Below are positions 1 through 64,000 of a DNA stretch of 64,000 nucleotides, one piece after another. This DNA comes from Microbispora corallina (GTDB taxonomy: Bacteria; Actinomycetota; Actinomycetes; Streptosporangiales; Streptosporangiaceae): assembly GCF_016863035.1 (NCBI RefSeq), contig NZ_BOOC01000003.1:186001-250000 (forward strand), given 5' to 3'. Position numbers and translations under genes: made by a program. A model generated the notes under the pieces. The model ran no database searches and had not been told where the DNA came from. It saw only the letters and a program-made list of their open reading frames with translations. Positions within the stretch are counted from its first letter, which is position 1. Each line of letters starts with the position of its first letter.

Positions 1-810
1 AGGCTGCCGCGCGATCCGCGCCTGTGGGGGCACTTCGCCGTCGCGTCGATCGTGCTGACCACCGTCCCGTTCACGCTCTTCGGGTACGGCGAGCAGCACG
101 TCTCCTCGGTGCTGGCCGCCATCTGGAACGCCACGACGCCGCTGTGCACACTGCTGTTCGCGCTGCTGCTGCGCAGCGAACGGGCGACGGCGGGGCGGGT
201 GACCGGGCTCGGGCTGGGCTTCGCCGGGGTGATGGTGGTCCTCGGCGTGTGGGAGCCGATCTCGGGCGGCGCCATGATCGGCAGCCTGGCCTGCTTCTGC
301 GCCGCCGCCTGCTACGGCATCGGCGGGGCGTACATGGGGCGGTTCATCACCCCGAGGGGGGAGGAGCCGATCGTGCTGGCGACGGCCCAGTTGCTGGCCG
401 GCACCGCCGAGCTCGCCGTGCTGACGCCGCTGGCGGGCGTGGCCCTGGTCGATCCGCACGTGCCGGCGGGCGTGTGGGGGAGCCTGGTGGCGCTCGGCGC
501 GTTCGGCACCGGCATCGCCTACCTGCTCCTGTACCGGGTGCAGCGGATGGCGGGCGTCACGACCACCTCGACCGTGACCTATCTGATCCCGGTGTTCGCC
601 GCGGCGTCCGGGGTGGTCGTCCTGCACGAGGGGCTCACCTGGAACCAGCCCGTCGGCGCGCTCGTCGTGCTCGCGGGCATCGCCGTGATCCAGGGACTCG
701 TGCCCCTGCGCCGCGCCCCGAGACCGGCCCAGCATCCTGTGGCCCAGCATCCTGTGGCCCCGTCCTCCGTCGCCTCGCCCGCGGCGGGGGAGGCCGAGGC
801 CTCCGCCTGA
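1..810 (+). CDS. EamA/DMT-family membrane transporter (5' partial)
   Basis: The reading frame is open from the first base, so the true start lies upstream of the window. What remains is about 269 codons of alternating hydrophobic helices typical of a ten-helix drug/metabolite (EamA) exporter. The second EamA half is clear, with the conserved end in which helices about residues 160-235 carry LIPVFAAASGVVVLHE followed by a final valine/alanine-rich helix. Such proteins export amino acids or other small metabolites across the cytoplasmic membrane; the substrate cannot be told from sequence. The C-terminal tail is hydrophilic and carries a short duplicated AQHPV segment. The gene converges on the secreted repeat-protein gene, with a hairpin between the two stop codons. 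Confidence 0.85.
   Translation, partial: RLPRDPRLWGHFAVASIVLTTVPFTLFGYGEQHVSSVLAAIWNATTPLCTLLFALLLRSERATAGRVTGLGLGFAGVMVVLGVWEPISGGAMIGSLACFCAAACYGIGGAYMGRFITPRGEEPIVLATAQLLAGTAELAVLTPLAGVALVDPHVPAGVWGSLVALGAFGTGIAYLLLYRVQRMAGVTTTSTVTYLIPVFAAASGVVVLHEGLTWNQPVGALVVLAGIAVIQGLVPLRRAPRPAQHPVAQHPVAPSSVASPAAGEAEASA
726..755 (+). repeat. 15-bp perfect tandem duplication in EamA tail
   Basis: The unit ggcccagcatcctgt occurs twice in tandem and keeps the reading frame, duplicating AQHPV in the cytoplasmic tail. It is most likely a recent slippage product without function. Confidence 0.8.
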
Positions 811-825
811 GCCGCTACACGGGGA

Positions 826-853
826 AGGGCACGGGCGGGACCGCCCGTGCCCT
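826..853. terminator. Hairpin between convergent genes
   Basis: A 13-base arm (826-838) is perfectly complementary to 841-853, with only two bases between, so about 11 pairs would form around a six-base loop. It sits between the ends of two convergent genes (810 and 881). It has no U tract, as is usual for actinomycete terminators, and could serve both strands. Confidence 0.7.
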
Positions 854-880
854 CCTGATCTGCCGATCAGCCCGTGCTCG

Positions 881-1963
881 TCAGTCGCAGTTCGACTGCT
901 CGCTCAGGCCGCTGGACTGGCTCTCGCCCAGCAGGGCGGGCCGGGTGAAGCTGACCGTGCGCGACTCGTTGACCAGCCGCGTGTAGCTGACCGGACGGCT
1001 CTCCGTCACGAAGCGGGTCTCCGTCACCGGACGGCTCTCGGTGACCATGTGGGTCTCCGTGACCGGACGGCTGAAGCTGACCTGCCGGGTGACCGGACGG
1101 GTCTCCGTGACCAGCCGGGTCTCCGTGACGGGCCGCATGTAGTTGACCTGCCGGGTGACCGGGCGGGTCTCGGTGACCAGCCGGGTCTCCGTGACCGGAC
1201 GGGTGAACGGCTCCATGCGCGTGACGGGACGCATCTCCGTCACCATGCGCGTGGACGTCACGGGACGGCTGAAGGTGACCTGCTCGGTCACCGGCCGGCT
1301 CTCCTGGACCATCCGGGTGTAGGAGATCGGACGGGTGTAGCTGACCTGCTCGGTCACCGGACGCGTCTCGGTGATCATCCGCGTGGACGTGACCGGGCGC
1401 TCGTAGTTGATCGTGCGCGTGTAGGTGATCGGGCGCTCGTAGTTGACCATGCGCGTGTACGTCACCGGGCGCTGGTAGTTGATCGTGCGCGTGTAGGTGA
1501 TCGGCCGGCTGTACTCCTCGGAGCTCAGCGAGGCGGGCCGGCCGTACTCCTCCGAGCCGCTCCACCCGGACCGGCCGTACGACGAGCCGCTGAACGACTC
1601 GGGCTGGTACGACTCGGACCGGCCGTATGACGAGCCGCTGAACGACTCGGGCTGGTACGACTCGTGCCGGAGGCCGGACTCGCCGAGGGACGATTCGCCG
1701 AGAGACGACTCGCCGATGGACGCGCTCTCCTGGGCGTTGATGCTCTCTCGCCCGTACCGACTCTCTCCGAGGTGGCTGGAGTAACCGGTGTCGCCGCTCT
1801 CCTCCGATTCGTCGCCGTAGGCGGCGGGGACCATGGCGCGTGGCGACTGGACCGCCGCCGCCAGGCCGGTCGGGTGAACGGTCGTGGCCGAGGCCACGGC
1901 CGGCCAGAGGACGGCGCCGAGGACTGCCGGACCCAGCAGTAATGAGAATCGATTGCCGTGCAT
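881..1963 (-). CDS. Secreted YTV-like RPVT-repeat protein
   Basis: The 360-residue product has a clear signal peptide: MHGNRF, a hydrophobic core to about residue 20, and an ASA cleavage site near residue 26. Residues 50-150 are low-complexity Ser/Glu/Gly, with several LGES motifs and a perfect 16-residue tandem (101-116 and 117-132). Residues 153-342 are about sixteen units starting RP[VI][TS], mostly 12 residues long with 10-residue units interspersed, of the form RPVTETRLVTET. This alternating Thr/Arg/hydrophobic pattern resembles the YTV repeat (Pfam YTV) best known from planctomycete proteins and suggests stacked beta strands exposed outside the cell. The start is well placed, with ggagaggag about seven bases upstream of the ATG. 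Function is unknown; a cell-surface or matrix protein is my inference. Confidence 0.8.
   Translation of the reverse strand: MHGNRFSLLLGPAVLGAVLWPAVASATTVHPTGLAAAVQSPRAMVPAAYGDESEESGDTGYSSHLGESRYGRESINAQESASIGESSLGESSLGESGLRHESYQPESFSGSSYGRSESYQPESFSGSSYGRSGWSGSEEYGRPASLSSEEYSRPITYTRTINYQRPVTYTRMVNYERPITYTRTINYERPVTSTRMITETRPVTEQVSYTRPISYTRMVQESRPVTEQVTFSRPVTSTRMVTEMRPVTRMEPFTRPVTETRLVTETRPVTRQVNYMRPVTETRLVTETRPVTRQVSFSRPVTETHMVTESRPVTETRFVTESRPVSYTRLVNESRTVSFTRPALLGESQSSGLSEQSNCD
938..1507 (-). repeat. Coding array of about 16 RPVT units (12/10 residues)
   Basis: This is the DNA of residues 153-342 of the secreted protein. Units run 12, 12, 12, 12, 10, 12, 10, 12, 10, 12, 10, 12, 10, 12, 12, 12 residues. 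The regular alternation of long (RPVTETRLVTET) and short (RPVTRQVNYM) units in the middle suggests amplification of a 22-residue pair. The sequence is coding throughout and units differ at third positions. Confidence 0.85.
1568..1663 (-). repeat. Two 48-bp tandem coding repeats
   Basis: Residues 101-116 and 117-132 of the secreted repeat protein are identical (ESYQPESFSGSSYGRS) and the DNA copies are nearly identical, which suggests a recent duplication. Confidence 0.85.
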
Positions 1964-2350
1964 AGAGATACTCCTCTCCGATCAGACCGCATCGGGCGAT
2001 CGGGTCGTACCTCAATCGTTGGCAGCCGCTCCGGAGCCCGTCCAGGCAAATTGACCCCTTGTGGGGCGGTCCCGGCGTGAGTCCGTGTCATCGGATGGGC
2101 CTCGGCATGCCCGGGGCAGGGCCGGACGAGATCCCCTTTGCCGCCCGATGCCAAGCACGATGCCGATGAGGCCGGTGATGGCCTTTTTGCCCGTTGTGCC
2201 GTGTGATTTTGCCGGTGCGCACTTGCGCATGACCGGCCGCGAAACGCACCCTGCGCCTCGCCGGGACCGGCCCTCGTGGTGTGGCTCCTGCCAGGGGTGG
2301 CCGGAGCCCGCGAAGCGCCGCGCGGGCAGGGGAATACGGCCCCCGAACGG
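1964..2350. other. Intergenic region, 387 bp
   Basis: This lies between the start of the secreted repeat protein and the end of the DoxX gene. Both flanking genes read leftward, so it must hold the promoter of the repeat protein and any terminator of the DoxX gene. The strong ribosome site (ggagaggag, 1971-1979 on the minus strand) is at its left end. The part around 2170-2235 is less GC-rich and has a short ggcc/ggcc stem followed by five T on the plus strand, too weak to call a terminator. I see no convincing small gene. Confidence 0.5.
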
Positions 2351-3139
2351 TCAGTCGGTCTTCGCGCCGGGCCGGCGGCCGGCGACCAGCGTGTCACCCG
2401 GCTGTCCGGTGCCGGGAGGCGCCTCACTGCGGCTCTCGGTCGTCTCGCCGTCCCCCCTCTTCGTACGGCGGGGGCGGGGGGCGCTCTTCGCGGCGGCCGC
2501 CTCGGTCTCGGCGGGCTTCCTGCCCGCGGCGGGGGGCGTCGCCGCCGGGAACGTCACCGGTCCCGAGGGGGACTCCTTCCGGGGAGCGGCGGCGGGCGCG
2601 GGAGAGGGCGGGCCGGCAGCGGGGGGCGCGGGGGAGGCGGAGGCGGCGGGCCGCGTCTCGTCCGGCTCCCGCAGGGCGGCGATCACCGCGTCGGCCTCGG
2701 CCTCGGCCGCGAAGTCGTCGGCCGCCTCGGCCTCGCGCCGCTTGATGACGACCATGTGGTCGACGGAGATCCGGCCGCCCCCGCCGACGGCCAGCAGGAC
2801 CGACGCCGCCCCGAGCGCCACGATCAGCTCGATGTCCCCGCCGGTGAGCGGCAGGCCGGTGTCGCCGGCTGTGAGCACGAACACGGCGACGGCCTCGGCG
2901 AACAGCAGCAGCCCGACCGCGGGGACGGCGAGGCCCGCGATCAGCAGGGTGCCGCCGACCAGCTCGACCAGCATGGTGGCGGCGGCCCAGAACCCGGGCA
3001 CTGGGGCGTGCAGCTCCGTGAACTGGGCGGCGGTCGCGGTCAGGCCGGCCTCGAGCTTGTGCCAGCCGTTGGCGAAGAAGATCCCGCCGACGCCCATGCG
3101 GGCGGCCAGCGAGGCGAGGTCGTGGAAGGTTTTCTTCAC
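2351..3139 (-). CDS. DoxX-family membrane protein with charged C-terminal tail
   Basis: Residues 1-140 form a DoxX-type four-helix membrane domain, beginning LARMGVGGIFFANGWHKLE and including a VELVGGTLLIAG helix. The rest, residues 150-262, is a hydrophilic Ala/Pro/Glu/Lys-rich extension not found in minimal DoxX proteins. DoxX proteins are often linked to oxidative-stress or thiol handling at the membrane, but their reaction is not settled. The gene begins with GTG at 3139 and has only a weak ribosome site. The tail is presumably cytoplasmic and of unknown function. The neighbouring exporter gene reads the same way about 75 bp upstream and may be cotranscribed. Confidence 0.85.
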   Translation of the reverse strand: MKKTFHDLASLAARMGVGGIFFANGWHKLEAGLTATAAQFTELHAPVPGFWAAATMLVELVGGTLLIAGLAVPAVGLLLFAEAVAVFVLTAGDTGLPLTGGDIELIVALGAASVLLAVGGGGRISVDHMVVIKRREAEAADDFAAEAEADAVIAALREPDETRPAASASPAPPAAGPPSPAPAAAPRKESPSGPVTFPAATPPAAGRKPAETEAAAAKSAPRPRRTKRGDGETTESRSEAPPGTGQPGDTLVAGRRPGAKTD

Positions 3140-3215
3140 GGCTACTCATTCTGGGGAACGGGGGGTGGCTTGCCCAGACAATCTCCCCATAACCGCCGCC
3201 CTCATGCACGTCCGG

Positions 3216-4805
3216 TCAGACCGGGACGCGCTCGGGCTCCTCGGCGGCCGGGGGCGGTGCGGGACGGGGGATCAGCACGGCCACCGCGACCGCCGTCACG
3301 GCGAGCAGGGCCAGGCTGACGAGGACGGTGGAGTGCAGCGCGGTGACGAACGCGGCGCGGGCGGCGTCCATGAGCTCCGCGCCCGGGGCGCCGCCGGTGC
3401 GCCGCGCGGCGTGCGCCGCCGCCGCGAGCGACTCCCTGGCCTCGCCCATGAGCGGGCCGGGGACGCCGGGGACCGTGCCCAGCGCCGGCGCGTACACCAT
3501 CGTGGTGATCGTCCCGAGGACGGCGATGCCGAGCCCGGCGCCGAGCTCGTAGGCCGTCTCCTCGATCGCGGCGGCGCCTCCGGCCCGCGACTCGGACACC
3601 GAGGCCATGATCGTGTCGGACGCCGCCAGCAGGGCGACCTCGACCCCGAAGCCGATGCCGGCGAAGCACACGGTCAGCATCGTCTCGTGGGGCTCGGCAC
3701 CCCAGGTCAGCACGGGGGCGAGGGACAGCGCGGTGAGCGCGAGCCCGCCGCTGACGGTCGCCCGCAGCCCGGCCCGCTGCAGCACGTGGGCGGCGGCCAG
3801 GCCGCCCGCGATCGCGGCGAGCATGAGCGGCAGCATCCGGACGGCGGCCTCCAGCGGCGACAGGCCGAGCACGAGCTGGAGATACTGCGCCAGCATCAGC
3901 TCCAGCCCGACCAGCGCGAAGATCGACAGCAGCACGCAGCCGACGCCGGTGGCGAACCCCCGCTGCCGGAACAGCCCGAGGTCGAGCAGCGGGAAGGCCA
4001 GCCGGCGCTGGCGGCGGACGAACCAGACGAGCAGCCCGGCGCCCGCCAGGAACACGACCCCGGAGACGCCGCGGCCCATCGCGTGGCCGTAGCCCGCCTC
4101 CTTGAGCCCGAACGCCACGGCCAGGATGCCGAGGGTCGACAGCGCGGCGCTGAGCGCGTCCCAGCGCTGCCCGGTCCGGCGCGGCGACGCCGGCAGGATC
4201 CGTACGGCGACGGGCAGGACGACGGCCAGCACGGGCACGTTGATGAGGAAGACTGCCCCCCACCACAGATGCTCCACCAGGACGCCGCCTATTAGGGGCC
4301 CCACGGCCGCCCCGGCGGCGGCCACGGCGCTCCACACGCCGAGGGCGATCGCCCGTTCGCGCCGGTCGGTGAAGACCTGCCGGATGATCGACAGGGTGGC
4401 CGGCATGATCATCGCTCCGCCGACGCCGAGCACGGCCCGCGAGACGATGAGCGCCCCGGCCGACCCGGCGAACGCGGCCGACAGCGAGGCGACCCCGAAC
4501 ACGACGTACCCCGCGAGCACGAACGGCCGCCTGCCGAACCGGTCGCCGAGCGTCCCGAACGTGACCAGCAGCGGCGCGACGACCAGCGAGTAGACATCGA
4601 TGATCCACAACAGCTGGACGGCCGACGGCTCCAGCGCGGCCGTCAGCGCGGGCACCGCGATGTGCAGGACGGTGGCGTCGACGGCGATCAGGAGCAGGCT
4701 GAAGCAGAGCAGCGCGAGGACCGACCACCGGCTCGCCCGGTGTTCGCGCACGACGCCTCCAACACGGACGGCGCCGGACTCGGCCTCGACCCCAACGGTG
4801 ATCAT
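3216..4805 (-). CDS. DHA2-type MFS multidrug exporter
   Basis: The 529-residue product has fourteen predicted helices and the signatures of the 14-TM drug:proton antiporter family. These are VDATVLHIAVPAL in helix 1, the loop motif GTLGDRFGRR between helices 2 and 3, and an alternating-access motif C region near GVWSAVAAAGAAVGPLIGG. Such proteins expel hydrophobic antibiotics or toxic metabolites using the proton gradient. I take ATG 4805 as start because gaggggcct precedes it and the first helix follows at normal distance; the frame extends upstream to 4898, but that part lacks family features. The divergent 4806-5016 region contains a palindrome and AT-rich boxes that may control it. Confidence 0.87.
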   Translation of the reverse strand: MITVGVEAESGAVRVGGVVREHRASRWSVLALLCFSLLLIAVDATVLHIAVPALTAALEPSAVQLLWIIDVYSLVVAPLLVTFGTLGDRFGRRPFVLAGYVVFGVASLSAAFAGSAGALIVSRAVLGVGGAMIMPATLSIIRQVFTDRRERAIALGVWSAVAAAGAAVGPLIGGVLVEHLWWGAVFLINVPVLAVVLPVAVRILPASPRRTGQRWDALSAALSTLGILAVAFGLKEAGYGHAMGRGVSGVVFLAGAGLLVWFVRRQRRLAFPLLDLGLFRQRGFATGVGCVLLSIFALVGLELMLAQYLQLVLGLSPLEAAVRMLPLMLAAIAGGLAAAHVLQRAGLRATVSGGLALTALSLAPVLTWGAEPHETMLTVCFAGIGFGVEVALLAASDTIMASVSESRAGGAAAIEETAYELGAGLGIAVLGTITTMVYAPALGTVPGVPGPLMGEARESLAAAAHAARRTGGAPGAELMDAARAAFVTALHSTVLVSLALLAVTAVAVAVLIPRPAPPPAAEEPERVPV

Positions 4806-4947
4806 AGGCCCCTCAGGGCCTCCGGGGCGGCTGGAACATGCGTGGCAGCTTAGGCCATCGGAAGCGGATCTCTCAGCCCTTCGGGTGAGGTCCGGCACAT
4901 ATCGCCAGAACGGCGGAGCAAGGCAGGATCAATGCCTACGAGCCCGC

Positions 4948-4959
4948 CTCTCTAGAGAG
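4948..4959. promoter_or_regulatory. 12-bp palindrome in divergent promoter region
   Basis: ctctctagagag is a perfect inverted repeat, followed at once by an unusually AT-rich tataggtatatat stretch (4961-4973). It sits between the exporter (minus, start 4805) and the TPR protein (plus, start 5017). Operators of this shape are typical of TetR or MarR regulators of efflux pumps, but no such regulator gene is adjacent, so the role is inferred. Confidence 0.4.
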
Positions 4960-5016
4960 CTATAGGTATATATCCCGCGGCTAGGCAATCCGGGACCCGC
5001 AGCGGATCATGCGGGG

Positions 5017-6867
5017 GTGGGGAGCGACATCGAGGGATGGGATGCGTCCCCGGTGCCGCCCCCGCTCGACCGCGCCGATCCCCGGGCCTGGTGCGCGGTC
5101 GCCGTGGCGAGGCTGTCCCGGGGCCAGCAGGAGGCGGCGCTCGACGCCGCCCGCCAGGCGGTCGGCCGCGATCCGCAGGGCGAATGGGGGCATCGCCTGG
5201 CGAGCCTCGCCCTCGAGCGGCTCGGGCGGGACGCCGAGGCCGTGGCGTCCGCACGCGAGGCCGTGCGGCTCGCCCCCGGCTCGTGGGCGGCCCGGCTGCG
5301 GCTGGGCGCCGCGCTGCGGCGGGCGCCCGGCGGATGGCGCGAGGCGTGGGCGGAGGCCCACCGGGCCGTGCGGTTCGCCCCCGATGAGCCCGATCCCCAC
5401 GTTCTCGTCGGCGACCTCGCCCTGCTCAGGGCGGACCACGAGCGGGCGGCCGCCGCGTACCGGACGGCCCTGCGGCGGCGGCCCGACCACCCGGCCGCGC
5501 AGGTCGGCCTCGGCCTCGCCCTGCTGCGCTGGGAGAGGGCGCGGGCCTATCACGACCCGGCATGGGAGGCCGACCCGCGGGAGACCGGCCGCACCCGGCA
5601 CGCCCTCCGGGTCTGGTCGCGGCAGGTGCGCCTGCTGCTCGCGGCGGCGCTGGCGGCGGCCTCGGTCGCGGCGCTCGGCGCCGGCCTCCAGCGGGAGGCG
5701 CAGATCGGCGGGGCGCTCGTGCTCGCCGGCGTCGTGGCGATCACGGTCCGGCAGGCCGGCCGCGTCGCGAGCTGGTCGTACGTGCCGGCCATGCTCGGGC
5801 GGGACCTGTGGCTCAGCATGTCGGTCGCGCTCGGGTTCGTCGCCGCCGCCGCGTACGTCGTGGGGATCGCCACACTGCCGGCCGCGAGGCCCGCCTCGTT
5901 CGCGGTCGCGGCCGAGGGCGCCTGGGCCGGCGCCGCGGGCCTCGTGCTGCTCAACGCCGCCGTCGCCGCCCCCGTCAGGCTGCTGGGGGAGGCGTGGCGG
6001 GGCCGGCCGGTCCTCGCGCTCGCGCTGTTCGCCGCGGCGCTGCCGGACCGGGCCGCCCGGCGCGACGTCAACGTGGGCCTGTGGGTGGTCGCGGGCCGCG
6101 CCTGGTGGGCGGCCGCGGCGGCCGCCGCCCTCCCCGTGCTCACCGGCCGGGCCGGAACGGCCCTGGCCGCGCTCGCGGTCGTGGCGGCGGTCCTCCGGGC
6201 CAGGGCGGGGGTGGTGCGGCGGGCGGCGCTCCCGCTGCGGCCCGTCCTGCGCGCCGACCGGTGGCTGACGGTCGCGGCGGCCGCGCTCGCCGCCGCCCTC
6301 GCCTGCCTCGCGGCCGCGGGGGTGGTCGCCGAGGCCTCCGGGGGCGGGTGGGGAGCCGGTCCGCAGGCGGACGCCGTGGAGGCGGGGCTCGGCGCCGCGT
6401 GGGCGGCGCTGGGAGTCGTGGCGGTGGCGTTCGCGGCCCGGGCCGGCCGCGCGTGGTGGAGAGGCGGGCCGGGCCCGTGGCGCGGCTCCCTCGTGCCCTC
6501 GGAGTCGCGGGGGACCCGGATCCCCGGCGACGCCACCCCCTCGACCGGCCTGAGCGACGAGGTCAGGCACGCCGCCACGTACTCGCGCAGCGTGGTGCTC
6601 GCCTACAACGAGCCCGAGGGGCCGCGGGCGCTGGCCGTCAGCGCGGTGACGTCGGTCAGCGCGTCCGGGGAGTTCCGGCTGATCGCGGGCGACGAGGCGT
6701 GGGACGCCGTCGAGCGCGATCCCCGGGTGGTCCTTTTCGTCGGCGACCCGCGTTTCTGGGCCGAGGTCCGGGGCGTCGCCGTTCCGGACAACGATGTTTT
6801 GCGTGTTACTCCCCGGCAAGTTCTCATGCGTGAGTATCCCGGCCGCCACCAGGCCCGCACGAGGTAG
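5017..6867 (+). CDS. TPR-multi-helix membrane protein with PNPOx-like C-terminal domain
   Basis: The 616-residue protein has three parts. Residues about 20-185 are tetratricopeptide-like helical pairs (AVAVARLSRGQQEAALDAAR, AEAHRAVRFAPDEPDPHVL). Residues about 205-475 hold some eight or nine alanine-rich transmembrane helices. Residues about 520-610 read like a pyridoxamine-phosphate-oxidase-type split barrel, with a VVLAYNEPEGPRALAVS strand pair, AWDAVERDPRVVLFVGD, and an ending in AEVRGVAVPDNDVLRVTP. I assign the last domain by pattern only; if correct it could bind FMN, F420 or haem on the cytoplasmic side. GTG 5017 is the best start and the ribosome site is poor. The AAA+ gene follows 57 bp downstream on the same strand, so the two are probably one transcript. 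Confidence 0.65.
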   Translation: MGSDIEGWDASPVPPPLDRADPRAWCAVAVARLSRGQQEAALDAARQAVGRDPQGEWGHRLASLALERLGRDAEAVASAREAVRLAPGSWAARLRLGAALRRAPGGWREAWAEAHRAVRFAPDEPDPHVLVGDLALLRADHERAAAAYRTALRRRPDHPAAQVGLGLALLRWERARAYHDPAWEADPRETGRTRHALRVWSRQVRLLLAAALAAASVAALGAGLQREAQIGGALVLAGVVAITVRQAGRVASWSYVPAMLGRDLWLSMSVALGFVAAAAYVVGIATLPAARPASFAVAAEGAWAGAAGLVLLNAAVAAPVRLLGEAWRGRPVLALALFAAALPDRAARRDVNVGLWVVAGRAWWAAAAAAALPVLTGRAGTALAALAVVAAVLRARAGVVRRAALPLRPVLRADRWLTVAAAALAAALACLAAAGVVAEASGGGWGAGPQADAVEAGLGAAWAALGVVAVAFAARAGRAWWRGGPGPWRGSLVPSESRGTRIPGDATPSTGLSDEVRHAATYSRSVVLAYNEPEGPRALAVSAVTSVSASGEFRLIAGDEAWDAVERDPRVVLFVGDPRFWAEVRGVAVPDNDVLRVTPRQVLMREYPGRHQARTR

Positions 6868-6924
6868 GTCCACCCATTCCGCCTTTCCGTGCGGTATAAC
6901 CGGGGGCGAAGCGGGGAGGCGTCG

Positions 6925-9273
6925 ATGCGGGACTCCGACAGGGCACGGGCCGCGGGCCTGTTAAGTCGGACTGCGGCACGGGATCTGTTCGAACAGGTTC
7001 GTTTCCGGTATTTCCGCCTTCCGCCATTCGCACGACGTGCACTATTCGTTGTGTTGCTCGTCGCCACGATGGGAATGGCCGCCGCGCTCAACTGGCCGCT
7101 GGCGGCCACATTCGTCTACGCGGTCGTGGTGCTCGCGTTCGTCGCGCTCGCGCTGAGCTACCCGCGCGCCGCGGCCACCGCGCTCGTCCTCGCGGGTTGG
7201 GGGCTGCTGCTGCCGCTGTTCCGGATGGCGTTCGGCGGCGAGTCTCCCGCGCCCAGCCTGCTGATGGCCCTCGGCGTCCTGGTCGCGGGGGCCGCCCACC
7301 TGATCCGCTGGGTCCCGCCGTGGCTCACCACGCTGATGGCGCTCGTGCCCGCGGCCGCGCTCGCGGTGGCGCTGTCGCCGGTGTCCACTCCCGTCGCGCT
7401 GTGGGGGGCCGCGGCCGCCGCGGCCGCCGTGCTCGTCTACCGGCTCGTGCTGGCCCGCAAGGTCAGGGCCGAGATCGAACGGGAGCCGGCCGGAGGCGAG
7501 ACGCAGATCCAGCAGCGGGCCAGGGCCGGCGGGCACCACCAGGCCGCGGGCGACCGCACCTCCCCTCCTCCGATAACGGTCGAGCAGGCGCTCGGCGAGC
7601 TGGAGGCGATGATCGGGCTGGAGCCGGTCAAGGAGCAGGTGCGGGCCATCGCCGCATCCATCGAGGCGGCCCGGCTCCGCAAGGAGGCCGGGTTCGCCAA
7701 CGAGCCGCCGATGCGGCACTTCGTCTTCGTCGGGCCGCCCGGCACCGGCAAGACCAGCGTGGCCCGGACCCTGGCCAAGATCTTCTATGCCTTCGGCCTG
7801 CTCGACACCCCGTTCGTGGTCGAGGCCCAGCGGGCCGACCTCGTGGGGGAGTACCTCGGCGCGACCGCCATCAAGACCAACGAGCTGATCGAGCGGGCCC
7901 TCGGCGGCGTGCTGTTCGTCGACGAGGCGTACGGGCTGGTCAACTCCGGGGACGGCCAGCCGGACCGGTTCGGGGCGGAGGCCGTGCAGACCCTGCTCAA
8001 GCGGGCCGAGGACGACCGCGACCGGCTGATCGTCATCCTGGCCGGATACGAGCGGGAGATGAACGCCTTCCTGTCGTCCAACCCCGGTCTGTCCAGCCGG
8101 TTCGCGAGCCGGGTGCGCTTCCCGAGCTACAGCCCGGGAGAGCTGCTGGAGATCACCGAGGCGCTGCAGGCGAGGCGAGGCGACCTGCTCGCCCCGGACG
8201 CCCGTCCCGTGCTGCGCGGCCTGTACGAGGACGTCAACCGCAGGGGGCTCGTCGACGAGCTGGGCAACGCCCGGTTCGCCCGCAGCCTCGCCGAGGCCGC
8301 GGCCCAGGCGCGGGACGTCCGGGTGGTCAGCGCCGGCGGGGCGCCGCGGAGCGAGGACCTGCTCACGGTGACCGCCGGCGACGTCCTCAAGGCGTTCAAC
8401 GAGATCACCGCGCGCTACCGCGGCTACCAGGCGACGCCGACCCTCGACGAGGCGCTCGCCGACCTCGACAGGATGGCCGGCCTGGAGCCGGTCAAACGGC
8501 AGGTCCACGCCATCACGGCCCAGCTCAAGGTGGCGCGGATGCGCCAGGAGCAGGGCCTGCCCGTGCAGTCGCAGATGCGGCACTTCGTCTTCGTGGGCCC
8601 GCCGGGGACGGGCAAGACGACGGTCGCCCGCATCCTGGGCCGGATCTTCTCGGCGCTCGGGCTGCTGGCGCGCCCCGACGTGGTCGAGGCCTCCCGCGCC
8701 GACCTCGTGGGCCAGCACCTCGGCGCCACCGCGATCAAGACGAACGAGCTCGTCGACCGGGCGCTCGGCGGCGTGCTGTTCATCGACGAGGCCTACGGCC
8801 TGGTCAACGCGGGCTACTCGGGGGGCGACGCGTTCGGGGCCGAGGCCGTGCAGACGCTGCTGAAGCGGGCCGAGGACGACCGCGACCGGCTCGTGATCAT
8901 CCTGGCCGGGTACGAGCGGGAGATGGACGCCTTCCTCGCGACCAACCCCGGGCTGGCCTCCCGGTTCAACCAGCGGGTGTCGTTCCCGTCGTACTCGCCG
9001 GTCGAACTGGCCGACATCGCCCGCATGCTCGCGGCGGCGGCCGGGGACCGGTTCGACGCCTCCGCCGCCCGGGACCTCGCCGACGTGTTCGACTGGGTGT
9101 GCCGGGAGGGCCTCATCGACGGGCTCGGCAACGGCCGCTTCGCCCGGTCGCTGTACGAGAGGGCGGCCCTGCGCCGCGACGTGCGGCTGGCGGCCCAGGG
9201 CTCGGCGAACGCCGCCGAGCTCACCACGATCACGAGCGATGACGTGCGGAGCGCCGTGGACGAATTGTCCTGA
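6925..9273 (+). CDS. Membrane-anchored tandem AAA+ ATPase, CbxX/CfqX (EccA-like) type
   Basis: The product is 782 residues from ATG 6925, chosen because ggggagg lies just upstream. Residues about 35-185 form five or six transmembrane helices. Two AAA+ modules of the CbxX/CfqX/SpoVK family follow, each with Walker A GPPGTGKT (residues 270-277 and 558-565), Walker B-like LFVDEAYGL and LFIDEAYGL, and the LAGYEREM motif with a sensor region. The modules are near copies, which points to an internal duplication. Family members remodel protein complexes; EccA proteins assist type VII secretion and CbxX activates Rubisco. Neither partner is present here, so the substrate is unknown. Membrane anchoring and the upstream TPR-membrane protein suggest a shared envelope complex. 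Confidence 0.82.
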   Translation: MRDSDRARAAGLLSRTAARDLFEQVRFRYFRLPPFARRALFVVLLVATMGMAAALNWPLAATFVYAVVVLAFVALALSYPRAAATALVLAGWGLLLPLFRMAFGGESPAPSLLMALGVLVAGAAHLIRWVPPWLTTLMALVPAAALAVALSPVSTPVALWGAAAAAAAVLVYRLVLARKVRAEIEREPAGGETQIQQRARAGGHHQAAGDRTSPPPITVEQALGELEAMIGLEPVKEQVRAIAASIEAARLRKEAGFANEPPMRHFVFVGPPGTGKTSVARTLAKIFYAFGLLDTPFVVEAQRADLVGEYLGATAIKTNELIERALGGVLFVDEAYGLVNSGDGQPDRFGAEAVQTLLKRAEDDRDRLIVILAGYEREMNAFLSSNPGLSSRFASRVRFPSYSPGELLEITEALQARRGDLLAPDARPVLRGLYEDVNRRGLVDELGNARFARSLAEAAAQARDVRVVSAGGAPRSEDLLTVTAGDVLKAFNEITARYRGYQATPTLDEALADLDRMAGLEPVKRQVHAITAQLKVARMRQEQGLPVQSQMRHFVFVGPPGTGKTTVARILGRIFSALGLLARPDVVEASRADLVGQHLGATAIKTNELVDRALGGVLFIDEAYGLVNAGYSGGDAFGAEAVQTLLKRAEDDRDRLVIILAGYEREMDAFLATNPGLASRFNQRVSFPSYSPVELADIARMLAAAAGDRFDASAARDLADVFDWVCREGLIDGLGNGRFARSLYERAALRRDVRLAAQGSANAAELTTITSDDVRSAVDELS

Positions 9274-9379
9274 CCTTGACCGGAAACACCCCTCTTCTGG
9301 TGCGTGTCCCGATGCCGGTGCCGATTACATTCTGCTACTAATCTAGCGCGGTAAGTAGCCGGAGGGATCGGAGAAGCAC

Positions 9380-11080
9380 GTGAGAGCTCGATGGCCCGTC
9401 GTTCTGGCCGCCATGTTCGCGCTCTGGGCCGCCGGCGGCTGCGGCGCCGTGTCCCCGCCCGGCGACCGGGACGGCGGGTCGGCCGCCTCCCCCGTCAAGG
9501 CGTACGACATCAACCCGCTGCCGCGCGAGCGGGTGCGGGACGGCGGGACCCTGCGCTGGGGGCTCGGCGACTTCCCGAGCCAGTGGAACCAGAACCACAT
9601 CGACGGCGACACCACCACCGTGCAGACCGTCATGGACGGGCTGATGCCGCGGACGTTCCGCTCCGACGAGCGGGGGCGCGTGTCGATCGACACCGACTAC
9701 GTCACCAACGCCCGGGTCACCGCGACCGCGCCCCACCAGGTCGTCACCTACACGCTGAACCCGAAGGCCCGGTGGTCGGACGGCAAGCCCATCACCTGGC
9801 TGGACTTCGCCGCCCAGTGGAAGGCGCTGAGCGGCAGGGACAAGGCCTACCGGGTCGACGCGGCCATCGCGTACGAGAACATCCTGAGCGTGGGCAGGGG
9901 GTCGAGCGACCACGAGGTGGTGGTCACGCTCAGCCAGCCGTTCAACGAGTGGCAGTCGCTGTTCACGCCGCTGTACCCGGCCGCGACCAACGGCTCGCCC
10001 GACGCGTTCAACGCCGACTGGGTGAACCGGATCCCGGTGACCGCGGGCCCGTTCAAGCTGGAGCGGCTCGACTCCAAGGGGAGGACGGTCACGCTCGCCC
10101 GCGACCCCGGCTGGTGGGGCAACCGGTCGAAGCTCGACCGCATCGTGTTCCAGGCCATGCGGCCCGACGGCATGGTCCGGGCGTTCACGAAGGGCGAGGT
10201 GGACGTCTTCGAGGTGGCGCCCTCGGCCGACGACTACTCGCGCGTCCGGGACGCCTGGGACGCGGTGATCCGGCAGGCCGCGGGCACCGAGTACCGCCAG
10301 TTCACGCTGAACGGCGAGAGCGAGGCCCTGTCCGACGTGCGCGTCCGCGAGGCCGTCGCCGCGGCCCTCGACCGGAGGGCCCTCACGCAGCTCGACCTGA
10401 AGGGCCTCGGCTGGCCGGTCGTCACGCTGGACAACCACTTCCTGATGAACGACCAGAACGGCTACCGGGCCAACGCGGGCCCCCTCGGCGGGTACGACCC
10501 CAAGCGGGCGGGGCGGCTGCTCGACCAGGCCGGGTGGAAGACGAACGGCAAGGAGCGCACGAAGAACGGCAAGCCCCTCGCGCTGCGGTTCGTCGTGCCG
10601 GCGGGGGTCGCGATCAGCGACAACGAGGCGCAGGTCGCCCGGCTCATGCTCCAGCGGGTCGGCGTCCGCGTCACCGTGCAGACCGTGCCGTTCGACGACT
10701 TCTTCAGCAAGCACCTCATCCCCGGCGACTTCGACATCGCCGCGTTCGCCTACCCGAGCACGCCGTACCCGATCTCCAGCGCGTTCGACATCTACGTCAA
10801 CGGCGAGAGCGTGAAGGGTGACGACGTCCGGTGGTACTCCAACCTGGGGCGGAGCGGCAGCAAGCAGATCGACCAGGCCATGTACCGGGCGGGCAGCGCG
10901 CTCGACACCTCCAAGATCCTCGGCCTGGTCAACCAGGCCGACGCGCTGATCTGGAAGAAGCTCAACGTCCTGCCGCTGTACCAGTGCCCGCAGACCGTGG
11001 CCGTCCGCTCCGCGCTCGCCAACGTCGGCGCCAACGGCTTCTACACGATGCGGTACGAGGACATCGGCTACGCCTCGTGA
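9380..11080 (+). CDS. ABC transporter substrate-binding lipoprotein, peptide/nickel family 5
   Basis: The 566-residue protein begins with a lipoprotein signal, a hydrophobic stretch ending AAGGC, so Cys near residue 21 would be lipidated after cleavage. The body matches extracellular solute-binding protein family 5 (oligopeptide, dipeptide, nickel) in length and fold order, including LRWGLGDFPSQWNQNH near the start and DIAAFAYPSTPYP near the end. GTG 9380 follows ggagggatcgg, and a relatively AT-rich leader (about 9324-9358) may hold the promoter. No permease or ATPase genes are nearby, so it must work with components encoded elsewhere or act as a sensor. It ends 14 bp from the convergent pxpC gene. 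Confidence 0.88.
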   Translation: MRARWPVVLAAMFALWAAGGCGAVSPPGDRDGGSAASPVKAYDINPLPRERVRDGGTLRWGLGDFPSQWNQNHIDGDTTTVQTVMDGLMPRTFRSDERGRVSIDTDYVTNARVTATAPHQVVTYTLNPKARWSDGKPITWLDFAAQWKALSGRDKAYRVDAAIAYENILSVGRGSSDHEVVVTLSQPFNEWQSLFTPLYPAATNGSPDAFNADWVNRIPVTAGPFKLERLDSKGRTVTLARDPGWWGNRSKLDRIVFQAMRPDGMVRAFTKGEVDVFEVAPSADDYSRVRDAWDAVIRQAAGTEYRQFTLNGESEALSDVRVREAVAAALDRRALTQLDLKGLGWPVVTLDNHFLMNDQNGYRANAGPLGGYDPKRAGRLLDQAGWKTNGKERTKNGKPLALRFVVPAGVAISDNEAQVARLMLQRVGVRVTVQTVPFDDFFSKHLIPGDFDIAAFAYPSTPYPISSAFDIYVNGESVKGDDVRWYSNLGRSGSKQIDQAMYRAGSALDTSKILGLVNQADALIWKKLNVLPLYQCPQTVAVRSALANVGANGFYTMRYEDIGYAS

Positions 11081-11096
11081 GACCTCACAGGTCTCA
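11078..11096. terminator. Hairpin spanning both stop codons of convergent genes
   Basis: tgagacct and aggtctca pair perfectly around a cac loop. The left arm contains the TGA of the plus-strand binding protein and the right arm the TGA of the minus-strand pxpC, so one short hairpin closes both genes. Confidence 0.6.
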
Positions 11097-12005
11097 CAGG
11101 CGCGCCGGCGTGCCCGGCAGCCGGAACCGGAGCCGGTCGCCCGGCCGGAGCTGGGCCACCAGGGCCACGTCCGCGGACGCCACGACGGCGATCACGGGAT
11201 AGCCGCCGGTGGGCGGGTGGTCGGCCAGGAACACGATCGGCCGGCCCCCCGGGGGCACCTGGACCGCGCCCAGCGGCATGCCCTCGCTGGGCAGCTCGCC
11301 GGGCCTGGCCCGCCTCAGCGGCGCCCCGCTCAGCCGCACCCCGACCCGGTTGCTCTCCGGCGTGACCTCGTACGGCCCGGCGCACAGGGCCCGCAGCGCG
11401 CCCGGCTCGAACCAGTCGTCGCGCGGGCCCGGCAGGACGCGCACGACGGGCGGCCGGGGGACCGGCGGCCGCGCCGCCTGGTCCACGATCGGAGCGGACG
11501 CGCCGGCGCGGCCCAGCGGCAGCACGGCGCCCGTCCGCAGCGGCGGCGGCCCGAGGCCCGACAGGGAGTCGGTGGACCGGCTGCCCAGCACGGCCGGGAC
11601 GGCCACGCCCCCGCGCACCGCGACGTACGTCCGCAGGCCCTCCCGCGGCGTCCCCAGGCGAAGCTCCCCGCCCGGGGAGACCCAGACCGGGCAGTCCATG
11701 GCCGCCGGCCGCCCCGCCGCAGTGACCGGGCAGGCCGCGCCGGTGACGGCGACCCACGCGCCTTCAGGGAACGCCAGCGCCGTCCCCCCGAACGTCGCCT
11801 CGATGCCCGCCGCGCCCTCGGGGTTGCCGACCAGCCGGTTCGCCAGGCGCAGGCTCGGGGCGTCCGCCGCCCCGGAGCGGGGCACGCCGAGATGGGCGTA
11901 TCCCGGTCTGCCGAGGTCCTGCACGGTCGCGTACGGCCCCGGGCTCACCACCTCGGCCCACCGCCGGGCAGCCGTCTCGTCCGGGGGCTCCCGCCGTCCC
12001 GTCAC
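11094..12005 (-). CDS. pxpC: 5-oxoprolinase subunit PxpC (biotin-dependent carboxyltransferase-like)
   Basis: The 303-residue protein is a carboxyltransferase-domain-2 (allophanate hydrolase C-terminal-like) subunit. It carries the family start SPGPYATVQDLGRPGYAHLG, SGAADAPSLRLANRLVGN and the end LADHPPTGGYPVIAVV. Together with PxpA and PxpB it forms the ATP-dependent bacterial 5-oxoprolinase that opens 5-oxo-L-proline to L-glutamate, a housekeeping damage-clearance reaction. The GTG start overlaps the pxpB stop by four bases (GTGA), so translation is coupled. It is the last gene of the operon pxpA-pxpB-pxpC. Confidence 0.92.
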   Translation of the reverse strand: MTGRREPPDETAARRWAEVVSPGPYATVQDLGRPGYAHLGVPRSGAADAPSLRLANRLVGNPEGAAGIEATFGGTALAFPEGAWVAVTGAACPVTAAGRPAAMDCPVWVSPGGELRLGTPREGLRTYVAVRGGVAVPAVLGSRSTDSLSGLGPPPLRTGAVLPLGRAGASAPIVDQAARPPVPRPPVVRVLPGPRDDWFEPGALRALCAGPYEVTPESNRVGVRLSGAPLRRARPGELPSEGMPLGAVQVPPGGRPIVFLADHPPTGGYPVIAVVASADVALVAQLRPGDRLRFRLPGTPARL

Positions 12006-12616
12006 GCGCGGAACCGCACCCGCGTGCCCGGCGCCAGCGTCGCCGGGGGATCGGCGGTCACGTCCCAGACCCGCGCGTCCGTGCGGCCCAGCAGCCGCCA
12101 GCCGCCGGGCGACGCCGAGGGGTACACGGCCGAGTAGGGCCCCGCGATCGCCACCGAGCCCGGCGGCACCGCGGTGCGCGGCACCTCCAGCCGGGGCACG
12201 TGCAGCGCCGGGTCGAGCCCCACCAGGTAGGCGAACCCGGGGGCGAAGCCCAGCCAGCCCACCACGAACGGGGACGCCGCGTGCCGGGCGGCCACCTCGC
12301 CCGCCGTCATCCCGCTCAGCTCCGCGACGGCCTCCAGGTCCTCCCCGTCGTACACGACCGGGATCTCCACGGTCCCGCCCTCTCCTGCGGCCGGTACGGC
12401 CGGCTCCCCGGCCGTACGGAGGAGGCCGGCGAGCAGCGCCGCCAGCCGCGGCCGGTCGGCGCCGGGGGCCACCACCAGCACGGTTTCCGGGCCGGGGACG
12501 ATCTCCTCCACCCCCGCCGGCGGGGCGGCCCGCAGCAGCGCGTCCAGCCGGTGCGCCGCCTCCAGCGAGCCGGTCTCCACCAGCAGCCCGTGTTCGCCCG
12601 CCGCCCGGATCGTCAC
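12002..12616 (-). CDS. pxpB: 5-oxoprolinase subunit PxpB
   Basis: The 204-residue protein belongs to the carboxyltransferase-domain-1 (KipI-like) family. The signature runs EIPVVYDGEDLEAVAE, SPFVVGWLGFAPGFAYLVGL and VPPGSVAIAGPYSAVYP. PxpB pairs with PxpC and, with PxpA, cleaves 5-oxoproline at the expense of ATP. The GTG start at 12616 overlaps the pxpA stop by four bases, matching the tight packing of the operon. A much longer open frame upstream in the same phase is only shadow of pxpA. Confidence 0.92.
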   Translation of the reverse strand: MTIRAAGEHGLLVETGSLEAAHRLDALLRAAPPAGVEEIVPGPETVLVVAPGADRPRLAALLAGLLRTAGEPAVPAAGEGGTVEIPVVYDGEDLEAVAELSGMTAGEVAARHAASPFVVGWLGFAPGFAYLVGLDPALHVPRLEVPRTAVPPGSVAIAGPYSAVYPSASPGGWRLLGRTDARVWDVTADPPATLAPGTRVRFRA

Positions 12617-13389
12617 GCGAACGGCTCCACCGAGACGCCCGCGTCGATCAGCGCCTTGCGCACCGCCGCCGCGATCCGCACCGCGCCGGGGGTGTCCCCG
12701 TGGACGCAGACCGACCGGGCGTCGACCCGCACCCGGGAGCCGTCGGCCGCCGTCACCACGCCCTCCCGCGCCATCAGGACGGCCCGGGCCGCCACCGTCT
12801 CCGGGTCGTGCAGGACCGCTCCCGGCTCCCGCCGCGGCACCAGGCCGCCGGACGGCGTGTAGGCGCGGTCGGCGAAGCACTCGCCCACGACGGGTACGCC
12901 GTACTGGGCGGCCACCTCGCGCACCGCCGACACCGGCAGCGTCAGCACCGGCAGCGGCCCGCCGCCCTCGGGCACCCGGTAGTCGGCGACCGCCGCCACC
13001 ACCGCCTCGGCCTGCGCCGGGTCGCGGCAGATCCGGTTGTAGAGCGCGCCGTGCGGCTTCACGTACGCCACCCGGCCCCCCATCGACCGGGCGACGCCGT
13101 CCACCGCGGCGATCTGGTAGAGCACGTCGGAGCACAGCTCCTCCGGGTCCACCTCCATCTCGCGGCGGCCGAACCCCGCGAGGTCGCGGTAGGAGACCTG
13201 CGCCCCCACCGCCACGCCCCGGTCCACGGCCGCGGCGCACGTCCGCCGGATGATCAACGGATCGCCCGCGTGGAAGCCGCAGGCCACGTTGGCGCTGGTC
13301 ACCAGGTCCAGCAGGGCCTCGTCGTCGCCGAGCCGCCAGATCCCGAAGCCCTCACCGAGATCCGCGTTCAGATCGATGACCACGGTCAC
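12613..13389 (-). CDS. pxpA: 5-oxoprolinase subunit PxpA (LamB/YcsF family)
   Basis: The 258-residue protein is a LamB/YcsF TIM-barrel-like subunit with the hallmark start IDLNADLGEGFGIW, VACGFHAGDP, VKPHGALYNR and SVCVHGDTPGA. It is the catalytic partner of PxpBC for conversion of 5-oxoproline to glutamate. I place the start at GTG 13389, which has ggagg seven bases upstream; GTG 13383, two codons later, is a fair alternative. It is the first gene of the operon, and 83 bp separate it from the next upstream gene on the same strand. Confidence 0.92.
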   Translation of the reverse strand: MTVVIDLNADLGEGFGIWRLGDDEALLDLVTSANVACGFHAGDPLIIRRTCAAAVDRGVAVGAQVSYRDLAGFGRREMEVDPEELCSDVLYQIAAVDGVARSMGGRVAYVKPHGALYNRICRDPAQAEAVVAAVADYRVPEGGGPLPVLTLPVSAVREVAAQYGVPVVGECFADRAYTPSGGLVPRREPGAVLHDPETVAARAVLMAREGVVTAADGSRVRVDARSVCVHGDTPGAVRIAAAVRKALIDAGVSVEPFA

Positions 13390-13472
13390 CTCCGTGCCTC
13401 CTGCGCCACGCCCCTCGATTACATCCTGCCTCAGGGAGAGGGGACGATCACGCCGTTGCCGCAGGTGGGCGG

Positions 13473-15080
13473 TCAAATGGGAGGTTCGTCCGGGATGTCG
13501 GCGATGTCGTCGAGGGCGGCCGCCAGCTCGTCCGGGTGGTCGCCGATCCGCTCGGCGATCTCGATGAGCACGTGCAGCACGTCGTGCCGGTCGTGGCCGA
13601 GATCGGCGAGCCGCTGGGCGGCCTCCCACAGCTGCGGCGGGTCGCCCACCCACAGCCGGGAGGCGATCTCCTCGTGCCAGGCCAGGTGCTCCTCCAGGTC
13701 GGCCCGGCCCAGCTCGCCGGCGTGGTCGATCTCCAGCAGGATCCGCCGGTCGGCCTCGTCGGCCGGGTTCAGCAGGTCGAGGTTGGTCGAGCCGCGCATG
13801 CCCTGGAGCAGCGGGAACGCGAACGCCCGCCGCGCGAGCGCCGACAGGTCGCCGTCGGGCAGGAGCCGGTGCACCAGGGAGCGGTCCAGGCCGAAGGTCG
13901 TCGGGTCCCGGTACGCCTCGGTGAACCGGGCCGTCGCCTCCCAGACCGCGTCGAGCGTCGCCCGCACGCCCTGCTCCGGCAGCCCGATGCGGGGCCCGGC
14001 GAAGCGCACCCATGCCGAGAGCACGTGCGGCATCGCGTCCTGCTCGCCCGGCGACAGCAGTACCTTGCGCGGCAGCCAGTCGAGCAGGAACGTCTCGCAC
14101 TTCGTGGGGCTGACCCGCATCGGGCGGTTGAAGTCCTGGTCGCAGCCGTAGTCGATGATGTGGTCGGTGCACCGGGAGGCGGCCGACGGGTCGGACAGGT
14201 TCTCCGCCGCGTCCGAGGCGAGGAACTCGGCGGCCAACATCGCTCTCCGGTCCCGGCTGTACGGCGCCTCCGTGTGGGCGGGGGCCGGCCGCATGCGCCC
14301 CGGGGGCAGCGCCTTGATCCTGGCCCGGGCGAACGCGTGGTAGGCGCTGTAGCTGTCGCTCACGAGCCTCGGGCCCTTGCGCACCGTGGCGGCCGCCCCC
14401 GTCGCCTTCATCGCGAACTCCAGCAGCGCCCGGGCCTGCTGGGGCTCGATGTCCTCGAACCGCAGCAGCGCGTTGGCCGCCGCCTCCAGCCTGGCCTGCT
14501 CCAGCAGCTTGTCGACCTGGGACGACACCCAGGCGTCGCGGGCCATCCCGCCCATGTTGTAGTCGACGACCACGACCAGGGCGTGGGTGTCCTCCCCGTT
14601 GTAGGCGAACGTGCACAACACGGTGTCCTGGTCGCCGTACACGTCCCTGGAGACGTAGCAGCCGGCGGGCTTGACCGCGCCGACCCGGTCGGCCCAGCGG
14701 GGCCGGGCCACGTCGGACTCCATGAGCGCCAGCGCCGCGCCCTCCGCCTTGGCGGCCTGCCGGGCCGTGCCGAGGTAGGCGACCGAGATCAGCAGGGTGA
14801 GCGCGGCCGGGGTGCCCGCCTTGGCGGCGTAGTCCACCAGCCCCTCGCCGAGGATCTGCTCGACGTCGCCGCCGCGCAGCCGCCGCCCCCACCAGGCGCC
14901 CAGCATGTCGGACACCATGAGCTCGGCGTCGAGGGGAGTGCGGACGGCGAGCAGTTCCCGGGCCGCCAGCAGCATCTCCGCGAACACGTCGTCCGGCGGC
15001 CTGGTCTCCCTGGGGTCTCGTCGGTGCCGACGGCTCACTCGATCTCGCTCCGGTCGTTCACGGACTCCACCCTCTCGCAT
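13473..15080 (-). CDS. Conserved hypothetical protein, 535 residues
   Basis: I do not recognise a named family. The protein is soluble, with no signal or transmembrane segment. Residues 30-125 look helical (DVFAEMLLAARELLAV). Residues 140-200 hold a beta-rich stretch with LVVVVDYNMGGMARDAWVS. The middle has a Cys/His-containing segment (SRCTDHIIDYGCDQDFNRP), and the C-terminal half is helical and acidic. It is highly expressed-looking in codon use and contains no frameshift. ATG 15080 gives the longest product, while GTG 15038 (VSRRHRRD) is an alternative; neither has a clear ribosome site. It is transcribed toward pxpA but is separated from it by 83 bp and is probably independent. Confidence 0.6.
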   Translation of the reverse strand: MREGGVRERPERDRVSRRHRRDPRETRPPDDVFAEMLLAARELLAVRTPLDAELMVSDMLGAWWGRRLRGGDVEQILGEGLVDYAAKAGTPAALTLLISVAYLGTARQAAKAEGAALALMESDVARPRWADRVGAVKPAGCYVSRDVYGDQDTVLCTFAYNGEDTHALVVVVDYNMGGMARDAWVSSQVDKLLEQARLEAAANALLRFEDIEPQQARALLEFAMKATGAAATVRKGPRLVSDSYSAYHAFARARIKALPPGRMRPAPAHTEAPYSRDRRAMLAAEFLASDAAENLSDPSAASRCTDHIIDYGCDQDFNRPMRVSPTKCETFLLDWLPRKVLLSPGEQDAMPHVLSAWVRFAGPRIGLPEQGVRATLDAVWEATARFTEAYRDPTTFGLDRSLVHRLLPDGDLSALARRAFAFPLLQGMRGSTNLDLLNPADEADRRILLEIDHAGELGRADLEEHLAWHEEIASRLWVGDPPQLWEAAQRLADLGHDRHDVLHVLIEIAERIGDHPDELAAALDDIADIPDEPPI

Positions 15081-15293
15081 TCCCGCGGGAAACTACATCA
15101 GGAACGCGGGCCGGTGACTTCCCCGTTATGTGGGCGCCCACGGCGATCACCGCGCTCACGTGCGGGAGCCGTCCGCGGCCTCCCCCCGGGGGAGACCGGC
15201 GGACGGGCGCGGGGCGCCGCGCGGCCGCCGGCGGGCGTCCGGCCGCGGACGCCCTGCCGTGCGGGCCGTGCGCGCGGCCCTCGGACGCGCGCC

Positions 15294-15548
15294 TCACACG
15301 CGGGACGGCGGGGCGGAGTTCACCAGCCCCAGGAGGTGCTCACGGGCCACGCGTTCGGCGATCTCGGGCGTGACGTCGAGCCCGAGGTGCTCGGCGCACG
15401 CCCACGCGTCCACGACGCAGCGGTCGACGGTGGTGAGGGGGACGGTCAGGAATTCCGCGGCCAGGCGGGCGATGACGCCTTCGAGGAGGGGGCGGAGCCC
15501 CGGCTCCGATGATGGGCCGCCACTGATTCGTGCTGCGAGTACGGGCAT
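15294..15548 (-). CDS. Small protein with three-helix-bundle dimerization-type domain
   Basis: The 84-residue product has helices at about 20-35 (LLEGVIARLAAEF), 40-53 (TTVDRCVVDAWACAEHL) and 58-72 (TPEIAERVAREHLLGLV). This is the pattern of the short actinobacterial three-helix-bundle dimerization proteins. Function is unknown and a regulatory or scaffold role is a guess. I choose ATG 15548 because gagga lies nine bases upstream; an in-frame ATG at 15557 abuts that site too closely. The gene is divergent from the HhH-GPD gene, with about 110 bp between them. Confidence 0.55.
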   Translation of the reverse strand: MPVLAARISGGPSSEPGLRPLLEGVIARLAAEFLTVPLTTVDRCVVDAWACAEHLGLDVTPEIAERVAREHLLGLVNSAPPSRV

Positions 15549-15659
15549 GGACTGCATTCCTCGCTGAATGGGGACCTGCCGCCCCTTATTCCACAACTTT
15601 CCGCCGTACTGTCAAGCCTTCCGGGCGTGTCCGCCGTACCGGCGTGCCAAGCTGGTCGC

Positions 15660-16226
15660 ATGCGCACCCGGCTCGCCCAGGACCCCCAGGCCGACGAGCT
15701 GCTCGACCGCAGCCCGCTCGCGCTGCTGATCGGCATGCTGCTCGACCAGCAGATCCCCCTCGAGCGCGCCTTCGCCGGCCCCCGGACGATCGCCGACCGG
15801 CTGGGGCACGACCCGGACGCCCATGAGATCGCCTCCTTCGATCCCGCGGAGTTCGCGGCGCTGCTGTCGGCCAAACCCGCCGTCCACCGGTACCCGGGGT
15901 CCATGGCCGCCCGCGTCCAGACCCTCGCGGCCTATCTCGTCGAGCATTACGATGGCGCCGCAGAGAAGGTGTGGGAAGATGTCGGCGACGGTGCCGAGCT
16001 GCTGCGCCGGCTGATGGCCCTGCCGGGCTTCGGCAAGCAGAAGGCCCAGATCTTCCTGGCCCTGCTCGGCAAGCAACGCGGTGTGCGGCCGGCGGGGTGG
16101 CGCGAGGCGGCCGGGCCGTACGGCGAGGAGGGGGTGCACCGGTCGGTGGCCGACGTCGTGGACGCCGCGAGCCTCGAGCTGGTCCGCGCGACCAAGCAGG
16201 AAGCGAAGCGGGCGGCCAAGAAGTAG
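15660..16226 (+). CDS. HhH-GPD-type base-excision repair protein
   Basis: The 188-residue protein resembles the short actinobacterial HhH-GPD family related to 3-methyladenine and endonuclease III glycosylases. It has LIGMLLDQQIPLERAF at the front and a helix-hairpin-helix LMALPGFGKQKAQIFLALLG near residues 125-145. The usual catalytic Asp after the hairpin of large glycosylases is not evident, so activity may differ from classical enzymes. ATG 15660 is preferred over the upstream in-frame start because family homology begins there. The C-terminus is basic (KQEAKRAAKK), consistent with DNA binding. Confidence 0.75.
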   Translation: MRTRLAQDPQADELLDRSPLALLIGMLLDQQIPLERAFAGPRTIADRLGHDPDAHEIASFDPAEFAALLSAKPAVHRYPGSMAARVQTLAAYLVEHYDGAAEKVWEDVGDGAELLRRLMALPGFGKQKAQIFLALLGKQRGVRPAGWREAAGPYGEEGVHRSVADVVDAASLELVRATKQEAKRAAKK

Positions 16227-16403
16227 GCCGGATCTTCCTGCGCGAGGTGCCGGTCTTTTGACAGGATGCGTTGACCGCATGGCGGGCGGGGCTTCCGTCC
16301 GCGCATGCCGATCGCCGATGATGTAGGGCAGATCTGCACTACCAATCACAGTTATGGAGATGTGCCTCGTGGGAGACCCTGGCACGCGACGGAGGTGCCG
16401 ACC

Positions 16404-18485
16404 ATGAGCGCCGAAACCTCCGTGCCCCGTCCCCGGGAGTCCGGTTTGGACATCTCAGACTCCGACCTCTTCAGAGGCCTGATGTCGGAGGCTCCTTTCG
16501 CCTTCGCCTTCTTCGACCCGACGGGCAGGTTCGTCCGGGTCAACACGACCTTTACCGAGTTGACGGGCCACCCTGTCGAGCAGCATCTCGACCGGCTTCC
16601 CGCTGAGCTGCTGTCCGTCGACCTGACCGCGATCATCGACGCCGCCCTCCGCCGCATCGCCGAGGAGGGCCTTCCCGTCACCGACCAGCGTCTCCTCACG
16701 CGCGCCGAGAACGGGGACACCCGCCACTGGACCGTCTCGTTCTTCCCCATGCACGGCGACGGCGCCATGCTGGGCACGGCCCTGTTCGGCGTCGACCTGA
16801 CCGAGCGCCAGACGAACGAGGAGGAGCTGCGGCGCAGCGAGGAGCGCTACCGCTCGCTGGTGGAGTCGCAGCAGCAGCTCGTGTGGATCACCCAGCCCAA
16901 CGGCACGGTGGTCGAGGACGCCCCGCAGTGGCGGGCCATCACCGGTCAGGGCCTGGAGGAGTACCTCGCCCACGGCTGGCTGGACGCCGTCCACCCCGAC
17001 GACCGGCCCGGCGCCGAGGAGGCGTGGCGGGAGGCCCTGCGCGGCCGCACCATGTTCGAGTGGAGCTACCGGGTGCGCACCCGGGCCAGCGGCTACCGGC
17101 ACTTCGAGGTGCGGGCCGTCCCGATCATCAGGAACGGCCGCGTCGTGGAGTGGGTCGGCGCCAACACCGACGTCACGCCGCAGCGCGAGGCCGAGGAGAT
17201 GCGGGGCCGCCTGACCGACCAGCTCGGCGCGGCCGCGCTGCGCACCGCCCGGCTCCAGGGCGCGACGGCCCAGCTCGCCGAGGCGCTCACGGTCGAGCAG
17301 GTCGTCCAGGTGATCATCGACGTCGGCCGCACGGCCCTGGCCGCCGACCACTCCGCGGTGGCCCTGCTCGACCCCGACCGGGCGACGCTGAAGGTCATCA
17401 ACAGCGGCGGCATCCCGGACGCGCCGGGCGAGGAGATCGAGCTGTCGCACGCCAACGTGATGACCATGGCCGTCAACAGCCGGCGGCCGGTCTTCGCGGA
17501 GGCCCCGGCCAGCCTGCGGACGCTGCTGGTGGACGCCGGCGCCGAGGAGGATCACATCGGCGCCTTCCTCTCGCACACCGACGAGCGGGCCTGGGTCGGG
17601 CTGCCGCTGCTCGCGGCCGGGCGGGCCCTGGGTGCCCTGCGGTTCTCCTTCACCCGCACCCAGAAGATCTCCCAGGAGGACGGCGTCTTCCTGGAGGCCC
17701 TGGCCGGCCAGTGCGCGCTCGCCGTGGAGCGGGCGACGCTGTTCGAGCGCGAGCACCGCACCGCCGAGACGCTGCAGCGCAGCCTGCTGCCCGATCGGCT
17801 GCCGGTCGTGCGTGGCCTGGTGCTGTCCCAGCGGTTCCGCTCGGGCTCGCGGCACGTCCAGGTCGGCGGCGACTGGTACGACGCGTTCGTCCTGCAGGAC
17901 GGCCGGGTCGCGGCGGTCGTCGGGGACGTCATGGGCAAGGGCGTCAAGGCGGCCGCGGGCATGGGCCGGATCCGCAACGCCATGCGGGCGCTCGCGCTGA
18001 CCAACCCGCCCCCGGCGGCGGTCCTCACGGGCCTCGACCGGGTCTTCGAGGCGACCGAGGAGGAGGAGCAGGTCACGACCCTGGCGTACATGGTCGTGGA
18101 GCCCTCGACGGGGGAGGGGACGCTGGCCCTGGCCGGCCACCCGCCGCCGCTGCTGGTCTCCCCGCAGGGTGTCGGGCTGCTGCACGAGACCGAGCCCGGC
18201 ACGCCGCTCGGCTGGGCCACCAGCCGCAAGCAGTTCCGCTTCTGCGTGCCGCCGGGCCACACGGCCGTCCTGTACTCGGACGGCCTCGTCGAGAACCGCA
18301 AGAGGGGGCTGGACGCCGGACTCAGGGAGCTTTCGTCCTCGGTGGCCGAGGCGCCCCCGGAAGTCGTGAGCAGCCCGCATATGCTGCTCGATTTCCTGGT
18401 GGACCGCATGTTGTCCGGGTATGAACAGGATGACGACGTAACGGTCCTGGCGGTTCACGTGCCGCCCACCACGAAGAGTGACTGA
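16404..18485 (+). CDS. PAS-PAS-GAF-SpoIIE protein phosphatase
   Basis: The 693-residue protein carries a PAS domain (about 20-130, FAFAFFDPTGRFVRVNTTF), a second PAS with PAC motif (about 145-265), a GAF domain (about 295-460) and a PP2C/SpoIIE phosphatase domain (about 480-690). The last has metal-binding GGDWYDAF, GDVMGKG and YSDGLVE. Such proteins dephosphorylate anti-sigma-factor antagonists, so a stress signal can free an alternative sigma factor. No helices cross the membrane, so sensing is cytoplasmic. ATG 16404 has ggaggtg nine bases upstream. Its position just upstream of the principal sigma gene is suggestive, but the two are 218 bp apart. Confidence 0.9.
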   Translation: MSAETSVPRPRESGLDISDSDLFRGLMSEAPFAFAFFDPTGRFVRVNTTFTELTGHPVEQHLDRLPAELLSVDLTAIIDAALRRIAEEGLPVTDQRLLTRAENGDTRHWTVSFFPMHGDGAMLGTALFGVDLTERQTNEEELRRSEERYRSLVESQQQLVWITQPNGTVVEDAPQWRAITGQGLEEYLAHGWLDAVHPDDRPGAEEAWREALRGRTMFEWSYRVRTRASGYRHFEVRAVPIIRNGRVVEWVGANTDVTPQREAEEMRGRLTDQLGAAALRTARLQGATAQLAEALTVEQVVQVIIDVGRTALAADHSAVALLDPDRATLKVINSGGIPDAPGEEIELSHANVMTMAVNSRRPVFAEAPASLRTLLVDAGAEEDHIGAFLSHTDERAWVGLPLLAAGRALGALRFSFTRTQKISQEDGVFLEALAGQCALAVERATLFEREHRTAETLQRSLLPDRLPVVRGLVLSQRFRSGSRHVQVGGDWYDAFVLQDGRVAAVVGDVMGKGVKAAAGMGRIRNAMRALALTNPPPAAVLTGLDRVFEATEEEEQVTTLAYMVVEPSTGEGTLALAGHPPPLLVSPQGVGLLHETEPGTPLGWATSRKQFRFCVPPGHTAVLYSDGLVENRKRGLDAGLRELSSSVAEAPPEVVSSPHMLLDFLVDRMLSGYEQDDDVTVLAVHVPPTTKSD

Positions 18486-18703
18486 ATGAAACAGTCATAA
18501 CGGTTGCTTTCGGGTATCGGTGACCTCCTTCCGTACGCACTAGTGTCTCGGTCGGCCTAGGGTGGAGGAGCAACCGGCGGGACGCGGCCGTATCAGGTGC
18601 CGTGGCGTGCCACAATGGCATGTCGCGGTCCGCGCGACCACACCACCGGAAAAGAAGAAGCACCTGGGTCCATTCTCGCCATGCGTTCGTTCGAGAGGTG
18701 TTC

Positions 18704-20404
18704 GTGTCGCCTGCAAGTTCGACTCGCTCGAAGCCGTCGGAGCTGAACGAGCCAGTGATCCAGCAGCTCCTCGAGCGCGGCCGCTCGCAGGGCTTCCTCG
18801 AGTCTGAGGACGTCCGCAAGGCCTTCGAGGAAGCGGACATCCCGTTGTCGCAAGCCGCTGGATTCCTGCGCAGCCTCAGCAAGGAGGGTGTGACCGTCGT
18901 GGTGACCGCGGCGGACTCCGCGGCGGCGCCCAAGCGGTCTCGAGGTCAAGCCAAGCGCCGCACCCCCGCGCCCGTCAAGAAGTCCACGAAATCGGCCGCG
19001 GCGAAGGAGTCCCAGCCGGAGACCGTCACCGCCGTGGTGACCGACTCCGCGCCGGCCGCCAAGCCCGCCGTGAAGAAGGCCCCGGCCAAGCCGGCGCCCG
19101 CGAAGCCGGCTCCCGCCGCCAAGGCGCCCGCCAAGCCCGCGCCGCCCGCGAAGAAGGCCGCGCCCGACAAGGAGGCCCCGCAGGCTCCCGCCACGGGTCC
19201 CGAGCTCAAGGCCCCGAAGGCCGAGCCCCAGCCCAAGTCCGCCGTCGTCGGTGAGGACGACGAGGACATCGACCTCGACGGCGAGGTCGACATCGAGGAC
19301 TTCGACCTCGAGGTCGAGGACGTCGAGATCGAGGCGGAGGTCGAGACCGAGGCCGACGCGGAGACCGAGACCGACGCGGAGACCGACGCCGACGAGCCCA
19401 AGCCCGAGGCCATCGCCCAGTCCGAGGACGAGGTGCTGATCCTCACCGACGACGACGACGACGCTCCCGTGGCCCAGGTGGCCGCGGCCGGCGCCACCGC
19501 CGACCCGGTGAAGGACTACCTCAAGCAGATCGGCAAGGTGCCCCTCCTCAACGCCGAGCAGGAGGTCGAGCTCGCCAAGCGGATCGAGGCCGGCCTGTTC
19601 GCCGAGGAGCAGCTCGCCACCGACGGCGAGAGCCTCCCCGTCGACGTCCGCGCCGAGCTGGAGTGGATCGCCGAGGACGGCCGCCGCGCCAAGAACCACC
19701 TGCTCGAGGCCAACCTCCGTCTGGTCGTCTCGCTGGCCAAGCGGTACACCGGCCGCGGGATGCTCTTCCTGGACCTGATCCAGGAGGGCAACCTGGGCCT
19801 GATCCGGGCGGTCGAGAAGTTCGACTACACCAAGGGCTACAAGTTCTCGACGTACGCCACCTGGTGGATCCGGCAGGCGATCACCCGGGCCATGGCCGAC
19901 CAGGCGCGGACCATCCGCATCCCGGTCCACATGGTCGAGGTGATCAACAAGCTGGCCCGCGTCCAGCGGCAGATGCTGCAGGACCTCGGCCGCGAGCCCA
20001 CGCCGGAGGAGCTGGCCCGCGAGCTGGACATGACCCCGGAGAAGGTCATCGAGGTCCAGAAGTACGGCCGCGAGCCGATCTCCCTCCACACGCCGCTGGG
20101 CGAGGAGGGCGACAGCGAGTTCGGCGACCTCATCGAGGACTCCGAGGCCATCGTCCCGGCCGACGCGGTCAGCTTCACGCTCCTGCAGGAGCAGCTCCAC
20201 TCCGTTCTCGACACGCTGTCGGAGCGGGAGGCGGGCGTGGTGTCGATGCGGTTCGGCCTGACCGACGGCCAGCCGAAGACGCTCGACGAGATCGGCAAGG
20301 TCTACGGCGTCACGCGTGAGCGGATCCGCCAGATCGAGTCGAAGACCATGTCCAAGCTGCGCCACCCGTCGCGCTCGCAGGTCCTGCGCGACTACCTCGA
20401 CTGA
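18704..20404 (+). CDS. hrdB: Principal RNA polymerase sigma factor (HrdB/SigA)
   Basis: The 566-residue protein has a region 1.1-like N-terminus ([20 protein letters not shown]). A Lys/Ala/Pro-rich stretch follows (about 70-165), then an acidic segment and full regions 1.2 to 4. Region 2 includes [19 protein letters not shown] and [11 protein letters not shown], and region 4 ends [20 protein letters not shown]. This is the vegetative sigma of actinomycetes, directing polymerase to housekeeping promoters. GTG 18704 is chosen: gagagg lies just upstream and homology starts at [14 protein letters not shown]. The long KPA-rich and acidic insert is normal for HrdB of Streptomyces and relatives. Confidence 0.95.
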
Positions 20405-20577
20405 CGGACCCGGGCGCGTGTCCCCTGGATCGTCCCGGCCCCGGCCGGCGTGATCCGCGGGACACCCCCGGGCTCGGCCGGGCGGCGACGGAGCCGTCCT
20501 CGCCGGAAACGCGGTTAACGTTCACGTAACATCCCGGTAGCGCCGTAGGCACGGTGACACTCCTAGGCTCGCGCCTC

Positions 20578-21552
20578 ATGGGAGTGATCGAAGTGGATCG
20601 GGCGCGTGCTCGGGGGCCACGAGTGATCCCGGACCGCCCGTGGGCGGACACCATCCTCGATGCGGCGGTCGAGGCCGCCCATCGGGGTGATCTGGCGGCA
20701 GGGGCGTCGGCGCTCGTGGCGAGCCGGGGTGACCCGGAGGTCCGATCGCTCAGGGTGGAGGCGCTGTCGCGCGCCCTGATGGGGTCGAGCCGGGCCGTCG
20801 AGGCGCTCGTGGCCTACGACCAGGGCAACCCCGACCTGTGGCTCTGGCTGGGCCGGGCACGCCTGGAGGAGGCCTGGGAGCTCAAGCCGGACGTGCGGGC
20901 CCGGGCCGTTCAGGCCGACCGGCTGCGGATCTTCCACGGCGCGATGGAGCGCGCCCGCCAGCCGCTGCTCACGGCGGCCGCGCTGGCCCCCGGAGACCCG
21001 GTGCCGTGGGAGGGCCTGATGTGGCTGGCGCTGGGCCTGGACCGGCCGCGCGCCGACAAGGACTCCGTCTGGTACGAGTGCACCCGCCGCTGGTCCACGC
21101 TCTACCCGGCGGCCGTGGCCCGGATGATCACACTGTCGCCCGGCTGGGGCGGCACCGGGCAGGAGATGCTCGACTTCGCCCGGGCGGCCGCGTCCCGGGC
21201 GCCGGAGGGGAGCCCCCTGCCGGCCCTGGTGCCGCTGGCCCACTTCGAGAACGTCGCCTCCGATCGCACCCCGATGTCGCGGGGCGGCTGGTTCGCCTTC
21301 GACGTGCAGCGGGAGATCGTCGCCGCCGCCGGGCAGTGGTCCGAGCGCCGTCTGGGCGGCCCCCATCCCCGGTCGATCGAGGCGCACAACGCGTTCGGCG
21401 CCGCCTTCTACCTCGCCGACCTGCGCCGGCCGGCCCGGGGCCACCTCGCCAGGACGGCGGGCCGCTTCAGCCGCCTGCCCTGGTCGCACCTCGGCGATCC
21501 CGGCCAGCACTACCGCCGGGCGTGCGCCCGCCTGAACCTCGCCTCCGGCTGA
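20578..21552 (+). CDS. Conserved hypothetical protein, TPR-like helical
   Basis: The product of about 324 residues is soluble and almost wholly helical. Repeated helix pairs such as AAHRGDLAAGASALVASRGD and LWLWLGRARLEEAWELKPDVR recall tetratricopeptide-type scaffolds. The C-terminal half has conserved-looking WGGTGQEMLDFARAAASRAP and NAFGAAFYLADLRRPA. I know of no assigned function. The exact start is uncertain: ATG 20578 is taken, but GTG 20593 has a better spaced gggag. It lies downstream of hrdB in an actinomycete-conserved neighbourhood and ends 16 bp from the convergent yaaA gene. Confidence 0.65.
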   Translation: MGVIEVDRARARGPRVIPDRPWADTILDAAVEAAHRGDLAAGASALVASRGDPEVRSLRVEALSRALMGSSRAVEALVAYDQGNPDLWLWLGRARLEEAWELKPDVRARAVQADRLRIFHGAMERARQPLLTAAALAPGDPVPWEGLMWLALGLDRPRADKDSVWYECTRRWSTLYPAAVARMITLSPGWGGTGQEMLDFARAAASRAPEGSPLPALVPLAHFENVASDRTPMSRGGWFAFDVQREIVAAAGQWSERRLGGPHPRSIEAHNAFGAAFYLADLRRPARGHLARTAGRFSRLPWSHLGDPGQHYRRACARLNLASG

Positions 21553-21568
21553 CCCGCCCCCGCGGCGC

Positions 21569-22318
21569 TCACTCCGTCACGATCACGTCGAGCGTCCGGG
21601 GGCCGCCGCGGGTCCGGCGGCCGCCCAGCTCCACCCGGTGACCCAGGTCCGCCAGCATCGCGGCCAGGTCCTCGGGCGTCTCCGGCCGGTCCGGGCTCTC
21701 GACCAGCGAACGGGCCACCGCGCCCCGGGTCGCCTTGGCCATGTGGCTGACGACGGTCCGGGTCCCGCCGGCCTCCCGGAGCACCCGTACCGCCACGGAA
21801 CGCTCGCCCGGCTGCCAGGCGGCGGCGTAGGTCGCCGAGCGCATGTCGACGACGAGGCCCTTCACGGGCGCGAGCGCGGCGGTGATCGCGGGCCGCCAGA
21901 ACGCGGCCAGGCCGCCCATGGGCGGCAGCCGTACGCCCATGGACAGCCGGTACGGCGGGACGCGGTCGGCGGGCCGCAGCAGCCCCCACAGGCCGGAGAA
22001 GATCACGATCCGCCGGTCGGCGCGGCGGCGGGCCTCGGGGGACAGCGTCCGCAACCCGAGGTTGTCGTAGAGGACGCCGGTGTACAGGTCGGCCACGCGG
22101 AGGGTCCGGGCCGCGGGCAGGGCGCGGTTGCGCTCGACCTCGCCGGCCTGCCCCTCCGTCAGGCCGAGCACGCCGGGCGCCTGCGGGGTGTGGCAGAGCG
22201 CGACGAGCGCGTCCAGGACCTTCTCGCGCGGGGAGTCGAGCTCGGGGAACCCGAGCCGCCGGACCGACGAGGTCCCCCGGGCGGCCTTCCCCTCGGACGG
22301 CGGCAGCAGGATGAGCAC
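21569..22318 (-). CDS. yaaA: YaaA-family peroxide stress protein
   Basis: The 249-residue protein opens with the family hallmark LILLPPSEGKA and has LYTGVLYDNLG, IFSGLWGLLRPADRVPPYRL, DMRSATYAAAWQ and VVSHMAKATRG in the usual order. In E. coli YaaA lowers free iron during hydrogen peroxide stress and binds DNA; the same role is likely but untested here. GTG 22318 gives the standard N-terminus; GTG 22324 two codons earlier is possible. It is followed in the same direction, after the 22351 stop of the permease gene upstream, by no obvious partner. Confidence 0.88.
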   Translation of the reverse strand: MLILLPPSEGKAARGTSSVRRLGFPELDSPREKVLDALVALCHTPQAPGVLGLTEGQAGEVERNRALPAARTLRVADLYTGVLYDNLGLRTLSPEARRRADRRIVIFSGLWGLLRPADRVPPYRLSMGVRLPPMGGLAAFWRPAITAALAPVKGLVVDMRSATYAAAWQPGERSVAVRVLREAGGTRTVVSHMAKATRGAVARSLVESPDRPETPEDLAAMLADLGHRVELGGRRTRGGPRTLDVIVTE

Positions 22319-22350
22319 GACCACAGAGCCTATCGAGGCCGTCCGCCCGG

Positions 22351-23277
22351 TCAGCCCCGCTGCCCCGTGGTCGCGATGCCCTGGACGAAGTAGCGCTGCC
22401 CGACGAAGAAGATCGCGATCAGTGGGAGCGTGGTGATCACGCCGGCGGCCAGCACGATCTCCCACTTGGGATCCCCGCCCTGGTAGAACTGGTCGACGAT
22501 CGCCTTGAGGCCCCGGGGGAGCGTGAACAGCTGCGGATCCTGCAGGTAGATCAGCGGCTTCATCAGGTCGAACCAGCTCGCCTTGAGCTCGAAGACGAAG
22601 GCGATGATCAGCGCGGGCCGCGCGAGCGGCAGCGCGATCCGCCAGAACAGGTCGAGGTAGGAGGCCCCGTCCACCCGGGCCGCCTCGAAGACGTACCGCG
22701 GGATGCCCAGGAAGAACTGGCGCAGCAGGAAGATGTAGAACGCCGAGCCGAACACGTTGCCCGCCCACAGCGGCACCTGGGTGCCGGTCAGCCCGACCGC
22801 GTTCCAGATCAGGTACGTCGGCACGAGCGTGACGGCGGCCGGGAGCATCATCGTGGCGAGCACGCTGCCGAACAGCACGCCCCGGCCCGGGAAGCGGAAG
22901 TACGCGAAGCCGAACGCCACGAACGCGCTCGACACGGTCACGGTCAGGGCCGCCATGAAACCGACGACGACCGTGTTGACCAGCCAGGCCGTCATCGGGG
23001 CGGCGTGCCACACGTCCACGTAGCTCTGCGGCGCGAACGGCCGGGGCCAGGGGAGGAACGGGTCGGCGAACGTCCGGTCCCGCGGCTTCAGCGAGGCCAC
23101 GACCAGCCAGACGAACGGGTAGAGGAACACGGCCGACGCGGCGGCCAGCATGACGAGGAAGAACGCCCTGCGGGTGCCGGCGCCGCCGGGGCGGTCGTCA
23201 CGCGCCACCGCGGCCGGGGAGGCCGGGCGGGCGAGCGGCCCCGCCGGGGCGGAGGTCCCCGCCGTGGTGCCGGTCAT
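22351..23277 (-). CDS. Carbohydrate ABC transporter permease (MalG type)
   Basis: The 308-residue inner-membrane protein has six helices and the EAA loop EAARVDGASYLDLFWRIALP that contacts the ATPase. The N-terminal 35 residues are an extended cytoplasmic Ala/Pro tail. It is the second permease of a CUT1 sugar importer. Its ATG overlaps the stop of the MalF-type gene by four bases, showing translational coupling. No ATPase gene is in the operon, as is usual in actinomycetes, where a shared MsiK-type ATPase serves several importers. Confidence 0.92.
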   Translation of the reverse strand: MTGTTAGTSAPAGPLARPASPAAVARDDRPGGAGTRRAFFLVMLAAASAVFLYPFVWLVVASLKPRDRTFADPFLPWPRPFAPQSYVDVWHAAPMTAWLVNTVVVGFMAALTVTVSSAFVAFGFAYFRFPGRGVLFGSVLATMMLPAAVTLVPTYLIWNAVGLTGTQVPLWAGNVFGSAFYIFLLRQFFLGIPRYVFEAARVDGASYLDLFWRIALPLARPALIIAFVFELKASWFDLMKPLIYLQDPQLFTLPRGLKAIVDQFYQGGDPKWEIVLAAGVITTLPLIAIFFVGQRYFVQGIATTGQRG

Positions 23278-24212
23278 CGGGACTCCAGTTCCGTCGAGCC
23301 CTGCGGCTCGGCCTCGTAGTAGACGAAGCGGTTGCCCACCTTCACCTGGATGACGGTGATCACCAGGATGATCAGGAACAGCACCCAGGCGAGGGCCGAG
23401 GCGTACCCCATGTGCAGGAACTGGAAGCCCTGCTGGAACAGGTACACGACGTAGAACAGGGCCGCGTCGCCGTAGGAGTGCTGGGCCGACTGGTTGCCGA
23501 AGAACATGGTGTAGACCTGGTCGAACATCTGCACCGACGAGATCGTGTTGATGATCACCACGAAGAACAGGGCTGAACTGATCATGGGCACGGTCACCGA
23601 GCGGAACCGCTGCCACGCCCCGGCGCCGTCGATCATGGCGGCCTCGTGGAGTTCGCGCGGCACGTTCCGCAGGGCGGCGAACAGGATGATCGTGGTGGAG
23701 CCCAGGTTCCACAGCGACATGAGCACGATGCCGGGCTTGACCCAGGCCGGGTCGGTCGTCCACTGCGGCCCGTCGATCCCGAACAGGCCGAGGAACTGGT
23801 TGACCAGCCCCGCCTGGCCGTTCAGCAGGAACAGGAACAGCACGCCCACCGCGACGTACGGCGTCATCGACGGCAGGTAGAAGACCGTGCGGAAGACGCC
23901 CGCCGCCCGGCCGGTGACGCGGTTGAGCATGAGCGCGAGCGCCAGCGCGATCACCGCGGCCAGCGGCACGTGCAGGACCGTGTAGAACGCCGTGTTGGCG
24001 ATGGCCCTGGCGACCTTGGGGTCCTGCGCCATCTGTGCGTAGTTGCCGAGGCCCACGAACTTCGGCGGCGAGATCAGGTCGTAGTCGGTGAGCGACAGCA
24101 CGAGGCTGGCGACCATGGGACCGGCCTGGAAGAGGACCAGGCCGATCAGCCACGGGAGCAGGAAGACGTACGCCCAGCGGGTCTCCGGGCGGCCGGACAG
24201 GCGGCGTGCCAT
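23274..24212 (-). CDS. Carbohydrate ABC transporter permease (MalF type)
   Basis: The 312-residue protein is the first permease of a CUT1 sugar importer. It has six transmembrane helices, a start WAYVFLLPWLIGLVLFQAGP and the EAA loop ELHEAAMIDGAGAWQRF. It starts at ATG 24212, three bases after the stop of the binding-protein gene, so the three genes form one operon in the order binding protein, MalF, MalG. The sugar is not predictable from sequence. Confidence 0.92.
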   Translation of the reverse strand: MARRLSGRPETRWAYVFLLPWLIGLVLFQAGPMVASLVLSLTDYDLISPPKFVGLGNYAQMAQDPKVARAIANTAFYTVLHVPLAAVIALALALMLNRVTGRAAGVFRTVFYLPSMTPYVAVGVLFLFLLNGQAGLVNQFLGLFGIDGPQWTTDPAWVKPGIVLMSLWNLGSTTIILFAALRNVPRELHEAAMIDGAGAWQRFRSVTVPMISSALFFVVIINTISSVQMFDQVYTMFFGNQSAQHSYGDAALFYVVYLFQQGFQFLHMGYASALAWVLFLIILVITVIQVKVGNRFVYYEAEPQGSTELESR

Positions 24213-24215
24213 GGC

Positions 24216-25565
24216 TCAGCCCGCCGCCTGGATGGCTCTGGTGGCCTCCTGCTGCGCCTGGGCGAGCGCCGCCCGCGCGTCCTGGCGGCCCTGCATGACC
24301 CGCGTCGCCGCGTCCAGCCACGCCGTCCGGAACTCCGACGCCGCGCCCGACTGGGGGACGACGAAGCCCTTGTCCTGGACGGCCAGGATGGTCTTGGTGG
24401 CCTCGTCGTACGGCCTGTGGCCGCTCGGCTTCACGACCTGGGAGAAGATCGCCTGGTCGGCCTTGGCGTTCGCGGTGAACGTGCCCGGGTACGCCTTGCC
24501 CTCCTGGGCCCGCTTGGCGGCCCTGGCCCTGGCCGCGGCGGTCCACGTGTCGGCCGACGTCATCGTCTTGATCCACTGGCAGGCGACGTCGGGGTGCTTG
24601 GCGCCCTTGGGGATGACCCAGGCGTTGCCGCCGGCGTAGTTGACGGGCCGGCCCTGCCGGTCCTTGAACGGCAGCACGGTGATCTCGGCGTCCGGCGAGG
24701 TGCCCGCCATCGAGGTGACCAGGAACTGCTCGGTCAGCATCATGCCGATCTGGTCCTCGGTGATCGGGTTCTTGTCGCCGAAGTAGTCGAAGGTGTCGGT
24801 GAACGCCTTGAGCCTCGTCCAGCCGCCCTGGTCCTTGAGCAGGCGGTTGGCGTAGTCGAGCGCCTCCACCACCTTGGGGTCGTCGAGATGGGCCGTCTTC
24901 CCGTCGGGCGACAGCAGGTCGGCGCCGTTGGCCTTGGCCCACAGGGGGAGGAACTCGGGCAGCTTGGGGTAGAAGCCGAAGCGCTGGATCTTGCCGCCGG
25001 AGACCTTGTTCATCTTCTTGGCCAGGGCGGCCAGGCCGTCCCAGTCGGAGGTGTCGATGCTCGCGGGGTCGACGCCGGCCTCCTTGGCGGCCTTGTCGTT
25101 CACCAGCAGGATGATCGAGGTGTAGAACTCCGGCACGCCGTACCATTTGCGGCCGAACTTCACCTGCTGCTGGGCCGCGGGATAGAAGTCGGACATGGGG
25201 ATGTTCTGCCGGGCGACGCAGTCGTCCAACGACTGGATGGCCCCCCGGGCGGCGTAGGTGCCGATGATGTCGCGGCCCAGGTACACCACGTCCGGCGGGT
25301 TGCCGCTGGCCACCGACGACAGGAACGCCTGCTCGTCGAACTGGCCCTGGTTGATCGTGAGCTTCACCTCCGGGTGGGCCTTCTTGAAGGCGTCCACACG
25401 GGTCGTGGCGATCTCGTCGGGTAGTCCGAAGCCCATGGTGGTCAGGGCGGCGGAGCCGCCGCCCTGGGACGTGGCGTTCTTGGAGCCCACGCCGCCGCAC
25501 GCCGCGAGGGCGAGGCCGCCTGCCAGGACGACGATGCCGGTACGGCTCCTGGGTGACAAGGACAC
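24216..25565 (-). CDS. Sugar ABC transporter substrate-binding lipoprotein
   Basis: The 449-residue protein has a lipoprotein signal with lipobox LAAC (Cys23) and the family 1 solute-binding body (DEIATTRVDAFKKAHPEVKL, GNPPDVVYLGRDIIGTYAA). It captures a sugar outside the membrane for the two permeases encoded just downstream. GTG 25565 has aaggag five bases upstream. No LacI-type regulator or operator-like palindrome is evident immediately upstream, which is unusual for such operons; regulation may come from a distant gene. Confidence 0.92.
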   Translation of the reverse strand: MSLSPRSRTGIVVLAGGLALAACGGVGSKNATSQGGGSAALTTMGFGLPDEIATTRVDAFKKAHPEVKLTINQGQFDEQAFLSSVASGNPPDVVYLGRDIIGTYAARGAIQSLDDCVARQNIPMSDFYPAAQQQVKFGRKWYGVPEFYTSIILLVNDKAAKEAGVDPASIDTSDWDGLAALAKKMNKVSGGKIQRFGFYPKLPEFLPLWAKANGADLLSPDGKTAHLDDPKVVEALDYANRLLKDQGGWTRLKAFTDTFDYFGDKNPITEDQIGMMLTEQFLVTSMAGTSPDAEITVLPFKDRQGRPVNYAGGNAWVIPKGAKHPDVACQWIKTMTSADTWTAAARARAAKRAQEGKAYPGTFTANAKADQAIFSQVVKPSGHRPYDEATKTILAVQDKGFVVPQSGAASEFRTAWLDAATRVMQGRQDARAALAQAQQEATRAIQAAG

Positions 25566-25659
25566 CGCCGCTCCTTAGGGGTCAGGAGAGTGGGACGGCG
25601 GCCAACTGCCCCTGTAACGAGTCCTAAACCCAGCAGTGCAGGTCAGCTACGCTGCCGGG

Positions 25660-26424
25660 GTGCGTCCTGAAACATCACCGTTCGACCGGCTTGTCGGTGA
25701 GGCGTGGCCGGCCCCGGGCCGGGTGGAGGCGGGCGGCTGGGTCTACCGGCACGCGGGCGGGGTGACCAAGCGGGCCAACTCGGTGTTGCCGCTGGGGACG
25801 CCCGGCGACCTGGGCCGGGCCGTCGACGAGGCCGAGGAGTTCTACGCCTCACTGGGGCTGCCGTGCGTGTTCTCGATCGGCCCGCGGGCCCCCGAGGGCC
25901 TGGACGGCGAGCTGGAACGGCGGGGGTACGGCCTGGTGGACCCCACGCTCGTCATGACGGCCCCGATACCGGAGAGCACGCGCGGCGGGGCGGGCACGCG
26001 GGTAGGAGACGCCCCCGACGAGCGGTGGCTGCGCGTGTGGTGGTCGGTGGACGGGGGCCGGCACCCGGAGACGGACGGAGTCCCGGCGCGGGAATGGGCC
26101 GCGCGCATCCTCACCGGGGTGCCCGCCGGCTACGCCCTCCTGCCGGGAGACCGGGGCGACGCGGTGGGCCGGGCCGTCCCGCAGGGGGAGTGGCTCGGCG
26201 TGTACTGCATGGCGGTGGAGCCGCCCGCCAGGCGCGCGGGCCTGGGCGCGGCCGTGCTGCGCGCCCTCCTGGACTGGGGGCGCGAGCGGGGTGCCGCCCG
26301 GGCGTACCTGCTGGTGACGGAGGCCAACGCGGCGGCCCGCGCGCTCTACGAGCGGGCGGGGTTCGCCGTCGCCGGCCGCTACCACTACAGGGTGGCCCGG
26401 GTACGGCGACGGCGCGCCGGGTGA
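25660..26424 (+). CDS. GNAT-family N-acetyltransferase
   Basis: The 254-residue protein has a degenerate N-terminal half and a clear C-terminal GNAT fold. Strand LGVYCMAVEPPARRAGLGAA provides the acetyl-CoA pyrophosphate-binding turn (RRAGLG), and YLLVTEANAAARALYERAGF is the motif-B end. It transfers an acyl group from CoA to an unknown amine. I start at GTG 25660 since tacgct lies six bases upstream, the position expected for a -10 element of a leaderless gene; GTG 25636 is an alternative. Confidence 0.8.
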   Translation: MRPETSPFDRLVGEAWPAPGRVEAGGWVYRHAGGVTKRANSVLPLGTPGDLGRAVDEAEEFYASLGLPCVFSIGPRAPEGLDGELERRGYGLVDPTLVMTAPIPESTRGGAGTRVGDAPDERWLRVWWSVDGGRHPETDGVPAREWAARILTGVPAGYALLPGDRGDAVGRAVPQGEWLGVYCMAVEPPARRAGLGAAVLRALLDWGRERGAARAYLLVTEANAAARALYERAGFAVAGRYHYRVARVRRRRAG

Positions 26425-26437
26425 TCAGCTCACCCGG
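26417..26437. terminator. Hairpin between convergent genes
   Basis: ccgggtga pairs with tcacccgg around tcagc. The left arm includes the TGA of the acetyltransferase gene, and the DUF7455 gene ends 16 bases further on the other strand, so it may terminate both. Confidence 0.65.
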
Positions 26438-26452
26438 GCACGCCGTCTATGG

Positions 26453-26683
26453 TCAGCGTTCGTCTTCTGGGGCGGACGCGGGGGATTCACTGAGTCGGGC
26501 CGACTCGTCCTGGATCTCAGCACCTTTGTCGCGCAGCACAGCCACGTGCTGACGCCCGTGGTGGGCGCAGAACAGCAACTCCCCACCCACGGGCAGGGTC
26601 GCGCGGATGTAGGCCTGAGCACCGCACCGGTCACACCGGTCCAGGGCCGTCAGCGGCTTGATGGGGGCGAGAGCTCCAGTCAC
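26453..26683 (-). CDS. DUF7455-type small zinc-ribbon-like protein
   Basis: The 76-residue protein has Cys17, Cys20, Cys39 and His42 (CDRCGAQAY, then ELLFCAHHGRQH), a likely zinc site. An acidic tail EIQDESARLSESP follows. It belongs to a short family that is widespread in actinobacteria and commonly found beside hrdB or topoisomerase genes. The biochemical role is not known, and nucleic-acid or polymerase binding is a guess from the zinc ribbon. The GTG start at 26683 has aaagg upstream and family homology begins at once. It is divergent from parE. Confidence 0.8.
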   Translation of the reverse strand: MTGALAPIKPLTALDRCDRCGAQAYIRATLPVGGELLFCAHHGRQHVAVLRDKGAEIQDESARLSESPASAPEDER

Positions 26684-26859
26684 GTATCGCCTTTCGGGTC
26701 GCCCCACGACGTGGGGACGTTGGCGTCAGTCACTTGGGACAACATCTAACCGGATGGGGGGCTTCCCAATCATGCTGCGACTACGCCGAGAGCAGAATGA
26801 TCCGGAAAGTGACGCGGATCACAGCGGTTTGGGCGCGTGGAGAGCTGTGCCTGGCAAGC

Positions 26860-26873
26860 TTGTACGCGTACAA
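26860..26873. promoter_or_regulatory. 14-bp perfect palindrome upstream of parE
   Basis: ttgtacgcgtacaa reads the same on both strands. It lies 57 bp before the parE start and just upstream of a possible -10 element (taggct, 26889-26894). The core gtacgcgt recurs at 26897-26904. A dimeric regulator bound here would cover the -35 region of parE or the promoter of the divergent DUF7455 gene. The binding protein is unknown. Confidence 0.5.
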
Positions 26874-26930
26874 ACGTGGGAGTGGCGATAGGCTGCGTAC
26901 GCGTGTTCGATTGACAAGTGGGAGCTCGGA

Positions 26931-29003
26931 GTGACGGCGGTTCGCGCGGAGACGGGGTACACGGCCCGGCATCTTTCGGTGCTGGAGGGCCTCGAGGCCG
27001 TCCGCAAGCGTCCGGGGATGTACATCGGCTCCACCGACACCCGTGGCCTCATGCACTGCCTCTGGGAGATCGTGGACAACTCGGTCGACGAGGCCCTGGC
27101 GGGCTACTGCACCCGCATCGAGGTGGAGCTGCACGCCGACGGGTCCATCGAGGTCCGCGACGACGGGCGCGGCATCCCCGTGGACGTCGAGCCCAAGACC
27201 GGCCTCCCCGGCGTCGAGCTCGTGTACACCAAGCTCCACGCGGGCGGGAAGTTCGGCGGCGGCTCGTACGGCGCCTCCGGCGGCCTCCACGGCGTCGGCG
27301 CCTCGGTCGTGAACGCGCTGTCGTCCCGGCTCGACGTGGAGGTCGACCGCGACGGCCAGGTCCACCAGATCAGCTTCCGCCGGGGCGTGCCCGGCGTGTT
27401 CGAGGGCGACGGCCCCACGGCCAGGTTCCGCAAGAAGTCGGGCCTGCGCGACGGCGGCAGGGCCGGGCGCCACGTCACCGGCACCCGGGTCCGCTTCTGG
27501 GCCGACCGGCAGATCTTCCTCCCGGAGGCCGAGGTCTCGCTCGACGAGATCCACGTCCGGCTGCGGCAGACGGCCTTCCTGGTCCCCGGGCTGACCCTGC
27601 TCGTCCGCGACAGCCGGGGCGAGGAGACGTCCGAGGAGACCTTCCGCTTCGACGGCGGCATCAGCGAGTTCACCGAGTTCCTCGCCCGCGACGAGGCCGT
27701 CTGCGACGTGCTGAGGCTCCAGGGCGAGGGTCACTTCCACGAGACCGTCCCGGTGCTCGACGAGCAGGGCCACATGACGCCCACCGAGATCGAGCGGGAG
27801 CTCACGGTCGACGTCGCCATCCGCTGGGGCAAGGGCTACGAGACGACCGTCCGCTCGTTCGTCAACGTGATCGCCACGCCCAAGGGCGGCACCCACGTGG
27901 CGGGCTTCGAGCGAGCGCTGGTCCGCACGGTCAACGAGCAGCTCAGGGAGACCCGCCTGCTCAAGAACGGCGACGAGCCGGTCACCAAGGAGGACATCCT
28001 CGAAGGCCTCACGGCCGTCGTGACCGTGCGGGTGCCCGAGCCGCAGTTCGAGGGCCAGACCAAGGAGGTCCTCGGCACCGCCGCGGCCAGCCGCATCGTC
28101 GCCCACGTGGTCGGGCGGGAGCTCAAGGGCCTGTTCGCCAACCCGAAGCGCGGCCAGAAGCAGCAGCTGCGGGCCGTCCTGGAGAAGGTCGTCGCGGCGG
28201 CCAAGGCGCGCATCGCCGCCCGTGAGCACCGCGACAACCAGCGGCGCAAGTCGGCGCTGGAGAACTCGGCGCTCCCGGCCAAGCTCGTCGACTGCCGCAG
28301 CGACGACGTCGACCGCAGCGAGCTGTTCATCGTGGAGGGCGACTCGGCCCTCGGCACGGCCAAGCTGGCCCGCGACTCGGAGTTCCAGGCCCTCCTGCCG
28401 ATCCGGGGCAAGATCCTCAACGTGCAGAAGGCGTCCGTCGCCGACATGCTGAAGAACGCCGAGTGCGCCGCGATCATCCAGGTCGTGGGCGCGGGCTCGG
28501 GCCGGTCGTTCGACCTCGAGGCGGCCCGGTACGGCAAGATCATCTTAATGGCCGACGCCGACGTCGACGGGGCGCACATCCGCTGCCTGCTGCTGACGCT
28601 CTTCCACCGGTACATGAAGCCGATGGTCGAGGCCGGACGGGTGTTCGCGGCGGTCCCCCCGCTGCACCGCATCGAGATCACCAACCCCGGGCGGGGCCAG
28701 GACAAGTACGTCTACACCTACTCCGACGCCGAGCTGCACAAGGTCCTGCGCGACCTGGAGCGGCGCGGCAAGCGCTGGAAGGACCCCGTCCAGCGCTACA
28801 AGGGCCTCGGCGAGATGGACGCCGACCAGCTGGCCGAGACGACCATGGACCCCCGCCACCGCGTGCTGCGGCGGGTGCGGATCGAGGACGTCGAGTCGGC
28901 CGAGCGCATCTTCGACCTGCTGATGGGCAGCGACGTCGCCCCCCGGCGCGAGTTCATCGTCGGCAGCGCCGCCGAGGTCGACCGCGACCACATCGACGCC
29001 TGA
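26931..29003 (+). CDS. parE: DNA topoisomerase IV subunit B
   Basis: The 690-residue type IIA topoisomerase ATPase subunit carries all expected sites. The GHKL ATP pocket has EIVDNSVDEALAG, DDGRGIPVD and GLHGVGASVVNALS; the TOPRIM metal site has VEGDSA and DADVDGAHI; the C-terminal contact is RYKGLGEMDADQL. Together with ParC it decatenates daughter chromosomes by passing one duplex through another using ATP. I call ParE rather than GyrB because a ParC-type gene faces it 5 kb away in a conserved actinomycete arrangement. GTG 26931 has gggag six bases upstream. Confidence 0.92.
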   Translation: MTAVRAETGYTARHLSVLEGLEAVRKRPGMYIGSTDTRGLMHCLWEIVDNSVDEALAGYCTRIEVELHADGSIEVRDDGRGIPVDVEPKTGLPGVELVYTKLHAGGKFGGGSYGASGGLHGVGASVVNALSSRLDVEVDRDGQVHQISFRRGVPGVFEGDGPTARFRKKSGLRDGGRAGRHVTGTRVRFWADRQIFLPEAEVSLDEIHVRLRQTAFLVPGLTLLVRDSRGEETSEETFRFDGGISEFTEFLARDEAVCDVLRLQGEGHFHETVPVLDEQGHMTPTEIERELTVDVAIRWGKGYETTVRSFVNVIATPKGGTHVAGFERALVRTVNEQLRETRLLKNGDEPVTKEDILEGLTAVVTVRVPEPQFEGQTKEVLGTAAASRIVAHVVGRELKGLFANPKRGQKQQLRAVLEKVVAAAKARIAAREHRDNQRRKSALENSALPAKLVDCRSDDVDRSELFIVEGDSALGTAKLARDSEFQALLPIRGKILNVQKASVADMLKNAECAAIIQVVGAGSGRSFDLEAARYGKIILMADADVDGAHIRCLLLTLFHRYMKPMVEAGRVFAAVPPLHRIEITNPGRGQDKYVYTYSDAELHKVLRDLERRGKRWKDPVQRYKGLGEMDADQLAETTMDPRHRVLRRVRIEDVESAERIFDLLMGSDVAPRREFIVGSAAEVDRDHIDA

Positions 29004-29084
29004 GTCCTCCCGGCAGGCGGCCGCGCAGGCCGTCCCCGAGACCGGCGCGCCGCCGAGGCGTCCCGGATACTCGTCGGGCGGCCG

Positions 29085-29540
29085 TCAAGGGGTGAGCAGC
29101 CGGCGCGGGCCGGGGCCCTCCTGGCCCAGCCGGTCGTACGGGTTCGCCAGGGCGCAGCGCTGCAGGGACAGGCAGCCGCAGCCGATGCAGTCGGTCAGGT
29201 CGTCCCGGAGCCGTTCGAGCTGCCGGATCCGGCTGTTCAGGTCCTCCCGCCACGACAGCGACACCCGCGCCCAGTCCTCCCGCGTCGGGGTGCGCTCCTC
29301 GGGGAGGAGGGCGAGGGCCTCGCGGATCCGCGCGAGCGGGATGCCGACCCGCTGCGAGACCCGGACGAAGGCGACGCGGCGGAGCGTGTCGCGGGTGTAG
29401 CGGCGCTGGTTGCCCGCCGTCCTGCGGCTCTGGATGAGCCCCTGCCGCTCGTAGAACCGCAGGGTCGAGGTCGGCACCCCGCTCCGCTCCGCCAGCTCCC
29501 CGACCGTGAGCTCGCGCCCCCTGCCCGGCGTCCGATCCAC
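29085..29540 (-). CDS. soxR: SoxR redox-sensing MerR-family regulator
   Basis: The 151-residue protein has a MerR winged helix (VGELAERSGVPTSTLRFYERQGL), a dimerization helix, and the SoxR [2Fe-2S] cluster motif with Cys118, Cys121, Cys123 and Cys129 (CX2CXCX5C). SoxR activates target promoters when redox-active compounds oxidise the cluster. In antibiotic-producing actinomycetes it responds to pigments and phenazine-like molecules and controls monooxygenases and exporters. No typical target is directly adjacent; the VOC and NmrA-like genes 3 kb away are possible but not tightly linked. The gene converges on parE with an 81-bp gap. Confidence 0.92.
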   Translation of the reverse strand: MDRTPGRGRELTVGELAERSGVPTSTLRFYERQGLIQSRRTAGNQRRYTRDTLRRVAFVRVSQRVGIPLARIREALALLPEERTPTREDWARVSLSWREDLNSRIRQLERLRDDLTDCIGCGCLSLQRCALANPYDRLGQEGPGPRRLLTP

Positions 29541-29587
29541 GGCCCCAGGCTAACCGACTTCACCCTTGGTTGAAGTTCGGGCCCGGG

Positions 29588-31076
<1,489 letters not shown>

Positions 31077-31077
31077 G

Positions 31078-31572
31078 TCAGGCCTTGACCTCCCGGAGGC
31101 GGCCGGTCTCGACCTCGTACACGAATCCGCGCACCGCGTCCTTGTGCGGGATGAACGGGTCGGCCTTGATCCGGTTGAGCGACTGGACGACGTCCTCGTC
31201 GAGGTCGGGGAACGCCTCGGCCGCCCAGTCGGGCCGGATTCCCACCTCGGCCTCGATGTCCCGCTTGAACCCGTCGTCGGTGAAGGTGAGCATCCCGCAG
31301 TCGGTGTGGTGGATCAGGACGATCTCGCGGGTGCCCAGCAGCCGCTGGCTGATCGCGAGGCTGCGCCGGGCGTCGGCCGTCACCACCCCGCCCGCGTTGC
31401 GGATGATGTGCGCGTCGCCCTCAGACAGGCCCAGCAGCCCGTACGGGTTCAGGCGGGCGTCCATGCAGGCGAGGATCGCCACGCCCGCGGCCGGCGGCAG
31501 CGGCAGGTGGCCCTTGTCGAAGCCGGCGGCGTACTGCTCCGCTGCGGCGATGAGCCGATCGGTGACGCTCAT
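31078..31572 (-). CDS. Beta-class carbonic anhydrase (copy 1)
   Basis: The 164-residue enzyme has the beta-carbonic anhydrase zinc site, Cys36 in CMDAR and His89 with Cys92 in HHTDCG, with the Asp/Arg dyad D38-R40. It interconverts carbon dioxide and bicarbonate, feeding carboxylases such as those of fatty-acid synthesis. ATG 31572 is chosen because aggagg lies seven bases upstream; a longer frame to 31614 is not supported by homology. A second, diverged copy lies 180 bp upstream on the same strand. Its stop codon directly abuts the truncated kinase gene. Confidence 0.92.
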   Translation of the reverse strand: MSVTDRLIAAAEQYAAGFDKGHLPLPPAAGVAILACMDARLNPYGLLGLSEGDAHIIRNAGGVVTADARRSLAISQRLLGTREIVLIHHTDCGMLTFTDDGFKRDIEAEVGIRPDWAAEAFPDLDEDVVQSLNRIKADPFIPHKDAVRGFVYEVETGRLREVKA

Positions 31573-31752
31573 GCGTGCCCTCCTGGGTCCGGGACGGTTC
31601 CCGCCCACCTTCACCCCTTATCCCTACCAAGTCAATGGGTAAGGTGACGCGAGGTCACCTCGCGGTCACCGGACAGGAGGACGGGCCGGGCCACCGACGG
31701 GCCGCTGGCCGGCCGGGGAATGGCCGGACCGCGGCGTCGCCGGCAGGCGGAC

Positions 31753-32256
31753 TCAGAGCTCGACGGGCGGCTGGAGCCGTCCCGTGTGGACGTCGTAGAG
31801 GGCCCCGCCCACCACGAGGTCGTCGGGCAGGTAGGGGCTCGCCTTGATGCGGGTCAGGTCGTGCCTGAGCGCCTCGTGCTGGTCGGGGACGGTCTTGAAC
31901 TCCAGGCTGCGCGTGTCCACGCCGTACTCGGACGAGATCAGGTCGTGGACCTGCTCGTCGGTCGACTTGGCCATGCGGCAGTCGGTGTGCGGCATCACCA
32001 GGACCCGGTTCACGCCGAGCAGGTAGACGGCCAGGACGAGCGTGCGCAGCACGTCGTCGGTCACCCGCGCTCCCGCGTTGCGCAGGATCTTGGCGTCGCC
32101 GGCCTGCAGTCCCAGCAGCCCCAGCGGATCGATGCGGGAGTCCATGCAGGTCACCACGGCGAGCCCCTTGAGGGCCCGCCCGGTGAGGTCGGAGTGGGAG
32201 AAGTCGCTCGCGTACTTCTCGTTCGCGGCCAACAGGTCATCGAAAGCACCGGACAT
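31753..32256 (-). CDS. Beta-class carbonic anhydrase (copy 2)
   Basis: The 167-residue protein has the zinc ligands Cys37 (CMDSR), His90 and Cys93 (PHTDC). It differs from copy 1 in the residue after the HxxC motif (TDCRM against TDCGM) and shares the compact length of this actinobacterial subgroup. Both are predicted to be active cytosolic enzymes. Tandem placement points to duplication followed by divergence. No ribosome site is obvious before ATG 32254-32256, so the transcript could be leaderless or nearly so. Confidence 0.9.
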   Translation of the reverse strand: MSGAFDDLLAANEKYASDFSHSDLTGRALKGLAVVTCMDSRIDPLGLLGLQAGDAKILRNAGARVTDDVLRTLVLAVYLLGVNRVLVMPHTDCRMAKSTDEQVHDLISSEYGVDTRSLEFKTVPDQHEALRHDLTRIKASPYLPDDLVVGGALYDVHTGRLQPPVEL

Positions 32257-32417
32257 GTCATAGATGCTGCCCGATGCCGGTTTCCCCGCCCAGGAGCGGG
32301 GTGCCTTCTTCTCGTGAGGTGTGACAACGCCAGGGTTCTGGGCACGGGGGAGAGCGCCGCACTGAGCGGTAACACCGGTATATGGTTTTCACTGGTGTCT
32401 CGACGAGGAGGTGTCGC

Positions 32418-32798
32418 ATGAGCGGGATCGCGCGGATGCGATCGGTGGTGCTGGACTGTCCGGACCCCCGCGCGCTGGCGGACTTCTACTCGGCCGTGGT
32501 CGGCTGGGAGATCGCGTACGCGGACGACGAGTGGGTAACGCTGTCCGACGGCGGCGAGGTGCGCCTGTGCTTCCAGCTCGCCCCCGACCACCGGCCGCCC
32601 ATCTGGCCCGGCTCCGAGCGCCCTCAGCAGTTCCACCTCGACCTCCTGGTGGACGACCTGGACAAGGCGGAGGCCGCCGTGCTGGAGCTCGGGGCGGTCA
32701 AGCACGACCACCAGCCCAGCACCGAGGGCGGCTTCCGCGTCTACCTCGACCCCGCCGGGCACCCGTTCTGCCTCTGCGCGGCGGACGGCGAGGACTGA
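32418..32798 (+). CDS. VOC-family (glyoxalase/bleomycin-resistance-like) protein
   Basis: The 126-residue protein has the paired beta-alpha-beta-beta-beta units of the vicinal oxygen chelate fold. It starts VVLDCPDPRALADFYSAVVG and ends VYLDPAGHPFCLCA, with a His (FHLDLLVDDLDKAE) likely to bind metal. Members include dioxygenases, glyoxalases and drug-binding resistance proteins; this short, solitary type is common in actinomycetes and often of unknown substrate. ATG 32418 has gaggaggtg upstream. A loose inverted repeat (acaccgg/ctggtgt, about 32371-32397) lies in the promoter region. Confidence 0.85.
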   Translation: MSGIARMRSVVLDCPDPRALADFYSAVVGWEIAYADDEWVTLSDGGEVRLCFQLAPDHRPPIWPGSERPQQFHLDLLVDDLDKAEAAVLELGAVKHDHQPSTEGGFRVYLDPAGHPFCLCAADGED

Positions 32799-32910
32799 CG
32801 GCCGGCGCGCGGGTACGACCAGGGGTGCGGGCGGTCGCACCCGTGCCGGAGCGGGCGAGGGTGCCGGCCGGCGTGGCCGACGTCCGCTTCGGCTGATCAC
32901 GGGGGCAGCG

Positions 32911-33837
32911 ATGCCGGAGGAATCGCCCGACCCGCGCCCGACGCTGGTCACCGGCGCCGCCGGGGGGACCGGCGGCGTCGGCCGCGCGGTCGCCGGGAAC
33001 CTGCTGGCCCTGGGGCTGCCGGTGCGCGCCCTCGTCCACCGGGACGACGAGCGGGCCCGGTCCCTCGGGGACGCGGGAGCCGAGGTGGTCGTCGGGGACC
33101 TGACGCGGGCTGCGGACGTCGCGGACGCGCTCGACGGATGCCGCCGGGTGTACTTCGCGATGAGCGTGTCGTCGCGCTACCTGGAGGCCACGGCCGTCGC
33201 CGCGGCCGCCGCCCGGGAGCACGGCCGGCTCGAGATCTTCGTGAACATGTCTCAGATGACCGTCTCGCAGATGGACCTGCGCAGCACCGCCGAGTCCGGC
33301 CAGCAGCGGCTGCACTGGCTGGGGGAGCAGGTGCTGAACTGGTCGGGGCTGCCGGTGGCGCACCTCAGGCCCACCGTGTTCATGGAGAACCCGCTGTTCG
33401 CCCTCCTGGCCGCGGCGTCCATCCGCGAGCGCGGCGAGATCCGGCTGCCGTTCGGGGCGGGCCGCACCTCGCCGATCGCGGCGCGGGACGTCGCCGACGT
33501 GGTGACGGCCGTCCTGCTGGACCCGGCCGCCCACGTGGGGTCCGTCCACGAGCTCACCGGCGGCGCCTCACGGGACCTCGCCGCCGTCGCCGCCGAGTTC
33601 GGCGCGGCGCTCGGACGGCCGGTCGCCTACGTGGACGTCCCGTTCGACGAGTGGGTGGAGCGCGACCTCCGCCCGCTCGGCCTTCCGGAGCACCTGACCG
33701 GCCACCTGGCCACGATGGCGCGCCTCCACCGGCTCGACCGGTACGACCGCGTGACGCACGAGGTGGAGGACATCCTCGGACGGCCGCCGTCGACCATCAG
33801 GGACTTCGTCGCCGCCAACCCGGTGCTGTTCGCCTGA
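32911..33837 (+). CDS. NmrA-like NAD(P)-binding oxidoreductase
   Basis: The 308-residue protein is an atypical short-chain dehydrogenase of the NmrA/NAD(P)H-binding group. It has a Rossmann nucleotide motif near the N-terminus (VTGAAGGTGGVGRAV), the DLTRAADVADAL acidic segment, and a C-terminal substrate lobe with FVNMSQMTVSQMD and HLRPTVFMENPL. The classical YxxxK pair is not evident, so it may sense redox state or reduce quinones rather than act as a typical dehydrogenase. It lies 112 bp after the VOC gene in the same direction and may share its transcript. The last codons lie in a 30-bp tandem duplication. Confidence 0.82.
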   Translation: MPEESPDPRPTLVTGAAGGTGGVGRAVAGNLLALGLPVRALVHRDDERARSLGDAGAEVVVGDLTRAADVADALDGCRRVYFAMSVSSRYLEATAVAAAAAREHGRLEIFVNMSQMTVSQMDLRSTAESGQQRLHWLGEQVLNWSGLPVAHLRPTVFMENPLFALLAAASIRERGEIRLPFGAGRTSPIAARDVADVVTAVLLDPAAHVGSVHELTGGASRDLAAVAAEFGAALGRPVAYVDVPFDEWVERDLRPLGLPEHLTGHLATMARLHRLDRYDRVTHEVEDILGRPPSTIRDFVAANPVLFA

Positions 33838-33870
33838 CCGGAGGTCAACCCGGCGCTGTTCGCCTGACCG
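33816..33870. repeat. 30-bp-period tandem duplication over a stop codon
   Basis: A 25-base segment (33816-33840) recurs at 33846-33870 with one mismatch. It includes the last codons and TGA of the NmrA-like gene. The second copy lies after the true stop, so the gene end was duplicated in place. Confidence 0.85.
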
Positions 33871-33878
33871 CCGGTCAG
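33864..33878. terminator. Short hairpin between convergent genes
   Basis: ctgacc pairs with ggtcag around gcc, and the right arm overlaps the parC stop codon. It follows the duplicated end of the NmrA-like gene. The stem is only six pairs, so it is a weak terminator at best. Confidence 0.4.
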
Positions 33879-36406
33879 AACGCCGGCTCCTCGCCGCCGG
33901 TGTCCCCGGCCGTGGCCATCCCCGCCGCCATGGCGTCGTCGTCCGGCTCGGCCGGGCCGGCGCCGAGGGCGCCGCCGATCGCGGCGACCGTGTGGACGAG
34001 GCGGACGCCCGAGCCGTCGCGCCGCCCCAGCTCCTCCGGCAGCGGCACCGGCTTGCCCGTGGACGTGACGGCCTTCTCGGGGGCCGGGCCCGCCCAGGCG
34101 AGCAGCAGCACGTCCTCGCCCTTGAGGAAGCGCTGGGCGCGCACGCCGCCCGTCGCCCGGCCCTTGGCCGGGAAGTCCGCGTAGTCGGAGACCTTGCCGG
34201 CGCCCATCTGCGTGCCCGGCAGGGCCGTCGAGGAGCCCGCGATCGTCACCACCCGGGCCTCCCGCGAGGGATCCACCACGCCGAACCAGACGACCCGCGC
34301 CGCGCCGTCGAGCCGCACGCCCGCCATGCCGCCCGCGGGCCGCCCCTGCGGCCGTACGGACGAGGCGGGGAAGCGCAGGAGCTGTGCGTCGGAGGTGATG
34401 AAGACCAGGTCGTGGTCGACGGAGGTCAGCTCCACCGCCCCGACCACCGTGTCGCCGTCGCGCAGGCCGACGACCTCGAACTCGTCGCGGTTCACGGGGT
34501 ATTCGGGGACGACGCGCTTGACCACGCCCTGCGCCGTCCCGAGGGCGATGCCCGGTCCGTCGGGGTCGAGCGAGCCGAGCCCGACGACCTTCTCGTCCGG
34601 CTCGATCGCCACGTACTCCGAGACGGGGTGGCCGCCCGCAAGGGACGGCGGGTTGGCCGAGGGCGGCAGCGCAGGCAGGTCGAGCACCGAGACGCGGATC
34701 ATCCGGCCCTTGGACGTGACCACGCCGACCTCGCCGCGGACGGTCGAGCGCACCACCGACACCAGCACGTCGTGGGCGGCCCGCTCGCCCTCGCCCGAGA
34801 TCGGCGAGGCGTCGGTCGTCCGGGCCAGCAGGCCGGTCGACGACAGCAGGACCAGGCAGGGGTCGTCGGCCACCTCCAGCGGCACCACGGCCGTCCGGGC
34901 CGCGTCGGACGACTCCAGCAGCACGGTGCGCCGGGGCGTGCCGTAGGTCTTGGCGACGTCGGCCAGCTCCGCCGACACCACGCCGCGGAGCCGCTCCTCC
35001 GAGGAGAGGATCCCGGTCAGCTCGGCGATGTCGGCCTGCAGCGACTCCTTCTCGCGGTCGAGCTCGAGCTTGTCGTACCGGGTGAGGCGGCGCAGCGGGG
35101 TGTCGAGGATGTAGCCGGCCTGGATCTCGCTCAGCTCGAAGGTCTCCATCAGGCGGGTCCGCGCCTGGCCCGAGTCGTCCGAGGAACGGATCACCTGGAT
35201 GACCTGGTCGATGTTGAGCAGCGCGACGATGAGGCCGTCGACGAGGTGGAGCCGCTCCTCGCGCTTGCGCAGCCGGTAGGCCGAGCGCCTGCGGACGACG
35301 TCGATCCGGTGGTCGACGTAGACCGTCAGCAGGTCGCGCAGGCCCAGTGTGCGCGGCTGGCCGTCGACCAGCGCCACGTTGTTGATGCCGAAGGTCTCCT
35401 CCATCGGGGTGAGCCGGTAGAGCTCCTCCAGCACGGCCTCCGGGTTGAAGCCGTTCTTGATCTCGATGACCAGCCGCAGGCCCTTGTGGCGGTCGGTCAG
35501 GTCCTTGAGGTCGGAGATGCCGGTCAGCTTCTTGGCGTTCACCAGCTCCTTGATCTTGGTGACCACGCGCTCGGGGCCGACGTTGAAGGGAAGCTCGGTG
35601 ACCACGATGCCCTTGCGGCGCGGCGTCACGTGCTCGATGGTGGCCTTGGCCCGCATGCGGAAGGTGCCGCGGCCGGTCTCGTACGCGTCGCGGACGCCGC
35701 CCAGGCCGATGATCGAGCCGCCGGTCGGCAGGTCGGGTCCGGGGACGAAGCGCATCAGCTCATCGAGCGTCGCGTCGGGCCGCTTGATGAGGTGGCGGGC
35801 CGCGGCGACGACCTCCGCGAGGTTGTGGGGGGCCATGTTGGTGGCCATGCCGACCGCGATCCCGGAGGCGCCGTTGACCAGCAGGTTGGGGAACGCCGAC
35901 GGCATGACCGACGGCTCGGTCTCCTGGCCGTCGTAGTTGGGCTTGAAGTCGACCGTCTCCTCGTCGATCGACTGCACCATGAGCATCGCGGCCGGGCCCA
36001 GGCGGGCCTCGGTGTACCGCATGGCCGCGGGGGAGTCGTCCGGCGAGCCGAAGTTGCCGTGCCCGTCGACCAGCGGCAGCCGCATGGAGAACGGCTGGGC
36101 CAGCCGCACGAGCGCGTCGTAGATCGCGGTGTCGCCGTGCGGGTGCAGCTTGCCCATGACGTCGCCGACGACGCGGGAGGACTTGACGTGCCCCCTGTCG
36201 GGACGCAGGCCCATCTCGCTCATCGAGTAGAGGATGCGTCGCTGGACGGGCTTGAGCCCGTCGCGGGCGTCGGGGAGCGCCCGCTGGTAGATCACCGAAT
36301 ACGCGTACTCGAGGTAGCTGGCGCGCATCTCCGCGGAGACGTCGATGTCGACGATCCGCTCCTCGAAGTCCTCGTCCGGCGGGGGTGTCGTCGTGCGTCG
36401 GGCCAT
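33875..36406 (-). CDS. parC: DNA topoisomerase IV subunit A
   Basis: The 843-residue breakage-reunion subunit has the catalytic Tyr131 in [11 protein letters not shown] and the quinolone-pocket region [12 protein letters not shown]. The C-terminal beta-propeller has the blade pattern of ParC/GyrA and no complete GyrA box. With ParE it separates linked chromosomes. The residue after HGD is Thr rather than the Ser of many ParC proteins. Start ATG 36406 matches the family N-terminus MARRTTTPP; no ribosome site precedes it, and ATG 36415 is an alternative. The C-terminus is acidic and Gly-rich. Confidence 0.93.
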
Positions 36407-36728
36407 ATCGAACATTGTGCCGATGAGTGGGCGTGGTCGCGACTCGCCCGTCATTACCGCCCGGTTTCACCGCCCTTGTCGTATGGCCTCCCGCTCCGCG
36501 CCGACGTCTCGCGACGCGCCGGGCCGGCGTGAATCTTTCATCGCCGCGCACGCCGGCGCCGGCCGTCGTCCCAGCGTGAGGGGCACGGCCGCGTCCGGGT
36601 CGGCGGCCCGGTCCGGTGAACCGGCGGGAAATCTTGACGCACTCCGCGCACGCACGCATAGTGAGGGCCGTCGCGGCGCCTCGTCATCCACGGGGGCCGC
36701 ATCCGCATCTCCTGGCCGGCCCGTGGGT

Positions 36729-36742
36729 TGTTAGCGCTAACA
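36729..36742. promoter_or_regulatory. LacI-family-like operator, 14-bp palindrome
   Basis: tgttagcgctaaca is a perfect palindrome of the form bound by LacI/GalR-family repressors (central CG, TTAGCGCTAA-like core). It lies more than 300 bp upstream of parC and downstream of the neighbouring GNAT gene, so no obvious target gene is in the usual position. It may be an orphan site left by a lost gene. Confidence 0.5.
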
Positions 36743-36815
36743 CCGCCCAGGCGTGAGCGCCACCTGACCGGGCGCTCACTTCGCGGACGCCTCCCTGACC
36801 GGGCGCCCGCAGCGG

Positions 36816-36845
36816 GAGCCGCCCCCGGACACCCGGGGGCGGCTC
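36816..36845 (-). terminator. Strong 13-bp-stem terminator hairpin
   Basis: gagccgcccccgg pairs without mismatch with ccgggggcggctc around acac. It starts 20 bp after the stop of the minus-strand GNAT gene and is the most stable hairpin seen in the window. Confidence 0.8.
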
Positions 36846-36864
36846 CTCGCCGTTCCACGGAAGG

Positions 36865-37440
36865 TCAGGCGCGCGGCCCGGCGCCGGGCCAGGGGCCGGG
36901 GGTCGCCCCCTCGTCCTCGTCGCCGGGGACGTTGAGCCTCTCGTCGTACACCCGGAAGCCCCTGGCCTTGTAGTTGGCGAGGGCGGCGGGGCCGTCGAGC
37001 GAACAGGTGTGGACGTGCACTCGGCGGGTGGGCTCCAGCGAGGACCAGCGCTCGGCCAGGTCCCAGGCGCGGGAGGCCCCCATATGAAGCAGGTGTCCGC
37101 CCAGCCCCCGCCCGATGGCGTACGGCAGCAGCCCGAAGCAGGTGATCTCGACCTCGCCCGGCCCGGTCGCGCCCAGTTCGACGAACCCGGCGGGCGTGCC
37201 GCGGACCCAGGCCACCCAGGTCTCCGTGCCGGCGCGGCCGAGCCAGTCCATCCACTCCCGCCAGGTCCAGGGGAGGCGGGTCGTCCACTGCCAGTCGCCG
37301 CCGACGGCCGTGTAGAGGAACCGGCTGAACTCGGGGCTGGGCACGCCGGCGCGGACGACCTCGGAAGGCTCGGCCGGGGGGCGGCCGGGCCGCAGGTCGT
37401 CGGGGCTCGTCTGTTCGAGATACCACGTGGTCACGTCCAT
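36865..37440 (-). CDS. GNAT-family N-acetyltransferase
   Basis: The 191-residue protein carries a single GNAT domain. Strand TWVAWVRGTPAGFVELGATG is followed by VEITCFGLLPYAIGRGLGGHL, whose GRGLGGHLL turn would bind the acetyl-CoA phosphate, and VHTCSLDGPAALANYKARGF near the end. The C-terminal 30 residues are acidic and disordered. The acceptor is unknown. I use ATG 37440, with in-frame TTG 37455 and ATG 37449 as alternatives, since no ribosome site decides. It is divergent from the RecQ helicase gene, with 71 bp between. Confidence 0.82.
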   Translation of the reverse strand: MDVTTWYLEQTSPDDLRPGRPPAEPSEVVRAGVPSPEFSRFLYTAVGGDWQWTTRLPWTWREWMDWLGRAGTETWVAWVRGTPAGFVELGATGPGEVEITCFGLLPYAIGRGLGGHLLHMGASRAWDLAERWSSLEPTRRVHVHTCSLDGPAALANYKARGFRVYDERLNVPGDEDEGATPGPWPGAGPRA

Positions 37441-37511
37441 AACGGACATATCCAACCACTCGTCCCGGCAGGGGGCGTGAACGGTCGGCGGGACCTGGTA
37501 CCAATGGGCGG

Positions 37512-39620
37512 GTGAGCGAAGAACAGACGCTGCGGGACGAGGCCGAGGCGCGGCTGCGGGCGCTCGCGGGCGAGGGCGCGCGGCTGCGCGACGACCAGTG
37601 GGCGGCGATCAGGGCCCTCGTGATGGACCGCCGCCGCGCGCTGGTGGTGCAGCGCACCGGCTGGGGCAAGTCGGCCGTCTACTTCATCGCGACGGCGCTG
37701 CTGCGGGAGCTGGGCGAGGGCCCGACCGTCATCGTCTCGCCGCTGCTCGCGCTCATGCGCAACCAGATCGCCGCCGCCGAGCGGGCCGGGATCCACGCCC
37801 AGACGATCAACTCGGCCAACCCCGAGGAGTGGGAGAAGATCTACGGCCAGGTCGCCGAGGGCACGGTCGACGTGCTGCTGGTGAGCCCGGAGCGGCTGAA
37901 CAACCCCGACTTCCGCGACCAGGTGCTGCCCGAGCTGGCCGAGAGCGCCGGCCTCCTGGTGATCGACGAGGCCCACTGCATCTCCGACTGGGGACACGAC
38001 TTCCGGCCCGACTACCGCCGGCTGCGCACGCTGCTGGCCGAGCTGCCGCCCGGCATCCCGGTGCTCGCGACGACGGCGACCGCCAACGCCCGGGTGACCC
38101 GCGACGTGGCCGAGCAGCTGGCCACCGTCCAGGAGTGGGACGAGCTCGCGGGCGGTGAGGTCCTCGTCCTGCGCGGGCCGCTGGAGCGCGACAGCCTCCA
38201 CCTGTCGGTCGTCCGGCACGCCTCCGCCGAGCAGCGGCTCGGCTGGCTGGCCGCGGCGCTGCGCGAGCTGCCGGGCTCGGGCATCGTCTACACGCTGACC
38301 GTGGCGGGAGCCCAGGAGATCGCCGCCTACCTGCGGGAGCAGGGCCACCCCGTGGCCGCCTACACCGGGCAGACCGAGCCGGCCGAGCGGCTCGCGGCGG
38401 AGGACGACCTGCTGAACAACCGGATCAAGGCCCTGGTGGCCACGTCGGCCCTCGGCATGGGGTTCGACAAGCCGGATCTCGGGTTCGTCGTGCACGTGGG
38501 CGCCCCCGCCTCGCCCGTCGCGTACTACCAGCAGGTCGGCCGGGCCGGGCGCGGCGTCGAGCGGGCCGAGGTGATCCTGCTTCCCGGCCCCGAGGACCGG
38601 GAGATCTGGGCCTACTTCGCCTCCCTCGCGTTTCCGCCCGAGCCCGTCGTACGGGCGACCCTGGAGGCCCTCGGACAGGAGGGCCTGCTGTCCACCGCCG
38701 CCCTGGAGACGCGGGTGGACCTCAGCCGCGGACGGCTGGAGATGATGCTCAAGGTCCTCGACGTGGACGGCGCGGTCCGCCGCGTGAAGGGCGGCTGGGA
38801 GGCGACCGGCGAGCCGTGGGCGTACGACGCCGAGCGGTACGCCCGGGTGGCCGCCGAACGGCGCGCCGAGCAGGAGGCCATGCTCGGGTACATCGCCACG
38901 ACCGGCTGCCGCGAGGAGTTCCTGCGCCGCCACCTGGACGACGACGCGGCGGCCCCCTGCGGCCGGTGTGACAACTGCACCGGCGTGCACCGCTCCCCGC
39001 AGGTGCCCGAGGAGGCTGTACGGGCCGCGCACGACCGGCTGGCCCGGCCCGGCGTGGACATCGAGCCCCGCCGCCAGTGGCCGACCGGCCTGCCCGACCT
39101 GAAGGGCCGGATCAAGCCGGAGCTGTGCGCGGAGACGGGCCGGGCGCTCGGCCGGCTCACCGACATCGGCTGGGGAACGCGCCTGCGCGACCTGCTGGCC
39201 GCGCCCGACGCGCCGGTGCCCGACGACGTGTTCGCGGCGGTGGTCGACGTGCTGAAGTCGTGGGACTGGGAGCGGCGCCCGGTCGGCGTGGTGACCGTGC
39301 CGTCGGCCACCCATCCCCTGCTGATCGGCTCACTGACCGAACGGCTGGCCCAGGTGGGCAGGCTGGAGCGGCTGGGCGAGCTGGGCTACCGGGCCGGAGC
39401 GCCCGCGCGGCGGCACAACAGCGCCCAGCGGGTGGCCGCGGTGCGGGCCACACTGGCCATGCCGCGGGAGGTGGCCGCCCGGATCGCCGCGGCCGGCGGG
39501 CCGGTGCTCCTGGTCGACGACCGCGTGGAGACCGGCTGGACCCTGGCCCTCGCCGCCGCCCAGATCCGCCACGCCGGCGCCCCCGCCGTCCTCCCGCTGA
39601 CCCTCGCCACCACCACCTGA
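37512..39620 (+). CDS. RecQ-family DNA helicase with phosphoribosyltransferase-like tail
   Basis: The 702-residue protein has an SF2 helicase core. It carries a Walker A variant TGWGKSAVYF, DEAH box VIDEAHCISDWGHDFRPDY, motif III TTATAN, and motif VI in YYQQVGRAGRGVERAE. A zinc-binding segment (CREEFLRRHLDD then CGRCDNC) and a winged-helix-like region follow. The last 100 residues include VLLVDDRVETGWTL (665-678), which matches the PRPP-binding loop of type I phosphoribosyltransferases. It unwinds DNA 3'-5' during repair and fork restart. GTG 37512 is the start; upstream spacing to a ribosome site is poor. The tail seems to be a known feature of an actinobacterial RecQ subgroup. Confidence 0.88.
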   Translation: MSEEQTLRDEAEARLRALAGEGARLRDDQWAAIRALVMDRRRALVVQRTGWGKSAVYFIATALLRELGEGPTVIVSPLLALMRNQIAAAERAGIHAQTINSANPEEWEKIYGQVAEGTVDVLLVSPERLNNPDFRDQVLPELAESAGLLVIDEAHCISDWGHDFRPDYRRLRTLLAELPPGIPVLATTATANARVTRDVAEQLATVQEWDELAGGEVLVLRGPLERDSLHLSVVRHASAEQRLGWLAAALRELPGSGIVYTLTVAGAQEIAAYLREQGHPVAAYTGQTEPAERLAAEDDLLNNRIKALVATSALGMGFDKPDLGFVVHVGAPASPVAYYQQVGRAGRGVERAEVILLPGPEDREIWAYFASLAFPPEPVVRATLEALGQEGLLSTAALETRVDLSRGRLEMMLKVLDVDGAVRRVKGGWEATGEPWAYDAERYARVAAERRAEQEAMLGYIATTGCREEFLRRHLDDDAAAPCGRCDNCTGVHRSPQVPEEAVRAAHDRLARPGVDIEPRRQWPTGLPDLKGRIKPELCAETGRALGRLTDIGWGTRLRDLLAAPDAPVPDDVFAAVVDVLKSWDWERRPVGVVTVPSATHPLLIGSLTERLAQVGRLERLGELGYRAGAPARRHNSAQRVAAVRATLAMPREVAARIAAAGGPVLLVDDRVETGWTLALAAAQIRHAGAPAVLPLTLATTT

Positions 39621-39851
39621 TCCGGCCCCTGGCCGCCGCCACCTGACCCGGGCCCCCGCGCGGTCCTCGCCGGCACCGGGGTCACGCCGGGCGCGGTCCT
39701 CGCAGGCGTGGGCGCGGAACGACCGCCGGCCCCTGGCGGCGCGGGGCTTCTGGCGGGGCGTGACGGCGGGAAGGGACGCCGGTGGCGGGCGCCCTCGCGA
39801 GACATGGACGCGGGACGGCGGGAGGCCCTCAGGGGGCCTGCCGTACGGGAT

Positions 39852-40745
39852 CTACAGGCGGGGACGGGCGCCCAGGTTGGAGATGCACTTGGCGGCGAGG
39901 GCGTTGCCCGCGGCCAGCGACTCGGACGGGGGCTTGCCCTCCAGCCACGAGGGGAGGAACCCGGCCGTGAACGCGTCGCCGGCGCCCGTGCCGTCGACCA
40001 CGCGGTCGACGATCTCGGCGGGGGCGCGGACGGGCTCGGCGCGGTTGTTGGTGTACCAGAGCGCGCCCTCTTTGTTGAGCTTGATCACGACCTGGGGGAA
40101 CCAGGCGGTGAGCACCTTCGCGGCGGCCGCGGGCTCCTCGCGCCCGGTCAGCACCTTGGCCTGGTCGGCGTTGGCGAACAGCAGCTTGGCGGCGTGGGTC
40201 CACTCGAGGAACGGCTCGGCGCCGGTGCGCTCCAGCGGCGCGGAGGAGGCGCAGTCGATCGAGATCGACATCCCGGCGCGGCGGGCGAGGTCGAGCGCGG
40301 CCAGCCCCGCGTCGCGCGACCCCTCGTTGATCAGCGTGTACCCGGACATGTGCAGGTGGCCGCCGGCGCTGAACAGGTCGCGCGGCAGGTCCTCGGGGGA
40401 GAGCGCGGCGTTGGCGCCGGGGTCGGACAGCATGGTCCGCTCGCCCTTGTGCGTGACGAGCACCACGCAGGTGCCGGTGGGCCGCTCGGGGTCCATCACG
40501 AGCCGGGCGTCGACGCCGTAGCCCATGAGCTCCATGTCGCGGTTGCGGCCGGTGATGTCGGCGCCGCGGCGGCCGATGAACGCCACCTCCGAGCCCTCCA
40601 CCGCCAGCCAGCTGGCGATGTTGGCGCCGGACCCGCCACCGTGCATGGTCACGACGGCCGGCGTGTCGCTCGCCCTCGCCAGAGGGAACCGGGCGCGGGC
40701 GACCGCGTCTGTCATGAGATCGCCCACCACGACGACCCGCGTCAT
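39852..40745 (-). CDS. PfkB-family carbohydrate/nucleoside kinase
   Basis: The 297-residue protein is a ribokinase-like kinase with the N-terminal GGGSGANIA substrate motif. The C-terminal signature VDGTGAGDAFTAGFL places the catalytic Asp in an anion hole. It phosphorylates a sugar or nucleoside hydroxyl with ATP; HGGGSGANIASWLA and the length resemble adenosine/ribokinase types, but the substrate is not certain. The start is ATG 40745, with aaggtgg upstream; the longer frame to 40898 has no family features. A 231-bp gap holding no gene separates its end from the recQ stop (39620). Confidence 0.87.
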   Translation of the reverse strand: MTRVVVVGDLMTDAVARARFPLARASDTPAVVTMHGGGSGANIASWLAVEGSEVAFIGRRGADITGRNRDMELMGYGVDARLVMDPERPTGTCVVLVTHKGERTMLSDPGANAALSPEDLPRDLFSAGGHLHMSGYTLINEGSRDAGLAALDLARRAGMSISIDCASSAPLERTGAEPFLEWTHAAKLLFANADQAKVLTGREEPAAAAKVLTAWFPQVVIKLNKEGALWYTNNRAEPVRAPAEIVDRVVDGTGAGDAFTAGFLPSWLEGKPPSESLAAGNALAAKCISNLGARPRL

Positions 40746-41045
40746 GATGTCACCACCTTGCCAACTGCTTGTGGAGGCGAGCCACGCCCATGGAGGGGCC
40801 GGGTCCTCTCCGTGCTCCGAGGCTGACGTCCAGAAACCTAACAGTTTCCGGGCATGTCGTGGGGCGGGGAGCAGACACCGGGGCATGTCGATGCACAAGC
40901 GTTGCCCAACTCACCCTGTCCGAGCTGCCCAATCCCGCCCAAGACGGTCCGACCGCCAGGAGTCAAGGGCGGACGAGATCGATGTCGATGCCGCGCCAAA
41001 AATCGGTCAATGCAGTGCAAGCCGGGCGGCGCTAGCCTCGGGAGG
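40746..41045. other. Divergent promoter region, 300 bp
   Basis: Both flanking genes start here and read outward. Positions 40840-40850 contain a taggtt element on the minus strand that could be the -10 of the PfkB gene. The motif gggcatgtcg occurs twice in direct orientation about 31 bp apart (near 40850 and 40881). The -10 for the acetyltransferase gene is at 41033-41038. No gene is evident. Confidence 0.5.
41033..41038 (+). promoter_or_regulatory. Putative -10 element of leaderless gene
   Basis: tagcct ends seven bases before GTG 41046, the spacing typical of actinomycete transcripts that start at the first base of the coding sequence. The gene has no well-spaced ribosome site. Confidence 0.5.
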
Positions 41046-43667
41046 GTGCACCCTCAGTACCCCGCTCACTGGGAGGCGGACGTCGTGCTGTCCGACGGCG
41101 GCACGGCACACCTGCGCCCGATCAGGCCGGAGGACGCCGGCCTGTTGCGGTCCTTCTACTCCCGCCTGTCCGAGCAGTCGATCTACTTCCGGTTCTTCGG
41201 GCCGCGCCCCCGGCTGACCGACCGGGACGTCGCCTGGTTCACCAACGTCGACTACAACGACCGGGTGGCCCTGATCGCCACGATCGGCGCCGAGATGGTG
41301 GCGGTGGTCCGGTACGACCGGGTGGAGCCGAAGGACCACGCCGAGGTCGCCTTTCTCGTGGAGGACGCGCACCAGGGCAGGGGCATGGCCTCGGTGCTGA
41401 TGGAGCACCTGCGGGCGGCCGCCCGCGAGCGGGGGATCAGGACGTTCATCGCCGACGTCCTCCCCGGCAACCACCGGATGACCGCGCTGTTCCGCCAGGC
41501 GGGCTACACGGCGCAGAGCCAGTTCGAGGACGGCGTCGTCCGCATGACGCTCGACCTGGCCAGCACGCCGACCGCGCAGGAGGTCAGGCTGGCCAGGGAG
41601 CACCGCGCGGAGGCGCGCTCGATCGCCCGCCTGCTCACGCCCGAGTCGGTCGCGGTGATCGGCGCGAGCCGCGAGCCGGGCGGGATCGGGCAGACCGTGC
41701 TGCGCAACCTCCTGGGGGCCGACTTCACCGGCCCGGTCTACCCCGTCCACCGGCACGTACGGGCCGTGGCCGGGGTCCGGGCGTACCGGAGCGTGTCGGC
41801 CATCGACGGCCACGTGGACCTCGCGGTGCTCGCCGTCCCGGCCGAGGGCGTGCTCGAACTCGTCGAGGAGTGCGCGGAGAAGGGCGTGAAGGGCCTGATC
41901 GTGGTCTCGTCGGGGTTCGGGGAGACCGGCCCGGAGGGGCGCGCCCGCCAGGACGAGCTGGTCCGCATCGCCCGCGCGTACGGCATGCGCGTCGTCGGCC
42001 CCAACTGTCTCGGGATCGCCAACACCGACCCCGCCGTACGGCTGAACGCCACGCTGGCGGCCACGCTGCCGGGCCGGGGCAGGGTCGGCTTCTTCAGCCA
42101 GTCGGGCGCGCTCGGCACCGCGCTGCTCCAGCGGGTGGCGCAGCGGGGGATGGGCATCTCGACGTTCGTCTCCGCGGGGAACCGGGCCGACGTGTCGGGC
42201 AACGACCTCCTCCAGTACTGGGAGGAGGACGCGGCGACCGACGTCGTCCTGCTCTATCTGGAGTCCCTCGGCAACCCGCGCAAGTTCACCCGGCTGGCCC
42301 GCCGGATCTCCCGCAAGAAGCCGGTCGTCGTCGTGAAGAGCCGGGGGGTGCCCGGCGGGCACGCCGCGCCCGTGCTCGGCCTGCCCGACACCGCGCTCGG
42401 GTCCCTGTTCGCCCAGGCCGGGGTGATCAGGGTGGACGACCTCACCCAGATGTTCGACGTGGCCCAGCTTCTGGCCCACCAGCCGCTGCCGGAGGGGCCC
42501 AGGGTCGGCCTGGTCAGCAACTCCGACGCCCTCGCGCTGCTCGCGGCCGAGGCCTGCGTGGGCGCCGGGCTGGAGCCGGTGCCGCCGGTGAACCTCGGCG
42601 CCCGGGCCGGCGCGGCCGAGTTCGGCACGGCGCTCGCGGGCGTCCTGCCGGACGTGGACGCCGCCGTCGTCGTCTACATGCCGCCTGTTCCTGGGCGGCC
42701 GGACGAGGTGGCGGCGGAGCTGCTCCGGGTGGCCCGGGAGTCGGGCAAGCCGGTGCTGGCGACCTTCCAGGGCGAGCTGGGCATGCCGGACGCCCTCCGA
42801 GTGGACTCCGGCGAGGGGTCCCCCGGCCGCGGCTCGATCCCGTCGTACCCGGCTCCGGAGGAGGCCGTGCGGGCGCTGGCCCACGCGGTCCGGTACGCCC
42901 GGTGGCGCGGCGAGCCCCCGGGCTCCGTCCCCCGGGTCGAGGGCGTCGACGCCGCCTCCGCCCGCCGGATCGTGACCGGCGCGCTGGCCGGGGGCGAGGG
43001 CGAGCGGGAGATCGACGCCGGGCCGCTGCTCGCCTGCTACGGCGTTGAGGTGTGGCCCGCGGAGGTCGTGCGGTCGCCGGAGGAGGCCGTCGAGGCGGCC
43101 GTACGGCTCGGCTGGCCCGTCGTGATCAGGTCCGCCGACCCCGAGGACACCCGCCGGGCCGGGACCGTCCGCCTCGGCCTCACCGAGCCGGCCGGGCTCC
43201 GGCAGGCGTACGCGGACCTGGCCGCCCTGCTCGGCCCCGGCACGACGCTCGCCGTGCAGCGGATGGCTCCGCAGCCGTCGGTCCCGACGGTCGTGGGCGT
43301 GGTGCAGGACCGGCACGTCGGCGGGGTCGTGTCGTTCGGGCTGGGGGAGGTCACCGCGCGGCTGCTCGGCGACCGGGCCCACCGCCTCGCGCCGCTCTCC
43401 GACGAGGACGCCGCCGGGCTCGTCCGGTCGGTCCGCGCCGCGCCGCTGCTGTTCGGGGAGTACGGCTACCCCCGGGCCGACGTGGCGGCACTGGAGGATC
43501 TGCTCGTCCGCGTGGGGCTGCTGGCCGACGCGTTCCCCGAGGTCGCCCGGCTGGATCTCGACCCGGTGCTCGCCGGTGAGAACGGCGTGGCCGTGCTGGG
43601 CGCCCGGGCCGTCCTGCGGGCCGCCGAGACCCTCCGCCCCGACGTCGGCCCGCGCCGGCTGGGCTGA
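41046..43667 (+). CDS. GNAT acetyltransferase fused to NDP-forming acyl-CoA synthetase-like module (Pat-like)
   Basis: The 873-residue protein has an N-terminal GNAT domain (about 15-170, HAEVAFLVEDAHQGRGMASVL with the QGRGMA acetyl-CoA turn). A CoA-binding and ligase module like ADP-forming acetyl-CoA synthetase follows (about 190-620, SVAVIGASREPGGIG and VVSSGFGETG), then an ATP-grasp-like end (about 650-860). Related Pat proteins acetylate lysines, for example on acetyl-CoA synthetase, and use the synthetase-like part as a sensor. The ligase active loop is altered (GGHAAPVLGLPDT where active enzymes have SHTG-type residues), so I expect regulation rather than acyl-CoA synthesis. GTG 41046 is probably leaderless. 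Confidence 0.86.
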   Translation: MHPQYPAHWEADVVLSDGGTAHLRPIRPEDAGLLRSFYSRLSEQSIYFRFFGPRPRLTDRDVAWFTNVDYNDRVALIATIGAEMVAVVRYDRVEPKDHAEVAFLVEDAHQGRGMASVLMEHLRAAARERGIRTFIADVLPGNHRMTALFRQAGYTAQSQFEDGVVRMTLDLASTPTAQEVRLAREHRAEARSIARLLTPESVAVIGASREPGGIGQTVLRNLLGADFTGPVYPVHRHVRAVAGVRAYRSVSAIDGHVDLAVLAVPAEGVLELVEECAEKGVKGLIVVSSGFGETGPEGRARQDELVRIARAYGMRVVGPNCLGIANTDPAVRLNATLAATLPGRGRVGFFSQSGALGTALLQRVAQRGMGISTFVSAGNRADVSGNDLLQYWEEDAATDVVLLYLESLGNPRKFTRLARRISRKKPVVVVKSRGVPGGHAAPVLGLPDTALGSLFAQAGVIRVDDLTQMFDVAQLLAHQPLPEGPRVGLVSNSDALALLAAEACVGAGLEPVPPVNLGARAGAAEFGTALAGVLPDVDAAVVVYMPPVPGRPDEVAAELLRVARESGKPVLATFQGELGMPDALRVDSGEGSPGRGSIPSYPAPEEAVRALAHAVRYARWRGEPPGSVPRVEGVDAASARRIVTGALAGGEGEREIDAGPLLACYGVEVWPAEVVRSPEEAVEAAVRLGWPVVIRSADPEDTRRAGTVRLGLTEPAGLRQAYADLAALLGPGTTLAVQRMAPQPSVPTVVGVVQDRHVGGVVSFGLGEVTARLLGDRAHRLAPLSDEDAAGLVRSVRAAPLLFGEYGYPRADVAALEDLLVRVGLLADAFPEVARLDLDPVLAGENGVAVLGARAVLRAAETLRPDVGPRRLG

Positions 43668-43734
43668 GACCCGGGCGGAAAACCCGTCACGCTCGGGTGT
43701 GAAACAGGTGTCCCTTACAGGGCAGGATGGACCC

Positions 43735-44325
43735 ATGAGGGAAACCCGAGTCTCCGCAGCGGGCTTGCGCGAGGCCATCGACCGAAGCGGCTACTACCCC
43801 GACCTGGTCTCCGACGCCGTCGAGTCAGCGCTCGGGAGCGAGCAGGTCACGGCGTACGTCGTGCATCACGAGGCCACGTTCGACCCGGCGATGGAGGTGC
43901 GCAGGCACGTCACGGTCCTCGTGCTGTCGCCCACCCGGCTGCTGGTGTGCCACACCGACGAGCACCCGCCCGCCGAGGGGATGCCCGCCTCCCACGCCTC
44001 CACGACGACGGAGGCCGTCCGGCTCAGCCGCATCCAGTCGGTGGCGGTCACGAGGGTGGTCCCCGACCCCGCGTCGTACGCCCCGGGCGTTCCCCCCACC
44101 GAGGTCACGCTCACGATCGGCTGGGGCGCGATCTCCCACGTCGATCTCGAACCGGCCACCTGCGGCGACGAGAACTGCGAGGCCGACCACGGCTACACCG
44201 GAGCGATCACGGCCGACGACCTGTCCCTGCGGGTGAGCGAGGCCGCCGACGGGCCCGAGGCCGTGACCCACGTGCTGGCGTTCGCGAAGGCGCTGTCGGA
44301 GGCCACCGCCCGCGCCGCCCGCTGA
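43735..44325 (+). CDS. DUF5998 family protein
   Basis: The 196-residue soluble protein belongs to an actinobacterial family of unknown function (DUF5998). It starts RETRVSAAGLREAIDRSGYYP and has a beta-rich middle (VRRHVTVLVLSPTRLLVCHTDE) that reads like a PH-like or small barrel fold. A CGDENCEADHGYTG segment with two cysteines and nearby His/Asp could bind metal. ATG 43735 follows cagg with normal spacing. It is followed after 78 bp by the phosphodiesterase gene in the same direction, an arrangement conserved in actinomycetes, so the two may be cotranscribed. Confidence 0.82.
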   Translation: MRETRVSAAGLREAIDRSGYYPDLVSDAVESALGSEQVTAYVVHHEATFDPAMEVRRHVTVLVLSPTRLLVCHTDEHPPAEGMPASHASTTTEAVRLSRIQSVAVTRVVPDPASYAPGVPPTEVTLTIGWGAISHVDLEPATCGDENCEADHGYTGAITADDLSLRVSEAADGPEAVTHVLAFAKALSEATARAAR

Positions 44326-44403
44326 GACCGCCGTACGGGGGCAGGCGGACGTCCGACCAGACCGACCGCCGGGCGGTGCGCCCCGGCCACCCAGGGAGGC
44401 GAC

Positions 44404-45639
44404 GTGATCGACCCCGAACCGTCCGCGACGCGGTCCGTGGCCCCGGCGGAGCCGGCGGCCGGGCCCTCCGCCGGGCCCTCGCACGGGCCGGGGCCCGTCC
44501 GCCCCGGCGGACCCGCTCCCGGTACGCCGCCCGCGCCCTACGTCCCCGCGTACGGAACGGCGTCGCTGGCGGACCTGCCGGGGTCCCTGCTGGCGAGCCT
44601 GGGCGTCCCCGGCGCCAACACGCTCGGGCTGGACCCGGCGGTGAAGGTGTGCCTGTTCCTCGTCGACGGTCTCGGGGCCGACCTTCTCGCGGCGCGCCCT
44701 GACGCGGCCCCGTTCCTGTCGTCCCGGCTGCGCCGCACGCTCACGGCCGGCTTCCCGTCGTCCACACCGACGAGCCTGGCCACGCTGGGCACCGGGGCGC
44801 CGCCGGGCGACCACGGGATGGTGGGCATCCAGATGGCCGTCCCCGGCGAGGGGCGGCTGTTCAACTGCCTGCGGTGGACCGCTCCGGGGCTGTCCATCGA
44901 CCCCGAGGTGTGGCAGCCCAGACAGACGGTCTACGAGCGGATGTCCGCCCTCGGCGTCGACCCCGTCTACGTCGCCCCGGCGTCGTTCGACGGCACCGGC
45001 CTCACCCGGGCCGTCTACCGGGGAATGCGCTACTGGGCGGCCGAGACCGCGGAGGAGCGGGTCGCCGCGGTGCGGCACGCGCTGCGCGACAGCGGGTTCG
45101 TGACCGTCTACTACGGCGAGGTCGACCGGATGGGCCACGAGAAGGGCTGGGGCAGCCCGGAGTGGCTGGAGCAGGTGGCGATCGCCGACCGGATGGCCGA
45201 GCGGATCGCGGCGGCGCTGCCCCCGGGCTCGGCCCTGTACGTCACGGCCGACCACGGGATGATCAACTCCGATCACAAGGTGGACGTCGACACGCGGCCC
45301 GACCTGCGGGAGGGCGTGCTCATGATCGGGGGCGACGCCCGCGCCCGGCATCTGTACACGACCCCCGGAGCCGCCGAGGACGTCCGGCAGACCTGGCGTG
45401 CGGCCCTCGACGGGCACGCCTGGGTGGTCACCAGGGAGGAGGCCGCCGACGCCGGATGGTTCGGCCGCGCGGTCCGGCGGGAGTGGCTCGACCGGATCGG
45501 CGACGTCATGGCCGTGCCGTACGGCGACTGCGTGATCGTCGCCTCCGTCAGCGAGCCGGTCGAGTCGTCGCTGGTCGGCTACCACGGGTCGCTCACGCCC
45601 GCCGAGCAGAACGTCCCGCTCCTGGAAATCCGCGCCTAG
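44404..45639 (+). CDS. Alkaline phosphatase superfamily nucleotide pyrophosphatase/phosphodiesterase
   Basis: The 411-residue enzyme has the metal and nucleophile sites of the type I phosphodiesterase family. These are VDGLGADLL, the nucleophile Thr region FPSSTPTSLATLGTG, GEVDRMGHEKG and TADHGMI, which together form the two-zinc centre. It would hydrolyse a phosphodiester such as a nucleotide or cyclic compound. There is no signal peptide, and the first 50 residues are Pro/Ala-rich, so it is probably cytosolic. The GTG 44404 start has agggagg four bases upstream. The substrate is unknown. Confidence 0.87.
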   Translation: MIDPEPSATRSVAPAEPAAGPSAGPSHGPGPVRPGGPAPGTPPAPYVPAYGTASLADLPGSLLASLGVPGANTLGLDPAVKVCLFLVDGLGADLLAARPDAAPFLSSRLRRTLTAGFPSSTPTSLATLGTGAPPGDHGMVGIQMAVPGEGRLFNCLRWTAPGLSIDPEVWQPRQTVYERMSALGVDPVYVAPASFDGTGLTRAVYRGMRYWAAETAEERVAAVRHALRDSGFVTVYYGEVDRMGHEKGWGSPEWLEQVAIADRMAERIAAALPPGSALYVTADHGMINSDHKVDVDTRPDLREGVLMIGGDARARHLYTTPGAAEDVRQTWRAALDGHAWVVTREEAADAGWFGRAVRREWLDRIGDVMAVPYGDCVIVASVSEPVESSLVGYHGSLTPAEQNVPLLEIRA

Positions 45640-45736
45640 CGGGTCCGTCCACAGACGGGTGGGCGGCGGTGCGGGGGCGTGGCGGGAGTGGGGGCAGAAT
45701 GGCTGTCGCCGGTGTCCCGTCCTGGAGGTAGGTGCG

Positions 45737-46549
45737 ATGAGCCCGCTGATCACGCCCGAGGAGCTGGCCGCGCTCGGAGACGTCACGATCCTCGACGTCC
45801 GGTGGAGGCTGGGCGGCCCTCCCGGGATCGAGTCGTACCGGGAGGCGCACATCCCCGGCGCGGTCTTCTGCGACCTCGCCGCCGACCTGGCCGCGGAGCC
45901 GGGGCCCGAGGGGCGCCACCCGCTGCCCGCCCCCGGCGACTTCCAGGCGGCCATGCGCCGCCTGGGCGTGTCCGCCGGTCGCCCCGTCGTCGTGTACGAC
46001 GACGCCGACTCGACCGCGGCCGCCCGCGCCTGGTGGACCCTGCGCTACTACGGCCACCCCGGCGTCCGGGTCCTCGACGGGGGCCTGCGCGCCTGGACCC
46101 AGGCCGGCATGCCGGTGACCAAGGAGACGCCGCCGGCCGCCCCGGGCGACTTCACCGCCGTCGCCGGGGGGATGCCGGTGCTCGACGCCGGCCGGGCGGC
46201 CGAGATCGCCTCCGGCGGGGTGCTGCTCGACGCCCGGGCCGCGGAGCGCTACCGCGGCGAGGTCGAGCCGATCGACCCCGTGGCCGGGCACATCCCCGGC
46301 GCCGTCAGCGCCCCCACCGGGCAGAACGTCGAGCCCGGCGGCCGCTTCCACAAGCGAGAGTTCCTGCGCGAGCGGTTCAACACGCTGGGCGTGGTCGAGG
46401 GCGTCCCGGTCGGGGCCTACTGCGGCTCGGGCGTGACCGCCGCCCACGAGGTGCTGGCCCTGGAGGTCGCGGGCCTGCCCGCCGCGCTGTACGTCGGCTC
46501 CTGGTCCAACTGGGTCGCCGACCCCTCCCGTCCCGTCGCCACCGGCTGA
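45737..46549 (+). CDS. Thiosulfate/3-mercaptopyruvate sulfurtransferase (rhodanese)
   Basis: The 270-residue protein has two rhodanese domains: an inactive N-terminal copy (TILDVRWRLGGPPG, HIPGAVFCDL) and a C-terminal copy with the catalytic Cys229 in the loop YCGSGVTAA. It transfers sulfur from thiosulfate or mercaptopyruvate to a thiol acceptor or cyanide. The loop CGSGVTA is of the mercaptopyruvate-type length. ATG 45737 has ggaggtagg upstream, giving a firm start. It ends 11 bp from the convergent CHAT protease gene. Confidence 0.9.
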   Translation: MSPLITPEELAALGDVTILDVRWRLGGPPGIESYREAHIPGAVFCDLAADLAAEPGPEGRHPLPAPGDFQAAMRRLGVSAGRPVVVYDDADSTAAARAWWTLRYYGHPGVRVLDGGLRAWTQAGMPVTKETPPAAPGDFTAVAGGMPVLDAGRAAEIASGGVLLDARAAERYRGEVEPIDPVAGHIPGAVSAPTGQNVEPGGRFHKREFLRERFNTLGVVEGVPVGAYCGSGVTAAHEVLALEVAGLPAALYVGSWSNWVADPSRPVATG

Positions 46550-46560
46550 CGGGATCGGGG

Positions 46561-49197
46561 TCACCGGGCGGCGGGCCGCAGGCGCAGGGCGCCGTCGCCG
46601 AAGCAGACGAAGCCGGCCGCCCCGGTCTTGCCGGCCGCGACGCCCAGGGCCTCCGCGGCGGCGCGCCCGTCCGCGAGCAGGCCGTGGAACAGCGTCATGA
46701 GCGCGAACGCCTCGTCGTCGCGCACCGGGACCACACCGGCGACCACGCACGACGACCCCCGGTCGAGGAAGGCCCCCGCCAGGCCGAGGGCCGCGCCGTC
46801 CACGGGCGCGTGGGCCATCCCGGCGTCGCACGCCGACAGCACGACCAGCCGCGGGACCGCCTCCGCCCGGAGCAGGTCGTAGCCCATGAGCGGGCCGTCG
46901 TCCAGCGTGATCCGCGACAGCATCGGGCTGCGCGGCGAGAACATGCCGTGCGCGGCGACGTGCAGCGCGTCCGCGTGCTCCAGCGCGGCCATCACCTCCT
47001 GCCGCGTCGCCCCGACGCGCCGTCCCCCGGGATGGGCGGCGGCCACCGCGTCGGCCTCGGCGGCGGCGTGCCGCAGCCCCGGCCCCGCGAGGGCGACGAC
47101 CGCGGCCGGTGAGCGCGCCGGACCGACCTGGGGCCCGCTCGTCTCCGTCGCGGGCCAAGGGGGCGATTCGTTCGCCGCGGAGCCCCAGGAGGTCGGACGG
47201 CTCCCGGTGCCCGGTCCGGCCCCCGGCCTGAGCCAGGGGACGGCGTCCGCCGCCACCGACACGGGCCGGCCGGCCAAGGAGGGCAGCAGAGGCCAGGGCA
47301 GCGTGCACAGGGCGCCGGTCGGCACGATCGTCACCGGCCCGTCGTCCAGGTCGAGGGGCTCCAGCAGCATCAGGTCCAGCGCCGGAAGCTCCCGCGCCAG
47401 GCCGTCCTCGTCCCCGGCGTCCCGCAGACAGCGGCGGCGCAGCCCGTACCGGACCCGGACCGTCGCCTCCACGGCCGCCGCGTACGACCCGAGCGACCGC
47501 AGCGCGCACTCCCGTCGGCCGGCCGTGACCGCCCACAGGTCGTCGCCTCGGCGGACCAGTTCGACCAGCGTGCCGAATGTGCCGCCGAGCGCGGCCGGGC
47601 CGGCGAGGGGCGGCGGGGGAGTGCCGCGCACGACCGACCGCCATCGCTCCGCCCACGTGAGCACCGTCCAGGGGTCCCCGCTCTCCAGGGCCAGGTCGAG
47701 CCCGAAGGCCGCCAGGTCCTCCGCCGGTCGCGCCGCGTGCGCCCGTACGTCGGGGCTCTCCGCGTCCAGGCCGGCGGCGGCCGCGCGGATGCCCGCGCCC
47801 GCGGCGGCGAGGGCCGCCTCCCGGTCTCCGTCGAGCCGGTGGAGCAGGGCACGGGCGTGCTGCCGCACGACGGGCCGTACACCCGGAGTCGGAGCGCCGG
47901 CCCCGGACGCCTGCGCGACGTCACCGGCGATGGCCGCGGCCGGCCCGGCCGGCGTCACCTCCGCGGATGAACCGAACGGCACGTCCCCGGCGTCCGGTCC
48001 GGATCCGGGGGAGAGCCCGGAGGACGACGCGAGCCGGAGAAGGTGGGCACGCGCGAGGCCGGGACGGCCGAGGCGCACGGCCGCGGCGGCGGCGGTGAGC
48101 CGGAGCGCCGCCGACTCGGCGGGCCAGCCGTGGGCGGCCAGGTCGTCGGCGCACGCCAGAAGCTCGTGGAGCGTCCCGTCATCCGGGGGCTCCTGCTGCA
48201 GGCGGGCCCGCAGGATCACCTCGGCCGCCAGCGGGATCCACGCGTGCCTGCCCTGTTCCGCCAGCTCGTCGAGCGCCGTCTCCGCGGACGACCGGGCGAG
48301 GCGGGCGTCCCCCGCGAGGAGCCCGGCCTGCGCGAGCAGCAGCCGGGCGCCGGGGACGGCGGCGTGCGCGCCTCCGGCGACCAGATCGGGTACGGCCTGT
48401 TCGAGCAGCGTCCGCGCCTCGACCGGCAGCCGGGCGGCCACGAGGGCCTCGGCGAAGTCCGTCCGCATCGCGGCCAGCCGTTCCGGGTAGCCGAACAGCG
48501 CCGACTCCGCCGCCTGGTACCTCTCGAACGCGGCCGCGATGTCGCCCCGCCTGGCCGCGACGAACGGCAGGTTGCCCTCGGCCAGCATGGCGACGTGGTC
48601 GAGCCCGGCGGCCCGGGCCGTGGCGGCGCAGCGGGACAGGTCCTCCTCCGCCGTGCCGTACTCCTGCAGGTAGGTGCGGGCGACGCCGCGGTTGAGCAGC
48701 CCGCCCGCCAGGAACCGCGGGTCCTCCTCCAGGAGGCCCACCGCCCGGTCGCAGTGCCGCACCGCATCGCGGTGCCGGCCCAGCAGGATCAGGGCGGCCG
48801 ACCGCTGGACGTCGAGGCGGGCGAGGTCGGTCCCGGACAGATCCCGCTCCGCCAGGTCGGCGAGCGCGAGCCCGCCCTCCGGGTCGCCCAGCTGCGCCCG
48901 CACCGTGACCAGGGACATCCGCGCCTGCGCGACCCGCGGCGGGAAGGCCGCGCCGGCCGCGACGGCCTCCTCGAGCCGCTCCGCGGCCAGTTCGAGGTCG
49001 CCCAGTTCGCGCGCCGCGAGGGCCGAGGCCCGCAACGCGACGGAGACCGCCTCCTGCCCGTCCCGTACGGCCGCGGCCTCGGCGAGGACGTCCCGCGCCT
49101 CCGACAGCGCCAGCCGGGGATCCGACCCCGACAGCCGTACGGCGGACTCGGCCCGCGCGACGAGGACGGCGGCCGGGGGCGGGTCAGGGGCGGACAT
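46561..49197 (-). CDS. TPR-CHAT cysteine protease
   Basis: The 878-residue protein has tetratricopeptide-type repeats from residue 10 to about 400 (ARSSAETALDELAEQGRHAW, RRGDIAAAFERYQAAESALF). A disordered linker, more helices, and a CHAT (caspase HetF associated with TPRs) protease domain at about 660-878 follow. The catalytic pair is intact: His750 in HVAAHGMFSP and Cys790 in VLSACDAGMA. Separase-like CHAT enzymes cleave specific proteins when the TPR arm receives a signal. ATG 49197 lies inside the end of the upstream gene (14-bp overlap), so translation is coupled. It is the last of four genes: subtilase, sigma factor, beta-domain protein, CHAT. No signal peptide is present. Confidence 0.88.
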   Translation of the reverse strand: MSAPDPPPAAVLVARAESAVRLSGSDPRLALSEARDVLAEAAAVRDGQEAVSVALRASALAARELGDLELAAERLEEAVAAGAAFPPRVAQARMSLVTVRAQLGDPEGGLALADLAERDLSGTDLARLDVQRSAALILLGRHRDAVRHCDRAVGLLEEDPRFLAGGLLNRGVARTYLQEYGTAEEDLSRCAATARAAGLDHVAMLAEGNLPFVAARRGDIAAAFERYQAAESALFGYPERLAAMRTDFAEALVAARLPVEARTLLEQAVPDLVAGGAHAAVPGARLLLAQAGLLAGDARLARSSAETALDELAEQGRHAWIPLAAEVILRARLQQEPPDDGTLHELLACADDLAAHGWPAESAALRLTAAAAAVRLGRPGLARAHLLRLASSSGLSPGSGPDAGDVPFGSSAEVTPAGPAAAIAGDVAQASGAGAPTPGVRPVVRQHARALLHRLDGDREAALAAAGAGIRAAAAGLDAESPDVRAHAARPAEDLAAFGLDLALESGDPWTVLTWAERWRSVVRGTPPPPLAGPAALGGTFGTLVELVRRGDDLWAVTAGRRECALRSLGSYAAAVEATVRVRYGLRRRCLRDAGDEDGLARELPALDLMLLEPLDLDDGPVTIVPTGALCTLPWPLLPSLAGRPVSVAADAVPWLRPGAGPGTGSRPTSWGSAANESPPWPATETSGPQVGPARSPAAVVALAGPGLRHAAAEADAVAAAHPGGRRVGATRQEVMAALEHADALHVAAHGMFSPRSPMLSRITLDDGPLMGYDLLRAEAVPRLVVLSACDAGMAHAPVDGAALGLAGAFLDRGSSCVVAGVVPVRDDEAFALMTLFHGLLADGRAAAEALGVAAGKTGAAGFVCFGDGALRLRPAAR

Positions 49198-49693
49198 GCA
49201 CCCAGCGCGTGAACACGGGCGGCAGCCCCGGGCGGTGGCACACGACGCTGACCCATCCCGGCGGCAGGCCCGAGACGGCGAAGTGCCCGCTGCCCGAGGG
49301 CGAGCGGACCTTGCCGACGTGCGGGGTGCGCACCTCCACCCGGGCGTCCGGCCCAGGCCAGGGCGAGATCTGCCCCGCCACCTCCAGGCGGCCCTCGACG
49401 ACGGACGCCTCGACGTCGATCGTGAGACCGGCCGCCGTGAACCGGTGGAAGCCCGGCGCGTCCGGTGCGGCCTCGGCGGCGCCGAGCCGTGGTCCCGCGG
49501 AGCCGTCCGCGCCCTGCCGCGGAAGATCGGCGGACCGGGCGCCGGGCGGGACGGCGACGGCGACCTCGTCGGCCGCGACACCCCCGGGCAGCCGCAGCGC
49601 GAAGGCGGCCCGGGCGGCGGCGGAGACCCGTCCCGGCACCGGATCGGCTCCGGCCCCCATCCGCAGCGCGGCGAGCAGGTACTCGTCCCTCAC
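49184..49693 (-). CDS. Small protein with carboxypeptidase-regulatory-like beta domain, sigma/CHAT-linked
   Basis: The 169-residue product starts with an amphipathic helix (RDEYLLAALRMG) and an Ala/Pro linker. It continues with a beta-rich half (about 90-165), with the spaced strands LEVAGQISPWPGPDARVEV, GHFAVSGLPPGWVSVVC and VFTRWVHV. The strand spacing and FAVSGLPPGWV turn resemble the carboxypeptidase regulatory (transthyretin-like) domain. Its GTG overlaps the sigma-factor stop by four bases, and its end overlaps the CHAT start by 14, so the three proteins are made together. There is no signal peptide. By position it may be the anti-sigma factor, the CHAT substrate or both; that is inference. 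No named family was recognised. Confidence 0.65.
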   Translation of the reverse strand: MRDEYLLAALRMGAGADPVPGRVSAAARAAFALRLPGGVAADEVAVAVPPGARSADLPRQGADGSAGPRLGAAEAAPDAPGFHRFTAAGLTIDVEASVVEGRLEVAGQISPWPGPDARVEVRTPHVGKVRSPSGSGHFAVSGLPPGWVSVVCHRPGLPPVFTRWVHVRP

Positions 49694-50217
49694 GAGCCGG
49701 CCTCCTCTTCCACCAGCGCCCGCAGCCGCGCCATGCACCGGGCGCGGGTGGGGCCGATGCTGCCCACCGGCACATCCAGCCGTACGGCGATCTGGGCATA
49801 CCGGGCCTCGGGATGGAGCACCCACAGGCGGATCAGCGACCGGCAGGGCTCGCCGAGCAGGTCGAGCCGCGCCCAGACCTGCCGGCCGAAGTCGGCGTCC
49901 ACGACGGCCGCGGCGGGGTCGGGGGCGGCGGCCTCCGGCACGTCCGCGTCCGCCGGGGTCTCGCCGCGGGCCCTGCGGCTGAGCCGGGCGGCCTCGTGGC
50001 GGGTGGTGGTGACGAGCCAGGCGCCGACGGCGCCGGGGTCGCGGATGGTGTCGGCGCGCTCGACCATCTTCAGCCACGCGCCCTGGACGGCGTCGGCCGC
50101 GTCGGCGGCGCTCAGCCCGAAGGCGCGGGCGACCGCCCACATCCTGCCGTCGAACCGTGCGACGAGGTCCTCCCAGGCGGCCTGGTCGAGGTCGGCGAGA
50201 GAGTTGCGTTCTGGCAT
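49690..50217 (-). CDS. ECF-type RNA polymerase sigma factor without recognised anti-sigma partner
   Basis: The 175-residue protein has the two-domain ECF layout. Region 2 (about 15-75, WEDLVARFDGRMWAVARAFG and DAADAVQGAWLKMV) and region 4 (about 115-170, YAQIAVRLDVPVGSIGPTRA with CMARLRAL) are joined by an acidic Asp/Ala/Pro linker. It would direct polymerase to a small regulon. No gene with the usual membrane anti-sigma or ZAS zinc motif is adjacent; instead it lies between a subtilase and a protease pair. ATG 50217 is chosen, with GTG 50259 possible; no ribosome site is clear for either, so coupling to the subtilase gene 44 bp upstream is likely. Confidence 0.85.
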   Translation of the reverse strand: MPERNSLADLDQAAWEDLVARFDGRMWAVARAFGLSAADAADAVQGAWLKMVERADTIRDPGAVGAWLVTTTRHEAARLSRRARGETPADADVPEAAAPDPAAAVVDADFGRQVWARLDLLGEPCRSLIRLWVLHPEARYAQIAVRLDVPVGSIGPTRARCMARLRALVEEEAGS

Positions 50218-50260
50218 GTGACTCTGCGCGTTCGGAGGGGGACAACGGGTGACACGCACC

Positions 50261-51268
50261 CTATCGATCGACGGCGACCGCGACGCCGAGATCGGGAATT
50301 TGCCGGCCCTCCCGCAGCAGGCGTCGTACGGCCTCGGCGGGCGGGACGTCGCGGCACAGCCGCGCGAGGGCCCCCGTGACGCCCGCCGCCGCGAACGACG
50401 TGCCGCTCCACCGCGCGTAGCCGTGGAACTCGGCGTGATCGAGGAAGCTGCTCGTCAGGCCGACGCCGGGGGCGCAGGCGTCGACCCAGGGGCCGTACGC
50501 CGAGAAGGAGGCCCTGCCGTCCCCGTCGAGCGCCGCCACGGCGACGACCCGCGGGAGCGCGGCCGGCCAGAAGGGACGCGACGAGGCGGTGTTGCCCGCG
50601 CAGGCGACGACGGCGGGAAAGGCCGCCAGCGTCTCCGCCAGCCCCACCGGCGGCCGGTCGTCGAAGGTGTGGCCGCCGAGCGACAGGTTCACCACGTGGA
50701 CCCGCTCGCGGCGCAGCCGGGCGAGCGCCCGCAGCAGCGCGGCCTCGTCGCTCACCCCGTGGCTGTCGAGGAGCCGCACGGCGCGCAGCGCCACGCCGGG
50801 GGCCCGGCGCAGGATCAGCCCGGCGACGAACGTGCCGTGGCCCGCCTGCTCGTCCAGCACGCCGTCGCCGTCGGCGTCCGGGGTGTCGGCCACCTCGTCG
50901 CGGTACCAGCGCGCCATCCAGGGGTGCGGCGCGAGGCCCGTGTCGAGCACGGCGACCGTGACGTCCCACGGCTCACCCGGTTCGTACGGCACGGCCCGCG
51001 CGGGCACCGGCATGCCGCCGGGGCCGCCGAACAGCAGCGGCTGCCCGAGGAGGACGTGGTTGGGCGACGCGACGTGCCCGCGGTCGCGGAGGGCCGCGGT
51101 GAGGTCGACGACGTCCACGCCGGGCGACAGCCGGACGTGGTGGACGCCCCCGGCGGCGGCCGTCTCGCGGGCCCAGCGGCCGACGGCCTCGGGGGAGGAG
51201 GTGAGCAACTCGTCCGGCCGGATGAGCGCGGGCCGGCCGGGGAGGGGTTCGACGAGCCGACCGCGCAT
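50261..51268 (-). CDS. Cytoplasmic S8 subtilisin-like protease
   Basis: The 335-residue protein has the complete subtilase triad: Asp109 in VAVLDTGL, His144 in GHGTFVAG and Ser291 in GTSFAAAGVTG. The oxyanion Asn lies in CAGNTASSRP. Residues 40-90 look like a short inhibitor I9-type propeptide (VHHVRLSPGVDVVDLT). No signal peptide or membrane anchor exists, so it should act inside the cell, unlike most actinomycete subtilases. ATG 51268 has aggaagg upstream. It is the first of a compact four-gene unit with an ECF sigma factor and a CHAT protease, and may process one of those partners. Confidence 0.9.
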   Translation of the reverse strand: MRGRLVEPLPGRPALIRPDELLTSSPEAVGRWARETAAAGGVHHVRLSPGVDVVDLTAALRDRGHVASPNHVLLGQPLLFGGPGGMPVPARAVPYEPGEPWDVTVAVLDTGLAPHPWMARWYRDEVADTPDADGDGVLDEQAGHGTFVAGLILRRAPGVALRAVRLLDSHGVSDEAALLRALARLRRERVHVVNLSLGGHTFDDRPPVGLAETLAAFPAVVACAGNTASSRPFWPAALPRVVAVAALDGDGRASFSAYGPWVDACAPGVGLTSSFLDHAEFHGYARWSGTSFAAAGVTGALARLCRDVPPAEAVRRLLREGRQIPDLGVAVAVDR

Positions 51269-51460
51269 CCCGCCGCCTTCCTAGGGCGATCACGGAGGGA
51301 GTCTTTCCCGATTCCGAGGGTTACCACGCCCTAATCGGTATGACCCCCCTCTGGTGCCGGGCCACGACGGACGGTAGTCTCTCCTACAGTCATCCAACCG
51401 TGATCATCCCAAGTATGAGGCCGTTGGGGAAGGCGCACCTCATGCGATTTGGGAGGTCCG

Positions 51461-51958
51461 GTGGCTGCTGCTCGTGGCGTCCTGTACGTCCACTCGGCTC
51501 AGCCTGCGCTGTGCCCGCACATCGAGTGGGCCGTCGCAGGCGTTATTGGCGTACCCGTCGATCTGACGTGGACGGCCCAGCCCGCCGCGCCCGGAACGCT
51601 CCGGGCCCAGGCGGAGTGGGAGGGCCGCCCCGGCACGGCCGCGGCGATCACGTCGTCTCTCATGGGCTGGCAGCGCATCCGCTTCGAGATCACCGAGGAC
51701 GCCTCACCCGGCGTCGACGGCTCCCGGCACGCCTACACCCCGTCGCTCGGCGCCTTCACGGCCGTGGTCGGCGCGAACGGCGACATCCTCGTGCCCGAGG
51801 ACCGGCTACGCAACGTGATGCTGATGGCCGCCCAGGGCCGCGTCGTGCTGGAGGACGAGCTCGACCGGCTGCTCGGCAAGCAGTGGGACGAGGAGCTGGA
51901 GTCCTTCCGGTACGCCGGGGAGGGCGCCCCCGTCCGCTGGCTGCACGCCGCCGTCTGA
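51461..51958 (+). CDS. DUF3145 family protein
   Basis: The 165-residue protein belongs to the actinobacterial DUF3145 family, with the hallmark VLYVHSAQPALCPHIEWAVAG, a WEGRPGTAAAITSSLMGWQ core and the end FRYAGEGAPVRWLHAAV. It is soluble and compact, of unknown function, and in many actinomycetes lies beside the fatty-acid synthase II genes, as here. GTG 51461 has gggagg five bases upstream. It is divergent from the subtilase gene across 192 bp and is followed by a possible terminator hairpin. Confidence 0.87.
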   Translation: MAAARGVLYVHSAQPALCPHIEWAVAGVIGVPVDLTWTAQPAAPGTLRAQAEWEGRPGTAAAITSSLMGWQRIRFEITEDASPGVDGSRHAYTPSLGAFTAVVGANGDILVPEDRLRNVMLMAAQGRVVLEDELDRLLGKQWDEELESFRYAGEGAPVRWLHAAV

Positions 51959-51974
51959 CCGCTCCCGCCGACGG

Positions 51975-52006
51975 CGCGGGGCCTCTCCTGGAGGGTGCGC
52001 CCCGCG
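51975..52006 (+). terminator. Hairpin after DUF3145 gene
   Basis: cgcggggc (51975-51982) pairs with gccccgcg (51999-52006) around a 16-base loop, 16 bp after the stop of DUF3145. Confidence 0.5.
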
Positions 52007-52145
52007 GCCGCCGTATTGCGCGCGCGTGACAACTCCCGCGTCGCGCGCCTTGGGAAAAGGCCATAGAAAGCGGTGTTTTCCACAGATATAACCGGGACTC
52101 ACCATTTCCCACGTCACGCCTTCGGGCGGACCGGAGGAGGAGTCC

Positions 52146-52898
52146 ATGAGCGTTCGTGCCCGGCGCCTCGCGACCGGCGTCGCGGCGGTGCTGCTGCTGG
52201 GCGGGCTGTCGGCTCCCGCCCAGGCAGCCGCCTACGACTACCACCCGAGCGACGCCGACTGGTCCGACTGCCCCAGGCTCCCGGCGGGCGCCACGGCCGA
52301 CACCTGGAGCTGCATCTTCATCGTCACGGTCGGCGGGACGATCTCCCTCGGCAAGATCCAGCAGGACATCAGCCAGCCCCTGCGGATCACCGTCGCGCAG
52401 GGCAAACTGGCCGGCGGCGGCACGGCCGCGGCGTTCGGCAGCGTGGTGGGCGGCCGCATGAAGGTCCCCGGCGGCCTGCTCGGCAAGCCGCTCGAGGTGC
52501 CGAAGCTGACCGACGTGTACGTCGAGACCCAGGGCACCGGCCGCGTCGACGCCGGGCCCGTCTTCCCGACCAACGTCGGCATCAAGATCCGGATGATCCA
52601 CCCGCTGCTCGGCAAGAAGTGCTACATCGGCGGCGACGCCGATCCCATCGTCCTCAACCCCGAGGTGACCTCGCTCGACCTCACCTCGATCGACGGTGTG
52701 CCGGTCTTCAAGGCGACGGCCAGGGACACGACGTTCGCCGTGCCGAAGGCGAGTGGCTGCGGCCTCAACTGGGGCCTGGTCAACACGGCCGTGAACCTGC
52801 GGGCCGGCCTGCCGTCGCCGAGCGGGAAGAACTCGGCCGACTTCCAGTGGTTCGTCCGCGGCAAGTCGTACACCGAGCTTCCCGGGCTGGCGTCCTGA
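52146..52898 (+). CDS. Secreted protein of unknown function
   Basis: The 250-residue protein has a twin-arginine-free Sec-type signal peptide (RARRLATGVAAVLLLGGLS then APAQA, cleavage near residue 27). The mature part is about 220 residues, beta-rich, with four to five cysteines (WSDCP, SCIFIV, KKCYIGGD, SGCGLNW) likely to form two disulfides. I do not recognise a family; similar secreted proteins occur in Streptosporangiales-type genomes. ATG 52146 is preceded by ggaggagg, a strong ribosome site. A possible -10-like gatataac at 52083-52090 lies upstream, in a locally AT-rich stretch. Confidence 0.7.
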   Translation: MSVRARRLATGVAAVLLLGGLSAPAQAAAYDYHPSDADWSDCPRLPAGATADTWSCIFIVTVGGTISLGKIQQDISQPLRITVAQGKLAGGGTAAAFGSVVGGRMKVPGGLLGKPLEVPKLTDVYVETQGTGRVDAGPVFPTNVGIKIRMIHPLLGKKCYIGGDADPIVLNPEVTSLDLTSIDGVPVFKATARDTTFAVPKASGCGLNWGLVNTAVNLRAGLPSPSGKNSADFQWFVRGKSYTELPGLAS

Positions 52899-52919
52899 CC
52901 CGCCCGCTCCTTCCAACGC

Positions 52920-52954
52920 CGAAGCGCCGGCCCCCTCAGGGGACCGGCGCTTCG
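52920..52954. terminator. Bidirectional terminator hairpin between convergent genes
   Basis: The arm cgaagcgccgg pairs with ccggcgcttcg, with an inner ccc/ggg extension. It lies between the end of the secreted protein (52898) and the end of the carboxyltransferase gene (52971) and can serve both strands. Confidence 0.8.
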
Positions 52955-52970
52955 CCGTACAGGACGGGGA

Positions 52971-54389
52971 CTACAGGGGGATGTTGCCGTGGGCGCCGCG
53001 GGCCGGGGTGGCCGTGGCGAGGACGCGGGCGATGGCGCCGCGCGTCTTGGCGGGCTCGACGAGCTCGTCCACCACGCCGAGGTCGATGGCCCGGGCGAGG
53101 CCCCCGGCCACCTTCTGGTGCTCCTCGGCCAGCCGGGCCTCCAGCGCCGGCCGCTCCTCCTCGGAGGCGGCGGCGAGCTCGCGGCGCTTGAGGACGCGCA
53201 CCGCGGCGACGGCGCCCATCACGGCGATCTCCGTCGTCGGCCAGCCGAACACGCGGGTCGCGCCCAGCGCGCGGGAGTTCATCGCGATGTAGGCGCCGCC
53301 GTACGCCTTGCGGGTGTAGAGCGTGACCCGCGGCACCGACGCCTCGGCGAACGCGTGCAGGAGCTTGGCCCCGCGCCGGACGACGCCGTCGTGCTCCTGG
53401 CCCACGCCCGGCAGGTAGCCGGGGACGTCGACCAGCACGACCAGCGGCACGCCGAAGGCATCGCACATCCGGACGAACCGGGCGGCCTTCTCCGCCGACG
53501 CCGAGTCGAGGCACCCGCCGAGCCGCATCGGGTTGTTGGCGATGACGCCGACCGTGCGGCCGCCGAGGCGGCCCAGGGTGGTGACGACGTTCGGCGCCCA
53601 CTTGGGGTGGAGCTCCACGCCGGGCTCGTCGAGCAGCCCGTTGACCAGGGGGTGGACGTCGTAGGCGCGGCGGGGGTTGTCGGGGAGCAGGGCGCTGAAG
53701 TCGACCTCGTCCACCTCGCGCACCCGGCCCTGGTGGCCGAGCAGCACGGCGAGCTGGCGGGCCCTGAGCAGGGCCTCCGGCTCGTCCTTGGTGACGATGT
53801 GGGCGACGCCGCTGCGCTTGCTGTGCGGTTCGGGACCGCCCAGCGAGGCCATGTCGATGTCCTCGCCGGTGACGCTGCGGACCACGTCGGGACCGGTGAC
53901 GAAGATGCGGCCCTGGTCGGCCAGGATCACCAGGTCGGTGAGGGCCGGGCCGTAGGCGGCCCCGCCGGCGGCCGGGCCGACCACGACGGAGATCTGCGGG
54001 ACGAGCCCGGACGCCTTGGTCATCGCGGCGAACACCCGGCCCACCGCGTGCAGCGACTCCACGCCCTCGGGGATGCGCGCCCCGCCGGAGTGCCAGACGC
54101 CGATGACCGGCACCCGCTCCCGCACGGCCACGTCGTACGCGTGGACGATGTGCTCGCAGCCCTCGGAGCCCATCGCGCCGCCCTGCACGCGGGCGTCGCT
54201 GCAGAAGGCCACCACGGGGACGCCCTCGATGCGGCCGGTCACGGCCAGCACGCCGCTCTTGTCCTCGGGAGTGATCAGCCGGATCGAGCCCTCGTCCAGC
54301 AGGTGGCCGAGGCGCGCCAACGGGGCGCGGGGATCGGCGGCCTCTCCCTCGGAAGCCGCGGCCACCAACCTGTTGTCCAGCACAGTCAT
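52971..54389 (-). CDS. Acyl-CoA carboxylase carboxyltransferase (beta) subunit
   Basis: The 472-residue protein is a biotin-dependent acyl-CoA carboxyltransferase of the fused AccDA/PccB type. It has the crotonase-fold halves with GSEGCEHIVHAYDVAVRERV and PVIGVWHSGGARIPEGVES at the front and PGYLPGVGQEHDGVVRRGAK and RKAYGGAYIAMNSRALGA at the back. It would make malonyl-CoA for the fatty-acid synthase encoded just upstream in the same direction. ATG 54389 has gggag six bases before it, and the fabF stop (54404) is 14 bases away, so it is the last gene of the operon. A biotin-carrying alpha subunit must be encoded elsewhere. Confidence 0.9.
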   Translation of the reverse strand: MTVLDNRLVAAASEGEAADPRAPLARLGHLLDEGSIRLITPEDKSGVLAVTGRIEGVPVVAFCSDARVQGGAMGSEGCEHIVHAYDVAVRERVPVIGVWHSGGARIPEGVESLHAVGRVFAAMTKASGLVPQISVVVGPAAGGAAYGPALTDLVILADQGRIFVTGPDVVRSVTGEDIDMASLGGPEPHSKRSGVAHIVTKDEPEALLRARQLAVLLGHQGRVREVDEVDFSALLPDNPRRAYDVHPLVNGLLDEPGVELHPKWAPNVVTTLGRLGGRTVGVIANNPMRLGGCLDSASAEKAARFVRMCDAFGVPLVVLVDVPGYLPGVGQEHDGVVRRGAKLLHAFAEASVPRVTLYTRKAYGGAYIAMNSRALGATRVFGWPTTEIAVMGAVAAVRVLKRRELAAASEEERPALEARLAEEHQKVAGGLARAIDLGVVDELVEPAKTRGAIARVLATATPARGAHGNIPL

Positions 54390-54403
54390 CGGAGACTCCC
54401 TTG

Positions 54404-55636
54404 TCAAACAGTGGTGAAGGCCACGGCCACGTTGTGACCGCCGAACCCGAACGAGTTGTTGATGGCGGCGATCTGGCCGTCGGGAAGCTTGTGGGGCTCG
54501 TCGCGGACGATGGGAACCTCGATGCCGTCGTCGAGGTCGTCCACGTTCACCGTGGCGGGCACGACGCGGTCGGTCAGCGCCAGGATCGTGAAGATCGACT
54601 CGATGCCGCCCGCGCCGCCGAGGAGATGGCCGGTCATCGACTTGGTCGCCGTGACCAGCGGGTGGGAGCCGATGGTCTCCTTGATGGCGATCGTCTCGAC
54701 GACGTCCCCGGCGGGGGTGGAGGTGGCGTGGGCGTTGATGTGCTTCACGTCGGCCCCGGTCAGCCCGGAGTCCTCCAGGGCGCGCTGCACGGCGAGCCGG
54801 ATGCCGGCGCCGGTGGGCTCCGGCTGGGCGATGTGGTGGGCGTCCGAGGAGTACCCCGCGCCGGCGGCGACGGCGTAGATCTTCGCCCCGCGCGCCCGCG
54901 CGTGCTCCTCCGACTCCAGCACGACGATGCCCGAGCCCTCGCCGAGCACGAACCCGTCGCGGCCCTTGTCGAACGGCCGGGACGCGCGCAGCGGCTCGTC
55001 GTTGCGGGTGGACATGGCGCGCATCGCGGCGAAGGAGGCCACGTTCAGCGGGTGGATGGCCGCCTCGGTGCCGCCGGCGACGACCACGTCGGCGCGGCCG
55101 TCCCTGATCATCTCGATGCCGTAGCCGATGGACTCGGCGCCGGTCGCGCAGGCGCTGACGGTCGCGTGGACGCCGGCCTTCGCGCCGATCTCGATGCCGA
55201 TCCAGCCGGCGGCGCCGTTCGGCATCAGCATCGGGACCGTGAACGGCGACAGCCGCTGCCAGCCCTTCTCCTTGAACGTGTCGTACGCCGCCAGGATCGT
55301 CGTGATGCCGCCGATGCCGCTGCCGACGACGACGCCCAGCCGCGTCGGCTCGACCTCGGGGGTGCCCGCGTCCCGCCACGCCTCGCGGGCGGCGATCAGC
55401 GCGAACTGCTCGGCGCGGTCGAGCCGCCTCGCCTCAGGCCTCGGAAGAACCTCGCCGGGGTCGACCGCGGCCACGCCGGCGAACTTCACCGGCACCGAGT
55501 CGACCCAGTCCTCGGTGAGCGTGCGGATGCCCGACCGCCCGTCGAGGAGCGCCGACCAGGTCGAGGCGACGTCTCCACCGAGGGGCGTCGTCGCGCCGAG
55601 CCCGGTGACGACGACACGTACCCGGTCCTTGCTCAC
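54404..55636 (-). CDS. fabF: Beta-ketoacyl-ACP synthase II (FabF)
   Basis: The 410-residue condensing enzyme has the Cys163 nucleophile in SACATGAESIGYG, the His residues in HINAHATSTPAGD and NSFGFGGHNVA, and the thiolase fold throughout. It elongates acyl chains on ACP in type II fatty-acid synthesis. The GTG 55636 start has gaggag eight bases upstream. About 190 bp without a gene separates it from acpP, longer than the other joins in the operon. Confidence 0.95.
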   Translation of the reverse strand: MSKDRVRVVVTGLGATTPLGGDVASTWSALLDGRSGIRTLTEDWVDSVPVKFAGVAAVDPGEVLPRPEARRLDRAEQFALIAAREAWRDAGTPEVEPTRLGVVVGSGIGGITTILAAYDTFKEKGWQRLSPFTVPMLMPNGAAGWIGIEIGAKAGVHATVSACATGAESIGYGIEMIRDGRADVVVAGGTEAAIHPLNVASFAAMRAMSTRNDEPLRASRPFDKGRDGFVLGEGSGIVVLESEEHARARGAKIYAVAAGAGYSSDAHHIAQPEPTGAGIRLAVQRALEDSGLTGADVKHINAHATSTPAGDVVETIAIKETIGSHPLVTATKSMTGHLLGGAGGIESIFTILALTDRVVPATVNVDDLDDGIEVPIVRDEPHKLPDGQIAAINNSFGFGGHNVAVAFTTV

Positions 55637-55825
55637 TTGTCTGCACTCCTCTTGATCGGTGGGGGCCAGGACGCCCCCGGCGGGGCGGGCACGGCCCTGC
55701 CCCCGCCCCTGCTCGTGATCCGCCGGGGCCCGGGGCCCGCGGCGCGGGGTCGTCCCGCGGACCGCGCCGTCCGCCCGCGCGTACGCGGCGGACGGGAGAT
55801 CCGGGGACGGGCCTGGGACGGGGTC

Positions 55826-56065
55826 CTAGGCCTGGATGAAGTTGATGACGTCCTTGACGGTCTTCAGGTGCTTGAGCTGGTCGTCGGGGATCTCGACGCC
55901 GAACTCGTCCTGGGCCGCGACGGCGATCTCCACCATGGAGAGGGAGTCGATGTCGAGGTCGTCGACGAAGCTCTTCTCCGGGGTGACCTCCGCCGCCGGG
56001 ATGCCGGTGATCTCGTTGACGATCTTGCCAAGGCCGGCGAGGATCTCCTGCTCGGTCAGTGCCAT
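55826..56065 (-). CDS. acpP: Acyl carrier protein (AcpP)
   Basis: The 79-residue protein is a four-helix acyl carrier protein with Ser41 in the DIDSLSMVEIA motif that takes the phosphopantetheine arm. It is acidic (SFVDDLDIDSLS), as usual. It carries the growing acyl chain between FabD, FabH, FabF and the reductases. ATG 56065 has aaggag about nine bases upstream. It is the third gene of the cluster, after fabD and fabH. Confidence 0.97.
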   Translation of the reverse strand: MALTEQEILAGLGKIVNEITGIPAAEVTPEKSFVDDLDIDSLSMVEIAVAAQDEFGVEIPDDQLKHLKTVKDVINFIQA

Positions 56066-56129
56066 GTCGCGACTACTCCTTGAGTTCGTGTGTCGGTCTT
56101 ACGGTTTTGCACGGAGGTCCGTACAAGCC

Positions 56130-57086
56130 TTAGGGGATCTCGATCACCTGGGAGGCGTAGGTGAGGCCGGCGCCGAAGCCGAGCAGCAGCGCGAGGCCGC
56201 CCGAGGGGACCTCGCCGCGCTCGATCATCCGGGACAGCGCGAGCGGGATCGACGCGGCCGAGGTGTTGCCCGCGAGCGTGATGTCCCGCGCGACGACGGC
56301 CTTGTCGGCGCCGATCTTGCGGGCGATCGCCTCGACGATCCGCAGGTTCGCCTGGTGGGGGACGAAGGCCGCGAGGTCGGCCGGGTCGACCCCGGCGCGC
56401 TCGCAGGCGAGCAGGGCCACCGGGTGGAGCGCGGTGGTGGCCCAGCGGAAGACGGTCTGGCCCTCCTGCTCCAGGAAGGACGCGCGGCCGCGCACGGTGA
56501 TGGCCTCGGCCTTGTCCCCGGCGCTGCCCCAGGCCACGGGTCCGATGCCCGGAGTGTCGGACGGGCCGACGACGGCCGCGCCCGCGCCGTCCGCGAAGAT
56601 CACCGCGGTCGTCCGGTCGTTCCAGTCGACCCACTGGCTGAGCTTCTCGCTGCCCACGACCAGCACGTTGGTCGCCGACCCGGCCCGTACGGCGTCGCTC
56701 GCCGCGGCCAGGCCGTAGCAGAAGCCGGCGCAGGCGGCGTTGACGTCGAAGGCGCCGGGCGCGTCGATGCCCAGCCGGTGGGCCACCCGGGCGGCCGCGT
56801 TGGGGATCTGCGCCTCCAGCGTGCAGGTCGCCACGATGACCAGGTCGATGTCCTCGGCCGACAGGCCGCTCGCGGCGAGGGCCTTGCCGCCCGCCTGGAC
56901 GGCGAGGTCGATCTCCGACTCCTGCGGGCCGGCGATGCGGCGCTCCTTGATGCCGACGCGGCTCTGGATCCATTCGTCGTTGGTGTCGAGCCGGGCGGCG
57001 AGGTCGTCGTTGGTCACGACCTCGGCCGGCTGGTAGCCGCCGAACGCGAGAACCTTCGCGCCCGGGGCGCCGTGGCTGAGCCTCAC
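56130..57086 (-). CDS. fabH: Beta-ketoacyl-ACP synthase III (FabH)
   Basis: The 318-residue initiating condensing enzyme has the catalytic triad Cys119 (NAACAGF), His in PHQANLRIVEA and Asn in GNTSAASIPLAL. It joins a starter acyl-CoA to malonyl-ACP and so helps set branched or straight chains. The GTG start at 57086 overlaps the fabD stop by four bases. The operon order fabD-fabH-acpP-fabF is that of Streptomyces. Confidence 0.95.
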   Translation of the reverse strand: MRLSHGAPGAKVLAFGGYQPAEVVTNDDLAARLDTNDEWIQSRVGIKERRIAGPQESEIDLAVQAGGKALAASGLSAEDIDLVIVATCTLEAQIPNAAARVAHRLGIDAPGAFDVNAACAGFCYGLAAASDAVRAGSATNVLVVGSEKLSQWVDWNDRTTAVIFADGAGAAVVGPSDTPGIGPVAWGSAGDKAEAITVRGRASFLEQEGQTVFRWATTALHPVALLACERAGVDPADLAAFVPHQANLRIVEAIARKIGADKAVVARDITLAGNTSAASIPLALSRMIERGEVPSGGLALLLGFGAGLTYASQVIEIP

Positions 57087-57979
57087 TTGAGCACCTCTCG
57101 GGCGTTGTCCAGGTGGTCGGGGGTCTTGAGTGCGACGGTCTTCACACCGGTCAGGCCGCGCTTGGCCAGTCCGGTCAGCGTGCCGCCCGGCAGCAGCTCG
57201 ATCATCGCGGTGACGCCGTGCTCGGCCATCGTGGCCATGCAGGAGTCCCAGCGGACGGGGTTGGCCACCTGGTCGACCAGGCGCGCCACGAACTCCCCGC
57301 CGCCCGCCACGACGGCGCCGTCGGCGTTGGACAGCAGCGGGATCTTCGGGTCGCGCGGCATCAGGGAGGCGGCCTCCTCGCGGAGCCGGTCCACGGCGGG
57401 CGCCATGTGCACGGTGTGGAAGGCGCCCGCGACCGACAGCGGGATGAGGCGGGCCTTGTCCGGCGGCTCGGCGCGGAACGCCTCCAGGCGCTCCATCGTG
57501 CCGCCCGCCACGATCTGCCCCGCGCCGTTGATGTTCGCCGGCGTCAGGCCGTGCTTCTCGATGCTCGCCAGCACGTCGTCCTCGACGCCGCCGAGCACCG
57601 CGACCATTCCCGTCTCGGTGATCGCGGCGGCCTCGGCCATCGCGCGGCCGCGCTCGCGCACCAGCGTGAGGGCCTCCTCCGGGGTCAGCACCCCGGCGAT
57701 CGCCGCCGCCGCGAGCTCGCCGACGCTGTGCCCGGCCACCAGGTCCGGCCGCACGCCCAGCACGTCGTACGACGCGAGGGCGGCCGCCACCAGCAGCGGC
57801 TGGGCGACCGCGGTGTCGCGGATCTCCTCGGCGCCGGCGGTCGTCCCGTACGCGACGAGGTCCAGCTCGACGATCTCCGACCAGGCGGCCATGCGGTCGC
57901 GGAACTCGGGGATCTCGAGCCATGGACTGAGGAAGCCTGGGGTCTGGGCGCCTTGGCCCGGAGCGACGATGACGAGCAC
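57083..57979 (-). CDS. fabD: Malonyl-CoA:ACP transacylase (FabD)
   Basis: The 298-residue enzyme has the APGQGAQTPG start, the nucleophile Ser85 in AGHSVGELAAA and the His/Asn region GAFHTVHM. It loads malonate from CoA onto ACP for fatty-acid synthesis. GTG 57979 is the start of the first gene in the operon, with agggtt rather than a full ribosome site upstream. A fasR-type regulator gene in the same direction ends about 118 bp upstream, and that gap should carry the FasR-controlled promoter. Confidence 0.95.
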   Translation of the reverse strand: MLVIVAPGQGAQTPGFLSPWLEIPEFRDRMAAWSEIVELDLVAYGTTAGAEEIRDTAVAQPLLVAAALASYDVLGVRPDLVAGHSVGELAAAAIAGVLTPEEALTLVRERGRAMAEAAAITETGMVAVLGGVEDDVLASIEKHGLTPANINGAGQIVAGGTMERLEAFRAEPPDKARLIPLSVAGAFHTVHMAPAVDRLREEAASLMPRDPKIPLLSNADGAVVAGGGEFVARLVDQVANPVRWDSCMATMAEHGVTAMIELLPGGTLTGLAKRGLTGVKTVALKTPDHLDNAREVLK

Positions 57980-58038
57980 GCTATCAACCCTGCCCTGTAG
58001 AGGTTCGCCACACTGATGGAGATCCGAACGAACTTTAC

Positions 58039-58059
58039 GGCCCCTCCTTTGTGGGGGCC
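58039..58059 (-). terminator. Possible terminator between fasR and fabD
   Basis: ggcccc pairs with ggggcc around a nine-base loop, 39 bp after the fasR stop and ahead of the fabD start. It could end fasR transcription so that fab genes depend on their own promoter. Confidence 0.45.
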
Positions 58060-58097
58060 CTACAGTTTCGGTGTCCGCAGGGTTAACGCGCCCCCGC

Positions 58098-59246
58098 TCA
58101 CGTAACGGACAGCCGTCCGAGTATGAGCCCCACCTGAAGGGTGAATGCGGACCGTCCCTCGGTGGGCTGGTACCCGGTCAGCTCAGTGATCTTCCGAAGA
58201 CGGTACCGCACGGTGTTCGGATGCACGAACAGCAGGCGGGCCGTCGCCTCCAGAGAGGTGCCCTGCTCCAGGTACGTCGCCAGCGTGTCGAGCAGCGGGG
58301 TCCCGGCCAGCGGTTTGTAGACGTTCTCCACCAGTTGCTGGCGGGCGTCCTCGTCGCCGTCCAGGGCGCGCTCGGCCAGCAGGTCCTCGGCGAGCACGGG
58401 ACGCGGCGCGTCCGGCCAGCCGGCCGCCGCGCGCAGCCCCGCGATCGCCGCCCGCGCCGAGCTGGCGGCCGCGTGCAGGTCGGGCACCTCGGGACCGATG
58501 ACGATCGGCCCCGGCCCGAAGCGCGACACGACGCCGCGGGCCGCGTCCTTCACGCCGCCGGCTCCGCCGACGATCACGATCAGCCGGTCGCCCTGGACGC
58601 CCGCGAGCAGCTCGTGCCCGATGCGCCGTCCCTTGTCGCGCAGCCCGTCGATGATGGTCTGCGGGTCCTCGTCGGGGGCGTACCCCGCGAACACCACGAC
58701 GGGCGCGGAGGTCCAGCCGAGGGCGGCGGCCCAGGAGTGCAGGCCGTCGTCGACCTGGCCGCGTACCAGCGCGTCGACGATCAGCGCCTCCAGCCGGGCG
58801 TCCCACGAACCGCGGGCCTCGGCCTCCCTGGCGTACACCTGGGCGGCGGCGAAGGCGACGTCGCGGGTGTAGCGGAGCATGGCGTGGCGCAGCAGCTCCG
58901 CGCCGCCGGGGGCGGCCAGCTCGTCGACCTGCGCCTCCACCACCTCGACGACGATGCGGACCAGGTCGACGGTCTGCTGGAGCGAGACGCTGCGCTTCAG
59001 CTCCCGGGGGGCCGTGCCGAAGAACTCGATGCTCGGCGTCGGGCGGCCCTCGCCCGCGTGGCCGAACCACTCGACGAACGCCGCGATGCCCGCCTGGGCG
59101 ACGAGGCCGACCCAGGACCTGTCCTCGGCCGACAGCGCGCGGTACCAGGCGAGCTGCTCCTCCATCCGGGCCATCGCGGCCGTGCCCAGGCTGCCCATCG
59201 CGCGGTCCAGCCGCCGCGCCGTGTCCTCCCGGATCCTGTCGCTCAT
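58098..59246 (-). CDS. fasR: FasR-type PucR-family transcriptional regulator of fatty-acid synthesis
   Basis: The 382-residue protein has a long N-terminal sensor region and a C-terminal PucR helix-turn-helix, with LATYLEQGTSLEATARLLF and HPNTVRYRLRKITELTGY near the end. It matches in length and position the Streptomyces FasR protein, which activates the fabD-fabH-acpP-fabF operon directly downstream. The start ATG 59246 has gggaggg five bases upstream; the longer frame to 59369 is not supported. Ligand identity is unknown from sequence. Confidence 0.9.
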   Translation of the reverse strand: MSDRIREDTARRLDRAMGSLGTAAMARMEEQLAWYRALSAEDRSWVGLVAQAGIAAFVEWFGHAGEGRPTPSIEFFGTAPRELKRSVSLQQTVDLVRIVVEVVEAQVDELAAPGGAELLRHAMLRYTRDVAFAAAQVYAREAEARGSWDARLEALIVDALVRGQVDDGLHSWAAALGWTSAPVVVFAGYAPDEDPQTIIDGLRDKGRRIGHELLAGVQGDRLIVIVGGAGGVKDAARGVVSRFGPGPIVIGPEVPDLHAAASSARAAIAGLRAAAGWPDAPRPVLAEDLLAERALDGDEDARQQLVENVYKPLAGTPLLDTLATYLEQGTSLEATARLLFVHPNTVRYRLRKITELTGYQPTEGRSAFTLQVGLILGRLSVT

Positions 59247-59425
59247 CGGCCCTCCCTCACCGGCGTCCCGCACGTCTCCGTCGCCGTGCCGGTTCGTCCC
59301 GGCCCGCCCGCCCCGCTCGCTCACGCCTCTAGCGTGCCAGGTCATCGGGCCGGGCGCGCCCCCCGGCATGCCGGCGTCGCCGTACGGAGGGGTTGCGGGG
59401 GGCCATGAGCGGCCCCGATGGAGGG

Positions 59426-59875
59426 CTAGAGCACGGCGACAGCGGTGATGAGGCCGATGACGAAGTGGGTCACCGCGAGCAGCACGGCGGCCGGGTGCAG
59501 CGCCGGCTCCTCGACCAGCTCGCGCACCGGGATCCCGGCGACCTTGTCGAAGGCCACCATGCCGAGCGTCTGCACGGCGATGCCCACGAGGCCGAAGACG
59601 AGCGTCGCGAGCAGCCCCTCGCGCAGCTCGCCGCCGGACGACCAGATGCTCGCCGCCACGACGAGGCCGACGCCGGCCAGACTCGCGGCGGCCAGCAGGG
59701 TGGCGTTCGGGTTGCGGTCGGCGCGGATGACCTTGCTGAGCCGGCCGGGGGTGGCGAGGTCGACGACGTAGAACCCGGCGACGAGCAGCAGCACGCCCAG
59801 GACGGCGTACGCCAGGATGGCCAGCGCGCCGTGCCCGAGCACGCCGGCGAGCGAGGTGGAGGGTGCGGTGTTCAT
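59426..59875 (-). CDS. DUF350 membrane protein
   Basis: The 149-residue protein has four transmembrane helices in two tandem DUF350-type pairs (AILAYAVLGVLLLVAGFYVVD and LLATLVFGLVGIAVQTL). DUF350 proteins of the YjfL type are often next to glutathionylspermidine-synthase-like and DUF1190-like genes; here the order is DUF1190-like, synthase-like, DUF350. It starts at ATG 59875, 14 bp after the synthase-like gene ends. The joint function is not known; envelope stress or polyamine-linked metabolism has been suggested for relatives. Confidence 0.82.
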   Translation of the reverse strand: MNTAPSTSLAGVLGHGALAILAYAVLGVLLLVAGFYVVDLATPGRLSKVIRADRNPNATLLAAASLAGVGLVVAASIWSSGGELREGLLATLVFGLVGIAVQTLGMVAFDKVAGIPVRELVEEPALHPAAVLLAVTHFVIGLITAVAVL

Positions 59876-59889
59876 GGGCGTGTTCGCTT

Positions 59890-61053
59890 TCAGCCGTGGA
59901 TGCGGTGGGGGACGAAGGAGGACGTGTCGTCGGTGATCAGGCCGGAGGTCTCGCGGATGCCGAGCCCGGCCGCCTCGTCCTCGACCACCCACGCCCCGAG
60001 CACGGGACGCCAGCCGTCGAAGTCCGGCAGCGGCGCGAACTCCTGGTACACGAAGCCCTCGGCGCCGTACCCGCCCTCCGTCTCCACCTCGACGCCGGGG
60101 GCGGCGATGCGCATGGACGCCCCCTCACGGCCGAGGAGCGGTTTGCGCACGTACCCCGAGGTCCCGGCCAGCTCCCGCGGGCCGTCGAAGTAGGCGGGCA
60201 GGAGGTTCGGGTGGCCGGGGAACATCTCCCACAGGACGGCCAGCAGTGCCTTGTTCGACAGCAGCATCTTCCACAGCGGCTCGATCCAGGTCATGGAGAC
60301 CTGCTGGGCCAGGGCGTGCGGCGCGAACGGCTCGGCGACGATCCACTCCCAGGGGTAGAGCTTGCACACGGTCCGCATGACGCGGTGCTCCATGTCGACG
60401 AAGCGGCGGTTGAGCGCGTCCCAGCCGATGTCCTCCATGGCGACCGCGACCGTGGTCAGGCCGGCCTGCTCGGCGGTCTCCTGGAGGTAGCCGGTCGTCA
60501 TGGCCTCCTCGCCGGTTTCGTCGGCGTTCGTCCAGGCGAAGTGGACGGGCCCGGTCGGCAGCGTCAGCGATCTCCACCGGTCGATCAGCCGCTCGTGCAC
60601 CGAGTTCCACTGGTCGTCGGCGGGGAAGACGTCGCGCAGCCAGAACCACTGCACCACCGAGCTCTCGACCAGGCTCGTGGGCGTGTCGGCGTTGTACTCC
60701 AGCAGTTTGGCCGGGCCCGTGCCGTCGTAGCGCAGGTCGAACCGGCCGAACAGGTGCGGGTCGCGCCGCCGCCACGACTGCGCGACGGCGGCCCGGCACT
60801 CCGGCGGGATGCCCAGGTCGGCCAGCCGGTCGTGCGCCACGACGTACTCGGCCGCGTCCAGGCACATCCCGTGCAGCTCCTCGACCTGGCTCTCCAGCGC
60901 CAGGACCTCGTCCATCGTGAAGACGTAGTGGACGCTCTCGTCCCAGTACGGGCGGGTCAGGCCCTCGGGGTGGGCGGACCGGTGGAAGGCCAGTCCCTGC
61001 GACTCGATGACGGCGGCCCAGTCGTCGCGGGGCCGCGAGCTCTCCCGGCGCAC
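59890..61053 (-). CDS. Glutathionylspermidine-synthase-like ATP-grasp ligase
   Basis: The 387-residue enzyme has the ATP-grasp layout of the C-terminal synthetase half of E. coli Gss and of the YgiC/YjfC proteins. The binding segments are FDLRYDGTGPAKLLEYNADT, FVDMEHRVMRTVCKLYP, RKPLLGREGASMRI and FVYQEFAPLPDF. It ligates an amine to a carboxylate with ATP, but since glutathione is rare in actinomycetes the true substrate probably differs. GTG 61053 is the start and lies five bases after the stop of the DUF1190-like gene. It sits between that gene and the DUF350 gene, a layout also seen in enterobacteria (yjfL-yjfM-yjfC). Confidence 0.87.
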   Translation of the reverse strand: MRRESSRPRDDWAAVIESQGLAFHRSAHPEGLTRPYWDESVHYVFTMDEVLALESQVEELHGMCLDAAEYVVAHDRLADLGIPPECRAAVAQSWRRRDPHLFGRFDLRYDGTGPAKLLEYNADTPTSLVESSVVQWFWLRDVFPADDQWNSVHERLIDRWRSLTLPTGPVHFAWTNADETGEEAMTTGYLQETAEQAGLTTVAVAMEDIGWDALNRRFVDMEHRVMRTVCKLYPWEWIVAEPFAPHALAQQVSMTWIEPLWKMLLSNKALLAVLWEMFPGHPNLLPAYFDGPRELAGTSGYVRKPLLGREGASMRIAAPGVEVETEGGYGAEGFVYQEFAPLPDFDGWRPVLGAWVVEDEAAGLGIRETSGLITDDTSSFVPHRIHG

Positions 61054-61057
61054 GGCG

Positions 61058-61831
61058 TCAGCCGCCCCCGCCCGAGTGGAAGCCGAACCCGCCGCGCTGG
61101 ATGACGCGTCCCGTCCTGCTGGTGATGTGCGCGTCCGCGGGCTTCACCGTGGTCCCGCGCCACACCCGGCCCCCCGTCCGGGTGCCGCCGTAGTACCAGC
61201 CGTACGCGCCGTGCGAGCCGTGGTAGTGGTGGTCGTCGTCGCAGTAGTCGTCGGGCACGACGGGGTAGGAGCCGTCGGGCTGCCGGTTCGACAGGTCGAC
61301 GCAGTCGGCGCCCACCTCGTCGTACCGGTTCTGGGCCGCGCAGAAGCCCACGACCAGCGTGGACAGGACGCCCAGCGTGCCGAGCTTGATGGCGGTGGAC
61401 GACTTGGAGCCCCCGGACGGCTTCGGCGTGGAGAACTGCCCGGGCCGGCCCATCGCGAGCGGATGCGGCGGTGGAGGACCGGCCGGCCGCGCCACCGGGT
61501 GCCGCGGCGGGGGAACCACGGGCGGAGGCGGCGCAGGCCGATCCGGCTGCGTGGAGACCACGGGCTGGGGCGGCGCGGGCCGAGCCGGCTTCCGGCGCAG
61601 CGGCCGGGTCTTGTCGGTGTCCTCGGCGCCGGGCTCCGGCTCCGCGCCCGGCGGCGCGTCCTGCGTCACGCCGTCCGGTGCCGGTACGTCGAGCGGCTCG
61701 CGGTCCGGTGCCGGCGTGTCGTGTGTAGCGCCGCCGTCGGGCGTCGGCGTGTCACGTGTCTCGCCGTCCGGTGTCGGCCTGTCGTGCGAGGGGTCGTGCG
61801 GAGGCGTGGGGCGCTCCCCGGATCCGGCCAT
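61058..61831 (-). CDS. Membrane protein with Pro-rich N-terminus and DUF1190-like tail
   Basis: The 257-residue protein has a long hydrophilic N-terminus of imperfect PTPDG/PAPDG repeats and proline runs (to about residue 140), then one hydrophobic segment (KLGTLGVLSTLVVGFCAAQN). A Cys/His/Gly-rich C-terminus follows, with ADCVDLSNRQPDGSYPVV, DDYCDDDHHYHG and the end VIQRGGFGFHSGGGG. The ending and the partnership with DUF350 and the synthase-like gene resemble YgiB/YjfM (DUF1190) of enterobacteria; sequence similarity elsewhere is weak, so this is tentative. ATG 61831 has caggag upstream. Topology suggests the tail is outside the membrane. Confidence 0.65.
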   Translation of the reverse strand: MAGSGERPTPPHDPSHDRPTPDGETRDTPTPDGGATHDTPAPDREPLDVPAPDGVTQDAPPGAEPEPGAEDTDKTRPLRRKPARPAPPQPVVSTQPDRPAPPPPVVPPPRHPVARPAGPPPPHPLAMGRPGQFSTPKPSGGSKSSTAIKLGTLGVLSTLVVGFCAAQNRYDEVGADCVDLSNRQPDGSYPVVPDDYCDDDHHYHGSHGAYGWYYGGTRTGGRVWRGTTVKPADAHITSRTGRVIQRGGFGFHSGGGG

Positions 61832-61926
61832 CGGGCTCCTGCTGTCGAGATCGGCACACAATAGCGTCGCTAGGACATAACGGGCCAACCTTCGGCGGCG
61901 TTCGCGGTTCTGTCAGGAGCGCGGAG

Positions 61927-61932
61927 TACGGT
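61927..61932 (+). promoter_or_regulatory. Putative -10 element of leaderless gene
   Basis: tacggt ends six bases before GTG 61939. The HhH-PHP gene lacks a ribosome site, which fits a leaderless transcript. Confidence 0.45.
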
Positions 61933-61938
61933 GCGGAT

Positions 61939-62982
61939 GTGGATCCGGTCGAGGCCCTGAAGAGGATCGCCTTCCTGCTGGAACGGGCGGGCGAGCCCAC
62001 CTACCGCGTGCGGGCGTTCCGGGGCGCCGCCGCGACCGTCGAGGCCCTGCCGCCCGGCGAGCTCGAACGGCTCGCCCGCGAGGGCCGTCTGAGCGACCTC
62101 AAGGGCGTCGGCAAGGTCACCGCCCTCGCCGTCACCGAGGCGCTGAACGGCGACGTCCCGACCTATCTGCGCCGGCTGGAGGACACCAAGGACGTCGACC
62201 TCGACGACGCGGCGCGGGAGCTGCGCGAGGCGCTGCGCGGCGATCTGCACAGCCACTCCGACTGGTCCGACGGCGGCTCGTCCATCGAGGAGATGGCCGC
62301 GGCGGCGCGGTCGCTCGGCCACGAGTACCTCGCGCTCACCGACCACTCGCCGCGGCTGACCGTGGCCAACGGCCTGTCGCCCGACCGGCTGCGCCGGCAG
62401 CTCGACGTGGTGGAGGAGCTCAACGCGTCGTTCGCGGCCGGCTCAGGTCCGCCGTTCCGCGTCCTGACGGGCATCGAGGTCGACATCAACGCCGACGGCT
62501 CGCTCGACCAGGAGCCCGAGCTGCTCGAACGGCTCGACGTCGTCGTCGCCAGCGTCCACTCGCTGCTGCGGATGGACGCGGAGGACATGACGCGGCGCAT
62601 GGTGACGGCCGTGGCCAACCCGCACGTCGACGTCCTCGGCCACTGCACCGGCCGCGTCGTGCGGGCGGGCGGCCGGCGCGGCGGGCTCCGGCCGGAGTCG
62701 CGCTTCGACGCGGAGATCGTGTTCGAGGCGTGCCGGCGGTTCGGCGTGGCCGTCGAGATCAACTCACGGCCCGACCGGCTCGACCCGCCCAAACGCCTGC
62801 TGCGCCTGGCGTACGAGATGGGGTGCGACTTCTCCGTCGACTCCGACGCCCACGCGCCGGGACAGCTCGACTGGCAGCGTTTCGGCTGCGAGCGCGCCGC
62901 GCTGTGCGGGATAGGGCCGGACCGGATCGTCAACACGCGGCCGTGGGGCACGTGGGGTGATGGTGCTGTAACGCCCGAGTGA
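61939..62982 (+). CDS. Helix-hairpin-helix plus PHP phosphoesterase (PolX C-terminal-like)
   Basis: The 347-residue protein starts with a pol-beta-type helix-hairpin-helix (AFLLERAGEPTYRVRAFRGA and DLKGVGKVTALAVTEALNG). It continues with a PHP domain from about 95 on, with metal-site motifs GDLHSHSDWSDGG, LALTDHSP, GIEVDINADG, VASVHS and SVDSDAHAP. The layout is that of the C-terminal part of PolX polymerases without the polymerase palm. It probably acts as a DNA 3'-phosphatase or exonuclease in repair. It is divergent from the DUF1190-like gene. Confidence 0.85.
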   Translation: MDPVEALKRIAFLLERAGEPTYRVRAFRGAAATVEALPPGELERLAREGRLSDLKGVGKVTALAVTEALNGDVPTYLRRLEDTKDVDLDDAARELREALRGDLHSHSDWSDGGSSIEEMAAAARSLGHEYLALTDHSPRLTVANGLSPDRLRRQLDVVEELNASFAAGSGPPFRVLTGIEVDINADGSLDQEPELLERLDVVVASVHSLLRMDAEDMTRRMVTAVANPHVDVLGHCTGRVVRAGGRRGGLRPESRFDAEIVFEACRRFGVAVEINSRPDRLDPPKRLLRLAYEMGCDFSVDSDAHAPGQLDWQRFGCERAALCGIGPDRIVNTRPWGTWGDGAVTPE

Positions 62983-63017
62983 GGTGTGTCGTCCCGGAAT
63001 CGCCCGTCTCGTCGGCG

Positions 63018-63023
63018 TAGCGT
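63018..63023 (+). promoter_or_regulatory. Putative -10 element of leaderless WYL gene 1
   Basis: tagcgt ends seven bases before ATG 63031. An identical hexamer stands in the same position before the next gene (63621). Confidence 0.5.
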
Positions 63024-63030
63024 CATGGTC

Positions 63031-63489
63031 ATGAAACGCCGGGACGCGCTCGTCGAGGAGCTCAGGTCCGGCGGATGCCTGTCCGCGCGCGAGCTCGCGT
63101 CGCGCCTCGGCGTCAGCAAGAGCACCGTCGTCCGGGACGTGGCGAAGTTACGGGAGGCCGGAGTCCCCATCCGGATCGAGCAGGGCGGGTACTCGATCGC
63201 CGGGCCGCAGGCAGTCAAACGCGCCATCGACGAGGCGCTGCTGCGCCGCCGGGTGCTGCGCGTCGACTACGTCAACAGCAAGGGCGTCTCCACGACCCGC
63301 GACGTCGAGCCGAGCATCTGCCTGGGCGGCCGCGGCGGGCACTGGTACCTCGTGGCCTGGTGCAGGCTGCGGGAGGACGTCCGGGTCTTCCGCCTCGACC
63401 GCATCACCTCGGCCGACGTCACCGACGAGCGGTTCCCCGAGCCCGGCCGCGAGCGCCTCGGCCGGATCGCCGAAGCCGTCGGCGGCTGA
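63031..63489 (+). CDS. HTH-WYL transcriptional regulator, short form
   Basis: The 152-residue protein has a DeoR-like helix-turn-helix (LSARELASRLGVSKSTVVRDVAK) and a compact WYL-like domain with RRVLRVDYVNSKGVSTTRDVEP and YLVAWCRLREDVRVFRLDRI. WYL domains bind nucleic-acid or nucleotide ligands and often control DNA-damage or defence genes. At 152 residues it lacks the long C-terminal extension of typical members. ATG 63031 is preferred over ATG 63025 because of spacing to the -10 box. The second WYL gene follows 144 bp later. Confidence 0.78.
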   Translation: MKRRDALVEELRSGGCLSARELASRLGVSKSTVVRDVAKLREAGVPIRIEQGGYSIAGPQAVKRAIDEALLRRRVLRVDYVNSKGVSTTRDVEPSICLGGRGGHWYLVAWCRLREDVRVFRLDRITSADVTDERFPEPGRERLGRIAEAVGG

Positions 63490-63506
63490 CCCCCTCGTGC
63501 GGCTTC

Positions 63507-63551
63507 GTCCTCGGCCCTCTTCCCCGGTCCGTCCTCGGCCGTCTTCCCCGG
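63507..63551. repeat. Two 21-bp direct repeats, 24-bp period
   Basis: gtcctcggccctcttccccgg (63507-63527) recurs with one change at 63531-63551, in the gap between the two WYL genes. It is simple and probably non-functional. Confidence 0.7.
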
Positions 63552-63620
63552 GGCGCACGGGACGTCGCCACGACAGGCTGGAGATTCGAACGCGTCAGCG
63601 GAAATGTCGGTGGGGTGTCC

Positions 63621-63626
63621 TAGCGT
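63621..63626 (+). promoter_or_regulatory. Putative -10 element of leaderless WYL gene 2
   Basis: tagcgt ends seven bases before GTG 63634, the same arrangement as for the first WYL gene. Confidence 0.5.
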
Positions 63627-63633
63627 CTGGCCT

Positions 63634-64000
63634 GTGAACCGTACCGACCGGCTCTATGCGATCGTCGAGGACCTGCGGGCGATCTCCCCCCGCTGCCGGT
63701 CCGCGCGTGAGCTCGCCCTGCGCTTCGAGGTGAGCCCGCGGACCATCGAGAGGGACATCGCCGCCCTGCAACAGGCGGGCGTGCCCATCTACGCCGAGAT
63801 CGGCCGCAGGGGAGGCTACGCCCTCGAGAAGAGTATGTCCCTGCCCCCGCTCAACTTCACCCCGGCCGAGGCCGTGGCCGTGGCGATCGCGCTCAGCCGC
63901 ACCGACCAGCAGCCGTTCGCGGCGGACGCGCGCAGCGCGCTGCGCAAGCTCGTCGCCGCCATGCCGGGGCCGGAGGGGGAGCGGGCGCGGCAGCTCGCCA
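63634..64000 (+). CDS. HTH-WYL transcriptional regulator (3' partial)
   Basis: The open frame from GTG 63634 continues past the window edge, giving 122 codons. It starts NRTDRLYAIVEDLRAISPRC and has a helix-turn-helix RSARELALRFEVSPRTIERD, then YAEIGRRGGYALEKSMSLPP and LNFTPAEAVAVAIALS. This is the YafY-type DeoR/WYL regulator, whose WYL domain would lie beyond the window. It is in tandem with the shorter WYL regulator. Confidence 0.8.
   Translation, partial: MNRTDRLYAIVEDLRAISPRCRSARELALRFEVSPRTIERDIAALQQAGVPIYAEIGRRGGYALEKSMSLPPLNFTPAEAVAVAIALSRTDQQPFAADARSALRKLVAAMPGPEGERARQLA

Follow-up and report, generated by a model that had tools for sequence, protein, structure and literature searches.

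A conserved four-gene cassette of subtilase, ECF sigma factor, beta protein and TPR-CHAT protease in Actinomycetes: a candidate CRISPR-free protease-to-sigma switch

Within the 64,000-nt stretch of the Microbispora corallina genome analysed here (the window), four genes on the minus strand form a compact cassette. It encodes a subtilase (S8 family, 335 aa, 50261..51268; Peptidase_S8 Pfam match 1.1e-25), an ECF sigma factor (175 aa, 49690..50217), a 169-aa "beta protein" with a GTG start (49184..49693) and an 878-aa TPR-CHAT protease of the separase/Csx29-like type (46561..49197). The gene positions given in the first-pass annotation, with a gap of 43 bp followed by overlaps of 4 bp and 14 bp, are exact to the base, and the catalytic residues lie where it had placed them: D109, H144 and S291 in the subtilase (minus-strand codons 50942-50944, 50837-50839 and 50396-50398) and H750 and C790 in the TPR-CHAT protein (46948-46950 and 46828-46830, also minus strand). 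The subtilase thus has an S8 domain with the Asp/His/Ser triad; by eye, it has no evident signal peptide and its N-terminus is prodomain-like. The sigma factor consists of the sigma2 and sigma4 regions only, as in ECF proteins (TIGR02937 52.7 bits vs a cut-off of 42.9; Sigma70_r2 1.6e-10, above its cut-off), and solved SigH and SigE chains are among the matches of its family profile, which spans the SigH and RpoE chains. The CHAT domain with its His/Cys dyad covers residues 606-854 (46636..47382, minus strand; Pfam CHAT 3.1e-24, 86.3 bits vs a cut-off of 24). Profile searches of Pfam and NCBIfam found no named family for the beta protein, the only Pfam match being a sub-threshold one to CarboxypepD_reg (E 0.0041, 17.9 bits, cut-off 32.3); its description below is based on an AlphaFold2 model and on family alignments. 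No membrane part of the cassette is evident by eye.

The cassette recurs widely, and this recurrence is not due to chance. In the bacterial family of the window, matches to the beta protein at E<=0.001 are present in 104 of 150 genomes and 50 of 68 genera, and 225 of the 229 beta ORFs in the fetched loci (a redundant set) have a same-strand sigma gene no more than 1.5 kb away. Linkage of the four genes in related genomes was among the expectations raised at the outset, and it is borne out by annotated neighbourhoods of 54 loci (including three duplicates), 40 loci and 20 further loci, in which the partners are alike. The catalytic residues proved to be retained in the homologs too, the CHAT dyad in 71/71 scorable sequences (4 more rows, truncated where a contig or stretch ends, were left out) and the subtilase triad in 63/63, the window included. 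The surroundings are likewise stable: the divergent neighbour, a DUF3145 gene (51662..51958, plus strand; Pfam DUF3145 1.5e-39), belongs to one cluster in 48 of the 54 window-family loci (three duplicates), and in more than half of the loci the cassette lies between fatty-acid genes and a group of rhodanese, phosphodiesterase and DUF5998 genes (clusters present in 31 to 40 of 54). Among the neighbours in the window itself, six were named by Pfam, and fabF and acpP by eye. The window locus is thus a syntenic housekeeping neighbourhood.

This location bears on the phage-response function suggested in the first-pass annotation, which finds no support here: the synteny with DUF3145 and fatty-acid genes is that of a core locus, and none of the 10 window neighbours scanned has a PADLOC match at E<=1e-5. 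The family is also nearly absent from plasmid and phage collections. With queries from a Streptomyces-type locus (L116), the beta protein retrieved 0 records from the plasmid collection, and the CHAT protein gave partial matches to 2 plasmid records (one of 11.8 Mb) and 1 phage record. Neither defence neighbours nor residence on mobile elements therefore marks the cassette. CHAT proteases and subtilases do occur in defence systems, and weak PADLOC matches to BovA, subtilase and IetS were obtained, which reflect shared domains; nevertheless, a defence role is unlikely, and we regard an anti-phage circuit as very improbable.

Across 296 genomes of the class, the beta protein is found in 89 (E<=1e-4) and the TPR-CHAT protein in 102 (E<=1e-30). 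Compared by hand, both are present in 87 of these genomes, beta alone in two (G231, G382) and CHAT alone in 15. For 12 of these 15 (all except G294, G370 and G406) the surrounding stretch was fetched, and a broader profile detected a beta protein in 9; of the other stretches, G374 contains a sigma gene and an unrecognised gene of 217 aa, G229 only CHAT, and G263 a different CHAT. At locus L166, genes for sigma, an unrecognised 217-aa protein, CHAT and subtilase stand in a row, and a far-diverged beta protein is possible there. A close subtilase (E<=1e-49, a cut chosen post hoc from the list, in which the top-scoring CHAT-negative genome, G190, reaches 2.7e-46) occurs in 85 genomes, all of them CHAT-positive, and in 0 of the 194 CHAT-negative ones; at E<=1e-30 the subtilase is missing from 16 of the 28 CHAT-positive genomes of the window's family. 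Looking beyond the class, elsewhere in the phylum, we found the beta family in 35 of 296 genomes, with class members counted in. At seven beta loci of other classes, of which at most about 1.5 kb of flank was read, a sigma gene is present in 5 and part of a CHAT gene in 2. Nine of the phylum-wide beta-profile matches, all in family f56 (e.g. G470, G561, G600), begin only at position 43 or later and may belong to a different protein with a common sandwich domain.

The gene order is far less constant than the gene content. Across Actinomycetes the cassette genes are arranged in at least seven different orders or orientations among 109 loci, and the cassette is sometimes divided into two unlinked pairs, sigma with beta and CHAT with subtilase, as in family f19 (L118 with L167, L119 with L168). 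At L167 and L168 one CHAT gene stands beside two subtilase genes, away from the sigma-beta pair. Since the association survives such reshuffling, we take it as a strong sign that the genes work together, and the two pairs that stay intact point to two working halves, a regulator with its inhibitor and a protease with a protease. At 50 of 87 loci the sigma and beta genes share 4 bp, and the pair is kept where the proteases have split off. The genome of M. corallina itself contains a second, divergent cassette of the class-wide type (L115, contig C37, 16600-31000; CHAT on one strand, then subtilase, sigma and beta on the other), whose proteins are 31-38% identical to those of the window; it is followed by five genes of no assigned kind, one of them hemopexin-like by eye. 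No cas gene was recognised among the cassette neighbours (10 via PADLOC, others by eye). The four parts constitute a genuine and conserved system that, judged by its neighbours, is independent of CRISPR.

The AlphaFold2 model of the beta protein (pLDDT 87.2) has two N-terminal helices (residues 3-14 and 21-32), a linker at about 45-80 and an Ig-like sandwich (81-169); the linker is modelled with low confidence (average pLDDT 60 for residues 51-60). The most conserved residue of the whole protein lies in this linker: an arginine (Arg53 in the window, codon 49535..49537, minus strand) within the consensus G-[VAL]-R-[SGA], present in 174 of 175 non-redundant sigma-beta pairs. The sole exception, L135, has arginines within a longer linker. 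In these 175 pairs the arginine lies 11 to 25 residues from the helices and 5 to 146 from the sandwich, and by eye it is retained in 7/7 beta proteins of other classes. Because separase-type enzymes cut after Arg, it is a plausible cleavage site, and we predict that the beta protein is cut after Arg53; the residue may instead have a structural role.

The putative protease for such a cut is the TPR-CHAT protein, whose model (AlphaFold2, pLDDT 86.8) resembles Csx29 and separase in fold. By profile it does not reach the level of Csx29 itself: the NCBIfam Csx29 score is 19.6 bits against a cut-off of 300, over the CHAT part only. Two nearly invariant acidic residues, E714 (71/72 scorable rows) and D827 (70/71), are candidates for the S1 pocket, and in our reading of the model, made without a residue alignment, they appear to occupy places comparable to acidic residues of separase. 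According to the cited sections, P1 Arg is listed for separase, clostripain, paracaspase, metacaspase and gingipain R (PMC4357240), the P1 Arg after which separase cuts is invariant and is held in place by residues including D2070 (PMC12609080), and in separases helix 1, which follows strand 1, begins with an acidic residue (PMC4626109). As far as these accounts go, the eukaryotic separase/SCC1 pair offers the same combination of a helical-repeat arm and a caspase-fold protease, with SCC1 cut after an invariant P1 Arg, but the separase substrate is cohesin rather than a sigma inhibitor (PMC12609080, PMC4626109). Another difference is that the ExxR motif, as given for separase substrates in the sections consulted, is not seen around Arg53.

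Among the closest known systems is Craspase (type III-E; Csx29, Csx30, CASP-sigma), which in the published description combines TPRs and a separase-like CHAT protease with an ECF-type sigma factor, and in which the two-domain Csx30, likened here to the proposed role of the beta protein, acts as the sigma inhibitor and the substrate of the protease (PMC10028731). The part of that description at hand places the Csx30 cut in a loop of the C-terminal domain, outside the linker, whereas the cut predicted here falls in the interdomain linker; it also reports no essential substrate residue for cleavage by Csx29, so a CHAT protease need not want Arg (PMC10028731). The actinobacterial cassette further differs in its extra subtilase and in the beta protein, with its 169 aa and its Ig-like domain, and a search with beta profile A1 did not find a Csx30 chain among solved structures, although the two may be remotely related. 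Of the proposal that Csx29-like logic operates here without CRISPR, the part concerning the protease is backed by the fold and by the nearly invariant linker arginine, while binding of sigma by beta and its cleavage stand as predictions.

From the sequence data we predict an anti-sigma role for the beta protein, with binding to the sigma factor. Overlap by 4 bp is the usual pattern of sigma/anti-sigma genes. Direct coupling analysis (DCA) gave a weak signal, with a pair between sigma4 residue L128 and beta residue D17 ranking second overall; in a tree test the same pair ranked 15 of 22,820 (p 1e-4 before correction), and in two-state coding it showed 3 shared branches (p 0.002). The beta residues of the top 100 inter-protein DCA pairs fall in the N-terminus (41), the linker (16) and the sandwich (43). 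This lack of a clear focus on the helices would suit a beta protein that serves as an adaptor or ligand-binding subunit of sigma or CHAT and regulates through binding, not cutting, as would the Ig-like/CarboxypepD_reg-type sandwich and the fact that profile searches found no match to known anti-sigma profiles. HxxxCxxC, the motif of zinc anti-sigma (ZAS) factors, is absent from the beta sequence as well. Against an adaptor stand the 4-bp pairing and the position of the most conserved residue in the linker, and we consider such a role decidedly unlikely.

Upstream of subtilase- or sigma-led operons in the class-wide loci we found a common promoter-like element, TGTATCAG-N14-GCTC, N14 being the usual spacing. 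A regular expression derived from a word count, and chosen on the same upstream regions on which it was counted, matched 16/60 cassette upstreams in the forward and 2/60 in the reverse direction, compared with 5/212 and 9/212 controls, some of the matching controls sharing an intergenic region with a cassette. A weight matrix trained on the same 60 sequences exceeded 12 bits in 26/60 forward, 1 reverse and 7/212 control regions; the second M. corallina cassette, which belongs to that training set, carries the element in weaker form (19.6 bits). The element is absent upstream of 45 window-family operons and of the window cassette. We infer that the cassette sigma factor reads the element in the class-wide relatives.

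The same element could be read differently, with sigma and beta as a sigma/anti-sigma pair and the subtilase and CHAT protein as outputs, i.e. executors driven by sigma (e.g. in lysis or differentiation). The element does point at subtilase- or sigma-led operons, and sigma-beta and CHAT-subtilase are separable pairs, but CHAT genes lack the element in their own direction (0/33 class loci), the window-type operon lacks it as well, and the near-invariant arginine of the beta linker would be left unexplained. Proteases as outputs are therefore an unlikely solution.

An exact search of 17 genomes with the element led to a LuxR-type gene, AbsR2 according to NCBIfam, that lies divergent from the AbsR1 gene. 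Over the cut-off, AbsR2 is present in 8 of 296 genomes, each time adjoining the CHAT gene of the cassette, with weaker relatives in 5 more, and the element lies directly upstream of absR2 in 8/8 and of the weaker relatives in 3/5. Six of these 13 genes were found through the element (G325, G264, G203, G341, G357, G058); among those found independently of it, which give the fairer count, 5/7 have it (G273, G291, G389, G067, G000) and two do not (G044, G097). One of the five is in the genome of the window (L268; G000 contig C2, ~237029), on a contig other than that of either cassette: an AbsR2-like gene with the element (17.5 bits) at its likely start, the gene call probably beginning too early, upstream of the element. 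Since the element stands upstream of absR2 itself, it might be an AbsR2 operator instead of a promoter for the cassette sigma factor. This is improbable, because AbsR2 or AbsR2-like genes are present in only 13/296 genomes (E<=1e-60), the element precedes cassettes in genomes outside those 13 (L120, L137, L146, L174), and its mostly fixed spacing and its distance of about 9 bases from the absR2 start resemble those of a -35/-10 pair. The targets of a freed sigma factor in the class-wide relatives appear to be the subtilase-sigma-beta operon and absR2, which in Streptomyces coelicolor is a regulator of antibiotic synthesis. The presence of AbsR2, together with an 84% match of the L116 CHAT protein to a Streptomyces plasmid record, suggests that family f18 corresponds to Streptomyces.

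Taken together, we slightly favour the view that the cassette is a cytosolic, CRISPR-free switch in which the CHAT protease cuts the anti-sigma beta protein, with the subtilase taking part in that step, and sigma is set free. The N-terminal helices of beta would hold the ECF sigma factor, its Ig-like domain serving as a handle; a signal, perhaps read by the TPR arm, would activate the separase-like CHAT protease, which would cut after Arg53. The subtilase could then finish the sigma-bound fragment, or could be activated by, or activate, the CHAT protein, and the freed sigma factor would transcribe its targets. Two of the results above count against this model: 16 of the 28 CHAT-positive genomes of the window's family lack the subtilase at E<=1e-30, and the window cassette lacks the element. 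Stepwise proteolysis is familiar from the RseA/RsiW type, in which membrane proteases act on a membrane anti-sigma factor to free an ECF sigma factor; unlike these, the cassette has no membrane part evident by eye. A cytosolic protease that cuts an anti-sigma factor and frees an ECF sigma factor is described for CalpL/CalpT/CalpS of type III CRISPR, although CalpL, in the account cited, is a Lon-SAVED protease triggered by cyclic oligoadenylate, and CHAT and subtilase are absent (PMC11417357). In EACC2-caspase/ECF sigma/DUF1822 neighbourhoods a caspase-fold protease adjoins an ECF sigma factor and a caspase-to-sigma link was proposed, but the protease architecture is another one, and the cited passages do not describe a subtilase of the cassette type or a beta protein (PMC8195603).

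It is possible, and we suggest it tentatively, that the cassette represents an old actinobacterial separase-type switch, in which CHAT cleaves an anti-sigma factor behind an invariant arginine much as separase does with cohesin, that the sigma factor so released controls the absR locus in one branch, and that Craspase is a CRISPR-captured version of the same logic. If so, protease-triggered release of sigma by a separase-like enzyme would be a widespread form of chromosomal signalling in Actinomycetes and not a speciality of CRISPR systems. The proposal names a cut site, a promoter and a target (absR2), all of them predictions, and with it the questions of where the Csx29/Csx30/sigma module came from and how absR is controlled would become open to direct tests.
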